DNA from: Thermothelomyces thermophilus ATCC 42464
Taxonomy: Eukaryota > Ascomycota > Sordariomycetes > Sordariales > Chaetomiaceae
DNA length: 64,000 nt
Direction of reading: 5' to 3'
NCBI RefSeq assembly: GCF_000226095.1
Contig: NC_016473.1
Coordinates: 4,340,001-4,404,000, forward strand
Of the stretch, positions 1 to 64,000 are shown piece by piece. The translations under genes were made by a program, and so were the position numbers. The notes beneath the pieces were generated by a model. That model did no database searches and was not told where the DNA came from. It saw only the letters and a list, made by a program, of their open reading frames with translations. How positions within the stretch are numbered: the first letter of the stretch is position 1; each line of letters begins with the position of its first letter.

Positions 1-1016
1 CTGCGACCGCGAGTCTTGCATGCTGACCGTCGTGCCGGTGGGAATGTGGGTCAGGCGGATGGCCGACTCGGTCTTGTTGACGTGTTGCCCGCCAGCACCG
101 CTGGCCCGCATCTTCTCGCTACGCACCTCGCTCGGGTCGACGTAGAAGTCGCTCTCGGGGTTATCCCAGTCGGCCTCCGACTCCGAGGTGCTGTTCTCCG
201 GAAAGGAAGGCAGCACCCAAACCGCGACGGCGCTCGTGTGGGTGCGCCCGCTCTTTTCCGTGGCCGGCACTCGCTGAACGCGGTGCATGCCCGCCTCACC
301 GCGGAAGATGCCGTAGGCGCCCGGTTCCTGGACCTCCAGCACGGCTTCTTGCAGAGGGATCTCTCCCTCGGAGCCCGTGGAGCCGTCGCTGTCCGATGCC
401 TCATACTGCACGACTCGTGTGCGGTAACCCTTGTTGGCGCAGTATGCCTTGTACATGCGGAATATCGTGTCGGCGAAGAAGCGCCCCTCGGTGCCGCCAG
501 GGCCGGGCCGTACCTCGAGCAGGCAGGGCATGTCGGCAAACGGGTGCTTGGGCGTCAGGGCCGCCGAGAGGTTGTGGCACGACTCCTCGAGCTGGGCGTT
601 GGTGGCCTCGAGGTCGTCCCTCGCCAGCTCCCGCATCTCAGCATCGTCTGACTCGAGCAGGCCCTGGAGCTCGCTGAGGGCAGCCTTCGCCTTCTCGAAC
701 TGCTTCAGCGCCTCGGCGACCCTCGAGATCTCGCCGGCGCGCTTGGCCTTCTTTGGGTCAAAGCTTTTTTCCAATGCGGCGCTCAATTGGTCGTGCTCGG
801 CCGTGAGCCTCCGGGCGCGTTCGAGAAGGGCGGGCGGGAGCTTAATCGTAATGTCTACTTGGCCAATGCCGCTGTCAATGGATTGAACACTGGAGCTGCG
901 ATCGCAGGACGGGAGAGAGCGGTAGTACCTGTGCTGGCTCGTCGAACGAAATGGATGAAGCCGGCGCGTCTCAAGGACCGCACACAGCTACGGCACACCC
1001 ATGGTGCTGCCAACAT
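1..1016 (-). CDS. MRF1: Mitochondrial class I peptide chain release factor (mRF1), 3'-truncated by window
   Basis: Releases finished proteins from mitochondrial ribosomes at UAA/UAG stops. Visible exons, in minus-strand order, are 1016..891 and 840..1, giving 322 codons; the C-terminus lies outside the window. The protein begins MLAAPWVCRSC, followed by an Arg/Ser-rich stretch typical of a mitochondrial presequence. Next come a coiled-coil-like helical region (LPPALLERARRL onward), the PCRF domain (RPGPGGTEGRFFADTIF), and the catalytic GGQ loop (RASGAGGQHVNKTESAIR) close to the window edge. The 50-bp intron at 841..890 is inferred. Without it the leader frame stops at once; with it the frame runs straight into the PCRF domain. 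Its donor, GTGTTC, is weak, so the first exon is less certain than the rest. The family assignment is firm. Whether it is the general mRF1 or a close paralogue rests on overall resemblance. Confidence 0.88.
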
Positions 1017-1385
1017 GGTCGCGAGGCGCCGGGTGCTGTCGCAGGACAAGCATCGGCGCAGAAGAACATCGGATTGTGGAATCGTCGCATCCTTCCCGCA
1101 GCCGCAGGGCGGAAAGGACCCCTGGGGAATTTCTCTCGGCGGGCATGATTCTGCCGCCAGTTCCCGCCTCCCTCCCCCCCGGCACGCCAAGACCCTGTAA
1201 GTGCCCCTCCCCCACCATGCGGGCACTAATTAACGGAATATCCGTACTTGCAGCGCTTGCTTTCCCCGTTCACGGCCTTGACTCACCAATTCACGCCGTG
1301 GACCCTTCTTCAGGTACGAGAGCCTCCAGAGCCCGAGATTGCCGTAATTCGGTTTCCGAACGAGACTACAAGACGAATCTTGACC
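1017..1385. other. Divergent intergenic region, MRF1-like / TrpRS
   Basis: This short head-to-head spacer must hold both promoters. It has a C-rich stretch near 1170-1215 and no clear TATA box. From 1248 to 1385 a frame stays open into the TrpRS start (see the finding on a possible N-terminal extension). Nothing else is recognised. Confidence 0.6.
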
Positions 1386-3571
1386 ATGGCGACGAATGTC
1401 GACGCCGCGGCCCTTGACGAGACGCCAATTTCCGAGAGCGTGCATAAACCGAGCAAGCAGACCGTCGACCCCTACAATGTTGGTGATCTCCTGCGGGCGA
1501 GCGGGCGGGGAACTTGAGCATCTGACAGAGCCTGATGCCGTTTTCTTATAACAGGTCTCGGGCGAAGTTGGCGAGGACGGCGTGGTCAAGGCCATCGACT
1601 ACAACAAGTTGATCGACGAGTTTGGCACCAAGAAGATCGACGACGAGCTGCTTGCCCGCTTCGAGCGTGTGACCGGCAAGCGCCCGCACCACTTCCTCCG
1701 ACGAGGCATCGTCTTTTCTCACAGGGACTTTGAGCTCATCCTCGACCGCTACGAGCGCGGCGAGCCCTTCTTCCTCTACACCGGTCGGGGGCCCTCGTCC
1801 GACAGCGTCCACGTCGGGCACACGATCCCGTTCGAGTTCACCAAGTGTACGCACAAAACCATCACCGCACCAGCGTGCCAGTTGTTGGGGACCCCGGGGT
1901 GGTAGACTCTGGAGGCCGTGTGAGGCAGGGGCTAACGCAACCGATACAGGGCTCCAGGATACCTTCGATGTCCCCGTACGTTGGTTCGGATGGGCCAAGA
2001 ATCCGTCCAGGGCAAGGCTAACGTTATGAAGCTCATTATCATGATGACGGATGACGAGAAGTAAGCTCAAGGGCCTCGTGGCGGGTATGGAGCGTTCGAC
2101 TAACGAAGGTCCCAGGTATCTGTTCTCCGAGAAGAAAACGATTGAGGAGGTTCAGGGCTATTGCACCAATAACGCAAAGGACATCATTGCGATTGGTTTT
2201 GACCCGGCCAAGACATTCATCTTCTCTGATGTAAGCACAGAGGGCATGGTGCCAAGGACCGAGGAGACTGACCTGAGTTCACAGTTCGACTACGTCGGGG
2301 GTGCCTTCTACAGGAACATTGTCCGCCTGTCAAAGCACATCACCCTCAACCAGGCCCGCGCCATCTTTGGCTTCAACGACAGCACCAACATCGGGCGGAT
2401 CCACTTCGGCAGCATCCAGGGTGCGTGGTAACCCAGCCAGCTCCCCTGGCAAGGAGAAGCGTCTAATGGCAGCGTAGGTGCAACCAGCTGGGCTTCCTCG
2501 TTCCCGCATATTTTCGGTGATGACGAGTCTAAGACGGTCGGGATACCGGCGCTCATGTAAGACCCCCCGAAAGGATCTTATTCTTATTCTGACAAGACTA
2601 ACAAAGTTGAAGTCCATGCGCTATTGACCAAGACCCGTAGGTGACACCCGAATTAGCAAGCGTGAAGCCAAGTCTGACTTCTGATTCACGTACCTCCCCA
2701 CCCCACCCCGAATGGTTGTGCTGACGAGTATTAGATGTGAGGACCTCAAACCGCTATTGCAGCCAAGCTTTGCGTTTTTACTAACCAGCACAGACTTCCG
2801 CATGACGCGCGATGTGTCGGCAAGGTTGAAGTACCAGGGGAAGCCCTACGCCAAGCCATCCCTCATCCACGCGCTGTTCCTGCCGGCTCTTCAGGGGCCC
2901 GGGACCAAGGTACGCCCCGAGCTTCTCCTGGAGACCCAAGTTGTGCTGACAGCGTGCCTAGATGTCGGCGTCTATCGATGAGTCAGCGAGTAAGTGAACC
3001 GAGGCTCTGGGACCCACAACTGTGCGCTGACGGCGTAAAAGTCTTTTTGAAAGACACTCCCAATCAGATCAAGAACAAGATCAACAAATATGCCTTCTCC
3101 GGCGGCAAGGTGTCGCAGGAGGAACACCGCCAGTACGGAGGTGACACGAGCGTCGATGTGGCTTACCAATACCTCCGCTTCTTCCTCGAAGATGACGAAG
3201 AGCTTGAGAGGATCAAGGTGGAATATGAGAGCGGGAGGATGTTGACTGGCGAACTGAAGGCCATCTGCATCAGGGAGCTCCAGAAGTATGTTGCCGCGTT
3301 TCAGGAGAGGAGAGCCAAGGTGGACGACGAGACGGTCAAGCTGTTCATGGAGAGGCGGCCGCTCCAGTGGAGAGGCAACCCGCGCGCGCCCCTGGTTGTT
3401 CCCAAGGTTGAAAACGGAAACGCCGGTGATGCGACCCCGGATGGGGAAGGCAAGTTGACCAAGAACCAGCTCAAGAAGCTGGAGAAACAGAAGCAAATCG
3501 AGGCCAAGAAGGCGCAGAAGGCCAAGGAGAAGGCGGAGAAGGCGGAGAAAGCTGGCACGGAGGCGGCATGA
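1386..3571 (+). CDS. WRS1: Cytoplasmic tryptophan--tRNA ligase (12 exons)
   Basis: Charges tRNA-Trp in the cytosol (class Ic aminoacyl-tRNA synthetase). Exons: 1386..1478, 1555..1846, 1950..1975, 2032..2060, 2116..2230, 2285..2420, 2478..2556, 2613..2636, 2735..2736, 2794..2909, 2962..2989 and 3042..3571. They total 1470 nt, 489 residues. The HIGH-type signature is HVGH (in [15 protein letters not shown]) and the KMSKS loop is KMSAS at the start of exon 11. Other eukaryotic TrpRS blocks are [29 protein letters not shown] and [17 protein letters not shown]. The C-terminus is a Lys/Glu/Ala-rich helical tail. ATG 1386 sits in a good Kozak context (accATGg). Exon 9 is only 2 nt, chosen because it restores phase and the conserved Tyr of DPYF. 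The intron density is high for a fungal housekeeping gene. The function is certain; the least certain boundaries are exon 1 (donor GTTGGT) and the microexon. Confidence 0.95.
2735..2736 (+). other. Candidate 2-nt microexon in TrpRS gene
   Basis: The dinucleotide AT lies between an intron at 2637..2734 (donor GTAGGT, branch CTGAC, acceptor TATTAG) and an intron at 2737..2793 (donor GTGAGG, branch ACTAAC, acceptor GCACAG). Joining CC + AT + AC gives Pro-Tyr and completes the near-invariant DPYF of TrpRS. Skipping it shifts the frame. Alternatives in the same interval (CAAGC at 2654 onward, or TATTAGAT ending at 2736) keep phase but insert or change residues in the motif. Confidence 0.7.
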
Positions 3572-4676
3572 CGTTCATGCTCCTGGCAACGGGGCAAGCC
3601 GCGGCGGCGTAGTAGATAACCATGCCGGCAGTGGTGGATGAGCTCGGCGAGTCGAGCCAAATAGACGTGAACGTTCCGGCCAGGGACAGTGCTGCATTGT
3701 GCTGGGTGGGGCCGGCCAATCGGGGGGCGGAATCTTTTCCAGCTGCACAGCAGCCCAGAGCCTATAAGATAAGAGGAGAGAGAGACCAAGGGATACGATG
3801 AGACTACATGGTGATGAGTTGTTTCCTCTTCAGTTGGTCGAACCATTTGCTCTCACGTCTGGTTACCCGGTTTTCTGTCGTTCCTGTAATACCGGGCTAT
3901 CCCGGTATGAGCCACAAAAAACCCAATTTTATTCCGGACAGGAGAAGCTATTTGATAGTTATTACTGTGTAATACAGGAACCCGTTAGAGTGGAGCTGTG
4001 AAAGCGGCAGAAGAGCCTTGACCCGGATGGTGGATGGTGTCATGACGTGCTTGGCCGGCCTGATTCAGGATGCTTGCGGTAACGTTCGGATGTAAGGTAT
4101 GTACTGTGCATACGAGTACGGATTACATACATACAAATAACAAAGTAACTATGAATGAAACTGCTGCACACGCCATCGTCCCTACTACTATGTACGGATT
4201 ACATACCCGCCTCATCCCCACTCCCCGGCTCGTGCTAGACTAGTGTACTAGTATGTATCCGTATGTACAGTACATACGTGAACAGAAGCAACCCGCCCCG
4301 GCTCTCGGCGCGCCCCTCCTCCCCCCGCGTCTCCACAAGCAGAGGCGAAAAAGGAGGGGGAGGGGACGCACCGGGGCCACAGGGATATGCCGAGCGGCCG
4401 GATGTCGGGCGAGCCGTCGTTTTGCATGTGCACTCTGGAGATGTCAAAAGAGTTGGATAATGTGGACTTGAATGCATATATATAGAGGGGAAGGGGACTT
4501 GTCCTCAGTTGTTCCACGGCGCCCAGTGCTGTCACATACACACATACACACATACATACGTACATACGTAATACATAACACTTTCTTCCTCGCTCCCTTT
4601 CGCAACGCAACGTTCAAGACCAGAGACGGACGCTTTCGTTAACATAAGCACCCACGTTCTCCCGCTCGAACCCGCC
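3572..4676 (+). other. Intergenic region between TrpRS and GGT-like gene
   Basis: No gene is seen. It holds the TrpRS 3' UTR and the GGT-like promoter. Two exact copies of TACGGATTAC lie at 4117..4126 and 4193..4202, each followed by CATAC. A CACATA/CATACGTA microsatellite spans about 4535..4577. A TATATATA element at about 4476..4484 lies roughly 195 bp upstream of the next ATG and is a plausible TATA box. Confidence 0.6.
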
Positions 4677-6975
4677 ATGCCCCTCCCTACATCGTCCGTA
4701 TACCCGCCGCCGAGCGGCGAGTTTATGAAATGGCCCAGCCGGAGGAGCGTGGTGCACAGCACCACGGGCATGGTGGCGTGCACCCAGCCGCTGGCGGCCA
4801 AGTGCGGCATCGCCATCCTCAATGCCGGCGGGAATGCTGCTGTAAGTTGTGTGTCTTGATCGGATTCGGGCCTACCTGTGGAAAGACTTGTGTCGAGACG
4901 CATTGGGCTAAGCAAGAGCCCCTTATCATTGCAATCAATGATCGCAGGACGCAGCCGTGGCAGTGGGTATGTAATCCTCCCCTCCCCACGAGCATCGTGT
5001 GGTTCAGCAGTGCGGACTGGACTGACGACGACGACGACCAAGCCGCCGGCCTCAACATGACGGAGCCGACGTCGACGGGCATCGGCGGCGACATGTTCTG
5101 CCTGTACTACGACGCCAAGACGGGCAAGGTGTCGGCGCTCAACGGGTCCGGCAGGTCCGGCGGCAAGTGCACGCTCGAGACGATCCGCAGGGACCTGGGG
5201 CTGGCCGACGACGAGGTCGGCCGGATCCCCCTGAGCAGCATCCACGCCGTCACCGTGCCGGGCGCCGCGGCCGGATGGGTCGACACGGTGGAGCGCTTCG
5301 GCAGCGGCAAGTTGACCCTGGAGCAGATCCTGGCGCCGGCCATCGAGCTGGGCGAGAAGGGATTCCCCGTGTCGGAAGATGCCGCCTTTCATGTAGGTTT
5401 TCTACCGGTCCCGTTCTGAACTTTGTTTTGAAACGTGATTTTTTTTATTTTTACTTTGGTTTTTTTGTTGTTGTTTTGTTTTTGTTTTGTTTTTCTCTTG
5501 TCTCTCTCTTTTTTTTTTTTTTATTGTTTTGTCTTCCCCCTTCCCCTCCCCTCCCCTCCCCTCCCTTCCCTTCTTCCCTCCCCCCCCCCCCTTTTTTTTT
5601 TCCCCCCTCCATCTCGACTGTGTTGTTGAAAGCTGACTTCTCCGAATAGTGGGGGCGCGGCGAGGAACAGCTGCGCAAGGCGTCGCCAAACTTTGCCGAG
5701 ATGCTCAAGGCGGACCCGTCAGCCCCTGACGGGGTCCGGGCCCCCCGGGCGGGGGACATCATGAAGATGCCCAACCTGGCCCGCACGTTCCGCACCCTCG
5801 CGGCCGAGGGCAAGAAGGGCTTCTACACGGGCCGCATCGCCGAGGAGATCGTGCGGGTGGTCCGGGACCGCGGCGGGCACCTCGAGCTCGCCGACCTCGA
5901 GCACCACCTGGAGCAGGGCAGCGAGCCGGTCGACCCCATCTCGCTCAAGTTCACCGGGCAGGGGCTCGCCTCCTCCTCACCCTCCCAGAGCGCCGGCGCC
6001 GGGGGCGTCGAGGTGTGGGAACACCCGCCCAACGGGCAGGGGATCGTGGCGCTCATGGCGCTCGGCATCATCCAGGAGCTCGAGAAGGCGGGCAAGATCC
6101 CGACCTTCACGCCGGCGGACCACAACACGGCGGCGTACCTGCACGTCATCATCGAGGCGCTCCGGATCGCCTTCGCGGACGCGCACTGGTTCGTGACGGA
6201 CCCGCACAGCGACCGGGCGCCGCCGACCGCGGCGCTGCTCTCGCCCGAGTACCTGGCCGAGCGGGCGCGGCTGTTCGACCCGGGCCGGGCGGCGGCGAAC
6301 CCGAGCCACGGCAACCCGTTCCCGTCGCCGGCGCTCCGCAGCAGCGACACGGTCTACTTCGCCGTGGCGGACGCCCAGGGCAACGCCATCTCCTTCATCA
6401 ACTCCAACTACACCGGCTTCGGCTCGGCCGCGATCCCGCGCGGCTGCGGCTTCACGCTGCAGAACCGCGGCGCCAACTTCAGCCTCGACCCGCGCCACCC
6501 CAACGTGCTGGCGCCGCGCAAGCGGCCCTACCACACCATCATCCCGGGGCTCGTCACCAGCCTGGCGGCCGACGGCGGCGGGTCGTCGTCGTCGCTGCAC
6601 TCCGTCTTCGGCGTCATGGGCGGCTTCATGCAGCCCCAGGGCCACGTCCAGGTGCTCCTGGGCCAGCTGGTCGGCGGCCTGAGCCCGCAGCAGGCGCTGG
6701 ACGCGCCGCGCGTGTGCATCGGCGCCGGCATGGCCGACGTCGGCGACGTGTACGGCGGCGTCGTCTACGTCGAGGAGGGCATGCCCGAGGAGACGATCCG
6801 CGGCCTGCGCGAGCTCGGCCACCCGGTCGAGGTCCTCGGCGGCTGGGGCGGCATGGGCAGGCAGATGTTCGGCCGCGGCCAGATCATCCGCTGGACGGTC
6901 GACCCCGTCGACGGTACGGGGGTGTGGTCGGCGGGCAGCGATATGAGGGGCGACGGGGCGGCGTATCCGGCGTAG
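4677..6975 (+). CDS. Gamma-glutamyltransferase-like Ntn hydrolase
   Basis: Members of this family cleave or transfer the gamma-glutamyl group of glutathione and related peptides. Exons: 4677..4841, 4948..4966, 5043..5392 and 5650..6975, giving 619 residues. Recognisable blocks are VVHSTTGMVACTQPLAA near the N-terminus, GGNAADAAVAVAAGLN across exons 1-3, the TGIGGDMF motif, and GAAAGWVDTVERFG. The putative autocatalytic and nucleophile Thr412 is in SSDTVYFAVAD, followed by NSNYTGFGSAAIPRGCGFTLQNRG. No signal peptide or membrane anchor is seen, unlike secreted GGT, so it resembles the soluble YwrD-like branch and may act in the cytosol. Exon 2 is only 19 nt. Intron 3 (5393..5649) is an extreme pyrimidine tract. 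The donor and acceptor of exon 2 are the least secure joins. True substrate specificity cannot be read from sequence. Confidence 0.88.
5430..5633 (+). repeat. T/C-only low-complexity tract in GGT-like intron 3
   Basis: About 200 bp is almost free of A: T runs with scattered G, then C-rich and CCCT blocks, a run of C around 5580 and a T run around 5592. It lies wholly inside the intron upstream of the TCCGAATAG acceptor. The tract is polymorphism-prone and could form triplex DNA; no function is claimed. Confidence 0.85.
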
Positions 6976-7114
6976 CGGAAGAGGTTTATTAAACGAAAGA
7001 TACCATAATAAACGGGAGGAGAAAAAAAATGTTACAATTATCTCGACGTGCCGTGGTATCGTCTCTTTGGAAATGTACTGTACAAAGCTGGCGCAGCAAG
7101 AGAGCCGTCTAGTT

Positions 7115-7147
7115 TGCGTGCGTGCGTGTGTGTATGCGTGTATGTGT

Positions 7148-7188
<41 letters not shown>

Positions 7189-7213
7189 TGTGTGTGCGCG
7201 CGCGTGTGCGTGG
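7115..7213. repeat. (GT)n microsatellite between convergent genes
   Basis: About 100 bp of GT repeat broken by AT and GC dinucleotides lies in the 239-bp gap between the stop codons of the GGT-like gene (6975) and GRX5 (7215). It abuts the GRX5 stop. It probably falls in both 3' UTRs or terminator regions. Alternating purine-pyrimidine, including a GCGCGCG stretch, is prone to Z-DNA. Confidence 0.9.
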
Positions 7214-7214
7214 T

Positions 7215-7352
7215 TTACTCCTTCTTCTCCCCCTCGGCCGGCTCCTTATGATCCTTGACTAGGACTCCCTTCTCCTCCAGCAACTTCGCCAGCTCCCCGC
7301 TCTGGTGCATCGACACGATGATGTCGCAGCCGCCGACAAACTCCTTGTCGAT

Positions 7353-7383
<31 letters not shown>

Positions 7384-7930
7384 TACTCCTTGATGCCTGC
7401 CTCACTCCGTCAGCGCCCTGTTTGTTCTCTTTGAAACCATTGCTGTGCCGCAAAAAAAAAAAAATAAAAAATAAAAAATAAAAAGAAAAAGAACAAGTGC
7501 GCACCTTGCCTCAGTTCTGGATCCTCCAGCACGTTGTAGGCCGCAAACTTTTCCGGGTCCACGCCCTGCAGGCCCAGCACCTGGATGCTCGCCCTCGAGA
7601 AACCGCACTGGGGCGTCTCCGGGGTTCCCTTCATGAAGAGGACCACCGGGGCGGAGGCTACGGCCTTATCGATGGCCTGGCGGACGGCATCGGAGAGGAG
7701 GCGGCGCTGGGCGGCGACCGAGAGGAGGAATGGTGACGGCTTGACGGGAGCTGCGGCAGGGCGGATCGCCGACAGGGCTGTCTGCCGGGCTACCTGCAAA
7801 GAGGTTTAGTTTTTCAGGTCAGTAACTGACTGTATTGATTTCATTTGACGTTGCCAAAGAAGCCCATCGTAGAAGCCCATCGTCGACGGAGCTTATTACT
7901 TACCCTCGAGAATACCGTTCGCGAAAACAT
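7215..7930 (-). CDS. GRX5: Mitochondrial monothiol glutaredoxin Grx5
   Basis: Carries and transfers Fe-S clusters from the Isu scaffold in the mitochondrial matrix, using glutathione. Exons in minus order: 7930..7904, 7793..7505 and 7396..7215, giving 165 residues. The N-terminus (MFSRTVFSR, then [12 protein letters not shown]) is basic and lacks acids, as expected of a presequence. The CGFS active site is in [18 protein letters not shown]. The TIPQLY cis-Pro loop and the GGCDI glutathione-binding motif follow in exon 3. Length and motif order match yeast Grx5. Exon 1 has only nine codons; the ATG is the first in frame and gives the presequence. Intron 2 (7397..7504) contains an A-rich run. 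The gene converges on the glutathione-using GGT-like gene, probably by chance. Confidence 0.95.
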
Positions 7931-8424
7931 CTTGATCGTGCGAGCTGCGGTTGATGTTGACGGAAAGGACTCGGGCAGAGGCGAGGCGAATCAGACAAGC
8001 TCGAAAGGCCGATTTCCCCCGCGACTTTTTTTTTGGCTGCTGATTGGTAATGATGCAAGGGGACTTGTAACTGGGCGTTACTGCGAAGTTACAGACTGTA
8101 ACTAATTCGTACAGTACATACTTAACTAACTACTATACTTCGTACGGTACCTGGTATTCCGTCAGGGAGACTCCCTACCTGGTACACACCTGCAACTAAA
8201 CTGTGAATGTTCATAAAAAAAGTCCTTGATGGCCTCTTTTTTTACTTGGTGTATAGAGCCGCTAGCAAACGGACAGTCATTGTTAATTAATGTTTATTTT
8301 TTTATTTCTTTCCATTTTTTTTTTAACTCGGAAGTTTGGAAAATAGATCGTCATCTCCGTTCACTTTCCTAGTCGCGTCGCCTTTCGACAACGGACTTGA
8401 GCATCCCTTCATAAGCTTTCCAGG
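7931..8424. other. Divergent intergenic region, GRX5 / SDR
   Basis: Holds the promoters of both genes. There are GTAC-rich stretches at about 8108-8160 (CGTACAGTACATAC, then CGTACGGTACCTGG) and T-rich runs at about 8296-8328. No known operator is identified. Confidence 0.55.
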
Positions 8425-9596
8425 ATGATTAAGCCGTAAGTCACCCGGTGGCTCATTGCTCGAATTGGTACTGACTTGGTACTGACTTGGGGCAGGATTA
8501 CCGCAGCCTGGCACTTCCTGCAGGCCCAGCTGCGCCCCCTCCCCGTCCCGACCAAGTCGTACGCCGGCTGCACCGTCATCGTCACCGGCGCCAATGGCGG
8601 CCTGGGCTTCGAGGCTGCCCGCCACTTTGCCCGCCTCGGCGCCGCCCGCCTCATCCTCGCCTGCCGGAGCACGGAGCGCGGCGAGGCCGCCAAGGCCGAC
8701 ATCGAGTCCTCCGTCACCACCTCCACCGCGATCGAGGTGTGGCCGCTCGACCTGTGCTCGTTCGACAGCGTGCGTGCCTTCTGCCGGCGTGCCGAGAGCG
8801 AGCTCGAGAGGCTGGACGTGCTGCTCGAGAACGCGGCCATGCTTTCCATCACCCCGGCCGGCATGGCCGAGGGCTACGAGATGCAGGTGACCACCAACGT
8901 CATCTCGACCTTCCTGACGGTCCTGATGCTGCTGCCGCTCATGAAGAGGACGGCGGCAAAGTTCAACGTCGAGCCGGCCGTCACGGTCGTGGGGAGCGAG
9001 GGTCATTTCTGGGTAAGCACATCTCTGCCGGCCATCATCGCACGATTTGCTCTGCCTCGTTGGTTGGCTAACACGTGTTACCGCAGACCAGGTTCGTCGA
9101 GAAAAACCAGCCGCGCATCTTCGAGGCCTTCCGCCCCGGCGGCGCTCTGCAGGAACGCTACATGACCACCAAGCTGCTCGACATCCTCATCATGCGGGAG
9201 CTTGCCGCTCAGCTGGACGCCGCCAGTGCCAGTGCCGGCGCCAGCCCCATCGTGGTCAACGCGGCGAACCCCGGGCTGTGCAAGTCGAGCCTGTTCAGAA
9301 ACGTCTTCCTCATCGGCCAGTTCTTCCTGGCCATTCTCACCTTCGTCCTCGGCCACACCAGCGAGCAGGGCGCGAGGGCGCTGCTGGCCGCCGCCGCCGG
9401 CGGACGCGAGACCCACGGCAAGTACGTCGACTGCGGCAAGGTGGACGACCCTAGCCCCTTCGTCCTATCGAAGGAAGGCAAGGTGGTGCAGAAGAGAGTC
9501 TGGGACGAGTTGATGGAGATATTGGATGGCATTGAGCCGGGGGTCAGCGCAAACGTGAAGCAGGCGCCTCTATCGGCAATGGCAACGTCGTGCTGA
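8425..9596 (+). CDS. Short-chain dehydrogenase/reductase (retinol-dehydrogenase-like)
   Basis: NAD(P)-dependent oxidoreductase; the substrate is unknown. Exons 8425..8435, 8496..9012 and 9087..9596 give 345 residues. The Rossmann cofactor motif is TGANGGLG, close to the N-terminus. ACRSTERGEAA follows beta-2, where Arg favours NADPH. LLENAAM stands in for the usual NNAG motif. TVVGSEGHFW should hold the catalytic Ser. The active-site YMTTK (YxxxK) lies in exon 3. A hydrophobic segment (FLIGQFFLAILTFVLG) in the C-terminal half suggests membrane contact, as in the RDH/WWOX-like group. The first exon is 11 nt (MIKP); ATG 8425 is preferred because its splice restores frame to the N-terminal helix. 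Intron 1 carries a duplicated 11-mer that doubles the branch site. A specific pathway is not evident from the neighbours. Confidence 0.88.
8465..8486 (+). repeat. Tandem duplication of branch-site 11-mer in SDR intron 1
   Basis: TTGGTACTGAC occurs twice head to tail, followed by TTGGGGCAG, the acceptor. Each copy contains the CTGAC branch consensus, so the intron has two equivalent branch points 11 nt apart. Confidence 0.85.
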
Positions 9597-10206
9597 CTTT
9601 GACGGTCGGGATGTGGCAGATAATTAGCGAATCCGCGATTATGCTTACTGCCCATATATATGTAAATCCATGCACGTCCACGCATGTACATGCATACTTA
9701 TATCATACTTATATATATATATATATATCTAGGTATATTCACGTACAGTACGTAGGTACTCACACTAGTATGTATGCACTTTCGCGTTCTTTGGCTGTCG
9801 GTTTGCTCTCTAAGTTAGGTATTCCAGATCTAACAAATATCCGAGACAAGGTCCATCCCCCCCTCCCAAGACTTACACTATCCACTTCTCCGCACGAACA
9901 CACTACTGTAATACAGTGAAAACACGACCGCATCGGGAACGGGACGAACATGCAGCGGAGAATTACCCCAACAGCCCGATCGGGACCAGAGGCCGAGGAA
10001 CACCAAAGCACCTCGGAAAGCCGCCGGGAGTGGGACTTTGATAATAATTACGATGCAAACTTAGAAAGAATCAACTGAGAGAATCAACTGAGGGAATCAA
10101 CTCAGGGAACCTTCATTATCGCTTGATCGACTCGATACTTTCTTTCCACTGCCACGAACTCTCTTTCTCCATCCCAACCTGGAGCTTTCTCTCTCTCTCT
10201 CGCGCA
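9597..10206 (+). other. Intergenic region between SDR and AMACR-like gene
   Basis: Contains the SDR 3' UTR and the AMACR-like promoter. A (TA)n run lies at about 9710..9729 and GTAC/GTACGTAG motifs at about 9743-9755. A triple 13-bp repeat (separate entry) and a CT-rich tract just before the ATG (about 10187-10202) complete it. No gene is seen. Confidence 0.6.
10067..10105 (+). repeat. Three tandem 13-bp repeats in AMACR-like promoter
   Basis: AGAATCAACTGAG is repeated exactly at 10067..10079 and 10080..10092, with a third copy GGAATCAACTCAG at 10093..10105. The array ends 101 bp before the start codon. A short, head-to-tail promoter array such as this is a candidate multimeric transcription factor site. 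Confidence 0.9.
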
Positions 10207-11564
10207 ATGTCCGGGCAACCTCCCCTGCAGGGCATCCGAGTCATTGAATTTGCCGGCTTGGCCCCTGGTAAGGGACTCTGCCTCCCTCCTCCCCCCCCCC
10301 CAACCTTTTTCCTCTTCTTCTCTTTTTTTTTCTTCTTTCCTTTCAATTATAGAACAAGGAGTTGCCAAAAAAAAGAACAAAAGAAAAAAAAGTCCGCTAA
10401 CCAACCGCCGCTCTAGGCCCTTTCGCCGGCCTGATGCTGGCCGACGCGGGCGCCTCGGTCCTGCGCATCGACCGGCCCTCGTCGTCGTCGGGCGCGCCGG
10501 CGCCTCCGGCGGACGACCTGCTGACGCGGCACAAGAGGTCGGTGGCGGTCGACCTCAAGAACCGGCGGGGCGCGGCGCTGGTGCGGGCGCTGGCAACGCG
10601 GGCCGACGTGCTCATCGACCCGTTCCGCCCCGGCGTGCTCGAGGCGCTGTCGCTGGGGCCGGCCGAGCTGCTGCGGCGGAACCCGCGGCTGGTGTACGCC
10701 CGGCTGACGGGCTTCCGGCGCGACGGCCGCTTCGCCGCCATGGCGGGCCACGACATCAACTACCTCGCCGTCTCCGGCGTGCTCGCCCTGCTCGGCCGCC
10801 GCGGCGCCCCGCCCACCCCGCCCGCCAACCTGCTCGGCGACTTCGCCGCCGGCGGCGCCATGCTCGTCCACGCCGTCCTCATGGCCCTGCTCGCCCGCGA
10901 GCGCACCGGCCGCGGCCAGGTCGTCGAGGCCAACATGGTCGACGGCGCCTCGTACCTGGCCAGCTTCGCCCGCTTCGCCCGCCGCACCCCGGTCTGGGAC
11001 CGCCCCCGGGGCGAGAACCTGCTCGACTCGGGCTGCCCCTTCTACGACTGCTACGAGACGGCCGACGGCCGCTGGGTCGCCGTCGGCGCGCTCGAGGACC
11101 GCTTCTTCGCCCGCCTCGTCGCCGGCCTCGGCCTGCAGGGGCAAGGCTGGGAGCGGGGGAGGCGGCACGACCGCGCCCAGTGGCCCGAGCTGCGCCGGCT
11201 CATGGCCGAGGCCTTCCGGTCCAGGACGAGGGCCGAGTGGGAGCGCGTGTTTGTGGGCACCGACGCGTGCTGCACGCCCGTCTACGACTACGGCGAGCTG
11301 GAAGAGGACCGCGAGGGGAAGGAGGGCGACCAGAGACCGGCCGTCACCCTCAGGGACACGCCCTTGCTGGCCGTCAGGAGGGATGCCCGCGACGCCAGCC
11401 ACGGGCAGGGGCCCGGCGTGGACGGGGAGGGCTATGCCGGCCGTCGTCTCGAGCCGGGCTGCGGGGCGGAGGAGACGCTCAAGGAGTGGCTCGGCTGGTC
11501 GAGGGGCGACCAGTTTGAAGTCGAGGCGGGCGGTTTGGTGCTCAAGGACAAAGCTCAGCTGTGA
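10207..11564 (+). CDS. Family III CoA-transferase / alpha-methylacyl-CoA racemase-like
   Basis: CaiB/BaiF-fold enzyme. The closest functional group by motif is alpha-methylacyl-CoA racemase, which epimerises 2-methyl-branched acyl-CoAs for beta-oxidation. Exons 10207..10267 and 10417..11564 give 402 residues. Family marks: GIRVIEFAGLAPGPFAGLMLADAGA split over the intron; DVLIDPFRPGVLEALSLGP; the GHDINYLAVSGVL block with the typical GHD-N-Y pattern; NLLGDFAAGG; and GRGQVVEANMVDGASYL. The C-terminus AQL loosely resembles a permissive peroxisomal PTS1, which would suit branched-chain oxidation, but it is not SKL and this is inference. The intron (10268..10416) holds C, T and A runs. The N-terminal motif read across the splice makes the start secure. 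Transferase versus racemase activity is not settled by sequence alone. Confidence 0.9.
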
Positions 11565-13407
11565 CGAGCGAGCGAGCGCCCGGGAGTGACGGAGAGCTAC
11601 GGAATAGGTAACTGTGGCCCCTCGAAGCAACCTTCACCGGCGAAACGGGCGTAATCCTCCTTTTTTTTTTTAATGTCTGAATCTGACATCGTCAAACGAA
11701 TGACCAACATTATTATTTGTCAGTTAACTTTAACTGTATATAAATCATCCTGCAGAAAAGACCCGTGCCCCCTCTCTCGTCTCGCGATCCAATTCCTGGC
11801 CGTCCTTGCGGGCGAGTTCCGGGCCCGGGGGCCGCGTACACGTATATGACCTGAACTGACCCAGGGATCAGCTCTTGCCCTGGAAACTCTCTCTCTCTCT
11901 CACACACACCCTCAAGCATCGTCATCCAAACTATGCCATGCCGGGCTAGGCGGTGGATTGGGCGGAGGTGCCGGTGATTGATCTCGCGAGCTGTGCGCCA
12001 TAGAAGGACACGCACGATGGGGTGAGCGTGGCTCTTCGCGGGGCCGGAGGTCTAAGGGCATTGGAGAGGATTGGGAGAATATCAGGAGTCAATTCTTTCT
12101 GGTCCCTGTATGTAGTAGAAGAGGTGGTGAAATGACTACGACGACTTTTGGAGAAACAGAAAAGAATAGGAAAAAGAAAAAAAAAGAGGAAAGAAATAAA
12201 AAGAGAAGAATATGTCTCCCCTTCTCTCCTCTAGGAAGTCCCTCCACCCCTTGAATTCAGCTCCCGCCCATCTCCATGTGCGCGCCGGAGAAGTCTCGAA
12301 CCGGACTTCCCCCCTCTCCTTCCGAGGCTCGCTAGGCCACCGGTAGCCGAACGTGAACGCACTTGCTTCTTTCACCAGCACCATCACCATCACCACCATC
12401 ACCACCACCACCATTCACTGCACTACCATGCGTGTGAGAAGAATAAGAAGATAACAAAAACATGATCATCCCCCGGCGCGAACGTCATGGCCGAGTCTGA
12501 AATTGCATTTCGCGGCCGAAACCCCACCATTCATTCCCTTGAGAGAGGTAACACAACATACATGCATGCATACATACATACATACATAGTTCCGTACCTA
12601 CATGAAATCCAAAAAAGTCAGGTTGGCTATGTTACAAGCAGACGGTGAGAATTTAGACCCAACCAGACACTTCCCGCGGGCCTTGTTGGTCGGTTGGGGG
12701 GGGGGGGGGGAGCATGGAACCTGCTCGACAATTCGGGCCAGCCAGGCTCTTCGCAAACAAGGCCGCACGCTCTTCTGACCTTGGCCACATTGCAGGATGC
12801 CGCGCGGGTGGGGGATAAGCAATAGAGAAAAAAAAAAAAAATGAGGGGGGGAGGGCATTGAGATGATGGATGCACCGACCTTCGAGGCTGTTTGCCCTAC
12901 AACTTTGATTCGACGGCCACCAACTAACGAGGAGAGGACACAACAGTTTTCATGATCTACCGATGGTATCGAATAAGAAACTAGGAGCCAGCAGACATAA
13001 ATAACACTCGTTCTACAACAGGACCAATCCTCCAATGCTCCAACCCCAGTCCACCACCTACATCACCACCGCCACCACCACCATCAGCGTTTCCTCCACC
13101 TCCACCTCCACCCCATCACTTCCCACTTCAAGACGGGAGTTTGCTGAGCGGAAACGTCGCACTCCTTCACCACCCCCGGCTCGTCTCGTCGTATTTCGTC
13201 TTCGTTCATTAAGACCTAATCGTCACCCCTGCTCCACCCTACAAGATTCGGGACCATCCAGAACCACAAGCGGCTCCTTCTCCCCTCCCCTCCCGCTCCC
13301 GCTCCGTTCAATACTCCGTATTCTCCGATGATACCACTCACACATCAGCCTCCTCCATCACCTTCCACCAAAGCGATAAGAGGGCAAATCGGTTCCGGGC
13401 CGTCACA
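11565..13407. other. Convergent intergenic region, AMACR-like / VPS1
   Basis: About 1.8 kb between two 3' ends, with no supported gene. It contains a CT/CA tract at about 11888-11910, a CAC/CAT run at about 12377-12415, (CATA)n at 12557..12588, a run of 15 G at 12696..12710 and an A run near 12827-12841. ORFs here are low-complexity and not believable. Confidence 0.6.
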
Positions 13408-15958
13408 TCACTGCACCTGGCTGACAATCTCGCTCGCGCGAGTCAGCGACTCCACCATCTGCTGGCATTCTTTCCTGCGACGGACGGTGTATTCGCTCTC
13501 CTTGAGCAAGTCGTCCAGCTCGCTCTGGCGGTACATGTTCTCGAGCAGTTCCTTTTGCATTTCCTCTTTTGTGTAGCTGCAGCAGCGTTAGAGACCCCAA
13601 CAGTCAGCATTGAATGACAGAAACGGATAGCAAAAGGAAAAGGCAGGGAGAAGAGAGAGAGGGAAAAGGAGGAGGAGGCGGGATAGAGAGGAAAAGGGAC
13701 GAAACATACGTGACCAGATTCAGCATGATCGCCTTAGGAACCATATCGATCATGGTGCGCTTGACAATGTTGTAGTAGGACGAGATGAGCAGTTCTGCAG
13801 AGTTGCGCCGTCAGCAATCTTCCGTCCTTTCTGTTCACTTTTCTTTTCTAAACCGGGATCCTCATATATATCTCGGGTACGTGTACGTACTGATAACTTC
13901 GACCTCAATGCCCTCCCTTTCCGAGAGCGTACCCGAGGCCTTGAGCGTCGGCGGGGGCGGCTCCATGGCGGCGGCCTTCTTCTTGTTCTTTGCAGCAAAG
14001 AAGCTACCAAAGAAGCCCGTGTTAGACGACTCGCCGTCGCCACCCAGCGTCGGGCTGCCGGCCCGCGCAGGCGTCGAGGCCAGGGGCTTGCCCGTCTTGG
14101 GGTCAACCTGCACTGGTCGTTGTTGGTTGTGCCTCTCGTTGACGATCGCCATGGCGCGATGGCCGTTTAGGAAATCAGGATGCGCCGTGTTGATGTAACA
14201 CGCCTCCATCGCCACGAGATCGCGCACCAGCTTGTTCGTCGGCTCCATGGCCTTCTTGAAGAAGTTGATGACCACGGCGTGGATCTTCTCCTTGAGCTGC
14301 GGGTACCGCCGGTACATCTGCTTGCTGAGAAGCTGGGTGAGGATGCGCACCAGCTCGTCATACACCAGCGACGCGCACTTCAGGCTCGGCTCCTCCATCC
14401 GCTTGATCTGCTGCTTGACAATCAGCTCAAAGGCGGTCGTGCCGACGAACAGGGCGGGCGAGGAGCCGGACGAGTTGTAGAGGATGGTGCGGATATCGAC
14501 GTCCTTGACCTGGTCGAAGGGATCCAGGGCCTTGACGCCGTTCGAGTACAGCTCGTGGAAGACGAAGCTGATACGGGCACCGCCGGAGAGCTCCGTGCTC
14601 GACAGCTCCGTGTTGTTGCCATCCAGCACGGTGCGCCACTCGTTGGTGAACTCGGTGATGATGTTGAGCACAATGTTGGCGCTATTTCCGAGCATAGACG
14701 GTCCCAGAGCTTCGAGCTCCTGCGTGTACTTTTGTAGCGAGCTGGAGATGCGAGCCTTGATGTCCGGCAGGGTCTGCTTGATGTGCATCATGAGGAGGAA
14801 GTTGAGCTTGCGCGCGAGGTAGGGAGTTCCGCAGTAGGAGCTCTTGTTCCGGTACGCCTTGTGGTTCTCGAAGAAGTTCTTCTCGGCCTCGAGCGCAGCG
14901 TTGATGGGCTTCTTGTTATCGATGTCCCTCTGCCCGCGATTCACCACCGGAACGTAACCCAGCCGCAGGGGGATGACGCGCCCGGCCAGGATCTCCACCA
15001 CGTCGGTGCCCTCGTCCATCAGGTCGACCTTGGTGAGCACGCCGATGGTCCGCTGGCCTTCGGGATCTACCTCCCTGGCCAGCTTCAGGCCGTCCGAGTT
15101 CGCCAGGTCAATGTTGGCTGCCGTGACGGCGAGGATGATGGCGTTCGGTTTTTGAATATACTTGAGGATCATGTCGCGGATCTGCCTCTCGATATCCCGC
15201 GGCTGATCGCCGACGGGCACTCGCGTGAGGCCGGGAAGATCGACTAGCGTGAGGTTAAGGACATTGGGGGAGTAGATGCGCAGGTTGATGGGCGCGGGCG
15301 AGATGCCGGCATTCCTGCCAACCTTGGCCTCGGTTTCCCTGCTGATCTCATCGCGAATCTTGTTGAAGTCGTAGAACTTCTGGCCAGGGACGTGCAGGAA
15401 CTCGCCCCATTCCTCGGTATTCGCGAGCTTATCGGTCGAGTCTGTAATCTCCTTGTCGAGCCCATTCGACTGGGCCTGGCTCGGGCGGTTGATGAGTTGG
15501 AGAACGAGGGGCCGGCGAGTGACAATGCCGGAACCGCGGGGTAGGCTATTCGCGAGTAGTGCACGTTAGTCGGTGAAGAAGGGCACCCACCGTGGGCCAC
15601 CTGCGTGGGCAAGGGGGGATCGCCGAAACGGGGGAGTGGAGGAGGGGAAGAAAGGAGGGGGGGGGTTGGTAATGGGGGGCTCACAAGTCACGGCCGACGA
15701 TGTTTTCTAGTACTGAGCTCTTGCCACTAGACTGGCTGCCGACGACGACTATTTGCGGCAGATCAATCGGGTTGTTGACGCCAACGGTGGAGAAGACGTC
15801 TTGGAGTTTGTTGACGAGCCTGTGTGGGGCACTCGTCAGTGCCTGACGGGAAAACAGGCCCCCGAGGGGGTCAATGAGCGTTGGTGAGAAGCGTACTTGA
15901 TCAGGCCCGGGTCGGAAATGCCACCAGTCGTGGCGATCGTGGTGGCGTCAACCGTCAT
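13408..15958 (-). CDS. VPS1: Dynamin-like GTPase Vps1
   Basis: Large GTPase that assembles on membranes to drive vesicle scission in Golgi-to-vacuole traffic and peroxisome and vacuole fission. Exons in minus order: 15958..15897, 15819..15685, 15545..13891, 13794..13710 and 13576..13408. They total 2106 nt, 701 residues, close to yeast Vps1 (704). The P-loop GSQSSGKSS is at residues 48-56, split from [13 protein letters not shown] by intron 2. Switch-2 DLPG is in [19 protein letters not shown], and the G4 motif is in [11 protein letters not shown]. The middle/stalk region follows. A Gly/Pro/Lys-rich insert (about residues 555-600) replaces a PH domain, and the GTPase effector domain occupies exons 4-5 to the end (EIVSQVQ). 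No PH or proline-rich domain, as expected for Vps1 rather than classical dynamin. All splice sites are GT-AG. Dnm1 was considered, but the length and N-terminus fit Vps1 better. Confidence 0.95.
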
Positions 15959-17168
15959 GTTGGCGCGATACGATGGCAGAGGATGCGGCTGCGAGGAGTT
16001 GGTGGAAGCAGGCCCGGAAGGGAAGCCCAGGGGAGAGAGCGAGGCAAGGGTTCAACGGCGCTGATGCAAAAAGTTGAAGTGCAGCAGGGAAGACGGTCCG
16101 CAAATCTGCGTGTAAAGTCCTGAGAGCACGTAGCTTTATCAGATCTGCCTCGACACTCCGGCTCTGACGCAAAAGGGCCGCGTTGCGTCTCTGCGTGGCT
16201 GCTTGGATGAGATGGCGGGACTCGTTGGTTGATGGTTTGGCTCTCGCAGCAAGCACCAGACCGTTTCGGGAGTCGACTTACGTAGTAGGTAGGGATCCAC
16301 CCGTCGCAGCCTCCGCCAGCCTTGCATTAACTAACTACAACCCAAGTGCCTTCCTTATCAGCGTGTGGAAGCACGTGAGCCCCGCTGCAGTACTGTATAG
16401 AGGGTTAGGGTATTCCATGTGCATATCCCAAAAGACCTTTTGGGAGTTGACATCGATTGTTTTTTGGCTGCCCATCAAGCCCAGGAAAGTATGAGTGGGC
16501 AGTATGAGTGGGCTTCCCGTCCCCACGTCATCCAGCTAAGCTCATGCCGACACGATGTGCGCGGCTCGACCCCGGATCAGGGTCAAGGGCACCGTCTACT
16601 GCTTGTTCTAGGAGTCTGAGCCTGCAAAGCCACTGCATCCATTTGGGTTACCCTCTGCTCGCCTCTTCTTTCCTTCTTCCCTCCTCCTCTAAGATCCAAC
16701 TATGTCTTCCGCATCTATAAGGTACCGTTTTCCCGGAGTCTTGAATGGAGTTCCTAGAATAGCAACACGGACACAAGCATTGCCGCCGCCCACTTCCCAT
16801 CAAGCCCAGCACGCTGTTTCCCAGGCCCGGTGTTCCGTCATCACATCATCTGCCTGTCCCTTGCATATCGTAGCCTATTATGCACGGTGAATTTCGAAGT
16901 CAAACCATCGGATATAAGAGAGAGAGAGAGAGGACTTGCAAGAAAGATGGAGCGTTACTTCATGAAGCATATCCATTGGCGAAAGAAAACGAAAAAGAAA
17001 CAATGCGTCGTCCCTGCCACATACTTATATCTCCCATGTTCGCCGCCCCCATGCTGTGTCCCGTACTCCAAATGATCCCGTTGGAGAAGCGAAAGTCAAG
17101 GTGAAAAAGAGCCGCCCCTTATGAACCATCTCGTCTGCATGCGCGCGTGCGACCGGGCCAGCGTCGCG
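15959..17168 (-). other. Intergenic region between VPS1 and GID7
   Basis: Contains the VPS1 5' UTR and promoter, and the GID7 3' UTR. There is a CCTCCTCT-rich patch near 16660-16690 and a GAGAGA tract at about 16918-16932. ORFs on either strand are short and show no family features. No gene is seen. Confidence 0.55.
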
Positions 17169-19721
17169 TCAATGCCACATCTCTCCCGAGGCCATGCTAC
17201 CGTTACTAGCTCGGGCTGCGGTTCCGTTAGATTGTCGCGCTGCCGAAGCGAATGCCCTCGCTCGCTCCCTATTTGACCAACTAGACAGGATTGCACGGTT
17301 AGTGTTGCAGACTCGTCTGGCAAAACAACCTAGGATACTCACATCTTGACCCTGCCGTCGTCCCCGGCCGTGGCAAACATGCACGGGTCGGTCGGGTTCC
17401 AAGCAGCCGCGTTGCAACTTGTGTGATGCGCTTCGGCCTCTCGGACGAGGATGCCCGTCACCTTGTGCCAGATGAAGACGTGGCCATCTGCGATTTAGCC
17501 GATGTAAGCGCGCCGGTCGTCTCTTCGGACAGATTCACAATGAAAAGAAAAAAGAAAAAGAAAGTTCGTAAGGCCGCTCACCTTCGCTGCCGCTAATGAC
17601 AAAATTCTCGTTGGCGCCACCAAAGTCACTCCTAATGGTAAAATGTCCACCCTTATGGCCCGTGTACTTCTGCACCGTCTCACGCGTCTCCATGTCAAGC
17701 AAGATAGCCTCGTTGTCCGTCAGGTTGACGAGAAGGTGCCTTGAGTCTTGGCTTATGCTGACCGAGGTGGCCTTCAAGGTGTCCCTTGGGTCGAGTGTCA
17801 AGTCATACACATGTTCCCTGGTCGGAAGACTGTAGAAGTGAAGGGTGCACTGCTCATCCATGGCGACTAGCCAGCGCTGGTCTCGCGAGAGCGCAAGGTC
17901 CGCGGTCCGGTGCGTATTCGGCCAAGAATAGACGCAATCCCCGCGCAAGTTCCACATCTTCATCGACTGGCTCTTGTCGAAAGACCCGGTGATGAAAGCC
18001 TGGCCGTCGGCAACCCAGACGCAGCTGCTCACCGGCTCTTCAAACCCGCGGAGAACTCTCAAACACTCACCGGTCTCAACCTCGTCGTCAGCATCTACCA
18101 AAGAAGAACGCTTCGGCTTCGGGAGCCAGAACTCACCTCGGCGCTCCAGAGCTTCGCGGTGTGGTCCAGGCTGCAAGTGAGCAGGAACTTGCTGTCAGGG
18201 CTCCACGCGACGTTACCGACGCCAGCTTTCGGGTGCCCGTGGAGCTGGTGGAACAGGGTGAGGCGCTCGACGTCCCAGATGCAGACTGCCTCGTCCGTTC
18301 CACAAGTTGCCAGGCGCTTACCGTCTGGCGAGAAGCGAACCTGCCAGATTTCATCAAGTTTCTTGGATGACTCCGGGCCCGGGTGGGACAGCTCCACCAG
18401 GACCTCGGAGGGAAACCGACTTCTGTCGCAGCAGTGATCTACGCAGAGCGAAGGTTGAGCGTCGTTTGTGTGGTACCGGCACCTTTCCACCTGGCTGCGT
18501 TTCACATCGTCCAATAGCACAGCCAGCCGGCGTTCGGGGAGCATGACCGAGGGAGATATGGATTCTGCCAAAGCGCGTCAGTCATGGGGCACAAGGGGGG
18601 AGCATGCATGCCTGCAGGCGCAGAGAGGTGGACCGACCAGACAGCTCGGATAATAGCAATTGCCTCGATTGGCCGTTCGCGCCGTCCCAGTCCGCCCTAC
18701 TCCTGAGATCGTCGGCGTCCTGGCACATGAGGAGTCTCGATAGGAGGTTGAGCGTCGCGTGCTCCTGACACAAGGGCGTGAGCTCGTGCCGGAGCACAGC
18801 GAGCGCCCGGCCGGTCTCGCGCTGTTCCAGGAGCTCCAGGAACTTTTGCCTCCGCAGCCTGAATCTCATATCGTTGCGGTCAGCTCCGGGAGCCAGGACG
18901 AGCCCGCTCCCAGAGCCGTGGCCTGCCCCACGAGTGCCACCGCCACAGAGCAACTCCTCCGCCTTGGTCCAAGATCCGCCCAGCACGGCCTGCCGAAAGG
19001 CGACCACGTCCGGGCTCTCGACCTGGAATCCGCTCTCCTCGCCGACGCTGGCTGCCGCAGCATGATACCCCAAATCTCTCAGCGCCTGTATCAGGATGCG
19101 TGTGACCTCTTCCCGGCTATGGCCGTAATAACTCTCCTGCCGCAGGTCCGCAAGATCCCCGTTGGACCGGGCACTGCGCATGGCGTCGTCGTACGTCTTG
19201 TTCGTCGCGCCTGAACCCGCCGAGGGCTGATCCCGGGCGGCCCGATCCCCATTAGACACCGGTTGCGGGGCCCGGCCCGAGGGCCCTGCCTTGTCGAGCT
19301 CCGGCAACATGCTTCCGCGGCGCATTCGTTTCGGTGCCGACCGGGTGGCAGCGGCGTCTGATGTGCTGTAGAGGTGTGCTCCTCCCTCCCCTTCTTCCTC
19401 AAACTCGGGCCTCTGTCTCCTACCGAGAACCTGCGCCGAAGGATTAGAACCGGAGGACAGGGCCGCGGCTTGGGAGCTGGACTCCGAAGTCGTCGTGGAA
19501 GGAACTCCCTCCGAGGACGCCGGGCCTGATCTCTGGAGTGGAGGGAGTTGCACTGAAGCCGGAGGTTCGAGGGACGGAGGGGGGTTCGAAGATATCGGCA
19601 GCGGCGGGGAGGATGGACTGCCGGAGGCGGATGGGCTATAGATTGGGGCTTCGCTGGGGGTTCGTTCTGCCACGGCGATCAACTGCGGTTCTGCGGGACC
19701 GGCGTCCGTTCCCGCAGACAA
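17169..19721 (-). CDS. GID7: GID/CTLH ubiquitin ligase subunit Gid7 (WDR26-like)
   Basis: Scaffold and substrate-handling subunit of the GID (CTLH) E3 ligase, which in yeast degrades gluconeogenic enzymes when glucose returns. Exons in minus order: 19721..18638, 18564..18137, 18074..17582, 17487..17343 and 17280..17169, giving 753 residues. Residues 1-200 are Ser/Pro-rich and disordered, with a basic patch PKRMRRG near 130. LisH lies at about 203-235 (SREEVTRILIQALRDLGYHAA), then CTLH (GSWTKAEELL to about 310). WD40 repeats then run to near the end (for example IWQVRFSPDGKRLATCGTD, VGNVAWSPDSKFLLTCSLDHTAKLW and ACIL-type blades in exons 3-4). Intron 2 ends at GTTGAG, with branch CTGAC, joining WSAE to TGECL, as in family members. 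An alternative acceptor 20 nt earlier would break the frame. Domain order is diagnostic. Confidence 0.93.
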
Positions 19722-22700
19722 GAACGGGTAGTGGGCAAGGGATGAGACTCGTTTTGCAGAGAATAGCGGTTCGCTCAGTTAATTGAGTGTAGAGTTCTTA
19801 CACGCGGCGGTGATGAAAGCTTGGGGTGCAAGACGATCGGGAGAGAGCTGCAGGTCACTCGTGGACAGCTGGCAAGGGAACCAAACGACGGGAGCTCCCA
19901 ACAGGAGGTGCTGGCAGTGGCTGGGAGGTGCGAATGCGGTTGACCGCGGGGCTGATCAGCTGGGGACGTTGGGCTTGGTCTGGGCCGTGCGCACCAAATG
20001 CTGGGGTTGGCAATCGCACGTTTGCGGGTGACGGAATGGGAGGTTTGGGGGAGCAATGGGCGCCTTCCAGTTACACCTGCCTTACGTACATAGGTCGGAG
20101 GTGGAACCTCGATACGATAACTCTAGGTAGGTACGGAATGCCCCAATGGTCCTGCTCTCGAAAGGTACGCAGCCCCGGCCCGGGTTCCTTTTTGGGTAGA
20201 AGTCCATGGCAGTCAGAGAAGTATCGAACAGCCTACGCTACACTATCCTACATTCCCAAAAGTTGCAATTCACCTCACGATGAGGCAGATAGTTTGGCGA
20301 TAAATCTGATGACCGCCTCAGAGCGCCTATCGATTGACAAAGGGTGATTCGACACGGGCTAAAAACCCCGAAAAGGCGGAGGGGTCTCCATACTCGTACG
20401 GAAATGCGTCTTTAGAGTCTCGGGCGACTCGGCCGACTTGGGATTTCCCGGAACCCGACGCGTCCCGGAGAATCTCGTTGGGTAGGACCACTCTCCATCC
20501 TCGCTTCGTCGGCGCCTCCAGTCGGGCAAATGTCCAACCTGGGGGTTTCAACGCTTGACCTGCACACCGTGCCTGAGGACGGGTAATGTGCTGTTAAGCG
20601 GAAGTGTGCTGCAATAACCAGAACAGGGCAGCACTGGAACAATGGGAACACCCCCGCCGCCAACTCGAGCAGTATGTACGTACGGACGTATTGTACATAC
20701 ATACATACGTACATACTATAATACATCCATACACTGATCCGTACACAGAACAGCATGCAGCAAAGGGTCCATGGTGGAGAACGCGCTCACCAGATCCAGA
20801 GGAGACACACACCAGCTTCTGACGTGTCGCTACCGTACCCGAGTTCGAGCCAAACAGACCATGGTATCTTGCCATTTCCACAAATTAAGGCATCCAGGAC
20901 AGCTGCAAACCCGCCTCGCTGAGAGGCAACGTTGTGTGCAGGAACAGCGTCTCAGCGATGAAAGCGACCAGGTCTGGTTGCCGTTCACCTGACCTAAGCT
21001 GCCAAGGAATCTACAGCTATCTCCTACGAGTAACGGCAACGTAGGCACAGGCTGACCTGACGCCGGTAGGCTTACGCCTTTTCGTCAAGTCGAGCTTCTT
21101 CCACCGGAGGGTGCACCGGAGGGTGGCTTCATCAATGTGCAGACACATCAGGGAATGCGCACCCCCAAACGCGGTCATCGATAGCTGATGACAGTTACTT
21201 CTATGCTTGTATTACTCTGTGCGGGATCCCCTTTCCCTTTCGCCGGCCCGACATTACCCTTCCAGCATATGTACAACGCCCTCCCCATCCCGTCACGGAT
21301 TCGATCCGCCGAGGAATGGTCATGCTGCGTTCTCTTGTCGGCTCCTGGGGCTGCGCGAAAGTAGCACTGGTAACATGGCCAAAGTGCCGCCTTGAACATG
21401 AGCAGTTGCCTGTTGATGAATTTATGCCAGTTGCGGGGAGGTCGTCACGAAGCACGAAATGTCCCGATGGGCGAGCTTGCCCTTCTGTGCACATGTAACT
21501 GGTCGACGACTTACACATGAGCATAAGGTCCAAGGAAGCTAGGCAGCATCGGGGTTTAGAATCAGTCTTTGCCATCCTCCGCTACGGTCATTCTGGTAGT
21601 GCAAGGATGAGACTGACGGATGCTTGATTGAGTGTTATGCTGTCCATCAGCGTATGGTTTTAAGTGGTGGTCGGTCCGAGGGTCTTCCTCGACCTTCCTT
21701 TGCCGCGCAAGCATTGGGGCGGGCGGGGCTGGCATCCGTCGAGCGTTGAGCCGCCCTTACATGCTCACTGTTGTAATCCGCGGAGTCCAGGAAAGAAAGG
21801 TTCGGTGCGTGCCTCGGCCAAGCTAGGCTCCTGTTGTTACACAGCACTTCTATCATCCCAGTCCGGGTTCACCCGTTGATGACTGACTGGCATTGGCGGT
21901 TGGAGTAAGTTCCTGCCCCGACTTCCCTCATGATCACTAGCTCACATTCTCAAGTACAAAGTACTCTACGCGATGATTCCAGCTTTCAATGCTCGTCATG
22001 AAAACCTCACCCCGCCTCGGTCGTGCTTCAGAACCCCCCGAGGCCGCCCCGTTGCCCATATACTCCAGAAATGCTACACCTTTCATTGCCATATCAACGT
22101 GTAATGCACCTCGAAGAGAACCATCCTAGATCAGCTGTTGCCGCGATAGCGTTCCTCAGAGTATCGCCCACTGAATGGGCATGGAGGCGCCTCTATCGCA
22201 TTGGAGTCTCACACCACCCATCAAGCTTTGCGGGTGAGCGAAGGAGAGGTGCTTGAGGCTCGATGCGATCTGTTTACCTTGTTTTTGGCGAGCTTTCTCT
22301 CCCCGCGCAACCCATGGCTAATCTGCTCTACAGGCTGCTATTCCTCTCTCTCTCTCTTTCTCTCTCTCGTTAGCTGTTGTAAAGTCTCGTCAGCAAATGT
22401 CCGACTCGTTCACAACAAGTTCCTCTGTTCCATTGAGGAATAGAAAAGGGGTGTTGCCGGATGCCGCAGCAAACACTTGCGGTATTGAACAATTCGAGAT
22501 CACATTTGCTGCATCTGCCGCGGATGGACTAACGGTGCTCCCCTCGCTACCACCAGTTAAATCAGTCCCAGGAGACTTGGGGTTCCTAGACTCCTCTAGA
22601 GCTGAGGAGGAAGGTCTATCAGAAACAGCCTCTGCGAGGGAGCCTATCTACCTCAGCGACTTCGTTTTCCAGGGACATAGGACGCCTTCATCGCGTCCCC

Positions 22701-25700
22701 ATTGCCACCGCTACCCTCTAGCTTCGGCAGAGAACTTCTCGAGAAGGACTGTTATACACGGAAGGGAATTGTTCTGTAATCATGATTGTAGCCTTTCCCA
22801 GCAGGCCGGTTCTCCAGCATGACTTCTCACCCGCGAACTTGCAGCACGTTCGAGTTTCCGGTACCAAACTCCATAAACGGTTGTCGAGAACGGTGAAGTT
22901 GGCCCAAACGGAGATGCAGAATCAGGTTTCATCTCCCGCATGGAGAGTGTTGACGACGGATAGTCGTCAGCAGCCGACTTTCGCACCCGCATGAAGCCTC
23001 AGCTCCTCTGCGGTTCGATAGTTGACGACCTATTCTCAACCGGTCTCACTAGTCTCGGCGGCATCCTCACGATTCCGTACTACGGCCATCCCAAGTCCTA
23101 TGAATCTATCGTTTCACACGACGAGGAAGTCAGGCCCCTGGAACCAAGGAAGCCGAAATGGCCATGCATGCTCAAAGGGAGGATGATTGGTTATGCCCCC
23201 AATTCCGTCTCTGCCCATTGCTTTTCTGTGCTATTCCTCATCACTATTGCCTCGACGTCCTCAAGCCCAAGTTGTACGGGGGATTCTTTCACGGCGCCTC
23301 AAAACATAGTGGCTACCAAAGCAGGCAACATCACACTCGCACAGGCGAGCCGAGACCGAATGGTTCGACTGCAAGACTAGAGTTGCACGGGACGGTTCAT
23401 CAATGTTGGAGCCGAAGCAACCCCGGATACTCCTTTGCTGTTATTGCAAGCTCCAACACTCTGTTGTATGTATCTTCCCAGACTCTTATGCTGCTGAGAT
23501 TTCGGCTTTAGGGTCGGAAAGTCATATGTCTTCCGGACGATTAGAGTATCTCAGGGATGAACCTGGGATGTGTTGAAAGAGGACAAGATGCCTCGAAAGC
23601 AGCGGCCAGGTGCAATAACCGGCTTCTTTTGCCTCGGATGAGGAGGGTCAGTGTTTGACAGCTCCCGGGTGAGGGGGAGCGGACTACCTCTCCAAGGGCA
23701 AGATCAAGCGACTCCGTACGGATCCCATCCTTGCGCGGGGAGGAGACAGACGTCTTGTCTCAAATCGTTTTCCTCCCCTGAAATCGCAAAATGGTATGTA
23801 CTATCGCCAGCTTACCGCGAGAATAAGGCCCTTTTTCCGAAGGGGGATCCTGGCAGTATGGAGCCCCTAATGCAAAAGGTCCACCCTCGGCCCCCTTCCA
23901 TTCTCCTTCCCAATTTACGGCCTCTTCCGCAAGATAGTTTGTACTGTTTGTTTGTATTCCTGTTATTAAGTGGGAAGCATACATACCTGTGCACACTCAG
24001 GTGCTCAAGTGAACCACATTGGACTGTAAGCCGTACACTACAAACCGAGTGACTTTATCCATGACAACCTTCTTCGTCCGGCGCGGTCACTTCGCCTCCA
24101 GAAGGGAAAAAGAAGGGAGCAGAAAGGAGAAGCCGCCGCCGTATTGTCGCTCGCCTCGTTCGGCAGAGCATCTCCACCTCCCATCCTACCCGCGGGGGTT
24201 GGGTGCACCCGCCCAGCAGTAGTCCAGCCCCGAACCGACAGACGGACGACGGCGCCTTCTCCCTGACTCTTGTATAGTACTGTATGTACACTACGCGACA
24301 TAGTTTGTATGTATATACAGTACGTGCGGCAGTTTGTGTGGCTAGTGTACACTATACCGGCTCAGCAGCATGCAGTACCCTGGTGTGCCGGGGCATGCCT
24401 CGTGGTCAGTGTGGCGTTGCGCCAGCCAGCCAGCCCCCCCACCCCCCAACCTCTCTCTCCTGGCGCGCACATCACCGACCAACTCATGTCACGGAATGTG
24501 CCGATGCTGGGACTACCTGAGAGGAACAAAGGGGATCGGCATGACCATTGTCTGTTTACAGCTGGCCTGATGTCATGCTCCCAAGCTTGTGATTTTGTTA
24601 GCCCCCACAGCAAGCATCCCAAGGTTCGTTGTATACTCCACTTCGACAGCTCACAGTTTCCCTTGCACGCAAAGAGCATTAGAGCCCGGAACTTGTTGGG
24701 GGGGAAAATGCACAAGAAGATGGTTAAACAAAATAGTAAGAAGGAAACGAGTCGAATGATAGCGATAAAAGGGGGGAAGAATACTTGTCCCGCGGGGGAA
24801 AAAGGGGAAGAACAAAGATTTGATAAAAGAAAGTAAAAGAAACAACTATGCTGGGGTTCTCAAGTCGCCGCCGCCTTCTTTCTGGGCCAAAATCGAGCGT
24901 GGGTTTGCTCAGCTCTGAGCAAACCCACGGCAGTGGGGACTGCGATGGAACAGCAGTCCCAAGAACCACGGTACGGGCGTAATGTACGTCCGTAGTGCAC
25001 ACTACGCAGTAATTAATCCGTAGTCAGTCTCCGATGGCGATCCCTTCACCAGGGTCCGGGAAGACTCGAGTCTCTCGCGCTCCGCGAAGGTGCTCTAGTT
25101 TGCCGAAACCATCGCGCAGGGTTCGCCCGTGATTACGCGGGGCCTGATGAGGAACTCCGCGTCACTCGCAACGCTTTTGGAGAGGAGATCAGCCTTACTA
25201 ACGAGTTAGTGCCTCCTTTGACAGCTATTTTGGGCGTCGCTAGCGCGGGCAGGGAGAGGGGGAAGGATTTTGTCCTTGCTTGTCCTGTACGGATTACATA
25301 GTACTAACTAGTTTGTACTGTACATACTACAGTACACCAAGTAGCAAAGCTAGAAGTTTGCCGCACTGCAGTCTCTGATTATCCGAGTCGGTCACCTCGA
25401 GGCAACTCGCTGCGGAAGGAGCCTTTCCCCCCCTCCCTTCCTTTGTTGAGTTGAATGAACACCATACGGAAGGCAGGGAAAGGCAGGAGGATAGGGCAGA
25501 AGCGGCTCAGGCCACTTCATGCCGTTTAATTAACTGGCTGATGCCTCTGGAATAACTATACAACGCTACTACACTGACAAGGTAGGTAGTGAAGCCCAGT
25601 GAGCGTGTGGATGTTCCGGTAGCCGGGGGAGGGAAATTCTTGAATGCAACCTTTTGGGTGATCGACGTTGGGTTCGATACGTACTCCGTACACCTACGCA

Positions 25701-28700
25701 AGTTCTCTCGGAGAATACTCCGAGCTTTCTGTATTGGTATGTACGGGGTACATATATACACTAGAACCCCCATTGGATCTACTTAAGTAGTTAACGAGAT
25801 CCAATACACACTAAGGTAGTATGCATTAGTTTCTCTGTTTGCCTCTTTCGCGGAGCAATGATCAAGTGCGGTGCGCCCATTGCTCGTGGAGTGCTGACAT
25901 CCAGTTCGTCTAGACAAACAGTAGATACTCCGTATAGTAAGGTGTTTTGCAATCCATACCATTCCCCACTAGGGCCCCGCCAGGCAGTGTACTCGTGTGG
26001 AATGTGTGCCTCAACAGCTGAATCATTTCGATTCTCGGTGCTTCTCGAGTGGCTCCCCCGCGAAACCCTTGCTAAGGGTCCGAGGTGTCTTGATATGGCT
26101 GACTACCTGCAGCACCGATGCATCGCAGAGAATGAATGACATGCAGCAAATTAGTCCATTCGCTGCCGCCACCAGACTTCTCTGATCAGCTTACCCAGGG
26201 GTGCAGACGCCTGACGCAGAAATAATGATTGGAAATGTCAAAAGATAAATGCGTTGCAAGTCTCGGGGCACGGCGCGGGAAATGCCCAAAGCGCAATAGG
26301 CTAACACCAACCCCGAGCCTAGTGTAGTGTAATCCGTAGTGTTTGGTCGGTGGAGGGACGGCACGGGCAAGAGAGACAGGGGGGGAGTTAGTGTACACTA
26401 CAATACACTACATCATGCTAGTGTAGTGTAGTTGCTTGCTGGTTCAGGTTCGTGTGCCTGAACAGGAGTGCGAACAGGGCAAAGCAAGCGAGAAGCAAAT
26501 CCGGAGAGAGGGGGCACGCGGCTCTGGACGCGAATCTACACTGCTGCGTACACTACACTAGGAAGTACGTACTGTACATACACTAGGGGTGGGCATCTAT
26601 CGCGCTTTTCTTCTCGTTTCGTACCCTTTGAGCTGATTTAAGACTAAGTCCGAGGGGGCTCAAGACTGCATATATACGGATAACGAATGCTCTGTCTATA
26701 CGGATTACTCTGTACTTTCACCTTACAAAAGCCGGGCTCGCATCCTGAGACATGGCACGACCCTCGCTACATATACTACATTACAAAAACTATTTTTACA
26801 CGAATTACGGATATTGTAGCAAACATCAGTTGCGGTCAGCCAGTTTTCGTCAATCGAAGCCTCCCGTATAACTATCGCCGGCTTTGGCGGATGGCCCCTG
26901 CAGCTCCTGCCTCCCTACATACACGTGTGCACTAGCAGATCAACAAAGCGGCACTGAGACATCTTCCGATCTTCTTGCCGCCCCTCCCGTCCGGGAATGG
27001 AACAAGTAGATTGGACAAGGGCGGGAAGACATGGTTGCACTTCGCTTCCGCCTCATTTGCCTCTCTGGCGGTCAGTCAACATCAGACTCTTTATGCGGTG
27101 ACAGTCTTGTTTGGATAGAGTTTTTCTCGTTGAACTGATAGTGATTCGATACCCCTATTATATCTATTCTGCTTCGCATCGCAAAGTTCTTCGCGGCATT
27201 TACCTATGTGAGTACGTCCGTACATGGTTAATGTCCGACGAGTCAAGAACCGCAAGAGCATATCTCTCGGAATTAGTTAACAAAAAGCACCAAGCAATTT
27301 GGTGCTGCACGTATATGCAAATAACTTCTGTTTTATGTAGTGCATTCCGTACAAGTGCTAGCTTGTATGCAAGGTCGACCACATGGTTTTGAAACAGGGA
27401 GCGCCTCCACCAGTTTCCCTGTGACGTAACTATCCCTCTATACTCACGCTATAGAGTTAACTCTGCACTGCGTAACAACCTACCAAGACACATACCCATC
27501 TGCGCCTACGTCGCAGCGCGCATACATCTCAATAGCAAGTGCGCAATTCAGGGTCTCTCGAGACGCGGCAGTCTGACGCTGCATGGCAACGACTTTGATA
27601 CTAAGCAGCGCCGAACCTACACAGTATGCGACTAACAGGCAAGGTGGTGTTGTCGCTTCGTGCGCGCAGCACTAACTATGGGACGAAGGCCAGTTTCAAA
27701 TAATGATGTAAATTGACGGGGTCGCAGAACCAGGCCGCCCGGAGGGGCGCAAGAAACGGCCTGGTTGTCACAATGCAGGGTCGCATTCTTGGGGCGTTGT
27801 GTTCCCAAATTCCCGTACATTACATAGATGTACCGATGCATCACGATATCTACGTTGTAACCACTTGATCGCTACTCCGTACATCCACCGAAGCGTCACC
27901 ATTCTAATCATCTTTTGGGAACAAGTCAGTATGATATGTGCAGTATCTGTACACACAACGGAACCCGAATGTACTGTACACAATTTCCAGGCTATCTGGG
28001 CCATCTCCGAAACTTTTCGGACAGCTCGCGTTTCCACATGCAAGCCCCCCATGTTGACTGGCAGAAAATACGACGGCACGCTGGACCCAGCTTCAAGAAC
28101 ATGTCAAAGCTCAGGTGGCGCGCTAGCCAAGCGCACGGTGACGGTCGCTAACCAAAAATCGCCTTAGCAAACATCTGTTTTTGTGGTGGTGCGCCCCACA
28201 ACTGACGCCCCACTATCCCTCGATTAGCGATGCAACAGGGATCACGGGGCTTCGGTTTGCTGCCTCTTTTCAGGTTCGCACCGGGGCCGAAAGTGGGTTA
28301 GCAGACCCGTCCTTCCTCCGAGACGGAGCCCACTCCATATTCTGTTCAGGTACCTTCGTACTGCACTAGCGTCCCCTCAATGGCCAGCCGCGGGCTTGGA
28401 ATAGCTTATAGCTTATTATTAGTCTGTAGAGGAACGTACGCTGCCTCCTATCGTGTTCACTTAATAATATCGTCTGTGCGTTGGAATATTGAGACCACTT
28501 TTTCCATACACTACCCAGGTGTGGAAGTACTATAAGCCGAGGCTCGGTCATGGGAAAACGACCCTAGATATCGTAGATGGGACGATGATAAGCTCTGGGA
28601 AGAAGCAGCATCCCGGCCCTGGCGATGGAGATTCAATCCGTGGCGGCTGAGAACTTTGTTAGTTTTATTCGCCCTAGAAGCAAAGAAACCAGACGAGACC

Positions 28701-29332
28701 TCCCGTGAAAGAACACTTCAAAGTTCGCTCAAACGGAAGGGGCATGCGGTGCCGAAGATTGCCGGCCCGGCCTTTTGCAGTGATTGCAATCAATCAACCA
28801 ACCTTGTCCAGCGTCCGAGAAAGAAACCCCCAGTCGCATCGCTGTCGCGGCCCACTCTCCGCTGATGAGGTTCCCGTTTGTTGCCCCTGGAAGCTGGGTA
28901 CCTGTCCCCAACATTCCCCCATTGTGCGCGGCGGTCTTCACCATGCTGCGCTAGCGCAGGTTCTTTCTGGAAAACGCATTCTTGGCTCTGCCTTGGCTGC
29001 AGCTGCTCCAAGTCCACATGCTCCCCGCGTGGGTGCATTTTATTAATCTCGCCCCTGCGCTTCCGGACGCCACGCCAGTCTCTTGTTCAACCTGCGGCCC
29101 CGGCCCGGTTCTGGCTTTTCTCCTGAGCGATCTTCCTCCCGCCTCCGCCTTTCTCTGACGGGTTGCTTGCTTGGGGCCCATCCTGGACCTGACCCGCCGG
29201 CGAGAATCGGTTTGCGGGTGCCCCGTTCGCTGAGATTTCCGGCAAACGCTTCCGACAAAAGGGAACAAAAGGGAACGGCACACATCGCCGTTGCGCGGCC
29301 GATTAAGGTCTCCTTCACCATGCGCCCCCTCT
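19722..29332. other. 9.6-kb gene-free region between divergent GID7 and PH-domain genes
   Basis: No ORF here shows a recognisable domain, consistent codon bias or convincing splice structure. The longest reading frames (around 22397..22822 and 22991..23380) have no family resemblance. It is not strongly AT-rich, so a heavily RIP-mutated transposon is not obvious. It is rich in short motifs: TACGGATTAC (25288, 26699, and reversed at 26329), TACTCCGTA (25682, 25926, 27873), AGTGTACACT (24344, 26390), AGTGTAGTGTA strings at about 26320-26440, and GTACATAC strings (20676-20720, 24280-24330). A CT tract is at about 22345-22372. It may be an extended regulatory region, a source of noncoding RNA, or degenerate sequence. 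Confidence 0.6.
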
Positions 29333-31539
29333 ATGGCTAACACACCCAATTCCCGTCCAAGGCCTTCACCCTTAACGGAGCTCCCCCTACGATCACCTCT
29401 ATCCATCGATCGACGACGAGAGAGCTCGGCAGCAAACATGGAGGGACCTCTGAGCATGCCCCCGGAACGGGGTACCATAATTGGCAAGCCAGCCTGGAAG
29501 GTAATGCATCAGACCCGCCGCGGGTCTTCTGTATGTGTGTGTGTGCCAATTGAACAGCCGTTGACCGGTTGATAGGTGCGATGGGTGGTTATCGGAGGCT
29601 CGACTCGAGATCAGACCCAAGTGGGCACAGCCAACAGAGGACAGACTAACCGCACATCCGCGCCGAGGGAGCTCACCCGAACACTCACGGAGGGCATGTT
29701 CCTCTCCATATACAAGTCCAAGGTGTGTCCCGCCATTGCTGCCGAGGGGGTCGGCAATGCTGACTGAAAGGGGGGGGGGTTACCCGACAGGACGACACCG
29801 AACCAATACAGCAGTACGCGCTTAGTTCGATCGCCGACTGTCAGCTCCAGATACTTTCGCACCGCAAACAAGGCCCAGCCCTCCCGACCATGGTCATCAA
29901 CATCTTACCAGATCCGCAGTCAGACAAGGCGAGGAAGCGACGCTCGAGCAGGACTGCCGCCTTTTCCACTCCGAAGGAGACTGGACCGACCAGTCTGTTG
30001 TTCCGCCCTGGAGAAGAGCGACAGAACCTCCAAGAGTGGGTGCGCTTCATTCAGCAAGCCATCCAGCCATATGTCCCAGACAGAGTGCCCATGAGCCCGC
30101 TCACGCCAGCGTCGCCGACCTTCGTCAACCCATTCACGCCTCGACCCAGGGAAGCCAGCGACGTGCAGCAGCGGCCGAGCAGTAGGAATGGTTCGCGCCC
30201 AGGGTGCTTCCTGAAGAATCATAGCCAAGCGAGCTCTGCCCGCGACCGGCCCGTCACTTTCTCTGATGCTCCGAGTCTGCGGTCCAAAAGGAGCGACCTT
30301 TCTTCACAAACCGGTTCTACCACCCAGTCCCATATGGCTTTCCCTAGCTACACCGCCATGGTTCCTGCGGACCTCCCGTCCCTGGCAACGACGATTGGGG
30401 AGTATCAGGGTGAGTTTATCGAAGGATGGACATCAGCCCAGGGCAGATCGTCGGCACTCAGTTCCCCCATCAGAGGGCGGGGCAGTGTCAGTTTGCAGGC
30501 GCCGGCTCCGCTGCCGCCAGTACCAGACCCCAACCCGCCGCCGGGCCCGCGGGAAACCATCCTCGACAGGGCGTTCCAGTTGCGCTGCATCCCCGGTTCT
30601 GAGCGCGAGATTCCCGGGGAGGAAAAGTTGAGCTCGTTGGCCCGTTTTGACGCCCTGATGCGGGAAATGGATGAGAAGAGGAAGAAGCGAGAGGCCGAAG
30701 CGGCAGAGTCGCGAGCACAAGCTGCCGCAGATTCATCGGTCGGAACATCGAGTTCGCAGCCCAAGAGCGCATTCGACCGTGACGATTCCGATTCGGACTT
30801 GGAACAAGACTCAGACGACGACAGCGATGATGACAGCGACGGGATTCTTGGGGAAGGCGACGTTGAGGACCAGTTTCCGTCGACATCAGCTCAACAAAGA
30901 GCCCTCGACTTCATTGCGGGGAAGTATGAGCCTCCACGTCGGCATCGACCAACGTCGCGCGGCGTGCGGTCTCCGCCGACTTATAACCACGAGGCGTTTA
31001 TGGCTCTATCAAGTCCCGGGTATTCCCAGACGCGGCCCCAGACGGGCTACTCGAGGACCCGGAGCAGGCCGGGAATGTCTCAGAGGACGCACAGCCAGCC
31101 ACAATTGGCGACAATGCTGGGTTCCTCGTCGCCTCTGGAACCGCCCAGGGAGTCTGAGGATGGAACTGGATTCAGCTTTACCCCAGGCTCTCCATCGGCC
31201 ACCCACCGCAACTCGGCCGAGAAGCGGCACTCGGGGTCAAGCACCAAGCGCCTTAGCTTTACCGAGTTCACAAGGCGCCTGAGCAGCGCAAGCAGTCTGC
31301 TCCTTGTGCAGACCAACGCCAGCGGCCCTTCCAGCAGAAGGGCGAGCAACAGCGACCTGGACCCGCAGCAGCCGCCGCAATCGCCTCCTCAACCGCTGCA
31401 CCACCTTCACCCGAGGGCTGGCCCGCCGACCCCCCAGCAGTACCACCAACCGCCGCAGTCTCCACCTCTGGCAGGCGAGCGTGAGCGGCGCGGCTGGCGG
31501 GGCAGTGTGGGCGTGTTTGGCGACGGCGGCTTTGTATGA
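29333..31539 (+). CDS. PH-domain protein with long disordered C-terminus
   Basis: Fungal protein of unknown function. Exons 29333..29500, 29576..29722 and 29791..31539 give 687 residues. Residues about 45-175 look like a split PH domain: GTIIGKPAWK, then RWVVIGGSTRD in exon 2, LTEGMFLSIYKSK, SSIADCQLQIL, and the closing helix with its Trp (ERQNLQEWVRFIQQAIQP). The rest is low-complexity: Pro-rich (APLPPVPDPNPPPGP), a predicted coiled coil (ALMREMDEKRKKREAEAAESRAQ), an acidic Asp/Ser run (DDSDSDLEQDSDDDSDD), then Ser/Arg/Gln/Pro-rich sequence to the end. Such a layout suits a lipid- or membrane-recruited scaffold, but this is inference. ATG 29333 is the first in frame, and the phases add up. 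The first exon could extend if an upstream intron exists. Confidence 0.82.
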
Positions 31540-33336
31540 CCGGGACCGGGCTTGCTTAACCTTGCCGTTTCCGTTTCCCCAGCGCATGCTGGAGTGGGTT
31601 GTTCTCCGTCTGAGTTTTTCAAACGCTTTGATATCCCGGGCAGCATTCTTTCTCTCTCTCTCTCTCTCTCTCACTCCTTTCCTGGCACGTACATATCCAG
31701 CATTCTGTTTATTCGGCACATTGATACTATTGTCATATTGCCGACTTTCATCACATTGTTCTCTTCTGACCACCCCGTTTCTGTGACGACCGGCTTATGA
31801 CCGAGAACTTGCTTTGTGTAAAGGGACATCTGGCGTTAATCATAATTCATTGCATTTCCATGTTTGTCTTTTCCTTTCCCCCCGCCTGCCAGTCAAGATG
31901 GCGGAACATGTAAGGGAGGAATTCCCGGGTTGTCGGGGTCATGTGTAACGTGCATCTGAGCTGGGATGTTCTCTTCTAGTGTACGGATTACATTTCGAAG
32001 TTGATGTTTCGTATTCTTTTAAGTGTTTGGGAAGCAAGCGTCACATTTCATGAGCATGTGTCCGTTTGAATGTACATAATTAAATCTATAAATCTATGCA
32101 TGTAAATGCGTCTACCAAAGGAGCCAACGAGATCCAGTGGTTCAACTTCCGGTCGTCACCTATATTGGCCCTCTTAAGATTTAATACGCAGTACTAACGT
32201 GCATGGACATACAAGCAAGCAAGATGTAAGGTACGGTACGGGCCAAGCCGCATTGCACGGCGCCCACGGCAAAAGGAGCGTCAGTGCTTCGCGCCAACAA
32301 TCATTCGTCGATGATTGGAGATAATAACTTCTCAACTGCTTCGGAATCCGGTCCCCGAACTCGGGTCGGTCCCAGTAAGGCGGAACCGGAGATTCCCGAG
32401 CCAAGACCTGCATCCGAACCGAGCCGGCGCTAAGAGCACCTCCGGTCCGTGAGGCTTCGGAAGGCCAGCCGACGACAAACTTGGTCGCATTGAGTCAAAT
32501 TCAAATATGTGCAAGGACACGGTGCATCACTCTCTCAGTCAGTGTACATATGTGTGTTGCCGACGGATGCCCCGCGAATCCATTTGCATACGGATTACCG
32601 TACAGGAAGGGTGTGTTGCACCCTCCCTTCCCCCATATCTGCTGTTCCCATGGACACGGGCCTAAACAAGAGAGGGAAAAAAAAAGAAAAAAAAGAAAAA
32701 AAAGAAAAAAAATCAAGTTCGATTGAAGGAGAGAGACGCCATCAACACCCACATTCCCCCCTTCCTAGGCGAACCGAGACAAAGACTAGAAACGAGTAAA
32801 GGTGCGTGTGTCGGCTCAGCTAAGTAAGTCTTGATATGTTTCACCAAAATCCATCAAAGCTCCAGCTCCCAATCCCAGTCAGGCCTCGCAAACAACGCCT
32901 GAACGAGTGCGATAGACCGACAGCCGAAAGAGCAGCCAAGCACATAAGTGCATACATACAAACATAGCCTCCATGTGTTGCTCCACATGTGTGATCCCTT
33001 TTGCCCAGAGACACCGTCGAGCAGAGAGCTCTGCAGTTCTTTTTGGGCGTAAAGCATCCCGGATTGAAGCAGAGTCCTCATTAGATCCTCTGAACCACTT
33101 TAACGCAGACGACAAGGGTACATGCCGCATTTATTCCATGTCTTCCAAAACGCCATGAATCTGAATCCACCTTTTTTTTTTTTTTGGTGCTGCATTTCTT
33201 CGGTACCAAAATTCCCTTGGTATCGATTTTCGGTTCCGCCTGCCGAGCATCTAATCAACGTCGTGCCACGCCGCTCCAAACCATCTTGAACTACCCCAAA
33301 TCAATTTCACCAGCAAACCCCCTGCCCAATTGAGCC
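31540..33336. other. Convergent intergenic region, PH-domain gene / CSE1
   Basis: Holds two 3' UTRs and no gene. A (CT)n tract lies at about 31651-31674, TACGGATTAC at 31982..31991 and 32589..32598, a 9-bp A8G tandem at about 32677..32711, and a T run at about 33172-33186. Confidence 0.6.
32677..32711 (+). repeat. A8G tandem repeat
   Basis: About three to four copies of a 9-bp unit of eight A and one G, in noncoding DNA. Simple sequence only. Confidence 0.85.
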
Positions 33337-36300
33337 TTAAGCCAAGTACGGCGCCAAAGCGGCCTTCGCCTCAGGCGTCAGCCGCTGCTCGACGAAAGTG
33401 GCCACCAGGCCGCCAAGGCGCTGGTTCGCCTCCTTCAAATACTGACTAACCCACTTGTCCACCTCCACGATATCGGGGAAGTCGTCACGGGACCCGCGCT
33501 TGCACGTATTGAGTGGGGTGAAGCCGACACCAAACCCTATATCGTCCACGTCCGCCTCGTTGACAATCTCGTCGCCAAACCCGGCGGCCACGCGCGGCGG
33601 GTTCTTGAGCAGATCCAGAAGGTTGTTGCACGTGAAGCCCCAACCCTTCTGGTAGCGCTCGGCAAACTGCTTCGACTCGCACAGCGTCTTGGTGTACGAG
33701 ATGACGCCGAGCTTGCGGTCGACAGGACGGGCAAACTGGCCCGTCGTGGGCAGGATGACGGTGAGGTAGAAGGGCGTAAATACATTCTGCTGGATGGCCT
33801 CGGCATGCCTGATGAAGAAGTCGGCGCCCATCCTGGCCTCGCCCCCGCGCGCCGAAACCAAGTGATAAAAGCGGGCCACACGAGACTTGTACGAGTCGGT
33901 CGGGTTCGATTGCAGCTTGGTGAAGATGAGCGTGATAATTGTCCCAAAGTAAGGCTCCAAAACATCGCTAGCGAACAGAGTTAGATGTGCTAGGAACGTT
34001 TCGCGGCGGCTTGGTAACTTACCCAGGGAAAGTGCCAACGATAGCTTCGAGAATGTCAAATGCATTTTGGTCCGTTTTCTTGCCCGTCAGCAAGCGCTGG
34101 AATATGGCAAGGAAGGGCTCCAGTTTGTTCTCGGCCTTGATTTCCTCTGCAGCCTTGGGAATGATGGCAGCGATGAACCTCGACAGAGGTGGCACGTTGC
34201 CCCTCGTCTCCCACGGCCCAGGTGCGAGGACCGCCTCAATGAGCAGCTTGAAGTCGCCGGGCACTTGGTTCGTAGGGTTGAGCTCGAGGAGCAGAGCGAA
34301 GATCTGGAAGATGAAGGGAACAAATTCTATACCAGACCGTTAGACAGGCTTCGCAGTGCTGTTGGCGGCGGGCAACCTACCAGAAACATCCTCGTGAAGG
34401 ATGGCCACGAAAGGTGTCCACAACCGGGGAAGCATGTCTAGCTTAGGCGAGTTACCGCAGTACCTGCCGCAAGTCAGTTCTCTGGATCAAGCATGGGTGG
34501 GAATGGCAAAATCTTACCTCACAAGGGCACCGATTGCCTCAAAGTGGTAGTAATAGAAACGCGGGTTGCTGGGGTTCTCCTTAATCACGTTGGTGATGTT
34601 GATCAAGTGGTTCAGGACACCCTCAGCCCCACACTCAAGGATCCCGTCCTTCATGACGATCAGAACCCTCATGATGCAGCGCATCAGGAATTCATTCTCC
34701 TGAAGCTTCGCAGAGGATGTGTCCTTCTCAATCAGGGCAAACAAATGTTCCAGCAGGTCCTTGGCATACGGTTGGATATCGCTCCGCGGGAACAAGTGCT
34801 GGCCCTGCTCATCGGTCAGGAATAGCACCCTCTCCACTGCGATCGCCGCATAAGTGTAGACGACGTAATTGGACGAGGCCAAGTTCTGAATGAGAGGCTG
34901 GATGGCGCTGGCCCACTGAGCCTTGTTGAGCTGACTGCGGAAGGTATATAGGTATTTGATGGCATCCACTTTCGAAATTGGTTCGGTCGACTCGGTGAGA
35001 AGGTCCGCGGCGATGTTCTGCTCAAAGAACTCAACAACATTGACGAAGCTGTTGACCGTCTTGACGCCGTGTGCGGCAGTGACGGCACCCTTGGCAGCGA
35101 TGGCTAGGAAAAGGTAGACGGCCGTGTCCTTCGCCTTCCAGTCCGTCTTGCCAACGGTCAAGTAGTGGTTGATATACCTGAAGACCACCTGCGTGACAAG
35201 AGGTTCGAAGTTGTCAAGGAGCTTGCGGAGGAAGTCGGTGGCCGCTCTCCTCCTCGAGTCGGTATCGGAACCCTCGAGGTCGCGCCGGATGAACTCGATT
35301 GGCTCATCCTCGAACATTTCGACATCCGACTCCCTGAGCGCAACATTAGGGAGAATCACCTTCTCAACAATTGTGCCCAGAATTTGCTCGTTGTTGAAAA
35401 TCTCGGCGTGACGGCGCACCGAGGCAACAGCCGTCAAGAACTGCAGCGCTTTGCTTGTAAGGGTGTCGTATCTCTTCTCCGGACCCACGCTTGACAAGAC
35501 GTTCCAGACATTGTTTGTGAACTCCTGAACGAATTGGCCAAAGTCGTCGTCGTACTTGTTGGTAAAGAGCTGGAGTACGTCGCAGATGTCCGACTTGAGT
35601 GTCTCGAGCGGCGTCGCCTCATCCTCCTCGCCGTCAAAGATGGGGTTTGTGTAGGTGATGTACTTGTGGAGGAGCACGGTGATGGGTTGCAGGTGTGTCT
35701 CGATGACGGGCGGAATATCTTGGCACGAGAGGTCATAGAGGATCCTTATCAACAAGCTCATAGTTTCGAGCCAGCCTTTGAGTGCGCTGGCATTGTCTTT
35801 GTTTGCCTCGATTTGCCCGTCTGCGATCTGTCAAAAATGGGTCAGTGGGTTGTTGTCGAGGCTAACTACTCGGCAGCTTTCTCTTACGCTGAGCATCTGG
35901 ACGAACGGCTCTCCGAAAACCCCGACAACATGTAGAATCTCCCTGTTTAGTTCGTTGGACTGGAATAGAGGGCGCCACCGCACGAAAATCGAGTGGGCAA
36001 CTTCCAGAACGCCGTTTGTGACCTTATAGTCGGTATTGGACAGACGGCTGACGAGGTCCTAGACGAAGCCGGGTTAGTGTTGTTGGACCAAGGCATTACA
36101 TGGCCGAACGCCTCCGGGCCGGGTCGTACCTGGGTAAGAGTGTCCCAGCGCTCCCAAAAGTCCGAATCAGCAATGATGCTGATGGCTTCGCCAAGCTGGG
36201 TCTGTATTGTGGGGGGAGATGAAATCATCAACCCAACGAGCTCTGATTTGATGGTCTGCACCTCATCCAGAGGGAGCTTGTAGTTGCCCTCTTCGTCCTA

Positions 36301-36719
36301 CTACAGAGTTAGGCTCTTGACATGTTCCTCGTCTTTTTTTCCGCAGGGGTAGACGCATCGCACGCACCACATAGTTATGGCGAATGAAGTTCTTGAAAGC
36401 GAGAGCGGCGGCGAGGCGGATCTTGAGGGGTTGAGCATCGGCGTTCACGATGCTAAGGAGCGACAAGGAATATTTCGGCTTCTTCGATTCCTCTTTGAGG
36501 GCATTCTCAGCTGTACAAGCTCGGCCGTTAGTACTGCGGTCAGAGGTTCGAAGTATAAGGACGTCATCCAAAGTCTGGACCCGGCGACACTGCGGGCATA
36601 GAATGGCGGGGCTACCATGCTCGGAGCATTTGAAGGCTCAGGAACTTGCCTTTACGATGGCTCTGCGCATCCAAAGTTGCATTCAGCAACTGGGCGAGGT
36701 GATCCAATGTTGAGGCCAT
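33337..36719 (-). CDS. CSE1: Exportin-2 / importin-alpha re-exporter Cse1
   Basis: Karyopherin that binds importin-alpha with RanGTP in the nucleus and returns it to the cytosol. Exons in minus order: 36719..36650, 36510..36368, 36297..36130, 36058..35888, 35827..34518, 34463..34381, 34326..34023 and 33967..33337. They total 2880 nt, 959 residues, matching yeast Cse1 (960). The N-terminal importin-beta-like repeat begins MASTLDHLAQLLNATLD and runs through KIRLAAALAFKNFIRHNYV. HEAT-like helices make up the rest, with the Cse1 marks EDEPIEFIRRDLEGSDTDSRRR, FYYYHFEAIGALVRYCGNSP and VLEPYFGTIITLIFTKLQ. The C-terminus is EAKAALAPYLA. Intron 1 (36511..36649) uses a GC donor (AAAG|GCAAGT); the others are GT-AG. 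The seven introns are concentrated at the two ends, with a 1.3-kb exon in the middle. It shares an 1.8-kb promoter region with the Tsc2-like gene. Confidence 0.96.
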
Positions 36720-38563
36720 GACGGGCGTATGTTCCCGGGTGGCGATTTGGTGATGAGAAGCTCAGAAGGCGGAAGTCGGAAAACAAAACATCAAGAAAAA
36801 GCAGCAGTGGTTGCCAGAGTTATTGGTGGATTTGCTCGCTGGTCATTCTAGAGCCAAATCGAATCGGGCAAACAGAGGGGTCCGCGTGCAGGTCAAGGTG
36901 GGGTGCGGCACCGACCGCTCAAGGGAAATAAAAGTGGGGAGCTTGAACTTATTAACTAGCAGTCAAGTGCTGCGAACCTTCTCCAATGGGCCCACTTCCT
37001 GGATCAAGTAATCCATATCCGTAAAGGTGCCTTGCCTACTACTGTACCCGATCTGCTTGATAATTGAATTCACTGGCATAGTGGCATCCCCGAATTTCCA
37101 GGTAAATCCACAGTACATAACAGTAATTCTTTTGGTACTGAAAGCTACAATCCGTACCTACGGTATTTAAGGTACCTACCTTAGGTACATACTTGCCTTA
37201 GGTGATCATTGGAATTACCTAAGGGGAGGTCTGTGTGAAGTACCTGCGTCTGCACGGAATACAATCACAACGAGATTGCCGTTCAAATCGTCGGCGGCTG
37301 AAAATATGGTTAAGACGCTGCTGTTAGTTTCGCGTCACGATATATCACCTTGCCCACATCTTCAGACAGGGTCGAGCATTGAGTCCAATTGTGTACATCG
37401 TTTCAAGTCCCTCCTGCCTCTTTCCTCTACGTTTTCCATGGCGATTGCTCTACACAGTAAGGGACATACCTTACCTTGGCATAGTATCTGTGCATCATCA
37501 GCGACCTCCCATGCGGCTGCGCAAGCATAAGTCTGGCTTGCTTCTTGCAAGGAGCTGGGAGCCAGCGGGCATGCAGGGCCGGCCAATCGCTCGGTCAGAT
37601 CGTAGACCCACTCTCTTCTTGTACCCTATCTATGCCCCTTGCGTGACCCCAGATTTTGACTGGACAGACACTTCGTCATCCTGTCCCGTGGTTGGCGCGG
37701 GCCGCAGACCGAGAAGCTCAACATTTTTTTTTTTTTTTTTTTTTTGCCTTGTTCCTCCTGCATCTGTACCCGGCCGGGCGATCGACGGGTCAGACAACAG
37801 GGAAACCACCAAAACGGATTCCGTGCGGGGGAGAAAAAAAAACGCAAGCGATCACCGGCGACAGGCTGCGCGTGAGGTGAGGTGTGGCTGCCATTCTTGG
37901 AGTGGGTGGTGGTGCATGTGGTCTTGGTTCAGGCGGAATCCTCGAAGTTCGGTCCTCGATCTTCCCCTCACCTGCTCCATAATCCAACAAGGGTAAAGGT
38001 TCGAGGGTCGCGTGGTGGTCGACCGGCATTCGCGTTCCCGACCTGATCCGGAGACCCTCTCCAACCTCTCGGCCTCATATCGACGCTCTTGGAGCGTGAG
38101 TTTTTATGCCACTGGCGCTCCTCCGTGTAAGTGAAGTCTCTTGATTCGGAACCGCACCATCCCGCATTCCCTCCGGTTCTTACGATTTCAGTCCCGCACC
38201 CTCACCTACATCTATTCAACTTGCCCGTCTTCGTCCCGGCAGCGCACGTCCATGTATCGCCGGCCTCGCAGGTCGCGCATTGTCATATCTTCCAGTTTAC
38301 CACCCACCGCTGCGGCTTGCGCTGCCACTCCCTCTGGCTGCCGACCAGTTGGGGCGGACCCATTGTTGGGCGGCCCTGCATGCGGCTGCTGCAAGCTCCT
38401 GCATGTTCCTGCACCAAAGCACTACCACCTGCCAGTCTGCCGGTCTACCGCCGAACGTCATACATTCTTATTTTTTTTTTTTTTTTGGCGATCCGAATGT
38501 CGATGATTCCTTGCACTCATCTGTGACCTCGATCCCGATGAGCCACTTGAACCACTCGCTAAT
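36720..38563. other. Divergent intergenic region, CSE1 / TSC2-like
   Basis: About 1.8 kb with two promoters and the long 5' leader of the TSC2-like gene. It contains a CCTWAGG cluster (separate entry), a run of 22 T at 37724..37745 and a run of 16 T at 38471..38486. Several short upstream ATGs occur at about 38131-38300 and would be uORFs if transcribed. No gene is seen. Confidence 0.6.
37178..37224 (+). promoter_or_regulatory. Cluster of three CCTWAGG palindromes
   Basis: CCTTAGG at 37179..37185 and 37196..37202 and CCTAAGG at 37218..37224 lie within 46 bp, the first inside the longer palindrome-like GGTACCTACCTTAGGTACATAC. Spacing of about two helical turns between sites suggests possible protein binding. 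Which of the two divergent genes it would serve is unknown. Confidence 0.35.
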
Positions 38564-41500
38564 ATGCTGCGGCGATTAGCTTCTCTAGGCCACTCGGCCA
38601 CAGAAGACCCAGCAGCCCAGGAGCCCATGTCGCCCTCCCCCGGAGACGAGCAGCCACCGCAGGAGACGAGGAGCAGCGGCGGCCTTGCCGGCATGTTCAA
38701 GGGGCTCGCCGGCGGTGGAAAGTTGACCAAGTCTCCTCCGGTCATTCAGCAACCCTTTCAGCCGATCTCCGGGTCCCAGTCCCTCGCCCAACGTTCCGAT
38801 ACCCTCCCGCCAATATCTGCCCTCCATGGGCTCTCCCCCGAGCAGACCGAGCTTTTCCAACAACTCAAGGATGGCCAGTTGGGTGATCGGGTCGCTGCTG
38901 CTAACTCGCTACGCTATGCGATTGCCGATTTCCCTCTCAACCCGGTACGTTGTTATTGCCGTCCCCCCCTCCCTCCTTTTGATTTCACTTAGTTGTTTCA
39001 GCGCCTCTGACCTTGAGATACGCCCGGACCCAGCAGGTACGCGATATCTGGCATGCTGCAAAGGACTTGATTCACCCGACCAAACCGCCCAGTGCTCGAC
39101 AGGCCGCCTGGCAGCTCCTTGCCGAGTGTATCAAATGCCCCGGCTCTACTGAGCTCGAACGACACGAATACTTCAGCACCCTGGCCGCGCTGGATCAATC
39201 CGAGGATTTTCATCTCCAGCTGGCTGCCCTCGAGGATCTAACCAACCGGGGCCGCAATATATCGGGTTTCTACTACGACATCTTCCCACTCTTGACCAAG
39301 TGGCTGCAGGAGGCGTACAAGGCTGCCAGGACTGCTCGGCGACAGGCCTCTCGCGGGGCCGGCAGGCCCCCCAGAGGGAGTACCCCGTTGACAGGCGAAG
39401 AGAAGAACCTGGCCCGGCTGTTCGCGCTTCTCAAAGATGTCATCAAGTTCAATTTCAAATTTGCCACGGACGGCGTGGTTGGGAATTTGATGGCCATAAT
39501 CCTCGAGATATGCATGAACACGAGCGTGGAAGATGACTTGAGATCCTGCATCAACGTGGTTGACACCGTGGTCACGTTTGGCACCATTCCGAACGACAAG
39601 CTAAGAGATTGCATCCAGATCCTCAGCTCGATTCACTGCTTGGTTCCCAATCTGCAAAAGGATGCCTGGCACACCATATCCATCATCTGCAAGTCTCATC
39701 ACGGCCAGTCGACCGTTAGGATCTTGCTCGACTTGCTCCGCACATACTCCACGTCCCCGGACAAGGACAAGGACAAGGACTCCGTCCGAGATGTTCGCGG
39801 TGCGCTCTCAGTCTTGAAGAAACTGCTCTCCAAGTCTGCCGAGAAAGGGTACCCGGCCGTCCCCCTGGCTCTCCTCGTCGACGGTCTGGCTACGGTTGCC
39901 AAGAGCAGTTCCACCAGGATAGCAAACGAGGTCTTGAAGCTCATCAATTCATTGTTTGATGGTCGCGAGGGCAGCATCAATGCCATCTTGGTCGAAGAGA
40001 ACTGGTCACCGATCTTCTCTGTTGCCGTGCAGTGTGCGACAAAAGCCACTCATACGCCGCCCTCTGCGAGTTCTAGTTTGACTACCCTTCCCACAGCCGC
40101 TAAGGATGAAAGGGAGCCTGAGGACACCGTCACTGTCCAGCTGAGGTCGCTGGTCAGCCGGATCGAAGCCCTGGTCACCAAAAACGACCCGGACTTTTTG
40201 CAGCGGGACGAATGCATGGTGTTTCTGTCTGAAGTTCAGCATGCGCTTCCAGACTCGGCGGCGGCCCTCGTGACTGCGTACCTCAAAGAAACCCGAGCTT
40301 GTTTCCCGTCAGAAGTCGGCTGGAAGGACAGCCTCAAGCTAGTCTTGGACTGCTTCTTTCTCAACCGGAGCCGCAACTCTTCTACTCGACTGGGCGCCTT
40401 GGAGGTCATCATCGAGGTTTACGACTTCCTCTGTCTTGCCGAGGCCCTCGTTGAAGAGGATGCGGTTACCAATCTCATCCAGCGAGTGCTCGCCGGGCTA
40501 CCACTCGAGACCGATGGTGGCGTCCTCCAAGAAACGGTAGCGTTCCTGGTCAATGTGGCGGAAACAGTACCTGACTTCCTCTTCGACGATATCCTGGATG
40601 CTTTCAAGGGCGTGGTTGCCAAAGACATGTCTAGGCCGCCTTTGTCCGTACTGCCCACGCCCGAGGCCGGCCTAGCACCCCAGCATGGCCAGATATCTGG
40701 CCAAACAAGCCAGAGCGCGTCCAATGTTGTCACCAAAGGCTATTCTCAGATATTCATCCGAACCATGAACAACAATGGTTCAAAGGCGGCTAAAGCGTAC
40801 ACGGCGCTTGTTCATATCGCTCGCTCAAACTCTTGTGAGCTAGACGCTCGGCTTACGGCGATGAAGCTTCTTTTCCGCCTCCGGGCCGACTTTGAACATC
40901 AAGTCTACCTCACAACGCTGATAGAGAACGAGACACTGGCTGCGACCTTGTACAGGACCGAAGCGTCTCTCGCGCGCAAACTGGCAGAGGATGCCGCACA
41001 GCCGGCAAGACTATCAAGGCCAGAGCACACCGGAGGGCGGCCGACCCGCGGCATATCGTTCAGCCAAGGTCAGACAGCTGAGCGGGGCGTTCCCACTCGG
41101 TCGGCATCTACTCCCAAGCCGACCATCTATCAGGGCCAGAGGCTATGGTCATTACCAGATGCCGACGCGCTGCCCGAGACGCCGCCAGCGAGACCAAGTC
41201 CGCTGCTAGCCTCACACGCCTCAAATGCGAGTGGGCCCGGCTCATCGGAGAAGGGAGCAACAGTGTTGAATATGGCGCAGTGGTTGGAGGCAGTGCTCAG
41301 TCTCTTCCACCATGGATGCAACTGGGAAGTCTACAGCTTCGTTTTGGTTCATCTCCCAGCCCAGCTCAGCAACCACCCGTTATTCAGGGATGCGATACCC
41401 TATATCCAGGAGTTGCGGCGCCTCCTCTGCGAGATGGTCAGGACGAGCAATTTCCAGGAGCCTCCGCCCTCATCAGGCCTTCGCCGTAGCGATGTTGCCA

Positions 41501-43671
41501 ACTGCTTGTTCCGCTCCCTCATCATGATCGTCAGCTACCATCACCATTTCCAGAAGACGGACGAGGATGAAATGGTCAGGGCCTTTACGCATGGCATTTC
41601 AGACAAAACAGCAAAGACGTGCATTCACGCTCTCTCGGTGTGCTGCCACGAGCTGCCCATGTCGGTGAGCAAGTCACTCGTCCCCATTCTGCAAAAGATG
41701 TCCCAGGTCATCACGCAGCCATTTGTGGCGATGCACATTCTCGAGTTCTTAGCCTGCCTCAGCCGGCTGCGCTCGCTGTACTCCAACTTCCGCGACGACG
41801 ATTACCGTATCGTTCTGGGAATCTGTTTCAGGTATCTACAATACGTCCGTGAGAAGAAGCTCGCGATGCGCGGCAGCATCGTCGGCGAGCCGGCAACGCC
41901 AAACGTCGCCTCGGTGAGCCAGCCGGATGCTCTTGGCCAACAAGCCCCCAGCGATGATCTGCCGCAGTATGTATATGCCCTGGCATACCACGTCATCACG
42001 TTTTGGTTCCTCGCCCTCAAGCTTCCGGACCGGCCGAACCATATCGGCTGGATCACGAAAAATCTGTTCACGGACGTTGACGGGAGCGCGAGCACCGAGG
42101 AGCACGCCCAAATCACCCTCGACTTTATGCAGCGCGTGGCATTTTCCGACGCCGGCGACTCGGCCCAGGACCCCCTCTTCAAGGAGCAGTATTTTGGGGA
42201 GATTCAAAAGAAGCGGTGGATCATCGGAAACAGCATCCTCACGATCCGACAGGCGACCGGGTCCAACTGGGCTGAGATCACACGGCGCTACCCTTCCGGC
42301 ACGTCCTCCTATGCGCTCCGCGTTGAGTTCACGCCTACGCCGAATCTGTCAGCCCCCGACGGCTCCGACGCTGCGGCGTGGGAAGGGCGGTTCCAGGACG
42401 GCCTCACCATTTTCCCGAGCCACTTGTTGATGCAGTTGCTGGCTCCGATGCCGCAACTCTACGATCCCGCCATCCGGCCGATCCCGCTTCCCGACGAAGA
42501 TGCCGTCGACCGGGCCATCCGCGTCTTCGACCGTAACTCTCCAGTGGACGGCCACAAGGTGGGCGTCGTCTACATAAAGGAGGGGCAGACCAAGGAGGCG
42601 GAGATTCTCGCCAACACCAGCGGCAGCCCTGATTATCACCGATTCCTCAAAGGGCTGGGGACGCTGACAAGGCTGAAGGGGGCCACCTTCAACACGCAGG
42701 GCCTGGACCGTGAAAACGACCTGGACGGAAAGTACACCTACTGCTTCCGAGACCGCGTCACCGAGATCGTGTTCCACATCACAACTCAGATGCCAACAAA
42801 CCTCGAGACAGACCCGCAGTGCGTCGCGAAGAAGCGGCACATTGGGAACGATTTTGTCAACATCGTCTGGAATGACTCGGGCCTGCCCTTCAAATTCGAC
42901 ACGTTTCCGTCCCAATTCAACTATGTCTACATCGTCATTACGCCGACTCCTCACCTCCCCTTTGTCGCTTCGCGCATGCCGCGGGAGGACGGCGCCTCGC
43001 GCTTCTGCATGGTCCAAGTCATGAGCCAGTCTGGTTTCCCCGAAATCTCGCCAGCGGCCGAGCCCAAGATGATCAGCCTCGAGGCACTCCCCGGCTTCGT
43101 CCGGCTGCTCGCGCTCAACGCCTCGGTCTTCTCGCTCGTCTGGGCCAATAGGGAGGATGGCGAGCACGTGTCGTCGTGGCGCGAGCGCCTCCGCCAGATC
43201 AATGCACTGCGCGCCCGCTACGGCCCCAAGTCTGGGGGGCCCGGCGTCTCGCCGTCGCCTCCGTCAGGAGCCATTGCCACGCCATCTGCCACTTCTACTG
43301 CGCCGGCAGCCGGCGGCTTGTCCGTCGTCGGCGGTGCGAGCCACGGGGCTGCCGCCTACCATCACCATCACCAACCGTCCGGGCAGGGAGGGAGTGGCGC
43401 AGCAACGGGGGGAGGCATCGGCGGCGGAGATCTGGGTGGCGTGCCCGGTGCTGGCGGGGCCAACAGTGCTCGGACGGCAGGTATGCGCGACAGCTTCAGC
43501 AGCCTGCGCAGGTCGTCCGTCGCGACCTTCTTCACCAACGCCACCAGCGCGACCGACCAGTCGCACCGCTCGAGCATGCTATCGACAGTGACGACAGAGA
43601 ACACCGAGGCGCTGCAGCCGAGCACGGCTGAGGCGCTAGTGGATTCGGTCGATTTCTCAAAGTGGACTTGA
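38564..43671 (+). CDS. TSC2: Tuberin-like Rheb GTPase-activating protein (Tsc2 homologue)
   Basis: GAP for the Rheb-type small GTPase, acting with Tsc1 to restrain TORC1. Exons 38564..38944 and 39037..43671 give 1671 residues. The tuberin N-terminal alpha-solenoid starts at about residue 80 (LPPISALHGLSPEQTELF) and continues through DIWHAAKDLI and FHLQLAALEDLTNRGRNISGFYYDIFPLLTKWL. A Ser/Pro/Gly-rich linker lies near 650-750. The Rap/Ran-GAP domain lies at about 1290-1480, with GLGTLTRLKG, KYTYCFRDRVTEIVFH, and HIGNDFVNIVWNDSG near 1395-1409, the region that carries the catalytic Asn thumb in this family. The C-terminus has a His/Gly/Ala-rich stretch and then SLRRSSVATFF, resembling phosphorylation sites. 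The single intron (38945..39036) ends CAGCAG and joins LNP to VRDIW; the nearer acceptor TTTCAG is out of phase. The assignment is firm by domain order. Confidence 0.93.
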
Positions 43672-46492
43672 ACTAATCCCTATGACCTGACCTGACCTGG
43701 CCTGGGTCCTCCTACCAGGATCAATAGGAGAATTGAGAGATACAGGAGCAGGAAGAACGTTGACGAATTCGGGTGGACGGGTGGGTGTCGATGGAATGGA
43801 GTTAAGTGTGGTTCCCGGTTTTTCCTGCTTGCTTATGTCTCAACAGGCGCACAAAATCACGGTGGATCGGGAGATTCTTGTAGTGCTTTACTTTTTTGGA
43901 CGATGTCATGTCAAGTATATGGTGGCGTAAAATTATTCGGTTAGAGGCGTGGGCTTGGTCATTTGTTTTGCGAGGTTGTGAGAAAGAAGGAATGCTTTAC
44001 AACGGCGTCGTTATCAGAAGGTGATGCTCGCACGCCCGCTATTTCCCCCCTTCCCTCCCTAAAGCGCACCCTATCCTGTTTTGCAGGGCATAATCTTACC
44101 CCCAAGAATCATGGTCCACGTCTGCTCTGCCCTTGGGGGCCACCAAGGCATCCGGGACCAGCTCAATATTATGTCGTCATGGCAGCCGGACCCGAGAAGT
44201 TCGTTCATCTTTTTTTCTTTTGCTCTTTATTTCCTACTCTCCCTAAGCTCCCAATACTTTTGCCGGGGCAGCTATTCCCAGGGCAGCTATGGGCACGGTA
44301 TGTACCTACATGGACTTGCGTGGGCGCCGAGTCTCCGAGAAAGGTGAAGGGCTGAAACACTCAGAAACTATGGACGCCGGAGCCTGGGTGAGTCGAACAT
44401 CTTCTTCTCTGTCATATCCTGGGAGATCATGTCCTGATTACCACGGTCCTCGGGCAACTCTGCGTGAAGCTTCGCCCAAGAACTCAAGCTAGTGCCGGCT
44501 CATGAGAGAGAGGGAAAAAAAAACATCACCCTACGCCTTAGGCTAGTCCAAAACTGAGCGGAAAACGTCTATATACATATGCGTGCAGTCTGTGTATACA
44601 TCTCTCTTGCCCCCCCCCTTCCTTGGGTCCGCTACACGGCACACCGAGTCCTCAACTTCCACAAAAGAAACCACCGACAGCTTGAATTCATGTGCCGCAA
44701 AGTCTTCCTTGTAGTGGCAGCGGTGGTGGTACTAGAACTACGATGCGAACCCCCTCCCCTCCCCTTTCCCCATTTGTGTCGATGTGCACAGGACGCAGCC
44801 TGTCCCCAGCGAGGCGGCCAGGATGACGGGCGGCCAGCATACTTTTACCAAGAATGTACATACATACATACACTACCAAGTAGATGGTGGACCGTTCGTT
44901 GGCCCTTCACATCCCAACGAAAGGAAAGATCTAGTGTCGGCCCCCAGTCAAGACTTTCTTCCCCGCCCTCTTCTGGCCATTTCTCTGCATCTGCATCTGC
45001 TCTCTCCCCTTCCCCTCCCCCCTCCTTCCCGGTCTCATAGTCCTATGCCGTCTCACTCACTCTCCCCCTCTCTCTCTCTGTGTGCTCTGTACAGTTTAGG
45101 GGCCGATCCTCCCCGTTACCCAACTGCGCCCGCGCCCGCGCCTGCAGCGAGCGCCATGACGCCCCTTGCGCTGCGCTAGCCACTCGGCGGTTGCCAAAGA
45201 TGACGTGTAGACTATCAGGCCGCTTGGGAACGGCAGAGAGAGAACCGGAGGGCGTAGCAGGCTCCGTTGGGGCCCGAGATATGTACTGTACACGTATGTA
45301 CGTGTACGGTACATACAAGAGAATGCGCAAATTCTTGAGAGCCTCCATGCGAGGAGGGGTTCCTGCCGCTCTTGAGAGGGGATAGGGCCGAAATGCAGGA
45401 GGCCAGGTTTTCGTCTGCCGGATCTGGGCATGAGAAGTATCGGATTGCGGGATCGGACGCAAGTCGAATCCTTCCACTCTTACTGGGAAAGGGTTCTTGA
45501 AAGGGTCTTGGGTTCTTGCCAAAGTACCCACAGCTGAGCATAAGCACACCACCCATGTGCGTATACCTGAGGGAAACCTTGTTTCTCTGCCCTTTGTGAA
45601 ACATCGCTAAGTGTGTTCGTAAGGGCCGGCAGCGAGCTGGTTTGTATTGGCGTCAGGCCTGCGGGTTGACGTGTGACCATATAGCCATTGGTTACACCAC
45701 GGCGAACAGCATCATGGACGGACACGCACTCTTCACCGCATGTCAGTCGGTTCGGGGCCCTGGGGCCGGTGGCCCGGCACTGATGCTCCGTCCGTCTCAA
45801 GAACTGTGGCCATTCCTCGCTTGACATAAGTCTTGCGGAGTGCAGATCAGAAACTTAATCGAAGTGGTCTTGCATGGATGGCCGAGCTTCTGGCAATGTC
45901 AGAGGGACGGTGATACATGGGATATTTGGCCTTGTCACTGCCGTGTCATTGGGTAAGAAGCGGGGAAGTCCGGCAGCCCCGAAGCGGTCCACAACGCGAT
46001 GCGGTCAGCACCGCAGCGGAGTTTGCCTGAGAATGCGGCTAACTCCTTGTCTTCCTTGCTGCTCGAGTGCATGCCAAGCGGGGGGACCTGGAGCTTGCCG
46101 GGGTTCTGAGCCAGAACATTGGATGCCCTTGGCTATCGTGGAAGCGCGGCCGCGCTGCCCGCATGGTCGCCGTGACACTCGGCTTCTCTCAGAAATACGT
46201 TGGGCACAGACAGCTGAGTTTGGCCATCTGACTGGGCAACCGATTCGTTCGTTGTTCTGCTGAGCGGGGAGATCTTCGCTGCGTGTGGAAGTCGGCCCGG
46301 CAGTTGGTAATTTTGTTCGACAGCCATGAGACCACAGCTTCCAAAGCAGGCCGCTCGCGTCAGCCCAGCAAACAGATGCTGAGCTCGGGCTGGTCCTCGC
46401 CTTCGCACCGCTCGAGGCAGGTGCAGTGCTCCCCCAAGCTGGGCTCCCATCTCGCCTCCTGTCCGCGCCAAGAAACGGAATACCGCCGGTTT
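43672..46492. other. Convergent intergenic region, TSC2-like / GNAT gene
   Basis: About 2.8 kb with no supported gene. It holds two 3' UTRs, a C-rich run near 44610-44618, CATACATACATAC at about 44860-44873, CT tracts at about 45059-45078, and GTAC-rich palindromic strings at about 45281-45317. ORFs of 90-170 codons on both strands show no recognisable family. Confidence 0.55.
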
Positions 46493-48357
46493 TCAAACAC
46501 ACCGCCAAACGTCTCGGTACCTCGCCCATTTCTGAAAGCCTGATGCTCCGTGTCAGCACGGTTGTGCGAGTTACAAAATTGCCAGGCCTGGAAACGGACT
46601 CACCCATTGACTGAAATCCCTCGTCTCCTCCTTTGACGGCATCAATGAGCAGCTTATTCATCCCTTGCTCGCTGAGCAGGCGGATGCAACTGTCAAGAAG
46701 CCTAATCATGACCGCGTCCCGCTTGTTTGCCGTATTGGGCACCTCATCTACAAACCAGAACTCCCGTCAGCATCTATACGCATACACCCACACCTCCTCC
46801 TTCAGAACGCCCGTCGATGGCGGAATACGTACCACTGACACATACACATGTGACACCCCCAACGTCGTCTGCAATGGTGCTGGCCCAGGGAAGGTCTTCG
46901 GCCGCCGGGCTCCCGGTGTTCTTGACGTAAGTCAAAGCCACTGCAATGATAGTGCCCCCATCAAGGCCCAGGACAATATCCTGAATGTTCATCGTATTGG
47001 CGAGCTTGGCGTACTGGTCGTACCACCCCATGTTGTCCTTCTTACACGACTCCTTGTCCACAAACTCCAGCACCAGGTCGAACTCCGAGAACATGCAAGG
47101 GCGGAACGTGAGCTCGGACGGCGTCGGGCCCGTCACTGGCCAGTCCTTGAATTTGAGAAACCAGTCACATGCTTCTTGCTCCGAGCTTACGGCCGAGGAG
47201 GGGAGGGTTATCGGCCATCCGCGGCGCCGGAACCAGCCTTCGAAGGGCGAGTCGATCGGGAGCCCGTAGAGGAGCCGAGGAAATGTACTACCAAGCCGAA
47301 GGCGGCAAACGCCGCGTATCCTCTTGAGCTGGCGCAGAGCATGGTCGTGTAGGCTCCGGCCAATGCCCCGCTGGCGGTGTGACGGACGCACGAGAAGGGC
47401 GGCAAGAGATCCCAACAGACGCTCACCGTCGCTGTCGGCATATGTTGTATAGGTTGCACAGAAGCCTAGAAGTTGCCAAGTCCCCGGTTCTCGCACGACA
47501 TAGTGCATGGCATAACCGTCGCGGCAGAGCAATGACTGGAACTGGTAGCGGCCAAGGTGAAAGTTTTTCGGAAGACACTGACACCACAGGTCGAGCACTT
47601 CGGACATGTCACGAATTCCGTCCCATACCTCGACGGGCCAGGCTCTCGGCGACAATACCGGGTCTCGTATGTCCAACGGCCCGGGACTAGGTCTCTTCGA
47701 CTGAAAGAGGACGTCGGCGGCCTCCTCCAAATCTGACGGAACGAAGCTGGGCACCTCTAATATCGTGGGGAAGGATTCTTCGAGAGGTCCTAGTTCTTGC
47801 AGCTCACAGCAGGTCAGGATGATTTGAGGCCGGGACTCGCAGACGGATCGAGTGATTTCCGCTAAAGCCACTTGCGACTGCTGTCCATGACGCGGAGGGC
47901 CTGAGATGACAAAAATCACAACAGCCGCTAGCCTGATGTGCACGACGTGAGTGCCGGTAATCCCGTTTCGTGGCAGGTACGGGACATGATGAACCCAGGG
48001 GTGGTGCCTAGCCAGAGCTTTCCCGAGGGGTTCAAAAGGATCTCTGGTCGGTTCATCGGGATTGCGGTTTAGAGGGCTCAGCTCGGGCACGATCCCAGGC
48101 GTCAGTAACAAAATGATGTCGCCATCCTGTAGCTGGTTCGAAAGGGGGATGCATGACTGGAGATCTTGGACAGTCGAGACTATGTCCTGCCGCCTGCTGA
48201 GCTCCATTTCATGGGTAGGCGTTGGAACAGGAGCAGCTGGGGAAGGCACAGAAAAGAAGCTTGCTGAAACAAGCCCAGAGCTATGAAGGGAAGGGCAGAG
48301 CAACACAAGGGGCATAAGGTAAACCTGGTCAGTCAAGTCAGTGGGAGGCGCACTCAT
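46493..48357 (-). CDS. GNAT acetyltransferase with only the C-terminal piece of a GH3 glycosidase
   Basis: Exons in minus order: 48357..46833, 46747..46604 and 46539..46493, giving 571 residues. Fungi commonly carry a long protein with an N-terminal GH3 (beta-N-acetylhexosaminidase-type) TIM barrel, a GH3 C-terminal alpha/beta domain and a GNAT domain. Here residues about 55-240 match the alpha/beta domain (DIILLLTPGIVP, HVPYLPRNGITGTHVVHI, PQIILTCCELQELGPLEESFPTI). GNAT marks follow: YAMHYVVREPGTWQLLGFCATYTTY, the acetyl-CoA loop RQRGIGRSLHDHA, and LGSTFPRLLYGLP. It ends QSMGFQKWARYRDVWRCV. No barrel is found in the 2.7 kb upstream. Splice sites and frame are intact, so it may be a working acetyltransferase. 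The start is uncertain: ATG 48357, or ATG 48207 (MELSRRQ), which fits the family better. Confidence 0.85.
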
Positions 48358-51121
48358 GAAGAGAGGTCAACCGAGGATAGCTCCACTGACTTATTGACAC
48401 CCCTTGGGGCAGGACGACACAACCTGGAACCGCCGGGCTGGCACCAATAGTCGCTGAGGTCGTGCTCGACTCCCATGCGGTGCTGCACACAGTGTCTGAG
48501 TGGCGACCAGTATGAGAGACGCAGGTGGACTGGCTCTCACAGCACCAACCGAGTGGTTCCGGAAAGAGCACACGAACCAGTGTGAGACAGGGCCGAGTAG
48601 TCGGAGGCTTGTTGTTTATAGGTAACCCCGGCCCAACTGCCGTAGGCCGAATAGAAGCGGTCTGTTGCAGCTGGGCAACGTTGCGGAAGGATTCGATTCG
48701 CCTTTTCAGGAGATCCGGGGCCGGGGCCCAATGGGCGGCGGGGAAGTTTGGGGGGCGAACCAGAAGCAGGACCAGCCGTCCCGACAACGTTGAGAGAACG
48801 AGGTTACGAAACAGCGTGTGTTGAACAGCCTCGTTCTTCTCTTACCCCAAATATCGCACACTGAGCGCTGGTTGCGGTATGACAAACAAGAAGAACGCTG
48901 AAAAGTAAGCAGTCTCTGTCCTGTAATTTGTCGGTTAACCAACGCTTGGAGTCCCGTCGCTTCTCACAATGGTTGTCGTTTAGGAAGATGGGGGTGTTGG
49001 GGTGTTGAATGGTCACACAGAACGCCGTGCTGCAGCCTCGCCCCTGGAAAGATTGCCGCCGTTCGAGATCATTTGTCGAGCAAGGTGGATAATGTACCTA
49101 AACGTACATCCGTACGTGTACGGATGTGCATACATACCTACATGAAGGGCTTTGCGAGCTGCATGGACACCGCTTCTCAATCGTCGGTGCCGTTGGTCAT
49201 GTACATACCGTACGCACTGGATATGTACCTCATGTACGTACAGAGTACAGTACATACATACAAGTATGTACATACCGATGGGCGCCAAGCGATAGATGTG
49301 GCCGGCACCTGGGAGGTAACTAATTGGGGTTTATCGGAACCAAAACGGAGAACCGGCTCCCGTTAGGGAACCACGGCCAGAATGGTGGGCTATAAGGGCG
49401 CCCAAACCCCTCCGGCCACAAGGTTGCACAAGAAAACCGCGCGTATGTCGGACAAGCATTCGCTCACCACTCGGTCCATGGTGTGCTGAATACGAACAAG
49501 ACCTCTTCTTCTTGGTTGGGTTGCGCATCTTGATGCTTTAGTGTTGCTGTCCAGTTGTCAAAGTTGTCGAGCTGGCAAAGCTGCGAGTTGGCAAAGTCTT
49601 GCCCTGTCGTTGCTGGTGCGAGGCCCATGCGCATCCGAGGGGCGACATGGCACACGGTGTATAGTATGCGTGTTGCGACAAGCGGTTGATAACCATGGCG
49701 GGATGGCCGCAGATGAAATGGTTACACAGAAACACTTGTCGCATCAAAAGTCTTTGATCAAACGAGGAAGTCGTGTCGTACGCCATGGCGCTGTGATTCG
49801 CCAACCGCCCTAGGGCATCAGGGGCGGCAATACCGTCACTTTCGCACCGAGCAACTCCATGTGCTTTTTTTTCTCTCTTCCCTTCCCAGCTCAGGTAATG
49901 AGGTTGTCATGGCTGGACTCTGGTGTCGCCGAGACTTCGTGCTGACTAGGCTCCAAACATTGACATGGCTGGGTAGGCTTCGGTCCAAGTCTTAGCATGA
50001 AGACGCTGATCTCCAGGGCACGCCCAGTTGAGCGCACGCATTCAATGCCGAAGCTCCGCGAAGTTATCTGTTGGCCGAGTACGAAGTCGATCGGCATCTT
50101 AAGCTGCATGGTGATACAAGGCGTATGTATGTACGGATTTCATACGTGGGGGTCAGCGAGAACCCCGACAGTGAGTACGTCGGTAGGACAGGAGAGGAAA
50201 GAGACTCGGGGGAACAGGACCGAAGCTGATACAGAAAAGCATCTCTCCCCGGCAACATGTGGACAATAGCAGGGAACAGGAGCCAATAAATGCCATGAAA
50301 ACGGATTGCAGTGTGGTTACACGGATTGAGAGCGGGGTCGGCGAGTTTTCATAAATCATGACAGCAACAGAGATGGGAAATCGCAACGAATTCGGTGTTG
50401 CTGCCTTTTCAGGCTTTCTTGCTCTGTGAGGGAAGGTGTGATGCTGCATGGCAGGCAGCTAGCTGCGTCCCAAGACTTAAACATGTCAACTCTAGGAAGG
50501 CAAAGCTGGTATGATGCCTTGGTCCGGCAGTGCCTGCACGGACTTTCGGGAAGTTTCAAAGTGTGCTGGAGGAGTTCAATACCAAGCTCTCTTGAGTTTG
50601 AGCTCGTTAGTCCTCAGACTTTGCGTGTTTACAATTAGAGACAGGCGAGAAAGGGGTAGAATGTTGTATTCAACGATATTACTCCCATATTCCGCCCGTA
50701 ACAAGTCAACAAGACGACGGTTGACTAGAGCGTAATTTCACAATACCTGACAGGGTGCCTCGAATTTGCTGTATGTAACTTACTGCTGTACTGTACCAAT
50801 ACCTTACGTATCAAGAAAGGGTAATCCGTACACAGTAGTGTTCGATCTTGGCAGGCAGAACCCCAAGCTTGTCACGCTATGTATTGTGAGCAGCAAGTTA
50901 CAGTGAAGTGTATTGGCAGCACGCGATGTAAGTTACGTCATACAACCTCTTTAAACGCGTCTCATTGCTGGAAAGAACGAGTCTGCATCGAGCACTCCCA
51001 TAGACGTTCTCAACATTTCGCTTTCAAACTGGATTGTCTTTGAGAGATGCGGAGACGGTGCGAGACTTATTGATTGGCTCCATTGCACTGATTGCGAAAC
51101 TCGCGATTCAATCGGAAGACG
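48358..51121. other. Divergent intergenic region, GNAT gene / CENP-I
   Basis: About 2.8 kb with no supported gene. A frame open at 48338..48787 (minus) has no GH3 or other family resemblance. A perfect 10-bp inverted repeat lies at 49106..49127 within a GTAC/CATAC-rich block (about 49092-49275). GTAATCCGTA, the reverse of the dispersed 10-mer, is at 50821..50830, close to more GTAC motifs. The sequence directly before the CENP-I gene has no clear promoter element. Confidence 0.55.
49106..49127. repeat. Perfect 10-bp inverted repeat
   Basis: ACATCCGTAC, a 2-base GT spacer, then GTACGGATGT. It could form a hairpin or bind a dimeric protein. It shares the core CCGTAC/GTACGG with the dispersed TACGGATTAC motif. 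Confidence 0.85.
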
Positions 51122-53687
51122 ATGCCGTCCCCAGAGGATGATGACCTTGGCGGTCTCATCGGAGATCTTGAAGCGGGTAAGCAATTCGTCAGGCGAATGC
51201 GGAATGCGGGCGATGGAATTATCTCATTCCTCTCCCTTTTTGTTTCCGTTCAGGGCAATCAAATGAAGATGAAAATGAACTATTTCTCGACACCGTCTCG
51301 ACGCTGCTGACAACTGGGACAAGCCTCCAAGGTGCCTGCAAAGCGTCGTCAGACAAACATCAAGTCGACGGTGGAGAAGGCGACCGCGCTGCTCTACGAC
51401 AGAGGGGCGCTGCCGGACGAACTCGCCCGACTCGTCGACCTGCTCACTGTTCGCAACCACCTAGACCAGGCGAGCCTTGGTGCCATTGTTCGAAACCTGT
51501 ATCCGTCAGGGAAGGTCAGCGATGAGGTCGTCCTACGTTTTATCGGCGCGTTGGGACACGGCCAGCTCAAGCCCTCCTTTCCGCTGCAAGCTCTGTTCCT
51601 CCGCTGGCTTGTGATGGTTTATCACTTGCTGGAGAACCCGGCCGTTCTCTCGCAGGTTTACAGCGTGCTGTTCAACCTGCTCGACACTGCCGCTATCAGG
51701 TCAGACGAAGCCCGCCGAACTCGCCCCTGACATAGGGCTCACCATCGCTACAGACCCCAGCTGTGCCATCTCCTGGCGTTGGTGACGAGGCGGAAGCATG
51801 TGAGGCCATTTCGGATCCAGGGCATGTGAGTGCTCTCATTTTGCGGAAAGGCAGGTGGGACAAGTCTAACGGCCTATGGCAGACTTCACCTGTCTCGACA
51901 AACGGGCGGCGACCCCAGCCTGACTGGTCTTCTGCGCGTCTTCAAGAGCTATTACCCGGAAATCATAGTAGGAGACATCACCAAGGGGCGAGCCGCAACT
52001 TTCAAGGTGCGATCCGCCTAGACACGCCGCGTCGTCACCAGCGCTGACCTGTGGCAGCACCCTGATCCGCAATGGCGAGCAAGACTCGACGAGATCCAGC
52101 AGCGGCGTTCTGAGTATCGAGACGACCAGGGCGTGAGAAATGGCTTTGCCGTGAACCATGCGATTGACCAAAAGCTGAAAACCGCAAGATCTTCGCTCCC
52201 AATAGTCCGCACTTTGCACGCCCAAGAGGTAAGTGCTGCCTGCCCTCTAGTCCAGAGCTGTGTATATCGGTGGCCTAACAGTCAGCAGAGCTCGGTTACC
52301 TTGGAAGAAATTGACAGCGCCGAGGCGTTCGCGAGGAATCTCGAGAAAATCGAGCTGCCCTCCCAGCTTGTGGCCGTCCTGGCCGATCCGCTCCTCCAAA
52401 AGTTCTTGTTTTTGCGACCAAACGCCGAGGCATCGTCCCGCATCAGCAACTGGTTGATGGCATGCCTGGGCGACGTCGCCAGCGGTGATGCTGATTCGGA
52501 GATATTCCTGGACATGGTCGAGGTTATCCATGATTATGTCGTCGCCACCAAGGTTTGTGCAGTTGGTTCTCCGGCGCCAATGGCGTCCTGCTAATTCTGA
52601 AGCAGACATTACCCCCTATACTGCTCACATTCTTTGCGCAATTTTTGCGCATATGGAACGGCTCGGAGAAGCGGGATATTGTCTTTGAGTGCTTGAGTTT
52701 TGCCCCCCTGGCCGAGTTCGAGGGTACGGCATGTCATCGCAACACGGGTGCGAGAACAACCGGCTGACATCGCGAGCAGAACTCTACAAGACCCTCCAGG
52801 GCTTGGAGCATGCCGTGCTCGACAATACGCCTAACTCCCAGGTATCGCTTCTGAAGTTCTATACTTCGCTCCTCCGCCGGTGGACCATCGTCATGGAGGC
52901 CGCAAACGGCGTCGACACCCTCCCATGGGCCACGATACCCCGCCTTATCGACTATGTCAACCAGCTTGCTCTGACCCTGACGCAAACCTCGCCAACAGTG
53001 GGCACACAGCTCGTCATCCTTGACTTTTACGGGGCTTCGGCGGTTCTCTATTCGAGCAAGAAGCTGCTCCAGCACATCGAGATCACCATCCCGCCTCCGC
53101 TGCTCGTGTACCTCGTCTACTTCAGCCCCTCGCTCGCCGTCGCGTCCCGGCTCTGCGGCATACTCGCCTCTTACAAGCGGGCCTGGGAGACGGTCATGTC
53201 CCCGGCCGTTGCGCGGCAGTTGACGCGCCGGGAGCGCGACCAGGTCAACGTGTTTAACGGCTTCCTGATGGATCTTTGTAACTGCCTGTGGCGCGGCCGC
53301 GCGTTCTCCACCACGGACGTCAACGCCCAGGGGTGCCGCATTCCGCAGCCTGTGCAGGCGACTCTCGAGGCCTACATGAGGACGGCGGACCCGGACCTCT
53401 CGCTCGCGACGGCCTTCGGGCTCTCTCACTCGCCGCTGCTCTGCCTGCAGTCGCTCTCGTACATACGGCAGCTGGAAGAGGACGAGATGGAGGATCTACG
53501 CGCCAGACACGCCGGGCCGGTAACCCAGGTCTCGCTCGGGCGCCTCGCAAACCGGGGAGGCTTGGCGCTGTCGTGGCAGGAGTACCGATCCGGCGTGCTG
53601 GAGTATCTTGAGGCTAAGGGGTTCGGGGGCATTTCCGACCTGATGTACAACACGATGAAGAACCTGATGAGGGCGAGACGGTCATGA
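51122..53687 (+). CDS. MIS6: Inner kinetochore protein CENP-I / Mis6 (Ctf3)
   Basis: Subunit of the constitutive centromere-associated network (CENP-H/I/K arm) at the kinetochore. Exons: 51122..51176, 51324..51699, 51754..51825, 51883..52006, 52058..52228, 52289..52552, 52606..52723 and 52780..53687, giving 695 residues. It opens with an acidic MPSPEDDDLGGLIGDLEA, then the Mis6 block ASKVPAKRR, LPDELARLVDLLTVRNHLDQ and IVRNLYPSGKVSDEVVLRFIGALGHG. RRKHVRPFRIQ and GLLRVFKSYYPEIIVGDITKG follow. HEAT-like helices fill the C-terminal half, with no cofactor or enzyme motifs. Intron 1 (51177..51323) ends at GGGACAAG with branch CTGAC; a nearer acceptor at TTCAG (51254) leads out of frame. All other introns are short GT-AG. 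Length matches the family. Confidence 0.92.
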
Positions 53688-54029
53688 GAAGCGGACTTCG
53701 GAGGCTGTGATACCCTGGCGATGATGAACGGACAATCATGTTGATATTGACTGTCTTCTCAACAAGTTGATTGGATCGCGATATATGGCCACCCCTCATC
53801 CTCTTTATCTTTCTTTTATCTCTATTTGAAGTTCCGATATTCCCCTGCCCGTACAAACCCATGTTAAATGCCGCCGGGTATCATGTTAAAAAAGAAGCAT
53901 CCTTCTCTCTCTAGTCATTCCCCGTTTCTCAAACAAAACTGTCCACGCACATCAACAAAACCTCTCCCTTTGGAAGTGGGCTTGTCGCGTGCGACCCTTC
54001 TCGGTAACAACCGCACCCCCCTTTTCCCC
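53688..54029. other. Convergent gap, CENP-I / CAF16
   Basis: Two 3' UTRs face each other across 342 bp. TTTATC-rich sequence lies at about 53798-53826. Nothing else is seen. Confidence 0.6.
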
Positions 54030-54914
54030 CTAGTCTTTGCCGCCCTTGGACTCAAAACCGTACCCTCCCAAACCGGTCAGGCTGTACGTCCAGCCCTCTG
54101 GGCCCCGTTTGTGTTTGTGCTGGCTCCGCGGGCCCCTCTCCCTCAGATCGTCCCTCAGCCAGCGCAAGACCAGCTCGCCCAGCCTGCTGTTCCCCTTGAC
54201 GCCGATGATGCCGTCGCCCTCCTCGGGATCCGGCTGGTCGGCTTCCTTGAGCATGACCTCGGCCGGGCCCCAGCCCTTGACGGTGCCGAGGTGCATGTGG
54301 ACGAGATGGGTGGGCCAACCGGCGAGGTTGTCGAGGATGTGGGTGGCGTAGACGACGGTGCAGTCCCTCGTCTCGGTCTCGCGGCGGAGGAAGCCGAGGA
54401 ACTGGGCGCGGCTCCAGACGTCGAGGTCGACGGTGATCTCGTCGAGCAGGAGGACGCGCCAGGGGCGGATGAGGCCCATGGCGAGCTGGACGCGGCGGCG
54501 CTCGCCGTCCGAGACGGCGTGCATGCGCCAGGCCGTGTCGATGTCGAGCACCGCCACCAGCTCGTCGCGCCGCTCCGGGTACGCGTCCCCGCCGACGCTG
54601 CGCAGCAGCTCGCCCACCCCGATGTCGGACCGCACGATCCCGTTCAGCACCCACTCGAGCCCCAGGTAGGTCACGCCCTCGACCGAGTCCTTGAACGGGT
54701 CCACGCCCGAGACCCGCACCGCGCCCGCCGGCGCCAGCCGCTTGCCCGCCAGCAGGCGGAGCAGCGTCGTCTTGCCGGCCCCGTTGGCGCCGATCAGGAG
54801 GGTGCGGGACCGGGCCGGCAGCGAGAGGGTGACGTTGGAGACGCCGGCCGTGGCGTTCGGGAACGTGTAGGTGAGATTGTTGGTCTCGATGGTCGGGGGG
54901 TTGGAGTCGGCCAT
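54030..54914 (-). CDS. CAF16: ABC-type ATPase Caf16 (CCR4-NOT-associated, soluble)
   Basis: A soluble ABC ATPase without membrane segments; the yeast homologue associates with CCR4-NOT and Mediator. It is a single exon of 294 residues. Walker A GANGAGKTT is at residues 42-50. The ABC signature is the divergent VSDGERRRVQLAMGL in place of LSGGQ, a Caf16 trait. Walker B is VLLLDEITVDLD, and the switch His is in YATHILDN. The C-terminus (GPRSQHKHKRGPEGWTYSLTG) is basic and family-specific. MADSNPP is the natural start; the preceding 5' region is T- and A-rich. GC content at third positions is very high. No partner transporter subunit lies nearby, in keeping with a non-transport role. Confidence 0.94.
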   Translation of the reverse strand: MADSNPPTIETNNLTYTFPNATAGVSNVTLSLPARSRTLLIGANGAGKTTLLRLLAGKRLAPAGAVRVSGVDPFKDSVEGVTYLGLEWVLNGIVRSDIGVGELLRSVGGDAYPERRDELVAVLDIDTAWRMHAVSDGERRRVQLAMGLIRPWRVLLLDEITVDLDVWSRAQFLGFLRRETETRDCTVVYATHILDNLAGWPTHLVHMHLGTVKGWGPAEVMLKEADQPDPEEGDGIIGVKGNSRLGELVLRWLRDDLRERGPRSQHKHKRGPEGWTYSLTGLGGYGFESKGGKD

Positions 54915-56036
54915 TTTGTTTTTTAACCTTGAAGTAATACGGCCTGTCCCTTGAAAATCCTTTCTTGTTGTTTTGTTGGTGAAGCTGTTGCCTTTGTTCT
55001 TGATGACAGTGGGGATGGTGACGATGATGAACGGGGGCCGGATGAGTCGATGACGGTGGAGGATAGAACCTGATGGCGGCTTACGAGGGGTTGAGGGGTT
55101 GAGGGGTTGTCGCTGGGGACTGCCCCGGGTTATATTAATTAGTGAAAAGGAAAAGGAAAGAGAGAGGCGGATAGGTTAGACAGAGTTGAGCTGAAAGAAA
55201 AAAAGGTTAGAAGTGAGAAGACGATAAGTTGAAATGAGTCAAGTAGCAAAATATCGGCGCAACACGCGAGGGGGCTCACAAAACAGGCAGGTCAATATAT
55301 CACCATCCAGGATATGGCGTCGACGGCGTTTCGTTTTTTTTCGGCGGTCCAAAAGCGGAGCTTCGGCGTCGGGGGGGAATCGGCAAATTGGCACTCGCGC
55401 ACTCGGGCACTCGATCGCTGTGCCAAGACATTTCTTTTTACTACTCGGTGCCTCAGATCGTACAGTACATTACTTGGTGCTTTGTGTAGAATTCTGATGA
55501 ATACATGAACAATGAAAGCACTATGTTCAGGCTGAGAGCAAAGCAATTCAACAGATCGAGGCTTCTTTCTTTGTTCGCGAAGCTCGTCACACATCCCCAG
55601 GCGCCCCCCCCCCCCCCCCTGTTCCACCCACCCACCACCCAAGGCCCAGGACGCACGCACCCGCCAGCAACTGCACGAGTCACATCTCACTCCCGGCTCA
55701 ACGATCAAACATTAAACGCCCTTATATGCAAACCGACCCGCTAATAAGTCGTCACACAATATACCACAGACACAAAAGTAAAGCCCACAAGACTGCCCCT
55801 ATCCATACATATATATGTGCCTAAACCTCTTCACCCAGGCGAGGAAAGGTCCAGCCATATCCACACACAGTTACACAGGGAGAAAGAGATGGAGGAGAGG
55901 GCAGCAGAGGGAGAGGAAAATGGTGAAGATAGAAACCACCGCACACAGATCTCCGTTTCCATTCACATAACCCCACCAGCAGCAGAGGTAGCAGCCAGCA
56001 TATTGCGTGCCCTCTGCCCGGGAACCCCTGGGCCAA
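54915..56036. other. Intergenic region between CAF16 and CYK3
   Basis: Holds the CAF16 5' leader and promoter, and the CYK3 3' UTR. Short direct repeats of GGGGTTGA lie at about 55086-55108, and a run of 16 C is at 55604..55619. GTACAGTACATTAC occurs near 55460. No gene is seen. Confidence 0.6.
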
Positions 56037-59000
56037 TCAGCCCTCGCAGATCCATTCGGCAAAAACACACCACCTCGCCGTCCGGTCAGCGAGCACCAGG
56101 CCCCTCCAGACGCCTCGCTCGGAGCACTTGATGATCGTCTCCCAAACGCCCCCGTCGCCTGCGGTCTCGTCCTCCCCCAACAAAGGCCCAGGCGAGGCCG
56201 GCCCCCGATTGCCGCCCAGCACGCCGCCTATCCCGCGCCTCTCCTCTTTGCGCATCAGCCTCAGGATCTTGCCCCCGGGCGTCTGGATCGCCAACTTGGC
56301 CGGCTTCTTGGAGGACCCGCCGCTGCCGCCGCTGGAGACGGTGCTGGGGTTTGATCCGGCCGCGCTGGACGTCATGCTCAACGCGGAGCTCGGTCTTACG
56401 AAGGGGATGGGGCTGGACGAGCGCGGGTTGGTCGAGGGCGTCATCGGGGACGCGCCGGCGGCTGATGACCCCAGCGAGCTCGGGTGTTGGCGGATCGCGA
56501 AGACGAACGTGTTGTTGAGAGCGAGGCGCTGGCACTGCGGCTGGACGACGTAGATGTCGTGGCGCTGCGCGTGTGGCGTCGGGTGGCGCGTCACGAACTC
56601 GTACGGCGGGTTCTCGCCCGTGTGGATGATGGGCAGGGCGAACGCGAGCGGGTGCGGTATGTCCTTGATGCTGTGCATGAGGCCGCGTTTCCCGGCATAC
56701 ACCTTGAGCGTGCCGGAGCCCTCGTCGCCCGGGAGCAGGGCCTTGATGGTGTAGCGCTTGGTGCCGTTGACCCATTCTGCCTGCGCGAGCGCCCGCTTCT
56801 TGACCGTGTCGCCCGATTCGAAGAGGTCGCCGTCTGCGTCACGGGCGTAGCTGCGCACCTCGACCTCGGCAGCCAGTTCAACGTCCGCCGGGACGTTGCA
56901 CTTGATGTGCACCATCTCGAGGTCTTCAATCCGGACGAGAGAGGTGTTGTAATCGATCATTTCCAAATCGTTCTCGAAGTACGGCGGGCAGGCGCAGGGA
57001 AGATTGAGAAGGATCTCGTGCGCAACGGGCGGGCAGATATGCTGTTGCTCGTGGTGCTCGGGGATATGCGTCCAGCAGATCTCGACGGGACGCGCCAAGA
57101 ACCACCACGGATCCGCCGACGAGCTGCTGTGGCTCGAATACAGGACTCTGCGCGGGTTCGAAGGGCTGGCGAGGCAGCAGTCCATGATCCGCCACTCGTT
57201 GTCGACCAGCACCGCGTTCCACCAGTGGTTGGACCGCGGCATCATGTTGACTTCGGGCATCTCTCCGGGCGACTTGAGATAGCCCCGGACGATCTCGCAC
57301 GTCAGCCCGACCGCCGCACACATTTCCATCACCAAAGTCGCATACTCCTCCGCACACGCCCGCTTCGTCTGAATGACCCGCCGCGTGTCGATGGGGCCGT
57401 CAAAGTCTTCCTCCCAGCAGATCTTCTCGGACACCCAGGTGAAGATCGAGCGCAGCCGCTGTACGTCGCTGCGGTAAGGTCGGCAGACGTACGTTGTGGC
57501 CAGCGAGATGGGTGTCGTAGTCGGAGGAAGATTGGTCAGGAAGCGCGAGTTCTTGTCCACCTGGCTCAGGTTCAGAGCGTTGTAGTTCACCGGCTCGGCC
57601 ACTGGCATCCCGTCCGCTCCCTCGTCGCCTTCGATGCTATTGTACAACTCGTCTATCGGGTCTATCGCAGGGTAGTCCAGCATTTGACACCTCTCCTTTC
57701 TCTCGATGAGCTCCTTCTGGCTCAGAGAGTTGGATCGGTTAACGTCGCGGCGCACCTGAACCCAATCTACGCCGCTGCCATGATTCGGTTCTCTGCCGGG
57801 TTCTCGCCCCGTTTTGCTGAAAAGGGGCCCCGAGAGAGCGGCAAGAGCGGGCGCCGATCGACCCGAAGGGGACTGGGCGGCGCTGGCAGTGGCGATGCTC
57901 CCCCTGGTGCTGGCAACCCCCGTCTTGGCAGACTCCAGGATGCGCTTGATGAAATTCTGCTTCTTTGGCTTTGGCGAAACGAGACCTCCCACGGCGGCCA
58001 TGGGGTCATCGTGGAAGCCCATCTGCGACTTGGACCGCTGTTCTCCGGAGGCGTGGCTGCTATGGTAGGTCACACCGGTAAAGGGAGTCTCCGGACGGTC
58101 ATTGTCCAGGTCCCGCATGGCGAGTGCGCTCAGAGCCCTAGTCCGGTTCTTTCTCGCCAGGCTCCCGGCACTCGTGGCGCTGATTCCCCCCGCCGACACG
58201 CCGCTCATCAAGCTCCGATCGGTGCTCTGGGTTGCCGACGAGCTGTTTGTCGAGTTGGTCTTGGTAGTAAAAGTTCGGTTGAGGACTTGCCGGCTGATCT
58301 CGTACGCCGACTTCTTCTGCCGCAGCTTTTGTTCCTGCTCCGTGTGGATATCCATGGAGGATTTGGGGCGCTCGAATAGATTGCCTCGCTTTGGGGGCGG
58401 CGGCGGCGCCTCGTCGTCCTCGTCGAGCATGCCGGAGCTGCGTTGGTGCATGGTTCTCAACCTGGACTCCATTCGCTCGACGTAGTTGCTCAGTTGAGGA
58501 AGCGGTTGCTGGGTACCGTCGTGGGAGATTGGCTCTTGCGAGGACTCTGCACTCCCACCGAACGTTTCGTATCCTTCATCTGCATGAAGTGGGATCCCCA
58601 TAGAGGTTTGTGGGCGATGTTGCTGGTCTCGCTTTCTTCTCGATAGGTGTTGCACCATATCAAACGACTCCGGAGACCAAGGGTCTAGCTCCCGTTCCGG
58701 CGGTTCGGGGTCCCGGCCGGCCCCTAGCGCATCGAGCTGCTCCATCACATCGTCCATGGCTTCTCTTAGAGGGGATGGTGTCAGCCCCCCAGGCGAAGGG
58801 GGGCATGGCGACGGCATCCTGGGTGTATGATAACCCGAGGTTGGAGCATGGTGCTCGTAGGATGCCTCCGGCTGAGGCGGCGGCTGCTGGTACGGATACG
58901 ACAAATCGGAGGGCTCTGTAGACAGGGCTGAAGCTTCCCTCGACAGGCCCCCAAAGTAACCCTCGTCGTAGGACGCGTGAGGCCCATGCCGCGCCAATCT

Positions 59001-60040
59001 CGAACGATGAGGCGGGGGCGGGGGCGGAGGAGGGGAATCACCCCCTTGTAGATCCGGCCGGTATGGCTGTGCCGTGTCCAAGCTGAGATGGTAGGCATGC
59101 TGGCGATTTTGCGGCGGCCGGTAGGGTATGTATGACGGCGCCGGAGATGGTGCCCTGGAGTCGAAACTCGGGGCCCTCGAAGGGGACAGATCCCGGCTCA
59201 TGTGGCTAACATGGCTGGAAACCCGGGAAGGAGAGGGATCCCGGTTGACATGAGCTGGGACTTGTGGAGATGAATCCCGCCCAATGAAACTAGGAGCTCT
59301 CCCGGGAGAGTGTTCCCGTAACATGTGGTGCGGGGCTACCCCGGGCGAGCTGTCCCGTCCCATATTATGACTAGGGGCCCCCGCGGGAGAGTGCTCTCGA
59401 CCGAAATGGCCTGCAGCTATGGCAGGAGACGGATCCCGTGCAAGATGACGGCTGGAAGCCCGTGAAGGGGATTGGGTCCCTCTAACGTCGCTGCCGGGAG
59501 CGGCGCTTGAGTGATCAAACGAGTTTCTCGGGGTCTCGCGGGAGCGGGCTGCAACCTCCCTCAACGGCTCTACAGCATCGCGCGGCTTGGCGCCATCCTT
59601 CCACGTCTCTGGAGTTTTGGCTGTTGTGTAGTGCGGGGCCTTCGCGTAGGCTTCGAAGGGCTTGCGGAAGGTCCTCGACTTTTGCGGCGTCCCTTTGGGG
59701 CTGGGCGTGTTGCTGCTCGGCAGCGGGCTGACGGACCTTGTTGTAGGGCGGAAGTTTTCCGGTAACACCTCGACGAAGTTGGACGGAAACAAGCCCACCG
59801 CTCTCCGGTCGCGAAACAGCCTTCCCGTCCACCAAGCACCGTCGCCCGCGTTCAGGCACTCGATCAAGTCACCCTCGATGAACCCGAGATCTCTCTTGGA
59901 CTGCAAATGCAAACGGGTGAGTGAGTAAAAACTGCGCCGTAAGAGACCATTGGTAAGACACGAACCTCGCCCCCCCATGAATACACCGCGCGCACCCAGC
60001 ACGGGAAGCGCGTCGGAAGCGGCGGCGGTGCCAAAACCAT
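56037..60040 (-). CDS. CYK3: Cytokinesis protein Cyk3 (SH3 + transglutaminase-like)
   Basis: Acts at the contractile ring and septum, promoting septum formation. Exons in minus order 60040..59966 and 59900..56037 give 1312 residues. The SH3 domain (about residues 16-75) is split by the intron: WVRAVYSWGGE, then SKRDLGFIEGDLIE, AWWTGRLFRDR and GLFPSNFVEVL. A very long disordered middle follows. It contains degenerate repeats built on R-x-x-SP and R-DxSP-x-APSH (about 160-300), then polyproline and coiled-coil stretches. The transglutaminase-like core is at about 840-940, with Cys874 (RACAEEYA), His917 (SNHWWNA) and Asp932 (WRIMD). A C-terminal beta-rich region follows (about 970-1150). ATG 60040 (MVLAPPPLP) gives the family-typical start. 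The donor GTTCGT is unusual, but the phase is right. Confidence 0.93.
59170..59480 (-). repeat. Degenerate protein repeats in the Cyk3 linker
   Basis: On the minus strand the coding sequence contains a series of imperfect units of the form RDxSPxxAPSH/RxxSRxxR, for example LARDPSPAIA, FGREHSPAGAPSH, MGRDSSPGVAPHH and LREHSPGRAPS. Each carries an SP dipeptide, so this may be a multi-phosphorylation array for proline-directed kinases. That role is inference. Confidence 0.75.
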
Positions 60041-61496
60041 TGCTGTGATCGGCCCGGTAGGTGCACTCGTCTCAATCGCCTCCAATCGGGGGCCCTATTT
60101 TTTTTTTTTTTTTCCCCTTTGTGGCAGAAGTGACAGAACTGCGACGCGCAATTCCTGGCAGTTCCTGGATCGAATCAAACGGGCGGGCTATGACGGCACC
60201 AGCCTCTTGAGTTGCTCAATAAGCAAGTGTGGAGTTGCAACACGAGGATCCATCCAGCTCAATCCAAGCTTTCGCGGGCAAAGTGAGGGACAGGGAGCCC
60301 GGCGTTCGCGATGGTCTAGGTCGTCGCAATTCAAGGGGAGAGGGGGGTGTCCTGGTTTCCCCCCACAGATGGCCGAGGGGGAAGAAGTGGTCGTATTTAG
60401 TTAGTGGGAATTCTGGGAGGATGGGAAACAGTCGGCTCGGCAGCTGGCGGGCATTTTACGGGTTAGTTAGTGGAGGGAGGTTGTAAACGGTTCCAAGCGC
60501 CGAGTGTGCGGATCCTAAGGCACATCGGTTGATGGCAGGTCCAAGCTCCTTCCCGGTCGAATCTTGGAAACCAGTTGCGAGGGGCAACGGGACGGAACGA
60601 GACCCCACCCCCACCTGCCCCAATCAGGGTCTCAAGGAGCGGGGTGCGGTGCGCTTGCATGCCGTTCAAGTGCCGGGGTCACCCTCCAATTGGTCCAAGC
60701 AGCCGCGCCGATTTGTCGGGACTGGCCGTCTCAGCTCTTGGTTTCCTCTGCCAGCGTATCGACTTGCATTGTCTCCATTCCACTGTGGCGCATTGCTGCG
60801 AACGACGTCGGCTCTCTCTTAGCCACAAATTAGTAACACCTGAGCAACATAGACCTCCAAGTCTGTAAATCGGCGCTGTGAGGAACTCCAGCCTAGACAT
60901 ACTACAAGCTCGTAGTCTGCTTACTAGCTTCGCTTCGGTCGTCACCGTTATCTCTCCAATCACGTCGTTCCTTTTCCGATCTGCTCAGAGCGGTGAGCCC
61001 TCTACTCTAGTGTAGTAGTGTAGGCCAGCTCCCCACCTTGGACCAATCGCAAAGTAAACAATGGCCCGTGCCCGTCATCCCGGCACCCGGACAACCAGAG
61101 TGATCCTCCAAGGCCGAAGGACCCCATATATTTTTTTAATAGCACAAGGCAGCACGCCTGCGATCGGCTCGATTTAGGTTGCACCCGCAGCCAGGAGGAA
61201 CCCATCACCAGCGCCTCGGCCCTCCACGTTCGAGGCACCCGGCCGCCCAGCGCCAGACCCAAAATCGCATTGACCGACCGCGACCGACCGCGACCGATCG
61301 CTGCCGTCAGCTCGACTTGACTTACTCGGCCATCGCTTCCATCGGTCTCCACCGCTCACTCGCGGTGTCGTCGTATCCATACCTGGTCCCAACGAGTCCC
61401 GGGTTGGATGCAGTACGTTACCTAGCACCGACCTTGCTTGACATAGCCGAGTCTCGCTGTTGCCCGCGCTCGGTATCGGCCGAGCAAAACACAACA
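60041..61496. other. Divergent intergenic region, CYK3 / GCK-type kinase
   Basis: About 1.5 kb with two promoters. A T run is at about 60099..60113. TCTAGTGTAGTAGTGTAGG at about 61006-61024 resembles the AGTGTAGTGTA strings of the gene desert. GACCGACCGCGACCGACC direct repeats lie near 61273-61300. No gene is seen. Confidence 0.6.
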
Positions 61497-63703
61497 ATGG
61501 CCGACGAAGGGGTTGCGAACCGCTACCAGGTGCTGGAGGAACTCGGACGTGAGTGGGCAACCACGGGCGCATGTGGCTTGCAGATCGCAAGTCGGCTAAT
61601 TGACCTCTCTGCGCAGGCGGGAGCTTCGGCGTCGTGTACAAGGGCATCGATAAGGCGACGGGGGAGACGGTCGCCATCAAGCACGTGAGGCGCAACCTCG
61701 TTCTTCTATTCGAAGGCGCGAAAAAAAAAAAAAAAAACCAAAAATACCCGAGAGACTGACTTTGGCTTGCCCGCGCAGATCGATCTCGAGTCGAGCGAGG
61801 ACGATATCCAGGAGATCCAGCAGGAGATCTCGGTCCTCAGCACATGCGCCAGCAGCTATGTGACGCAATACAAAGCCAGCTTCCTGCGAGGACACAAACT
61901 ATGGATCGTGATGGAGTACTTGGGGGGCGGTTCCTGCCTCGATCTGGTATGTCTTTGCCATACCCATGATAATAAATAACCTCCTGGTCTTGGTTAGGAG
62001 GCCGCCCACCGTCGGTGTGTCGGCGCTGACGGCTTGCGCAGCTCAAGTCGGGCATCTTCAACGAGGCGCACATCGCCATCATCTGCCGCGAGCTATTGTT
62101 CGGTCTCGACTACCTGCATTCGGAAGGGAAGATCCATCGCGACATCAAGGCCGCAAACGTGCTGCTGTCCGACTCGGGCAAGGTCAAGCTGGCCGACTTC
62201 GGCGTCGCCGCGCAGCTGACCTACATGAAGTCGCAGCGGAACACCTTTGTCGGCACGCCCTTCTGGATGGCCCCGGAGGTGATCCAGCAGGCCGGCTACG
62301 ACTTCAAGGCCGACATCTGGTCGCTGGGCATCACGGCCATCGAGCTGGCCATGGGTGAGCCTCCCCATGCCAGCCTCCACCCGATGAAGGTTCTCTTCCA
62401 CATCCCCAAGAACCCGCCGCCCCGGCTCGAGGGCAAGTTCAGCAAGGAGTTCAAGGACTTTGTGGCGCAGTGCCTGGTCAAGGATCCCGACTTCCGGCCC
62501 TCCGCGAAGGAGCTTCTCAAGCATCGGTTCATCCGGTCCGCCGGCAAGGTGGAAGCCCTGCAGGAGCTGATCCAGCGCAAGCGGATGGCCGACGCCAGGG
62601 CAGACCACGCCAAGCACCCTGTCTACTACCAAGAGACACTGCATACCATCTCCGCCAAGGACGAAGCCGACGAGTGGGTCTTCGACACCGTCAAGTCGGT
62701 GGCACCGAGGAGAGAAACTGTTCGGTCCAGGCAGCCGTCCTCCGTATTTGCCGTCGAGGATGCGATGCGCAAGCTCGACGTCGAGGACGGCCCTCTCCAA
62801 CCAAACACCCCAGGCACAGTGCGGAGAGCGACGATGCGGCGGCAGCCATCTTCCGCCTCGCGCCAGAGCTCTCGACAGAACTCGGTCCGCCGCCGTGCCT
62901 CCAACGGCTCACCACGGCCATCCCTCGGGCAGAGGCGCCCTCTGCAACCCGACATGTCGTTCGGCAACTCGGGGTCTACCATGCGTCTGTTCCGGCGCGT
63001 ACCCTCTGACGGCTCCAACCCGGGCTGTCTCGACACTTCCTCCTCGGGGTATGCTGACGAAAACTACCCGCCGCCCGCCTACCACGCCCCCGTCGAGCCG
63101 AACGGCAAAGAGGCCATGCTGGGCCGGCGGCTCTACGACAAAGCCCTGTCCCCCTGCCTCGACGAGCTGCACGCGCAGACGGCCGCCTCCTCGAAGCGGG
63201 AGGCCCTCGCCCGCCTCTCGGATGCCTTCGCCGTCCTCGACGCCATCGACCCCGAAGGCGCCTACCACCTCCTCCGCAACCTGGTCTCGGCCGTCTCCCA
63301 GGACGCCAAGCTCGCCAACGCCTTCCTTCCTCAGCAGTCGCCATCATCCAAACCCTCCCCACAAGACGGCAGCTCACCACAGCAGCAGCAGCAGCAGCAG
63401 AGCACAGTCCTGGTCAAATCTTCCAGGCCTTCCACCGCAGCCAGTACTGCTGCGCCCGCCTCACCAGCACCAGCACCAGCACCTACACCAGCAGCGGCAC
63501 CTACACCAGCAGCGGCGGCAGGGGGCGGCAGTCCGTCTAAGCTTGTCTTCAGCCAAGATAATCCCCACTTGATGAGCCACCACCGCCGGAGAGGTAGTAT
63601 GCTCCCCCAGCCGGCCTCCCCGTCGTCGTCGCCGTCGTCGTCGTCGTCCGCTCCCCAAGGCAAAGGGCTGCCCGGTGGGAAGGATCACGGCAACCGGGAG
63701 AAG

Positions 63704-63740
<37 letters not shown>

Positions 63741-63937
63741 ATAAAGAGCGGGAGCGGGATAGGGAAAAGGAAAAGGAAAGGGAAAGGGAAAAGCTGGCCG
63801 TGCTCGCGCTCGAGGCCAAGTTCCCGGGCAGGCCGGCCGTGCCGGGCATGGAACACTGCAAGGCGCTGTCGGATCTGTTGTACGCTCGGTGGACGGACGG
63901 ATTACGGGCGCGGTGGGGGGTATTGGCGGGCGTCTGA
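61497..63937 (+). CDS. STE20-family (germinal-centre class III) protein kinase
   Basis: Ser/Thr kinase of the MST3/4-YSK1 type; fungal homologues (Sordaria KIN3, Neurospora MST-1) act with STRIPAK in septation and fruiting-body development. Exons 61497..61548, 61617..61684, 61779..61946 and 62042..63937 give 727 residues. The kinase domain is at about 10-260: [11 protein letters not shown] glycine loop, VAIKH lysine, the αC Glu in [20 protein letters not shown] catalytic loop, DFGVAAQL, and the class-typical [13 protein letters not shown] activation segment. The C-terminal half is regulatory and low-complexity: Ser/Arg-rich (about 365-410), a Q8 run, Pro/Ala repeats, an 11-Gly run (about 645-655) and a Lys/Glu/Arg-rich helix. 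The kinase class is firm; KIN3/MST-1 orthology is a likely inference. Confidence 0.93.
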
Positions 63938-64000
63938 GTTGGTTTATTCCTTTTTTTTTTCCTCTTTTTTTTTTCCTTCCCCCTATTCCCTTTGTCTGTT
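63938..64000 (+). other. 3' flank of the kinase gene
   Basis: T- and C-rich sequence to the window end, probably 3' UTR. No polyadenylation signal is clear. Confidence 0.5.

Follow-up and report, generated by a model that had tools for sequence, protein, structure and literature searches.

A predicted two-nucleotide exon in the conserved DPYF motif of the tryptophanyl-tRNA synthetase gene of Thermothelomyces thermophilus

Ultra-small exons have been described in several eukaryotes. Exons of 2 to 5 base pairs are cited for Arabidopsis, Drosophila and humans (PMC12940212), and exons of a single nucleotide are documented in the plant genes APC11 (PMC4674806) and VPS55 (PMC8831610). In Fusarium, the gene CYP621A contains a 1-nt exon which its authors call the first in a fungal gene; the exon was wrong in gene models and was confirmed by 18 transcript reads from two species (PMC12940212). 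The gene considered here, for tryptophanyl-tRNA synthetase (TrpRS), the enzyme that charges tRNA with tryptophan, would add another member to this group, a two-nucleotide exon AT. It has in common with CYP621A the type of organism, a filamentous ascomycete, the location of the ultra-small exon in a strictly conserved motif, and the need for this exon to keep the phase between two short introns. The differences are also clear: the CYP621A exon has one base instead of two, belongs to a P450 of unknown function and not to an aminoacyl-tRNA synthetase, and has been shown in 20 orthologues, whereas the AT exon is predicted from the DNA of one genome. APC11 and VPS55 likewise place an ultra-small exon between two introns, although these are plant genes with experimentally verified exons of 1 nt, whereas the TrpRS exon is predicted from sequence.

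A different kind of relative is found in the same subphylum. The stwintrons of Pezizomycotina (PMC5639578, PMC6616335) also undergo two consecutive U2 reactions on one stretch, but there a splice signal of the external intron is interrupted by an internal one, and no exon remains. Reading the TrpRS junction as a stwintron was rejected, since both of its introns are complete on their own and excising all 157 nt breaks the frame, leaving 309 aa. Among the open-access matches listed in our literature search, there was neither a 2-nt exon in a fungus nor the TrpRS gene as a case, and phrases describing a 2-nt exon retrieved no open-access paper.

The gene lies near the start of the window, i.e., the whole stretch of 64,000 nucleotides that was analysed, at C2:4340001-4404000 of the genome. 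Its structure and the anatomy of the junction are as follows.

1386..3571, + strand: cytosolic TrpRS gene; 12 exons, spliced product of 489 aa (2ip1, E=5.2e-160; TIGR00233, 288.7 bits)
1386-1478, 1555-1846, 1950-1975, 2032-2060, 2116-2230 and 2285-2420, + strand: exons 1-6
2478-2556, 2613-2636, 2735-2736, 2794-2909, 2962-2989 and 3042-3571, + strand: exons 7-12
2613..2636, + strand: exon 8, 24 nt; codes for PCAIDQD and the first two bases of Pro, ending GACCC at 2636
2637..2734, + strand: intron 8, 98 nt, phase 2; donor GTAGGT, branch-like GCTGAC, acceptor TATTAG; 22.2 bits
2735..2736, + strand: predicted exon 9, microexon AT of 2 nt; completes Pro (third base) and opens Tyr (first base); assessed by frame, motif, model comparison and chance controls
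2737..2793, + strand: intron 9, 57 nt, phase 1; donor GTGAGG, branch-like ACTAAC, acceptor GCACAG; 19.8 bits
2794..2909, + strand: exon 10, starting ACTTCCGC; last two bases of Tyr, followed by FRMTRDV

The identity of the product is well defined. With AT included, the 12 exons give a coding sequence of 1470 nt, that is, 489 codons and a stop, with no internal stop. Of the solved relatives, 2ip1 and 3kt0 come closest, both with E about 5e-160 and both, as we take it, yeast TrpRS; 2quh (E=2.5e-147), presumably the human enzyme, follows. The NCBIfam model TIGR00233 (trpS) gives the microexon-containing product 288.7 bits, for a cut-off of 176.75. Homology over the full length, together with DQDPYFR and KMSAS, which we understand to be motif names of TrpRS, places the product among the eukaryotic cytosolic enzymes. 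A protein search of the whole genome (38,744,216 bases in 7 contigs), in which the best candidates are scored, gave seven matches, all seven inside this gene, and thus detected no second cytosolic copy at that depth. This search replaced one with Pfam PF00579, whose four matches in the genome are all outside the TrpRS gene; since the gene itself was not matched, PF00579 is unfit as a census of paralogues. No Rfam family matched within the 64-kb window at gathering thresholds. A hidden Markov model (HMM) of gene structure, described below, predicts as neighbours a gene at about 4..1002 on the - strand, which by eye resembles a mitochondrial peptide chain release factor, and one at 4677..6975 on the + strand, which resembles a gamma-glutamyltranspeptidase, also by eye.

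The initial annotation had proposed the 2-nt exon from the letters of the sequence, and its coordinates and splice motifs all match the DNA. It had also argued that including AT gives DPYF and makes the coding sequence divisible by 3, and this is exactly what is obtained: the codons over the junction are GAC, CC+A, T+AC and TTC, reading D-P-Y-F, within 1470 nt. Its further argument, that a single intron shifts the frame, is right for 2637..2793, but it fails for five single introns that start from the same donor and end at 2728, 2734, 2767, 2788 or 2824, all of which keep the frame without a stop, and none of which gives DPYF. The argument from frame is thus incomplete because in-frame readings with one intron exist, and what carries the case is that the motif is conserved and that intron 9 is of good quality.

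Possible structures were enumerated on this basis. With one intron, taking GT or GC donors from 2600 and acceptors up to 2849, there are 21 in-frame, stop-free options, and DQDPYF appears in none. With two introns, the donor being fixed at 2637 and the final acceptor at 2788 or 2793, there are five, two of them with a second intron shorter than 40 nt, and DQDPYF is formed only by the AT option. The AT exon has a complete U2 intron on each side and is needed for both the frame and a conserved motif, as would be expected of a microexon below 3 nt. The proposal of the initial annotation is therefore well supported, AT being the sole enumerated structure with DQDPYF and the best by local likelihood among the six scored. 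We consider that TrpRS is most probably made from 12 exons, the ninth being the AT that completes Pro-Tyr of DQDPYFR, with its flanking introns removed sequentially, and we assign to this reading a probability of roughly 0.88.

At the level of the protein, the DPYF region aligns without gaps with the five solved TrpRS sequences shown in the alignment, and in the chain of 2quh the Tyr is residue 316, flanked by Pro315 and Phe317 in the numbering of the alignment. We assume that, in the human enzyme, the tryptophan site is lined by Gln313 and Phe317. Scanning GTDB genomes turned up 56 TrpRS loci, 53 of which cover the DPYF position (all except L065, L066 and L068). In these 53 homologues there is no insertion between Pro and Phe in any case, and the residue between them varies: 18 have Tyr, 34 have His and 1 has Phe. 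The set is not free of bias at the motif, given the use of DQDPYFRM as one of the six search peptides; the exact string DQDPYFRM occurs in only 4 of the 53. Judging by record titles, the homologues are mostly archaeal, with a few eukaryote-like genes in contigs labelled as bacterial. No fungal TrpRS locus was recognised in the scans of GTDB genomes or of IMG/VR viral contigs.

Four of the bacterial-labelled contigs deserve a comment of their own. L048 (JAQTXT010000043.1, about 601-1799) carries a eukaryote-type TrpRS in a contig labelled Rickettsiales; the locus has 29% GC and seven in-frame TAA codons in two matched stretches separated by a short gap, and it reads well if TAA is taken as Gln, which one would expect if ciliate-like DNA had ended up in a bacterial bin. 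L018, L056 and L068 contain eukaryote-like TrpRS genes in contigs labelled Crocinitomicaceae, Betaproteobacteria and Phaeodactylibacter. The gap between the two matches of L018 contains GTGAGT and looks intron-like, while that of L056 is a run of N. These three are possibly eukaryotic contamination of the bins.

The most serious competitor of the 12-exon structure is the removal of intron 8 alone (2637..2734), leaving the 57 nt of intron 9 as coding sequence. The length of intron 9 is a multiple of three and it has no stop when retained, and the result is an open TrpRS of 508 aa with 19 net residues between DP and F. The protein evidence is against this, as the position held by Y, H or F in 53/53 homologues would be replaced and 19 net residues would be added at a point where all 53 are free of insertions, and the TIGR00233 score falls by 28 bits, to 260.7. 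In addition, the codons of the putative insert, 19 in number, come out at -3.5 bits relative to background composition. We regard this structure as quite unlikely, even though it comes second to the microexon by local likelihood. A pipeline that does not allow for microexons is expected to choose it.

Another option is a single intron 2637..2788, ending at a CAG five bases upstream, after which the exon would resume with CACAGACTTCC and the protein would have 490 aa, with DPTDFR in place of DPYFR. This is also in frame and stopless, but the acceptor adjoins ACTAAC, so that the poor branch site GCCAAG would be needed, and the conserved Tyr would be lost and the next Phe shifted by one residue. 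TIGR00233 gives 277.3 bits in this case versus 288.7 with the microexon, and we think that there is very little chance of this acceptor being the true one.

The splice signals of the two introns are typical of this genome. With log-odds of 22.2 and 19.8 bits, introns 8 and 9 are within the interquartile range of 143 model introns (median 21.7 bits, quartiles 19.6 and 23.2), a set which includes those of the TrpRS gene itself. The donor GTGAGG is uncommon, with one occurrence among the 138 model introns no longer than 150 nt. A local intron finder used at first called only 15 introns, none in the TrpRS gene, and was dropped. The structures were compared instead with the HMM, which receives no homology input, sets no minimum exon length, and was trained on the window together with 200 kb from another chromosome. 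By local likelihood, in which splice signals are combined with coding content, the microexon parse ranks first among the six structures scored, ahead of the retention of intron 9 by 3.5 bits when trained with the window and by 3.4 bits when trained without it, a modest margin obtained without homology. The deficits with respect to the microexon are 7.3 to 9.6 bits for acceptor 2788, 11 to 13 for 2767, 17 to 18 for a middle exon TATTAGAT and more than 20 for 2728.

Free decoding gave a less uniform picture. Two of the three decodings choose exactly 2735..2736, those from the fully trained model and from the model whose training left out the first 4600 bases of the window. In the leave-gene-out run the 2-nt exon is called and exon 8 is skipped. 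The HMM trained on the 200 kb alone misses the AT exon and places instead one intron of 373 nt at 2421..2793. Exons of this size are rare for the model: in the fully trained run the 2-nt exon is the sole internal exon of up to 5 nt among 126, and the leave-gene-out training set has one of 1 nt among 117 internal exons, as a prediction only. The three decodings also read intron 5 as coding, so that the HMM errs within the TrpRS gene. We take the HMM as supporting evidence for the microexon, not as proof.

Two side observations may be added. Intron 5 (2231..2284) has 54 nt, a multiple of three, and is stopless like intron 9; its retention would escape detection based on frame, and the gap-free alignment to 2ip1 around FIFSD requires that this intron be spliced out. 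In another part of the window, the fully trained HMM predicts an internal exon of 13 nt at 36650..36662 on the - strand, in a gene of nine exons, and this exon is absent from the leave-gene-out run.

The initial annotation had itself named two alternatives to the 2-nt exon, a single intron with a noncanonical donor after GACCCGT, which would be of the AG-AG type, and a longer middle exon, TATTAGAT. Both have some appeal, since GACCCGT joined to AC also reads D-P-Y and TATTAGAT is in frame. The AG-AG intron was rejected because an AG at the 5' end of an intron is not a U2 donor. TATTAGAT was rejected on a deficit of 16 to 18 bits below the microexon; it uses a GAG acceptor that has no good branch site, and it inserts two residues (DPIRYF). 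That either of them is the real structure seems to us highly improbable.

How often such an arrangement would appear by chance was estimated with several controls. In dinucleotide shuffles of the 157 nt that keep the real donor and acceptor, the observed combined score was reached by 4 in 20,000 with an exon of the form NT and by 6 in 20,000 with any 2-nt exon. In non-coding 157-mers of the genome, supplied with the real donor and the real last 30 nt and not independent of each other, as they overlap and come from both strands, the counts were 0 of 8,882 for NT and 4 of 8,882 for any dinucleotide. With a looser bar of at least 15 bits for both introns, the counts rise to 69 (NT) and 218 (any) per 20,000 shuffles and to 45 (NT) and 294 (any) per 8,882 non-coding stretches, and weak look-alikes are therefore not rare. 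For the retention of intron 9, the relevant control is the simulation of coding inserts, with the first base fixed as A and the last as G: an intron equal in quality to the real intron 9 arises once in 300,000 draws, and the bar of 15 bits is reached in 26 of them, which also speaks against the 57 nt being coding sequence.

Another explanation would be an error of assembly, with a true single intron 2637..2793 and two bases near the junction lost from the sequence. When AT is left out, the frame is off by exactly two bases, and the signals of the 157-nt intron are good (22.1 bits), both of which fit an error of this kind. On the other hand, the coding letters match the conserved protein up to both sites, so the loss must fall exactly at the junction, and it would be mere coincidence that a second, complete pair of splice sites flanks two bases by which Tyr is restored, in an assembly of 7 contigs for 38.7 Mb. 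This explanation appears remote to us. An origin of the introns as introners was rejected as well, given that the 311-nt stretch with both of them matches only itself in the genome, in a self-search that skips very common words and is hence not exhaustive.

Taken as a whole, the two-intron anatomy, the frame, a fit to DPYF that no other enumerated solution has, and the genome-typical signals are features of the DNA. The way in which the 12-exon transcript would be processed is a more inferential matter. Introns 8 and 9 would be excised in turn, through intron definition, because 3' and 5' splice sites that are 2 nt apart cannot hold two spliceosomes at once. Whichever intron leaves first, the two nucleotides would stay joined to a normal exon and the remaining intron would then be an ordinary one; both orders are workable on paper and the sequence favours neither. 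Sequential removal agrees with the intron definition argued for filamentous ascomycetes from stwintrons (PMC6616335), and with the intron definition and stepwise (recursive) removal that the authors of the APC11 study suggest for the 1-nt exon of Arabidopsis (PMC4674806).

The outcomes of incomplete splicing were computed. Skipping of AT, which joins 2636 to 2794, shifts the frame and leads to a stop at 309 aa, and the message of this product would presumably be a target of mRNA decay. Retention of intron 8 gives an immediate stop after 265 aa, and retention of intron 9 gives the open reading of 508 aa. The direct pairing of 2637 with 2793 scores 22.1 bits versus 22.2 for intron 8, about equal, and therefore some skipping would not surprise. 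The balance of AT inclusion against skipping or retention of intron 9 might even set the level of active TrpRS as a control point of expression, although we consider this improbable. As derived from the sequence, the junction strings are CAAGACCCATACTTCCGC for inclusion, CAAGACCCACTTCCGC for exon skipping, CAAGACCCATGTGAGG for retention of intron 9 and CAAGACCCCACAGACTTCC for acceptor 2788.

Ultra-small exons are already known, with 1 nt in Fusarium and in plants, and the AT of TrpRS would be one more. There is also a warning here for genome annotation. Gene-finding software could easily overlook the 2-nt exon, and the wrong model would put a false insertion of 19 residues beside a conserved TrpRS motif and raise no alarm, staying in frame because intron 9 has 57 nt and is stopless. 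If the 12-exon reading is true, a 2-nt exon in a universal enzyme joins the few ultra-small exons known, and the splicing machinery of this fungus can handle this kind of step reliably in a gene expected to be essential. We think that the two TrpRS introns may then offer a simple test case for a fixed order of intron removal.
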